Below are positions 1 through 15,744 of a DNA stretch of 15,744 bases, piece by piece. A program made the translations under genes and the position numbers. Origin of the DNA: Candidatus Odyssella thessalonicensis (GTDB lineage: Bacteria; Pseudomonadota; Alphaproteobacteria; Bin65); NCBI GenBank assembly GCA_005240015.1, contig SBBV01000135.1:1-15744 (forward strand), read 5' to 3'. Numbering within the stretch: the stretch's first letter is position 1; every line of letters starts with the position of its first letter. Below the pieces are notes generated by a model. The model worked only from the letters and a program-made list of their open reading frames with translations. It had not been told where the DNA came from and made no database searches.

Positions 1-2
1 CT

Positions 3-98
3 CTCGGCCGCGCCTCGGCATTGCTCGACGGCGAAATCGTGGTCGCCGACGAAGTGGGCCTCCCGAGTTTCAGCGAGCTACAGGCCGATCTGAGCGCC
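3..98 (+). pseudogene. Inverted fragment of the LigD ligase domain at the window edge
   Basis: Read on the plus strand from base 3, this is an open stretch of 32 codons giving LDGEIVVADEVGLPSFSELQ and flanking residues. That is the part of an ATP-dependent DNA ligase domain that follows motif Ia in LigD. The minus-strand ligD next to it stops resembling LigD exactly where this segment should continue: minus-strand GLDWTDRFRSIATALRS would normally lead straight into LGRASALLDGE. Bases 87-98 (gatctgagcgcc) make sense on both strands, as DLSA on plus and as part of TALRS on minus, so the junction lies in a 12-base shared stretch. The fragment has no start or stop of its own. It is best read as a fold-back artefact at a contig end, less likely as a true micro-inversion disrupting ligD. 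Confidence 0.8.
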
Positions 99-976
99 GT
101 GGCGATGCTGCGGAAACGGTCGGTCCAGTCGAGGCCCTTGCGCGTCAGCAGGCGGATCTTGCCGCCGTCGATGCGCGCCTGGATGCGATAGCCGTCGAAC
201 TTGATCTCGTGCACCCATCTGGCGCCACTCGGCGGCTTCTCGCACATCGCGGCGAGGCTGGGTTCCACGAACGCCGGCAGGATCTTCTTGCGCGCGCCGC
301 GCACCTTGCGGATGTCGGGCAGCACGAGCTTGCGCGTGGCGGCGACCTTCAAGCGCGCCTTGTGGTCCTCGCGCAAGGTTCCCTTGGCGGCGAGCGCATC
401 GATGGTGAGGCCGCTCACCGGCGAGGCCGTCTCCTCCTCGGTGATCTCGGGCGCGCCGGCCGGACGCGAATATTCGTCGTCGGACTTGATCAGGAGCCAG
501 GGATCGTTTTTCTCGCCGCGGCGCGGCCGGATGCGCACGAGGTGCCATTTGCCCCTGAGCCGCTCGCCCTCGAGGAAGAACGCGAGGTGTCCTTTCTCGA
601 GCCCCTTCCGCGCGTCGAATTCCGGCGTCCAGCGGCCGCGGTCCCAGACGATCATGCTGCCGCCGCCATATTCGCCCTTGGGGATGTTGCCCTCGAAGCG
701 GAGATATTCGAGCGGATGATCCTCGGTGCGGATCGCCAGGCGCTTCTCGCCGGTGGTGAGGCTCGGCCCGCGCGTGATCGCCCAGCTCTTCAAGACACCG
801 CCGAGCTCGAGGCGGAGATCGTAATGAAGCCGACGCGCGGCGTGCTTCTGGACGACGAAGCCGTCGCCGCCGCCCCCGGCCTTGCGCGGCTTCGGCTCCG
901 GCGTGCGCGCGAAGTCGCGCTTGCGGTCATAGGCCTCGAGCGAGGACTTTTCCGGGCGTGTCGAGCGCGTGGGCAA
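87..976 (-). CDS. ligD: ATP-dependent DNA ligase LigD, N-terminal part (phosphoesterase + start of ligase domain)
   Basis: LigD seals and processes broken DNA ends in bacterial NHEJ together with Ku. About 296 residues are visible. The N-terminal 3'-phosphoesterase domain spans about residues 38-150. It has H45, H51, D53, R55, H87 and Y91, with the same spacing as the active-site set known from Pseudomonas LigD (H42, H48, D50, R52, H84, Y88). The ligase domain begins near residue 240 and has motif I EIKFDGYR with the nucleotidyl lysine at K259, then RKGLDWTDRF. The order PE-ligase implies that the rest of the ligase domain and probably a polymerase domain lie beyond the window. No ATG exists between the upstream in-frame stop and the PE domain. 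The TTG at 976 is preceded at 8 bases by GAGG, which overlaps the stop codon of the gene upstream. The C-terminal side is broken at about base 87-98 by an inverted segment. Confidence 0.93.
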
Positions 977-986
977 GGGCAGTGCC

Positions 987-2096
987 TCAGCGCGAGTTCG
1001 CGATGTTCATTTCGCAGAATTTCAACGCGCGCTTGGCCCGCGCCGCCCAATCCGAGTTGCTGTCGAGCTTGAGATATTGGCGCCACCACTTGGCGGCGTC
1101 CGAATGCTTCTCGAGCTTCTGCAGGAACAGCGCGAGGTTGAACATCGAGTCGGCATTCTGCGGATTGAGCTCGAGCGCGCGTTCGAGGCAGCGCACCGCC
1201 TCCTTGGTGCGGCCCTGCTCGTCGAGCACGTCGGCAAGATTGTGCCACGCCTCGGCATATTTAGGCCGCGCCGCGACGGCCGCGCGGAACGCCGCCTCGG
1301 CTTCGACGATGCGGCCTTCCGAGCTCATGAGGTTGCCGAGATTGAACGGCGCCGCCGCATCAGCGGGATCGGTTTTCATCAGGCGCCGATAGAGCCGCTC
1401 GGCCATCGCGACGTCGTTCGCCTCTTCCGCCGCCTGCGCCTGCTCGAACAGAAAATCGGGATTCTCCTCCTGCGCCGCCATCGGCAGCACGAACTGGCCC
1501 TTCTGGTCGGTGCGGCCCCTGAGCTGCTCGATCAGGATGCGATCGGAGGCTTCCGGGAAGATGCGCAGGTTCGAGAGATGCGCATCGGGCAGCCATTTGC
1601 GGATCTCGGCGAGACTCCTGGTGATGACCGAGAGCGCCACGCCCGATGCCAGGAGGCTCGCGATCTGCCGCGCCGCGGCGAGGTCGCGAAAGCCGTAGCG
1701 CCCCACGCGCGGCTCGATCAACCCGAACATCGCGAGCTGCTCGATCACGCCGTCGGGCAGCTTGGCGAGCGTGCCGAGCTGGGCGGCGGTGTAGGTCTTG
1801 GTCTGCTCCTCGGGGACGGCCTTGCCGATCCATTCGAGGAACTTGCGCTCGCTCGCGATCGGGAGCCCGTAGGCGCGCGCCTGCTCGAGGCTGTTCGAGG
1901 GGCGCCCGTCGGCGAGCAGCGGCCAGCCGAGCTCGCCGATGATGACGACGCTGGTTTCCCTGGTGACCCCGCGCCTTGGCGTTCCGCCGCGCTTCTCGAC
2001 CTCGGCGAAGGCCTCGGCCCGCTTCATCGACGCGAGCCGCCCGGTGAAGGCGACGATGCCCTCCAGCGAACCGCGGGTTGGTTCGAGTTCGTTCAG
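987..2096 (-). CDS. BRCT / MerR-like helix-turn-helix / TPR fusion protein of the NHEJ operon
   Basis: This 369-residue protein lies between ku and ligD, and I do not know a described function for it. Residues about 9-92 look like a BRCT domain: the first strand runs into FTG (17-19), there is a glycine pair at 37-38, a VVIIGE strand (50-55), and the aromatic in FLEWI (W89) of the last helix. Residues about 101-205 resemble a MerR-type winged helix (YTAAQLGTLAKL, FGLIEPRVGRYGFRDL, then a long helix). Residues about 213-360 contain about four TPR units, such as AEAWHNLADVLDEQGRTKEA. The first ATG (2027) would cut into the BRCT FTG strand region. Upstream the frame has no ATG, GTG or TTG, so I place the start at a CTG that overlaps the ku stop (CTGA, 4-base overlap), with GAAGG about 10 bases before it. 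A BRCT in this position could bridge Ku or LigD; DNA binding and protein scaffolding are inferences from the domains. Confidence 0.85.
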   Translation of the reverse strand: MNELEPTRGSLEGIVAFTGRLASMKRAEAFAEVEKRGGTPRRGVTRETSVVIIGELGWPLLADGRPSNSLEQARAYGLPIASERKFLEWIGKAVPEEQTKTYTAAQLGTLAKLPDGVIEQLAMFGLIEPRVGRYGFRDLAAARQIASLLASGVALSVITRSLAEIRKWLPDAHLSNLRIFPEASDRILIEQLRGRTDQKGQFVLPMAAQEENPDFLFEQAQAAEEANDVAMAERLYRRLMKTDPADAAAPFNLGNLMSSEGRIVEAEAAFRAAVAARPKYAEAWHNLADVLDEQGRTKEAVRCLERALELNPQNADSMFNLALFLQKLEKHSDAAKWWRQYLKLDSNSDWAARAKRALKFCEMNIANSR

Positions 2097-2938
2097 CGTC
2101 CGGCCGCCTTCTTCGCAGTGGCGCGAGTGCGGGCGCTCGGCGCAGCCGGCTTCTTCTTCGTCTCGGCGCCGATGCTCGCGCGCAGCGCATCCATGAGGTT
2201 GATCACGCGCTGCGGCTGGGGCTCTTCCTTCTTCGGCTGGATCACCGCGCCGGCCTGCTTGGCGCGCAGGAGCTCCACCAGCGCCGATTCGTAGTGATCC
2301 TCGAACTTGGTCGGATCGAATGTGTCGGCCTTGCTGTCGACGATGTGCGCCGCCAGCTCCTTCATCTCGCCGGGCAGCTTGAGATCCGGAATGTCGCTGA
2401 AATAGGCGGCCTGATCGCGCACTTCGTACTGGTAGCGCAGCGTCACCGCGAGGAGCCCCTTGTCGAACGGCTCCAGCATCACGACGCGCTCGCGCCGGTT
2501 CAGCACGATACGGCCCAGCGCCACCATTTTCTTGTCGCGGATCGCGTCGCGGATGACCGCAAAGGCCTCGAGGCCGACCTGGTCGGTGGGGGCCACGTAG
2601 TAGGGGCTGTCGAGATAGCGCTCGTCGATCTCGGCGCGCGGCACGAAGCTGCCGATGTCGACCGTGTGCGTGCTCTCGATCTGGATCTTCTCGATTTCCC
2701 CGTCCTCGACCTGGAGATACTGGCCCTTCCCGATCTCGTAGCCGCGGACGATGTCCTCCTTGTCGACAAGCTCGCCCGACTCGGAATCGACCAGCTGCTG
2801 CTTCAAACGATTGCCGGTCTTCTTGTTGATGCGGTTGAACGACACGCGCTCCGAGCTCGAGGCCGCCGGGTAGAGGGCGATCGGGCACGAAACGAGCGAA
2901 AGCTTGAGGTAGCCCTTCCAATAGGCTCTGGGAGCCAT
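2093..2938 (-). CDS. ku: Non-homologous end-joining protein Ku
   Basis: Bacterial Ku forms a ring-shaped homodimer that loads on double-strand DNA ends and recruits LigD. The 281-residue product fits the family's usual 260-300. It opens with the typical first strand (APRAYWKGYLKLSLVSCPI), followed by the conserved ELVDKEDIVRGYE region (about 57-69), the SPYYVAPTD strand, the RERVVMLEP block and the YFSDIPDLKLPGEM segment. The C-terminal tail (about 230-281) is rich in Lys, Pro and Ala, as in the variable DNA-binding and LigD-contacting extensions of bacterial Ku. The ATG start is backed by AGGAG six bases upstream. It is the first gene of a minus-strand operon: its TGA overlaps the start of the BRCT/TPR gene, and ligD follows. 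Confidence 0.97.
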   Translation of the reverse strand: MAPRAYWKGYLKLSLVSCPIALYPAASSSERVSFNRINKKTGNRLKQQLVDSESGELVDKEDIVRGYEIGKGQYLQVEDGEIEKIQIESTHTVDIGSFVPRAEIDERYLDSPYYVAPTDQVGLEAFAVIRDAIRDKKMVALGRIVLNRRERVVMLEPFDKGLLAVTLRYQYEVRDQAAYFSDIPDLKLPGEMKELAAHIVDSKADTFDPTKFEDHYESALVELLRAKQAGAVIQPKKEEPQPQRVINLMDALRASIGAETKKKPAAPSARTRATAKKAAGR

Positions 2939-2982
2939 GGGGCACTCCTATCTCGGCTGCGGGCTCAATAGGGACGCCTAGT

Positions 2983-3010
2983 ATAATAGAATATAGGAAC
3001 GTAATGGCAA
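2983..3010 (-). promoter_or_regulatory. Candidate promoter of the ku operon
   Basis: On the minus strand TTGCCA (3010-3005) is followed after 16 bases by TATTAT (2988-2983). An alternative -10, TATACT (2985-2980), would give a 19-base spacer. The patch is conspicuously A+T-rich in a G+C-rich window and lies about 45 bases before the ku start. The plus strand of the same patch contains a perfect TATAAT (2982-2987), but with no recognisable -35, so a divergent promoter for the gene at 3178 is possible but weaker. Sequence match only. Confidence 0.5.
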
Positions 3011-3030
3011 GCTAGACGCGCAATCGAGGC

Positions 3031-3051
3031 GAGAACTCGTTAACGGTTCTC
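3031..3051. promoter_or_regulatory. 6-base dyad (GAGAAC-N9-GTTCTC), possible operator
   Basis: Perfect 6-base arms GAGAAC (3031-3036) and GTTCTC (3046-3051) flank a spacer containing GTTAAC, in the intergenic space between ku and the divergent BKACE gene. Its spacing would suit a dimeric regulator binding one face of the helix. No regulator is encoded beside it and chance occurrence is quite possible. Confidence 0.25.
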
Positions 3052-3177
3052 CTTGGCAGAGCAAGCTGTTAGACGGACTCGTTTCGTACTCGCCGCAACG
3101 GCTGCGGGGGCTCGACACGCCGGACGGCTTGGCCGACAAGTTCGACGGCACAAACGCCGGAAACCGGGAGAGGAAGC

Positions 3178-4113
3178 ATGGCGAAGAACAGTCGCAAGGT
3201 GATCATCACTTGCGCGGTCACAGGCTCGATCCACACGCCTTCGATGTCGCCGCACCTCCCGATCACGGCCGAGGAGATCGCCGACGCGGCCATCGGCGCG
3301 GCCGAGGCCGGCGCCGCCATCGTGCATCTCCATGCGCGCGATCCCAGGGACGGCCGGCCCGATCAGCGGCCCGAGGCCTTCCTGCCGTTCCTCCGCATCA
3401 TCAAGCAGCGCTCGGCCTGCGTCGTGAACATCACGACCGGCGGCGCGCCGACGATGACGGTCGAGGAACGCGTGCGGCCGGCGGCGACCTTCAAGCCCGA
3501 GGTCGCCTCGCTCAACATGGGCTCGATGAATTTCGGGCTCTATCCGATGCTGGCGCGCACCAAGGAATTCAAGTTCGACTGGGAGAAGCCCTATCTCGAA
3601 GGCTCGCGCGAGCGCATCTTCAAGAACACCTTCGCCGACATCGAATACATCCTCAAAACCTGCGCCGGCAACGGCACGCGCTTCGAGATCGAGTGCTACG
3701 ACATCGGCCACCTCTACACGCTCGCGCATTTCGTCGATCGCGGCCTCGTGCAGCCGCCGTTCTTCGTGCAGAGCGTGTTCGGCATCCTGGGCGGCATCGG
3801 CCCGCATCCCGAGGACGTGGCGCACATGAAGCGCACCGCCGACCGCCTGTTCGGCGACGCCTACCGCTGGTCCGTGCTCGGCGCCGGACGCAATCAGCTG
3901 CCGGTCGCGGCGATGGCGGCGGCGATGGGCGGCAATGTCCGCGTCGGCCTCGAGGATTCGCTCTGGATCGGCCCCGGCAAGCTCGCGAAGAGCAACGCCG
4001 AGCAGGTCAAGGCCGCGCGGCAGATCATCGAAGGCCTGGGCCTCGCGGTCGCATCGCCCGCCGAGGCGCGCGAGATCCTGACGCTGAAAGGCGGCGACCA
4101 GGTCGCGTTCTGA
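3178..4113 (+). CDS. Beta-keto acid cleavage enzyme (BKACE, DUF849 family; 3-keto-5-aminohexanoate cleavage-like)
   Basis: These TIM-barrel, zinc-dependent enzymes condense a beta-keto acid with acetyl-CoA, giving acetoacetate and a new CoA ester. The 311 residues fit the family. Visible signatures are the N-terminal KVIITCAVTGS strand, the zinc motif HLHARD (H50, H52), NITTGG and the SLNMGSMNFG strand, and the C-terminal RVGLED with R255, E259 and D260. The R-x3-E-D spacing matches R226, E230 (zinc ligand) and D231 of the Kce enzyme. The ATG is preceded by GAGAGGAAGC, a good ribosome site. The family covers many substrates (aminohexanoate, carnitine-derived dehydrocarnitine and others) and no catabolic partner genes flank it, so the substrate cannot be assigned. 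It is transcribed divergently from the ku operon and appears monocistronic. Confidence 0.95.
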   Translation: MAKNSRKVIITCAVTGSIHTPSMSPHLPITAEEIADAAIGAAEAGAAIVHLHARDPRDGRPDQRPEAFLPFLRIIKQRSACVVNITTGGAPTMTVEERVRPAATFKPEVASLNMGSMNFGLYPMLARTKEFKFDWEKPYLEGSRERIFKNTFADIEYILKTCAGNGTRFEIECYDIGHLYTLAHFVDRGLVQPPFFVQSVFGILGGIGPHPEDVAHMKRTADRLFGDAYRWSVLGAGRNQLPVAAMAAAMGGNVRVGLEDSLWIGPGKLAKSNAEQVKAARQIIEGLGLAVASPAEAREILTLKGGDQVAF

Positions 4114-4139
4114 CGAAACTGTGTCTCATACCGACGAGC

Positions 4140-4385
4140 CTAGCTTTCGACTGGCGGCAATGCTGGATTGCTGCAGGAGACGCAGAGACACAGAGATGCT
4201 TTGCTTGCGCGCGGCAGCAGCCAGACCGGCACCTTGAGCCAGAACAGTGCCATGGTCGGCAGCGCCCCTGCGCGCCAGAGCAGGCCGACAAAGGCGGTCC
4301 AGGCGAGAAGGAACAGCGGGAAGATCGCATAGGCTCGGGCAGCATCGGCGCGATCCGCGGCTGCGAGGGCAGAGGACTCGTTCAT
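4140..4385 (-). CDS. Small putative membrane protein, unknown function
   Basis: The 81-residue frame starts at an ATG preceded by AGGG at about 10 bases. It has two hydrophobic stretches, AIFPLFLLAWTAFVGLLW (about 20-37) and LPTMALFWLKVPVWLLP (about 42-58), consistent with a two-pass inner-membrane protein. The hydrophobic pattern alternating with polar ends is unlike the Arg/Ala-rich shadow frames of this G+C-rich DNA, which favours a real gene. The last 20 or so residues (SLCLCVSCSNP) are translated from a purine-rich repeat-like stretch (4177-4196) and look unlike the rest, so the true C-terminus may have been altered by insertion of such a sequence. I do not recognise the family. It is divergent from the flavoprotein gene and convergent with the BKACE gene. 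Confidence 0.5.
   Translation of the reverse strand: MNESSALAAADRADAARAYAIFPLFLLAWTAFVGLLWRAGALPTMALFWLKVPVWLLPRASKASLCLCVSCSNPALPPVES
4177..4196. repeat. Purine-rich 'gacgcagagacacagag' repeat-like stretch
   Basis: The plus strand reads gagacgcagagacacagaga, a tandem-like run of CAGAGA units that contrasts with the surrounding G+C-rich coding composition. Similar 'cgcagagacacagag' strings occur as dispersed intergenic repeats in many bacterial genomes (my recollection of a general pattern, not a search). Here it falls inside the end of the small membrane-protein frame. Confidence 0.35.
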
Positions 4386-4497
4386 GTCGCCGCAACCCTA
4401 GGGCAGATCGATCGCGCCCTTCACGCAGGTCGGCCCCGACGAGGCGCACACCCCTGCCCCGTTTTGTCCGGGACGGCGAGCGTGTATCGATGCCGCG

Positions 4498-5745
4498 ATG
4501 TCGAACGCGGCGGCCAGCCCATCCCGTTTGCACGCGACCGCCGCCGTCATCGGTGGCGGGCCGGCGGGCTTGATCGCGGCCGAGACGCTGGCCGCGGCGG
4601 GCGTGGCGGTGACGCTCTTCGACCGCATGCCTTCGGTCGGGCGCAAGTTCCTGATGGCGGGGCGCGGCGGGCTGAACCTCACGCACAGCGAGCCGCTCGA
4701 TCGCTTTCTTCGACGCTACGGCCCGGCGGAGGGCGCGCTCAAGCCCGCGATCGAAGCGTTCGCGCCGGCCGCGCTCCGCGCCTGGTGCGAAGGGCTGGGG
4801 CAACCGACCTTCGCGGGATCGAGCGGACGGATTTTTCCCAAGGCGATGAAGGCCTCGCCGCTGCTGCGCGCGTGGCTTGCACGGCTCGCGCGATCGGGCG
4901 TGCGCTTCGCCCCGCGCCACCGCTGGGTCGGCTGGGACGGGTCGGGCGCAATGCGCTTCGTCACGCCGCGGGGCGAAGTGAGCGCGCGGCCGGATGCGAC
5001 CATCCTCGCCTTGGGCGGCGCGAGCTGGCCGCGGCTCGGCTCCGACGGCAGCTGGGCCGATGTTCTGCGCGCTCGCGGCATCGCAGTGACCGCGCTGCGC
5101 CCCGCCAATTGCGGGTTCGTCCTCGGCTGGTCCGATTATTTCCGCGGCCGCTTCGCCGGCACGCCGCTGAAGCGCATCGCGCTCACCTTCGCCGATCGCA
5201 CCGTGCGTGGCGAAGCGATGGTGACCGCGCGCGGCATCGAAGGCGGCGTGGTCTATGCGCTTTCGGCGGCGATACGCGATGCGCTCGCCGAGGGACGAGA
5301 GGCGATTGCAAAGATCGATCTGCGGCCCGACCTGACCGCCGCCGATCTCGCGCAGCGCCTGTCGGCGCCGCGCAGGCGCCAGTCGCTCGCCAATTTCCTG
5401 CGCAAGACGGCGGGGCTTGCCCCGGTGGCGATCGCGCTGCTGCACGAGACGAAAGATGGGGCGCTCCCGGCCGAGCCGGAAGCCTTGGCGCGTCGCATCA
5501 AATCGGTGCCGCTGCGCCTCGTGGCGCCTTTCCCGATCGAGCGCGCGATCTCGAGCGCCGGCGGCATCGCGTTCGCGCAGCTCGACGCCGATCTCATGCT
5601 GCGCAAGCTGCCGGGCGTCTTCGCGGCCGGCGAGATGCTGGATTGGGAGGCGCCGACCGGCGGCTATCTGCTGCAGGCTTGCTTCGCGACCGGCATCCGC
5701 GCCGCGCGCGGCGCGCTGCGGTGGCTCGGTGCGTCAGAAGGCTGA
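4498..5745 (+). CDS. NAD(P)/FAD-dependent oxidoreductase, HI0933 / PP_4765-type flavoprotein
   Basis: This is a 415-residue FAD protein of the HI0933-like (BaiN/RdsA-related) group, close to the PP_4765 subfamily. The N-terminal dinucleotide fold is VIGGGPAGLIAAETL (G19-x-G21-x2-G24) ending in the acidic LFDR. It is followed by the family block GRKFLMAGRGGLNLTHSEP, where FAD and substrate regions meet. Other marks are ATILALGGASWPRLGSDG in the middle, and near the C-terminus SSAGGIAF and VFAAGEMLDWEAPTGGYLLQ, the second FAD-binding segment. The reaction is unknown for most members. Some relatives reduce carbon-carbon double bonds, but that should not be transferred here. The start at ATG 4498 sits directly before the Rossmann fold, with a weak ribosome site. 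The gene ends at a hairpin facing the convergent small gene. Confidence 0.92.
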   Translation: MSNAAASPSRLHATAAVIGGGPAGLIAAETLAAAGVAVTLFDRMPSVGRKFLMAGRGGLNLTHSEPLDRFLRRYGPAEGALKPAIEAFAPAALRAWCEGLGQPTFAGSSGRIFPKAMKASPLLRAWLARLARSGVRFAPRHRWVGWDGSGAMRFVTPRGEVSARPDATILALGGASWPRLGSDGSWADVLRARGIAVTALRPANCGFVLGWSDYFRGRFAGTPLKRIALTFADRTVRGEAMVTARGIEGGVVYALSAAIRDALAEGREAIAKIDLRPDLTAADLAQRLSAPRRRQSLANFLRKTAGLAPVAIALLHETKDGALPAEPEALARRIKSVPLRLVAPFPIERAISSAGGIAFAQLDADLMLRKLPGVFAAGEMLDWEAPTGGYLLQACFATGIRAARGALRWLGASEG

Positions 5746-5770
5746 CGACGGCGTCAGCGGATTGACGCCG
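5741..5770. terminator. Two overlapping, mutually exclusive hairpins between convergent genes
   Basis: The first hairpin is GCTGACG (5741-5747) / CGTCAGC (5752-5758) with a 4-base loop; it includes the flavoprotein stop codon. The second is CGGCGTCA (5749-5756) / TGACGCCG (5763-5770) with a 6-base loop, ending 7 bases before the stop of the convergent small gene. They share bases 5749-5758, so only one can form at a time. No T-run follows on either strand, so a bidirectional terminator or 3'-end stabiliser is an inference. Confidence 0.45.
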
Positions 5771-5776
5771 GAAGGC

Positions 5777-6079
5777 TCAATGCGCGCTGGTCTTGGGCGG
5801 CCCGAGCTCGACGACGACGTCGGTCGCCTGCGGTTCGTGCGGGTTGAGCCTCGACTGGTTCGCATCGTCCCAGTTCGCCAGGTTCACGACCTGCGCCGTT
5901 TCGGCCGTCCCGGGGGCCTCCTCGATCGGCTCGACAATGTTGAGCCCGTTGCTGTCGAGGAAGAAGGTGTGGTCGCCGAACATCCGGTTGAGCTGGGGGA
6001 GCACCGGATGACCTTCGGGAATGACGCGGGCATCGATTTGACTGAGCGTTCGCTCGACCATCAGGGCGTTCATTTTCAT
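5777..6079 (-). CDS. Conserved-looking hypothetical protein, 100 residues
   Basis: The start at ATG 6079 (MKMNALMVERTLSQ) is chosen because AGGAG lies six bases upstream; the frame extends further up to 6178 but that stretch has no ribosome site. The protein is soluble and acidic, without a signal peptide or membrane segment. It has a central block FGDHTFFLDSNGLNIVEP (about 35-52) that reads like a conserved core, and a polar tail ending in PPKTSAH. I do not recognise a characterised family and propose no function. It stands alone, convergent with the flavoprotein gene and downstream of the UbiA gene on the same strand (195 bases between them, in which I see no gene). Confidence 0.8.
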   Translation of the reverse strand: MKMNALMVERTLSQIDARVIPEGHPVLPQLNRMFGDHTFFLDSNGLNIVEPIEEAPGTAETAQVVNLANWDDANQSRLNPHEPQATDVVVELGPPKTSAH

Positions 6080-6274
6080 CGCACACTCCTGTCGATGGGC
6101 GGGGTAACGTCGCGCAATCGCGCGCGGGGCCTCCCACGCTGAGGTGGTCGAGCGATACGGCCCGAGCGGTTCTCTCACCTAGGACCTTGCCGAAAGGGAT
6201 CAAGCCGACGCCGGCCTACGCTGCGGCGATCTGCAGCACCGAATTGCGCGTCGCGTGCCGGCGCGGCCGCCCGG

Positions 6275-7234
6275 CTAGAATTGCCACGCGGCGACGAAGA
6301 TCGCCGCCATCGCACCCGCCAGCGCCAGGCTCCACTTGTCCTTGATCGCGAATTCGACCGGATCGTCGTCGAGCTCGCCGCGGCCGGCCAGCAGCCAGTA
6401 GCGGCCGAGCCAGAGGAACAGCACGGCCGGCAGCGCCCACAGCAGGACGGGCGTCTTGTAGAACGCGGCGCTGAAGGCCTCGTGCAGCAGGTAGAGAATC
6501 ATGATCAGCACGGCGGCGATGCCGGTCGAGACGCCGAGGCCGAACAAGAGCGGCCCGTCCTTGGCGAAATAGCCGCGGCCGTGAATGATCTCGCGGCCGA
6601 GCGTTCCGGTACGCGCCACTTCGGTGTGGCGCTTGCCGAGCGACAGGGAGAGGAAAATGAACATCGAGAAGACCAGGAGCCACGGCGAGGCGACCACCTG
6701 CGCGAGGTGGATGCCGAACACGAGCCTGAGCGTGAACAGCACGGCCAGGATGAACACGTCGAGCACCGGCACGCGCTTCAGGCTGAACGAATACGCCAGG
6801 GTCAGCCCGCAGTAGGCGAGCAGGATCGCGACCGCGCCGAGATCGATGCTGGCGGCGATGCCGAAGCTCACGGCCGTGCCGATCGCGATCGCCGTGAGCG
6901 CCGGGCCGAGCGGCAGGTCGCCGTTGGCCAGCGGCCGTGTCCATTTCGACCAATGCAGGCGGTCGTACCGCAGGTCGCGCAGGTCGTTGAGGATGTAGGT
7001 TGACGAGGCCAGGATCCCGAACGCGATGAATCCGGCGACGCACGCCTTCCACGCGTCCAGGCTCTGGAATTTTCCCGCCAGGATCAGCGGGACGAAGATG
7101 ACGAGATTCTTGACCCACTGATGCAGCCGCAGCGACTTCAACAGCGGCAGCAGGATGCGCTTGCGGCCGACGAGATTGGCCTCGAGCGTCGCCACCTTGA
7201 GCGCGCCGCGGTCTCTGGTTCCATCCGCGTTCAT
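6275..7234 (-). CDS. UbiA-family prenyltransferase, decaprenyl-phosphate phosphoribosyltransferase-like
   Basis: This is a 319-residue polytopic membrane enzyme with about eight or nine hydrophobic segments. The opening SLRLHQWVKNLVIFVPL (about 34-50) is typical of the branch that transfers phosphoribose to polyprenyl phosphate (Rv3806c-like) rather than of quinone UbiA. The first Asp-rich motif is NDLRDLRYD with N83, D84, D87 and D91, which binds Mg-diphosphate. The RPLANGDLP loop follows, and the second catalytic region is YSFSLKRVPVLDVF. The ATG at 7234 has GGAG nine bases upstream. A longer frame from 7279 has no ribosome site and gives a poor N-terminus. The product would be a lipid-linked pentose phosphate or similar donor, which fits the lipid-donor GT-C glycosyltransferases at 11424-15648. 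The epimerases DprE1/DprE2 that would complete arabinose formation are not in this window. Confidence 0.88.
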   Translation of the reverse strand: MNADGTRDRGALKVATLEANLVGRKRILLPLLKSLRLHQWVKNLVIFVPLILAGKFQSLDAWKACVAGFIAFGILASSTYILNDLRDLRYDRLHWSKWTRPLANGDLPLGPALTAIAIGTAVSFGIAASIDLGAVAILLAYCGLTLAYSFSLKRVPVLDVFILAVLFTLRLVFGIHLAQVVASPWLLVFSMFIFLSLSLGKRHTEVARTGTLGREIIHGRGYFAKDGPLLFGLGVSTGIAAVLIMILYLLHEAFSAAFYKTPVLLWALPAVLFLWLGRYWLLAGRGELDDDPVEFAIKDKWSLALAGAMAAIFVAAWQF

Positions 7235-7584
7235 CGCAGCGCGCTCCGCTGCGGGAAAAGCGCGGGCCGGACGTTCCATCCGGGCACGATGAGGCTAGGC
7301 TGCCGGCAATCCAGACGCAGTTTCATCGCTCACGACTCGAGCTGGCGCGGCTGCCACCGCTCCATGCGTTGCAGGGAACCCGCCCAAGACGCGAACGCTA
7401 GGTAGTTCGCCCGATCCGAGCCGACGGCGGCGCTGATCGCACGTCCCCGTATCCTGTGCATTCAAGCACCCCTGGCTGGCCAGCGACCCCTTTCCGTGGA
7501 GTCTCCCCTCCGGCAGCTACGCAAAAGTATCTAGAATACGGTGCCTGGGCAACCGAAGAAGTGATGACAAAACAGCCTCCGCTC

Positions 7585-7604
7585 AAAAAAATTTCTTGAA
7601 ATTT
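7585..7604 (-). terminator. A+T palindrome followed by a T-run downstream of the carbamoyltransferase gene
   Basis: On the minus strand AAATTTC (7604-7598), two bases, and GAAATTT (7595-7589) are followed by TTTT (7588-7585), about 65-85 bases past the carbamoyltransferase stop. The stem is all A/T but one pair and the 2-base loop is too tight for a good RNA hairpin. It could therefore be a weak terminator or a protein-binding dyad. Confidence 0.3.
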
Positions 7605-7629
7605 GGCGGGCACGATTCGCGCGGTGTGC

Positions 7630-7647
7630 CCCATAGCCCGTTATGGG
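7630..7647 (-). terminator. Short hairpin just after the carbamoyltransferase gene
   Basis: CCCATA (7630-7635) and TATGGG (7642-7647) form a 6-base stem with a 6-base loop, about 20 bases past the carbamoyltransferase stop. No T-run follows it directly, though an A+T-rich tract starts some 25 bases further along the transcript. Confidence 0.3.
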
Positions 7648-7667
7648 AAATGCCCTCGCGCCGCGCT

Positions 7668-9503
7668 CTAGTCCGGATCGAAGCGGTGCTTGTAGTCCTT
7701 GGCTAGCGCCGGGTTTTGCCGGTCCTTCTTCATCAGGCAGCGGCCGGCCACCAGCGTTTCCATCTCGGTGCCCATGAAGCAGCGGAACGCGTCCTCGGGC
7801 GTGCACACGATGGGCTCGCCGCGCACGTTGAAGCTGGTGTTGACCAGCACCGAGCAGCCGGTGCGCGCCTTCCACGATTTCAACAGCGCGTGGAAGCGGG
7901 GGTTGGTCTCGGCGTGCACCGTCTGGATGCGCGCCGAATAGTCGACGTGGGTGACGGCGGGGATGTCCGAGCGCGGCACGTTGAGCTTGTCGATGCCGAA
8001 CAGCTGCTCCTCGGCCTCGGAGAGCTGCCGCCGGCGATTGCGCTTCACGTCGGCGACGAGGAGCATGTAGGGGCTCGGCTGGTCGAGCTCGAAATACTCG
8101 GCCACGTCCTCGTCGAGCACCGCCGGCGCGAACGGGCGGAAGCTCTCGCGGTACTTGATGCGGAGATTGAGCGTCTTCTGCATCGTGGGATTGCGCGGAT
8201 CGCCCAGGATCGAGCGCGCGCCCAAGGCGCGCGGGCCGAACTCCATGCGCCCCTGGAACCACCCGACGGCGTCGCCGGCGGCCAGCGCATCGACTGTGCG
8301 CTCGAGCAGCGGCGCCTCGTCGTGCGTTTCGAACCGCGCGCCGGCGGCGGCCAAGCGCTGCTCGATCTCGCCGTCGGCATAGGCCGGACCCAGGAACGAG
8401 CCCTGCATGCCGTCGAGCGCGCCGTTCAAGGGCCGGTCCTTGCCGACGTGGAGATGCCAGGCCGCGAGCGCAGCGCCAACCGCGCCGCCGGCATCGCCCG
8501 CGGCCGGCTGCATCCAGAGATTCTTGAAGCGGCCGTCGCGCAGGATCTTGCCGTTGGCGACGCAATTGAGCGCCACGCCGCCGGCGAGGCACAGATTCGG
8601 GATCGCATAGGTGCGCGCGAGCTCGCGCGTCATACGAAGCATCACCTCCTCGGTCACCTTCTGCACCGAGGCAGCGAGATCCATGTGCCGCTGTGTCAGG
8701 CGCTCGGCGGGATCGCGCGGCTTGCCGCCGAACAGCGCGTCGAACTTCGGTGCCGTCATCCTGAGGCCGGTCGCGTAGTCGAAATAGCTCTGGTCGAGCC
8801 AGAAGCTGCCGTCCTCCTTCAAGTCGATCAGGTGATCGAGGATCAGCTGCGCGTATTTGGGCTCGCCATAGGGTGCGAGGCCCATCACCTTGTATTCGCC
8901 GGAATTGACCTTGAACCCGGTGTAGTAGGTGAAGGCCGAGTAGAGCAGGCCGAGGCTGTGCGGCCAGCGGATCTCGCGCACGATGTCGAGCTGGCGCCCG
9001 CGGCCCACCGACACCGACGCCGTCGCCCATTCCCCGACGCCGTCGAGCGTCAGCACCGCCGCTTCGCTGAACGGCGACGGGAAGAACGCCGAGGCGGCGT
9101 GGCTCTGATGATGCTCGGCGAAGAGCAGCTTGTCCGCCACCTTGCCCTTGGCGCCGAAGGCCTCGAGCGACTTGATGAGGTTCGCCTTCTGGAACAGCTT
9201 CTCCTTGATCCAGACCGGGATCGCGGCGCGGAACGATCGGAACCCGCGCGGCGCATTGGCGAGATAGGTCTCGATCAGCCGCTCGAATTTCAGGAACGGC
9301 TTCTCGTTGAAGACGATGTGATCCAGATCTTCGAGCCCGACGCCGCCTTCCTTCAGGCAATAGGCGATGGCGTTCTCGGGAAAGCCGGGATCGTGCTTCT
9401 TGCGCGTGAAGCGTTCCTCCTGCGCGGCGGCGACGACCTTGCCGTCGCGCAGCAGCACCGCGGCGCTGTCGTGATAGAAGGCCGAGATGCCGAGGATGTG
9501 CAT
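7668..9503 (-). CDS. O-carbamoyltransferase, NodU/CmcH/TobZ family
   Basis: The enzyme uses carbamoyl phosphate and ATP to make a carbamoyl-adenylate, then carbamoylates a hydroxyl, usually on a sugar or natural product. The 611 residues match full-length two-domain members. The N-terminal Kae1-like domain starts ILGISAFYHDSAAVLL and has AAQEERFTRKKHD, the metal/active-site HHQSHAAS (H131, H132, H135) and VLTLDGVGEWATASV. The C-terminal domain carries FQGRMEFGPRALGARSILGD, KYRESFRPFAPAVL and LVNTSFNVRGEPIVCTPEDA, all hallmark blocks. GAGG seven bases before ATG 9503 sets the start. It is the last gene of a minus-strand run after the DUF5989 and SxtJ genes, a grouping I recognise from many envelope and polysaccharide loci. 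The acceptor is unknown; envelope glycan is favoured by the neighbouring glycosyltransferases. Confidence 0.96.
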   Translation of the reverse strand: MHILGISAFYHDSAAVLLRDGKVVAAAQEERFTRKKHDPGFPENAIAYCLKEGGVGLEDLDHIVFNEKPFLKFERLIETYLANAPRGFRSFRAAIPVWIKEKLFQKANLIKSLEAFGAKGKVADKLLFAEHHQSHAASAFFPSPFSEAAVLTLDGVGEWATASVSVGRGRQLDIVREIRWPHSLGLLYSAFTYYTGFKVNSGEYKVMGLAPYGEPKYAQLILDHLIDLKEDGSFWLDQSYFDYATGLRMTAPKFDALFGGKPRDPAERLTQRHMDLAASVQKVTEEVMLRMTRELARTYAIPNLCLAGGVALNCVANGKILRDGRFKNLWMQPAAGDAGGAVGAALAAWHLHVGKDRPLNGALDGMQGSFLGPAYADGEIEQRLAAAGARFETHDEAPLLERTVDALAAGDAVGWFQGRMEFGPRALGARSILGDPRNPTMQKTLNLRIKYRESFRPFAPAVLDEDVAEYFELDQPSPYMLLVADVKRNRRRQLSEAEEQLFGIDKLNVPRSDIPAVTHVDYSARIQTVHAETNPRFHALLKSWKARTGCSVLVNTSFNVRGEPIVCTPEDAFRCFMGTEMETLVAGRCLMKKDRQNPALAKDYKHRFDPD

Positions 9504-9540
9504 CAGCGCGCCTCGGATCCGAGCGGCGAGACTGGGCGCG

Positions 9541-9693
9541 CTAGAACACGGTGTAGATGAACGGCCCGATCGCCGAGCCTTGCGCCAGGATGAGGAGGCC
9601 GCCGAAGACGAGCAGCACGATCAAGACGGGCAAGAGCCACCACTTCTTGCGCGCCCGCATGTAGACGAAGAGCTCTCGCAACAGCGATCCCAT
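9541..9693 (-). CDS. DUF5989-family small membrane protein (50 residues)
   Basis: The frame runs from ATG 9693 (MGSLLRELFVYMRARKKWW) to TAG at 9541. A single transmembrane segment, LLPVLIVLLVFGGLLILA, spans about residues 20-37, preceded by a basic RARKKWW that should stay cytoplasmic, and the chain ends AIGPFIYTVF. Length, charge pattern and the GPFIYTVF end match the small DUF5989 proteins that occur beside SxtJ and carbamoyltransferase genes. It is 37 bases upstream of the carbamoyltransferase and 56 bases after SxtJ, so probably cotranscribed. Function is unknown; a membrane anchor or adaptor for the carbamoyltransferase is conceivable. It is short enough to be missed by automated calling. 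Confidence 0.88.
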   Translation of the reverse strand: MGSLLRELFVYMRARKKWWLLPVLIVLLVFGGLLILAQGSAIGPFIYTVF

Positions 9694-9749
9694 GGATTTC
9701 CGTTCCCCGATTGCGGCTCATTTTCGCTGAAAGGGCCAAAGCGAGCCAG

Positions 9750-10166
9750 TCAGAATTGGTTGCGCATGGAGTGGCCGGGCTCCGCCGGATCGCGCGCGAT
9801 CCAGTAGGTCTTGAGCTCGGGCTTGCGCCGGCGGATCAACGGGTCGCGCCAGACCTGCATCAAGAGGCCCATCGGCACGAACGCCACGACGAAGACCAGC
9901 AGCATCACCACCGGGTTCATGACGCGGCTCAGCAGCAGCGCGAACTTGAACCACGCACGATTGAGCGGCTTGAGCAGCGCCGGCCGCGCGAAGCTCACAA
10001 CGAGCAGCACGCCGGCGATCGCTACCGCGCTGATCCACACCGCTTGCGTGCCGCGGAACAGCACGGCGACGATCGCGGCGACCACGGCGAAGACGATGCC
10101 GGTCCCCCGCTCCGAGGGCGGCTTGATCTTGCTCGTCACCAATGGGTCGTGAAAACCGCCGGCCAT
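9750..10166 (-). CDS. SxtJ-family membrane protein
   Basis: This is a 138-residue protein with three hydrophobic stretches: IVFAVVAAIVAVLF (about 24-37), AVWISAVAIAGVLLVVSFA (about 42-60) and VVMLLVFVVAFVPMGLLMQVW (about 86-106). The family pattern is the LKPLNRAWFKFALLLSRVMNP block between segments two and three, then GLLMQVWRDPL and a C-terminus rich in Arg, Trp and Pro that ends SMRNQF. SxtJ is named from saxitoxin clusters, where it lies beside a carbamoyltransferase, and its role is not established. Here it precedes the DUF5989 and carbamoyltransferase genes on the same strand. The ATG at 10166 has an AGAG-type ribosome site of only moderate quality. Confidence 0.88.
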   Translation of the reverse strand: MAGGFHDPLVTSKIKPPSERGTGIVFAVVAAIVAVLFRGTQAVWISAVAIAGVLLVVSFARPALLKPLNRAWFKFALLLSRVMNPVVMLLVFVVAFVPMGLLMQVWRDPLIRRRKPELKTYWIARDPAEPGHSMRNQF

Positions 10167-10244
10167 TCCTGCTCTTTCGAACGCGCCCCCGATGGCGCGC
10201 CGGCAAACTAGCCTAGTGCCGCCCTGAGCGCCACGGCCGGCTTG

Positions 10245-10259
10245 CCGCCGCTTCGGCGG
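10245..10259 (-). terminator. GC-rich hairpin right after the MDR oxidoreductase gene
   Basis: CCGCCG (10245-10250) and CGGCGG (10254-10259) pair with a 3-base loop, starting 4 bases past the oxidoreductase stop and before the SxtJ gene. No T-run follows, so it may be a processing or attenuation element rather than a full terminator within the minus-strand gene run. Confidence 0.35.
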
Positions 10260-10262
10260 GCC

Positions 10263-11309
10263 TCAGCCGTGCCTTACCAGAACCTTGATAACGCGCTCGG
10301 GCTGGTCCGCGATCCATTGGACCGCGCCGGCCGCGTCGGCGAACGGTACAACTGGGTCGAGAATCCCGTCCGCGGTAATCGTGCCCGTGCTGAGGTCGTC
10401 AGCCACGATTTTTTGGAGGTCCTTGGCGTAGAGCGGCCGCGGACCCCGCACCGGGTTGTTCCAGCCGAAGGCCGGCAGCGAGGCGAGCAGGCTGATCCGG
10501 TTATGGAAGAACTCCTCGCCGAGGTTGAGCCGCTCGTCGGCCGGACCGTAGAAGCCGACGCAGACCACGCGCCCGCATTGGCGCGCGGCGCGGATCGCGA
10601 GCGTGAGATTGGCGATGCTGCCCGAGCATTCGATCGCCGCGTCGACGCCGCCCGTCTGCTGCTTGAGGTCGCGCGCGAGATCGCCGTGCGCCTTGGAGTC
10701 GAAGCTGTGCGCGGCGCCGAAGCGCTCGGCGAGCCTGCGGCGCGGCGCGAAGCTCGATGCCGCAAGCACGCGCGCGCCCTTCGCCTTCGCGTATTGAACC
10801 GCGAACAGGCCGATCGCGCCGAGGCCGGTGACGAGCACGGATTCGCCGGCCGCGATGGCACCGTCGAGCACCCCTCCGAGCGCGAACGAGGCCGGATCGA
10901 TCGCCAGCGCCTGCTCGGGCGAGAGCGCCCCGAGCGGCTGCAACTTTTCCGTCGGCAAGACATGGATGTCAGCGATCGGCGCCCAGGCGTAGACGAGCTG
11001 GCCCGCGGCGAGGCCACGAACCCCGGCGCCCGCCTCGACGACCTCGCCCACTACCATGTTGCCGAGGGGGCGCGGATAGAAGTCTTGTGGCGTCGTCTCG
11101 CGCTCGAACAGGCGTAGGCGCGGATTGAACTTCCGCGCGGCGAACGGGCTCAGCCCGAGATAGGCCATCATCTCGGTGCCGTGCTTGAAGGTCGAGTAGA
11201 GCGAGCGGACGACGGCGTCGCCCGGCCCGAGGGGCGGCAACGCCTTCTCGGCGAAGCGCACCTGCCGCGGCCCCTCGAGCATCAGGACACGTTGCGTGCT
11301 CGGCGGCAT
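10263..11309 (-). CDS. Zinc-less MDR-family (alcohol dehydrogenase-like) oxidoreductase
   Basis: This is a 348-residue medium-chain dehydrogenase. The N-terminal GroES-like domain is present, but where zinc enzymes have CGTD this one has HGTE (43-46), and where they have GHE it has GNM (83-85). The four-cysteine structural zinc lobe is absent too, so it should act without zinc. The Rossmann fold is clear: SVLVTGLGAIGLFAVQYAKAKGARVLAAS, with G162, G164 and G167. Later blocks are DAAIECSGS and GRVVCVGFYG. The closest general resemblance is to the BchC-like/zinc-lacking branch that oxidises or reduces hydroxyls on sugars or large ring compounds. Start ATG 11309 is the first in frame; its ribosome site is weak. 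It shares a 114-base divergent intergenic region with the glycosyltransferase operon and heads the minus-strand SxtJ/carbamoyltransferase run, so a role in nucleotide- or lipid-sugar modification is plausible but inferred. Confidence 0.87.
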   Translation of the reverse strand: MPPSTQRVLMLEGPRQVRFAEKALPPLGPGDAVVRSLYSTFKHGTEMMAYLGLSPFAARKFNPRLRLFERETTPQDFYPRPLGNMVVGEVVEAGAGVRGLAAGQLVYAWAPIADIHVLPTEKLQPLGALSPEQALAIDPASFALGGVLDGAIAAGESVLVTGLGAIGLFAVQYAKAKGARVLAASSFAPRRRLAERFGAAHSFDSKAHGDLARDLKQQTGGVDAAIECSGSIANLTLAIRAARQCGRVVCVGFYGPADERLNLGEEFFHNRISLLASLPAFGWNNPVRGPRPLYAKDLQKIVADDLSTGTITADGILDPVVPFADAAGAVQWIADQPERVIKVLVRHG

Positions 11310-11423
11310 GGGCGGCGAGGCTCCGGGGGGCGGAAAGGGACTTTCGCCCGTATACGCCACCCGGGAGATTGCGCAAAGCGGGCCGAGCGGGCAGAAACCC
11401 CGCATGGGGCAAGGAGCCGGTTG

Positions 11424-12914
11424 GTGCAGCAGAGCGACGCGCTTCGTTTCCGCGTGAATCTCCTTGGCGCGCTGGCGCTTACCGCCTACGGGGCGATGGC
11501 GCTGCTCTCCTGGGTGCAGGCGCCGGCGCTCTGGGGCAGCCGCACCGACGTCCCCAAGGCGAACGCGTTCTTCCGCAGCCTCGCCGAGGCCATTCCCGGC
11601 GTCGGTCTCCACCGCCTCTTCGACGGCACTTCCGTCGTCATCAGCCACTTCATTCCGCTCGGGCTCGCCACGCTCGCCGCGCTGTTGCTCGTCGGGTTGC
11701 TCATGCGCCGCCGCGCCGACGCCGGCGACGCCCTGGCGCATTTGATCCTCCGCTGGTCGATCGCCTTCGCCGCGGTCTCCGCGCTCGCCTTTCCGGTCTT
11801 CACGCAGGATTTCTGGCTCTCGGCCGCGTGGGGGCGGATGGTCGCGGCGGCAGAGAACCCTTACCACCAGATGTTCACGCCCCAGTCGCTCGACGGCATC
11901 CCGCTCGACCATTTTCCGATGGCGATGTCGTACGGGCCGGCCTGGGCGATCCTTTCGGGCGTGGTGATGGCCGTCTCGGGCAAGAGCCTGATCGCGACGG
12001 CGATCCTGTTCAAAACGCTGCTCGGCGCGGCGTGGATCGGATCGCTCGTGCTGGTGGCGCGCATCGCCGCAGCGCGCGGCGGCGGAGAGCGCTGCCTCGC
12101 CGTGGCGCTGTTCGGCTGGATCCCGGTCGGCGTCACGCAGACCGTGGCCGAGGGCCACAACGACATCCTCATGGCCGGGCTGGCGCTGCTGTGGCTCTAC
12201 CTGCTCGTCCGCGGGCGCTTTCTTGCGCCGGTGGCGCTGGCGGTTTCGGCGATGTCGAAATACGTGACCGGCCCGCTCGTCGTCGTCGATGCGATCGCGG
12301 CCTTGCGGCTCAGCCGGCTCTCGTGGCGCGCGTTCATCCTGCGCTATGTGGCGCCGGGGCTCGTCGGCCTTGGGCTGCTCGCGGTCTTCTATCGCTCGTT
12401 CAAGTTCTTCGACGGCACGCGCCTCGTGAACCAGTGGTATTTCCTCATGCCGCGCAACGCGATCGGTGCGCTCGAGGACGCGCTGGACATCCCGCTCGTT
12501 CCGCTCGAATACCTGATCCACGCGGTCTTCGCCGCCATCGCGGTGATGAGCCTCGTCGTGCTCTACCGGCGGCCCTCCGCCGAGAACGTCGTGCGGGCGG
12601 CGCTGGCGCTGCTGTGCGTGGTCATGTTCGCGCTCGCCGCGCACATCTGGGCCTGGTACCTCGTCTGGACGCTCGGCTTCGCTGCGCTGACGCCCACCTG
12701 GTGGCTCTCGCGCTTCGTCATCGGCATTTCGGTGCTGGTGCCGTTCACGGTGGCGCTGTGGTGGATCAAGGGCCTCGACTATTACCAGGAATGGGCGTCG
12801 CTGATCATGTATGTGGGCGCGCTCGTGTGGGCCTTGGCGACGCGCGAGTCAGCGGCTGGGCGCGTTCCGGCCCGCGAGGCTGAGGAAGCCGCGCAAGGCT
12901 CGCTCGGGCGATGA
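11424..12914 (+). CDS. GT-C fold polyprenyl-phosphate-sugar glycosyltransferase (MptA/B- or GT87-like), first of three
   Basis: This is a 496-residue integral membrane protein with about a dozen hydrophobic segments. The GTG start at 11424 is fixed by AAGGAG seven bases upstream; no ATG lies nearby. After the first long loop the motif TQDFWLSAAWGRMVA (D129) followed by ENPYHQMF is the GT-C signature region, placing a catalytic Asp on the periplasmic side. Other family marks are MSYGPAWAIL, TVAEGHNDILMAGLALLWLY (E243) and AMSKYVTGPLVV. The EGHND and SKYV blocks resemble actinobacterial polyprenol-phosphomannose-dependent mannosyltransferases. The sugar and acceptor cannot be read from sequence. 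The C-terminal 30 or so residues are a polar cytoplasmic tail. Its stop overlaps the next start by 4 bases (ATGA), implying coupled translation. Confidence 0.85.
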   Translation: MQQSDALRFRVNLLGALALTAYGAMALLSWVQAPALWGSRTDVPKANAFFRSLAEAIPGVGLHRLFDGTSVVISHFIPLGLATLAALLLVGLLMRRRADAGDALAHLILRWSIAFAAVSALAFPVFTQDFWLSAAWGRMVAAAENPYHQMFTPQSLDGIPLDHFPMAMSYGPAWAILSGVVMAVSGKSLIATAILFKTLLGAAWIGSLVLVARIAAARGGGERCLAVALFGWIPVGVTQTVAEGHNDILMAGLALLWLYLLVRGRFLAPVALAVSAMSKYVTGPLVVVDAIAALRLSRLSWRAFILRYVAPGLVGLGLLAVFYRSFKFFDGTRLVNQWYFLMPRNAIGALEDALDIPLVPLEYLIHAVFAAIAVMSLVVLYRRPSAENVVRAALALLCVVMFALAAHIWAWYLVWTLGFAALTPTWWLSRFVIGISVLVPFTVALWWIKGLDYYQEWASLIMYVGALVWALATRESAAGRVPAREAEEAAQGSLGR

Positions 12915-14245
12915 GCCGTTCCGCAGGAGCGGAGGGCGATGCGCTGGGCGGCCACGACACGGCGGCGGCGCCGAAGCCAGCCGCAGAGGCCAAGCCGGCG
13001 GCGAAGAGCCGCCTGCCGATCTGGCTTGCGGCAGGGCTCGGCGGCGTCGCCGTGCATCTCGTGCTCTGGCAGATCTCCGAGCCGTCCGCGCTGTTCAGCG
13101 ACTTCTTCAAGGCCAACTGGGAAGCGGCGGCACATCTCTGGGAGGATGGCTGGAACGCGACTTTCCCGCTCACCGAGAAGGGCGGCTTCTCGCAGCTGCC
13201 GAGCCTCGGCTGGCTCTACGTGCCGTTCCTGGCGCTCGGCGAGAGCTGGGCGGGCTGGGGCTGGACCGCGCTGGGATTGGCGGCTCTGCTCGCCGCCTGG
13301 GCGCTGCTCGTGCGCCTGGCGCGCCTCGAGCCGCCGCTGGCGGCAGCACTCTTGTTCTGCTTCCTCGCCAACGGCCCCGCCGTCAACAGCCTGCGCGAGG
13401 GGCAGACCTCGCACATCATGCTGTTCCTGCTCGTCGCGGGGCTCGCGCTGTGGCGGCGCAGGCGCGAGTTCTTGGCCGGGCTCGCCTTCGGCCTTTGTGC
13501 CGCGATCAAGCTGCCGCTGCTCTTCCTCGGCGTCTACTTCCTCTACCGGCGGCGCTGGCGCATCGCGGCGGGCGGCGGCGCAGCGGTCGGCCTTGTCGTG
13601 CTGACCTCGGCCGCGCAGTTCGGCTTCGGCAGCCTCGTCGCGTGGTACCAGGAGTGGGTGGCGCCCTATCTCAGCGGCTACATCCCGGCCTTCAACGTGC
13701 AATCGATCGACGGATTTCTGCTGCGCCTCGAAAAGGGCGAGGCGTTCATGATCCACTGGGATCCGCCTTTCGCACCCTCGTTGTTCCACCGCATCGCGCG
13801 CGCCGTTGCCCTCATCGCGCTGTTCGGGACCACCATGTGGCTGATCTGGCGCGGCGCACGCCTTGCGCCCACCGCCGGCGCCGAGCCCTCCCCGCGCGAG
13901 CTCGTTGAGTTCGCGCTCGTGATCGCGCTCGGCTTGCTGACGAGCCCGATCTCGTGGACGCACTACTACGTCTACCTCCTGATCCCGTGGGCGCTCTATC
14001 TCGGCCGCCAGCTGCCGCTTTCCGACGATGTGGCGACGCGCTGGCTGATGCGCCTCGGTTATCTCGGCGCGTCGATGCCGATCGTGATGTGGGCGACGAC
14101 CGAGCCCAGCTGGTATAACGCCGTGCTGTCGCGGACCGTGGTTTCCGTCTGCCTCATCGGCGGGCTCTCGATGTTCGTGGCGCTGGCGCGCGGAACCTGG
14201 CGCGCCGACCGCCGCGCCCCCCTTTCTCAATCTTCGCTACCCTAA
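12911..14245 (+). CDS. GT87-family (DUF2029) membrane glycosyltransferase, second of three
   Basis: This is a 444-residue polytopic protein that begins with a polar Ala/Lys/Pro-rich cytoplasmic leader of about 34 residues before the first membrane segment. GT87 features in order are SDFFKANWEAAAHLW in the first external loop, LREGQTSHIMLFLLVAGLAL (the GQ motif), AAIKLPLLFLGVYFLYRRRW (basic residue before an LPLL helix), FNVQSIDGFLLRL, and LTSPISWTHYYVYLLIP near the C-terminus. These enzymes transfer a sugar from a polyprenyl-phosphate donor on the outer face of the inner membrane. The ATG overlaps the preceding stop (ATGA). Six bases after its own stop the third glycosyltransferase starts, so all three are probably one transcript. 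Confidence 0.88.
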   Translation: MSRSAGAEGDALGGHDTAAAPKPAAEAKPAAKSRLPIWLAAGLGGVAVHLVLWQISEPSALFSDFFKANWEAAAHLWEDGWNATFPLTEKGGFSQLPSLGWLYVPFLALGESWAGWGWTALGLAALLAAWALLVRLARLEPPLAAALLFCFLANGPAVNSLREGQTSHIMLFLLVAGLALWRRRREFLAGLAFGLCAAIKLPLLFLGVYFLYRRRWRIAAGGGAAVGLVVLTSAAQFGFGSLVAWYQEWVAPYLSGYIPAFNVQSIDGFLLRLEKGEAFMIHWDPPFAPSLFHRIARAVALIALFGTTMWLIWRGARLAPTAGAEPSPRELVEFALVIALGLLTSPISWTHYYVYLLIPWALYLGRQLPLSDDVATRWLMRLGYLGASMPIVMWATTEPSWYNAVLSRTVVSVCLIGGLSMFVALARGTWRADRRAPLSQSSLP

Positions 14246-14250
14246 GGACC

Positions 14251-15648
14251 ATGCAGACAGCCTCGCCCAGCTCGCCCCGTGCCTCGCTCTCGCTCACCTG
14301 GGCGATGGGGCTGTTCCTGCTGGTGAACGCGTTCGCGATCAACGGCGCGCTCTGGCTCGCCTCGCCGCAGCCCTACAAGGAGACGGTGCTGAAGCACAGC
14401 TGGGACGTGGTGACCGCGCGCGGCTGCGACGATTCCTGGGGCATCATGACCGTCGCCTACGAATACGCGATGGCGCCGCACACCACGCCGATCTACACCG
14501 AGGTCTTCTTCAACCGGAAGCTCAAGTTCCAGTATCCGCCCTCATCGCTGTTCATCATAGGCGCGATGCTGAAGATCGCCGGCCGCGAGCAGTTCCGCAC
14601 CGAGGAATGCAAGGTCTACGACACGCCGCCGATCAACGACATCCTCGGATGGATGTTCATCCTGCTAATCGTCGTCTCGGCGACGGCTGTGCTCGAGGTG
14701 TGGCTCCGGCGCAAGCACGGCATCCGCAGCGCGTGGTCGATGATCGCCGCGCGGGGCGTGCTCGTCGCCGGCTTCACGCTCACCTTCTATCCGGTCGTGA
14801 AGGCATTCACGCTCGGGCAGATCCAGCTCTGGATCAACGCGGCGTTCACGATGTCGCTCTTGGCCTGGGTGCTCGGCCACAAGGCCGCGAGCGGCGTGCT
14901 GATCGGCTTCATGTGTCTCATCAAGCCGCACTACGGCGCGTTCCTGCTCTGGGGCCTGCTGCGCCGCGAGTGGCGCTTCGCGCTCGGCCTCGCCGGCATG
15001 GTGGTGGTCGGCATCGGCGCGTCGCTGCTCGTGTTCGGCTGGGCCGACAATGTCGACTACATGAAGGTGTTCTGGTTCCTCTCGCAACGCGGCGAGGCGT
15101 TCTTTCCGAACCAGTCGGTGAACGGCCTGCTCAACCGCGTGATGAGCCTCGCCGACCCCGTCGCCTACAAGAACATCGTCTTCGACGACAACGGCTTCCC
15201 GCCGTTCACGCCGCTCGTCTATGGCGGCGCGCTCGTCGCCGCGCTGCTGCTCGTCGGCACGGCCCTCTTCCGGCGCGGCATCGGCGGCGATTCCGATCGC
15301 ACGCTCGACTACGCAACGATGGCGCTCAGCATCACCATGGCGTCGACGATCGCCTGGGAGCATCACTACGGCGTCGTCTTTCCGATTTTCGCCCTGGTGC
15401 TCGCGAACTCGCTTGGCAACCGCGCGCGGCTTATTTGGCTCGGCGTCGCCTACGTGCTGATCAGCAACTTCATTCCGGTCACCAATCTGCTCGCGGCCAC
15501 GCCGGCGAACATCGTGCAATCCTATCTGTTCGCCGGGGCGATCATCCTGCTCGTGCTATTGCACCGGAGCCGGACGGGCTGGCGCATGTCGGCGAGCGCC
15601 GCAGCAGCGCCGGTCGCCGCAATGCCGGCGACCGTGAAGGCGACGTAG
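14251..15648 (+). CDS. GT87-family (DUF2029) membrane glycosyltransferase, third of three
   Basis: This 465-residue polytopic protein is a diverged paralogue of the gene before it. Corresponding blocks appear in the same order: TPIYTEVFFNRKLKFQYPPS in the first external loop, KAFTLGQIQLWINAAF (GQ motif), CLIKPHYGAFLLWGLLRREW, FFPNQSVNGLLNRV (matching FNVQSIDGFLLRL), and TIAWEHHYGVVFPIFAL. The first loop is long (about 35-120) and holds several cysteines (C54, in ARGCDDSW, and the later EECKVYD), which could form a periplasmic disulphide. The ribosome site TAAGG straddles the stop codon of the upstream gene. The C-terminal tail is short, Ala-rich and polar. Donor and acceptor are unknown. Confidence 0.9.
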   Translation: MQTASPSSPRASLSLTWAMGLFLLVNAFAINGALWLASPQPYKETVLKHSWDVVTARGCDDSWGIMTVAYEYAMAPHTTPIYTEVFFNRKLKFQYPPSSLFIIGAMLKIAGREQFRTEECKVYDTPPINDILGWMFILLIVVSATAVLEVWLRRKHGIRSAWSMIAARGVLVAGFTLTFYPVVKAFTLGQIQLWINAAFTMSLLAWVLGHKAASGVLIGFMCLIKPHYGAFLLWGLLRREWRFALGLAGMVVVGIGASLLVFGWADNVDYMKVFWFLSQRGEAFFPNQSVNGLLNRVMSLADPVAYKNIVFDDNGFPPFTPLVYGGALVAALLLVGTALFRRGIGGDSDRTLDYATMALSITMASTIAWEHHYGVVFPIFALVLANSLGNRARLIWLGVAYVLISNFIPVTNLLAATPANIVQSYLFAGAIILLVLLHRSRTGWRMSASAAAAPVAAMPATVKAT

Positions 15649-15663
15649 GGCGTCTCACACGTA

Positions 15664-15684
15664 GGGGCGCGCTGCGCGCGCCCT
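15664..15684 (+). terminator. GC-rich hairpin downstream of the glycosyltransferase operon
   Basis: GGGCGCGC (15665-15672), loop TGC, GCGCGCCC (15676-15683) form a perfect 8-base stem, extendable by a G-T pair, 16 bases after the last stop. No T-run follows, so it would be a factor-dependent terminator, a 3'-end stabiliser or a dispersed palindrome. I see no gene in the remaining bases to 15744. Confidence 0.45.
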
Positions 15685-15744
15685 GCCTCCGCAGTTGCAG
15701 CGTCGGAGCGCGTCACGGGATGCGCCGAAGCGCTGGGCCTGACC

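Follow-up and report, generated by a model that had tools for sequence, protein, structure and literature searches.

A BRCT/MerR-like/TPR protein encoded directly behind ku is a candidate accessory factor of alphaproteobacterial end joining

The prokaryotic nonhomologous end-joining (NHEJ) complex is described in the excerpt of PMC1378119 as consisting of only two factors, Ku and LigD. The window analyzed here, a stretch of 15,744 nucleotides from Candidatus Odyssella thessalonicensis, resembles this two-component system in having neighboring ku and ligD genes of standard type, but it differs in carrying a third conserved gene. The order on the minus strand is ku, a gene for a BRCT/MerR-like/TPR protein (the partner gene), and ligD. 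The features of the locus are collected in Table 1.

Table 1. Features of the ku-ligD locus in the window
Feature	Position	Strand	Evidence
BRCT/MerR-like winged helix/TPR gene (partner gene), 369 codons and stop, probable CTG start	987..2096	-	open frame and family
BRCT domain, residues about 13-91	1824..2060	-	profiles and AlphaFold2 model
MerR-like winged helix with a degenerate recognition helix, residues about 100-168	1593..1799	-	profiles, alignment, model
Linker with conserved GQ and predicted strands, residues about 179-204, low model confidence	1485..1562	-	alignment, AlphaFold2 model
Four TPR helix pairs and capping helix, residues about 211-368	993..1466	-	profile, model, fold searches
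ku, upstream of the partner gene	2093..2938	-	NCBIfam Ku_bact 1.3e-82
CTGA, in which the probable CTG start and the ku stop TGA overlap	2093..2096		sequence
ligD, truncated at the window edge, with the phosphoesterase domain and the beginning of the ligase domain	2..976	-	LigD phosphoesterase domain 2.8e-66

The open frame is a real gene. Two database searches, each scoring 8000 candidates, returned at least 1641 related proteins at E ≤ 1e-3 and at least 1854 at E ≤ 1e-10, which excludes chance. The first-pass annotation had proposed a BRCT domain, a MerR-like winged helix, and about four TPRs, and this architecture holds in family profiles and in a structural model as a predicted N-terminal BRCT of the LigA/RFC1 type, a MerR-like winged helix, and four TPRs with a capping helix. 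The TPR match in the window protein has an E-value of 9.6e-22, and the protein shows the several 34-residue helix pairs expected of TPRs. By itself the window protein matches BRCT at 0.035 and MerR at 0.0099, both below the Pfam cut-offs. Among family members, the BRCT profile PF00533 was matched by seven of nine at E ≤ 1 (best 1.2e-6), and MerR_1 (PF13411) by six of eleven at E ≤ 1 (best 2.1e-5). A family profile of the N-terminal half retrieved the BRCTs of NAD-ligases (LigA) from the PDB at 1e-6 and the RFC1 BRCT at 3.9e-5. In a 144-genome search, the weaker matches were mostly BRCT-length pieces of LigA-sized frames (about 700 residues).

The winged helix was compared with two families of regulators. 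The piece from the window scored 19.5 bits against PF13411, where the cut-off is 21.6. Alignment with 23 MerR domains by hhalign gave 54.6% with 11 rows and 87.2% with 82 rows over 65-67 collinear positions, versus 1.4% and 1.1%, respectively, with 15 TetR domains; the control alignment of MerR with TetR gave 45% over 24 columns. We did not detect MerR when the PDB was searched with the winged-helix profile alone. The best row was a designed protein (6.5e-4), followed by TPR-like helices and others above 0.5, and an earlier, longer profile matched GlnR at no better than 0.61. The AlphaFold2 model, built from 82 sequences, has a mean pLDDT of 84.9 and a pTM of 0.68. Its BRCT part follows the order β-α-β-β-α-β-α (E14-18, H26-35, E39-41, E48-53, H68-75, E80-82, H83-89) with ten-residue mean pLDDT values of 61-94. 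Past the BRCT, the model has elements in winged-helix order, low-confidence strands, and then four TPR helix pairs and a cap, in agreement with the number of repeats first proposed. Fold-library searches with the full model gave only TPR structures among the matches listed, with no row for BRCT or winged helix. The evidence for these two assignments is thus profile similarity and the order in which the elements follow one another.

The 369-residue product assumes that translation probably starts at a CTG. The four-base overlap with ku noted at first pass is CTGA, and it requires this start. The window, L041, L043, and L044 have no ATG, GTG, or TTG from the ku stop up to the BRCT domain, and the CTG is the sole initiator-like junction codon common to these four loci. 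The first standard start in the window is an internal ATG, 66 bases past the ku stop. L041-L045 are the five closest named relatives of the window (L043 is a Rhodospirillales MAG); an ATG lies 6 bases past the ku stop in L042 and 4 bases past it in L045, and in Sinorhizobium the overlap of the two genes is TGATG. Eleven codons near the first BRCT strand were compared in the window, L041, L043, and L044. They carry 19 synonymous versus 8 amino-acid differences, counted over pairs of loci, and all 8 of the latter sit in two codons preceding AFTGRLASM. The prevalence of synonymous differences and the confinement of the replacements to two codons make the segment ahead of the internal ATG look translated. 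Of 120 listed database relatives, including the window's own entry, 54 (48 identified by pattern and 6 by eye) start at the internal Met and lack the first BRCT strand, and contig ends may truncate some of these entries. Taken as a set, the junctions suggest that the partner gene is likely translated from the CTG by reinitiation. In the window, L041-L044, and some others, the partner frame continues into ku without a stop. A Ku-partner fusion made by frameshifting was set aside as the less simple explanation, given the ATG of L042 and L045 and the TGATG of Sinorhizobium. In S. meliloti ml28 (L132, 8001-9106), the partner gene is split over two frames and is either broken or affected by a sequencing error.

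The distribution of the gene was surveyed in 385 genomes of the window's class, taken from named relatives to be Alphaproteobacteria, the window included. At most eight first-look candidates were scored per genome, and misses are possible at this depth. Ku is present in 55 genomes and the partner gene, at E ≤ 1e-10, in 13. Each of the 13 also has Ku, and each carries the gene directly behind a ku in the same orientation, the criterion being a partner frame that begins within 400 bases behind the ku frame. The hypergeometric probability of the co-occurrence is 2.7e-12, a value that ignores kinship; the 13 genomes represent 11 genera. With the same limit of eight candidates per genome, the gene was found in none of the 330 Ku-negative genomes of the class. 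The association with ku noticed in a single contig extends to relatives, none of the 13 gene-bearing genomes having the gene away from ku. The weakest of the 13 (G233) matched at 2.6e-13 over the BRCT part only and at 6e-45 with a full-length profile; its ku and partner frames have about 180 bases in common, apparently through a frame error.

Other samples gave the same picture. A set of 144 genomes, which overlaps the class sample and also includes the window, contains Ku in 22 genomes and the partner gene in nine at E ≤ 6.5e-30, the next match being 8.2e-10, and all nine genes are just behind a ku. A phylum sample of 397 genomes, searched for the partner gene and not for Ku, gave 13 matches at E ≤ 1e-10. 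Ten of these, at E ≤ 3.2e-22, are the window and nine members of one family, with ku directly upstream in nine of the nine; the remaining three match over the BRCT only and lie in frames of 680-1067 residues. All full-length members of determinable origin belong to the window's class. Among plasmid records, 87 carry the S. meliloti form, and 87 of the 691 that bear a Ku have one at least 80% identical to the Ku of that form. Positions were compared in the seven Sinorhizobium/Ensifer megaplasmid records with such a Ku that are common to both listings, and the partner adjoins Ku in all seven. In laboratory strain S. meliloti 2011 the gene is at 1490720-1491802 of megaplasmid record NC_020560.1, and near-identical records have Ku as its neighbor. 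A scan of genome contigs with two narrow patterns found nine loci. Five are the partner family, and four are short BRCT-part matches (three Spirochaetes records and one deltaproteobacterium). BRCT-part matches also occur on many Lactobacillales plasmids within the 233 plasmid records matched.

The placement between ku and ligD, as first described, stands for the window, L041-L045, and G125, but not for five other genomes (G017, G039, G155, G014, and G084) and annotated Rhizobiaceae plasmids, where the order is ligD-ku-gene. In G024 and G148, a ligase-domain piece lies on the opposite strand, before ku. Contact with ku is kept whether ligD is upstream or downstream, and the Kus concerned belong to lineages that do not group as a single clade. 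LigD sequence was found in or beside all 13 family loci examined, two of them with a ligase-domain piece only, in a survey that left out the loci of G344, G195, G233, and L119-L127. The two full-length LigDs that were checked each contain a phosphoesterase, a ligase, and a polymerase domain. A BRCT was not found in either (Pfam, E ≤ 0.01), as the first-pass annotation had stated for LigD itself. The annotated Rhizobiaceae operons of S. medicae ml29, S. meliloti Ak57, and Pararhizobium A13 (domains checked in the first) contain, in this order, ligD, Ku, a 'tetratricopeptide repeat protein', an alpha/beta hydrolase, and exodeoxyribonuclease III. These three operons, in which the hydrolase and exonuclease III come after the partner gene, are L130 (9112-10534), L133, and L134.

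A quick tree of 74 Ku copies was used to compare the 17 linked to a partner gene with the 57 without one. Three of the 57 (L058, L090, and L113) have fewer than 800 bases behind them, and the tree excludes the broken ku frames L079, L081, and L096 and the duplicate L115, which equals L043. The linked Kus do not form one clade. The label needs six changes on this tree, three of them forced by starred branches, and the patchy linkage may have arisen by loss or by repeated capture. Ku and partner distances correlate with a rho of 0.61 (27 pairs, 0 of 500 shuffles), and the partner evolves faster than Ku (median distance 0.67 versus 0.51). The motif NLMDAL in the Ku tail is present in 15 of 17 linked versus 10 of 57 unlinked copies. 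This tail is a possible TPR ligand, and kinship alone may explain its distribution. Because 57 of the 74 Ku copies have no partner gene behind them, end joining as such does not require it.

These comparisons lead us to the view that the partner protein is probably an accessory scaffold of NHEJ dedicated to Ku. The fixed position and the overlap with ku suggest coupled synthesis, and translational coupling would produce the partner in a fixed ratio with Ku. TPRs bind peptides or helices, and the groove in this protein may hold a peptide of Ku or LigD. The BRCT, being of the NAD-ligase/RFC1 type, would touch the broken end at its 5' phosphate or would touch LigD. The protein would then steady Ku, the DNA end, and the ligase together, as scaffolds of the XRCC4/XLF/XRCC1 type do in eukaryotes. 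The exonuclease III of the three Rhizobiaceae operons is another end-processing enzyme, and we count it in favor of an NHEJ role.

The signature of a BRCT that binds a 5' phosphate is a TG motif with basic residues at α1 and α2. The window clade (72 rows) retains T18, G19, and R26 but lacks the α2 lysine. Ten divergent members have G19 in all, R20 in eight, R26 in five, R69 in seven, and T18 in none; the eight with a residue at this last position have all lost the T of the TG motif. The phosphate pocket of the family thus appears to be only partly kept, and for this reason we favor a scaffold without assigning a partner to each domain. The BRCTs of LigA and RFC1 resemble this domain in sequence profile and in the order of strands and helices. 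They differ in that here the BRCT is on a separate TPR protein and its pocket is incomplete. According to the portions of PMC9293009 and PMC9293004 consulted, the isolated RFC1 BRCT binds 5'-phosphorylated ends with a Kd of about 10 nM, and in intact RFC the docked domain hardly needs the 5' phosphate. A more ambitious version of the scaffold reading is put forward tentatively. The partner might be a third core component of alphaproteobacterial NHEJ that is made with Ku, supplies in trans the BRCT that LigD lacks, bridges two ends with Ku and LigD, and decides end processing, and it could then be a convergent bacterial counterpart of the XRCC4/XLF/XRCC1 class.

The linkage to ku fits a regulator of ku equally well. 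The first-pass annotation had offered an operon regulator as its alternative. In such a regulator, the MerR-like domain would bind upstream of ku/ligD and the BRCT/TPR part would sense damage or a ligand. The MerR-like fold and the location inside the operon point in that direction, and the overlapping start would tie the partner level to Ku, but the recognition helix lacks the usual basic and aromatic residues. The LRFW or IRYY of six MerR rows occupies positions that contact DNA in MerR proteins. It is replaced by IEQL in the window and by varying residues in the family, which keeps L121 and mostly F124 on this helix. With the usual DNA-reading residues gone, the most likely role of the MerR-like domain is in structure or in contacts with proteins. 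It shares a winged-helix profile with the MerR-family regulators (PF13411), but no MerR dimerization or effector part is seen; in the model, low-confidence strands at 179-196, with a pLDDT of about 60-70, follow the winged helix in place of the long dimerization helix. The six closest loci were found to share no inverted repeat (exact arms of at least 6) within 200 bases upstream of ku, and neither an inverted repeat nor an EcfG-like site is common to this region in nine loci. This operator search covered promoters upstream of ku only. These results weaken the regulator, which we consider unlikely. An EcfG-like site was present upstream of ku in L056 only among the nine. The window has an inverted repeat, GAGAAC-N9-GTTCTC, at 3031-3051, about 100 bases before ku, and it is absent before ku in the eight other loci.

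Linking Ku to another pathway instead of to LigD, for instance by recruiting LigA, stalled-fork proteins, or a nuclease (exonuclease III of the operon would be one), is an equally improbable role for the partner. The BRCT is closest to LigA's own, and exonuclease III follows the gene in the three annotated Rhizobiaceae operons, the only ones in which it was sought, but LigD sequence accompanies all 13 loci examined (in two as the ligase-domain piece). It is very unlikely that the gene merely hitch-hikes with ku by transfer of whole islands and plays no role in end joining. Such a reading could draw on the patchy distribution of Ku (55 of 385 genomes), its frequency on plasmids (691 records), and its absence from the window's family. 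Against it, contact with ku persists although ligD order and Ku lineage change, the gene was found in none of 330 Ku-negative genomes (at most eight first-look candidates scored in each), and the BRCT is a repair-type module.

The Ku-dedicated scaffold, which we prefer, may be compared with eukaryotic factors. Eukaryotic NHEJ scaffolds that contain or bind BRCTs include ligase IV, XRCC4, XRCC1, and Pol X. The likeness is one of concept, an adaptor that carries a BRCT and acts where Ku has bound an end; homology is limited to the BRCT fold, and the comparison is an analogy only. NHEJ of S. meliloti was reportedly studied by Kobayashi et al. in 2008. The first-pass annotation knew of no described function, and we likewise found no account of the partner gene in the open literature, most subscription papers lying outside the search. 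The words 'BRCT' and 'tetratricopeptide' are absent from the excerpts of PMC7719229 and PMC11936186. Databases mostly name the protein 'tetratricopeptide repeat protein', and one fragment is named for its BRCT. It is apparently an unstudied third protein of Ku-LigD systems in some alphaproteobacteria, including S. meliloti. If so, a conserved third gene would change the picture of bacterial NHEJ as Ku plus LigD, and it would provide a testable candidate for holding bacterial ends together in the genetically easy S. meliloti. More speculatively, it may matter for genome editing with borrowed NHEJ systems. The ku genes of Mesorhizobium loti are heat-induced, according to the excerpt of PMC3989490.

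The window locus itself was either gained by transfer or lies on a misbinned contig, because Ku is absent from all ten genomes of the window's family (G001-G010) and an ortholog-grade match to the partner gene was found in none of the ten. The best match, in G001, is confined to TPR residues. One of the ten genomes is 75% complete, and the window's own bin is 74% complete. The family-level conclusions on the partner gene are independent of the origin of this locus. The window genome has a second ku (G000:C212:1720-2262, L058) with ligD directly behind it and no partner gene between; the C212 contig ends 736 bases further on. At 6275-15648, the window encodes a UbiA-type prenyltransferase, a carbamoyltransferase, and a pair of GT87 glycosyltransferases, together with proteins that match no Pfam family, and this region looks like a surface-sugar cluster.
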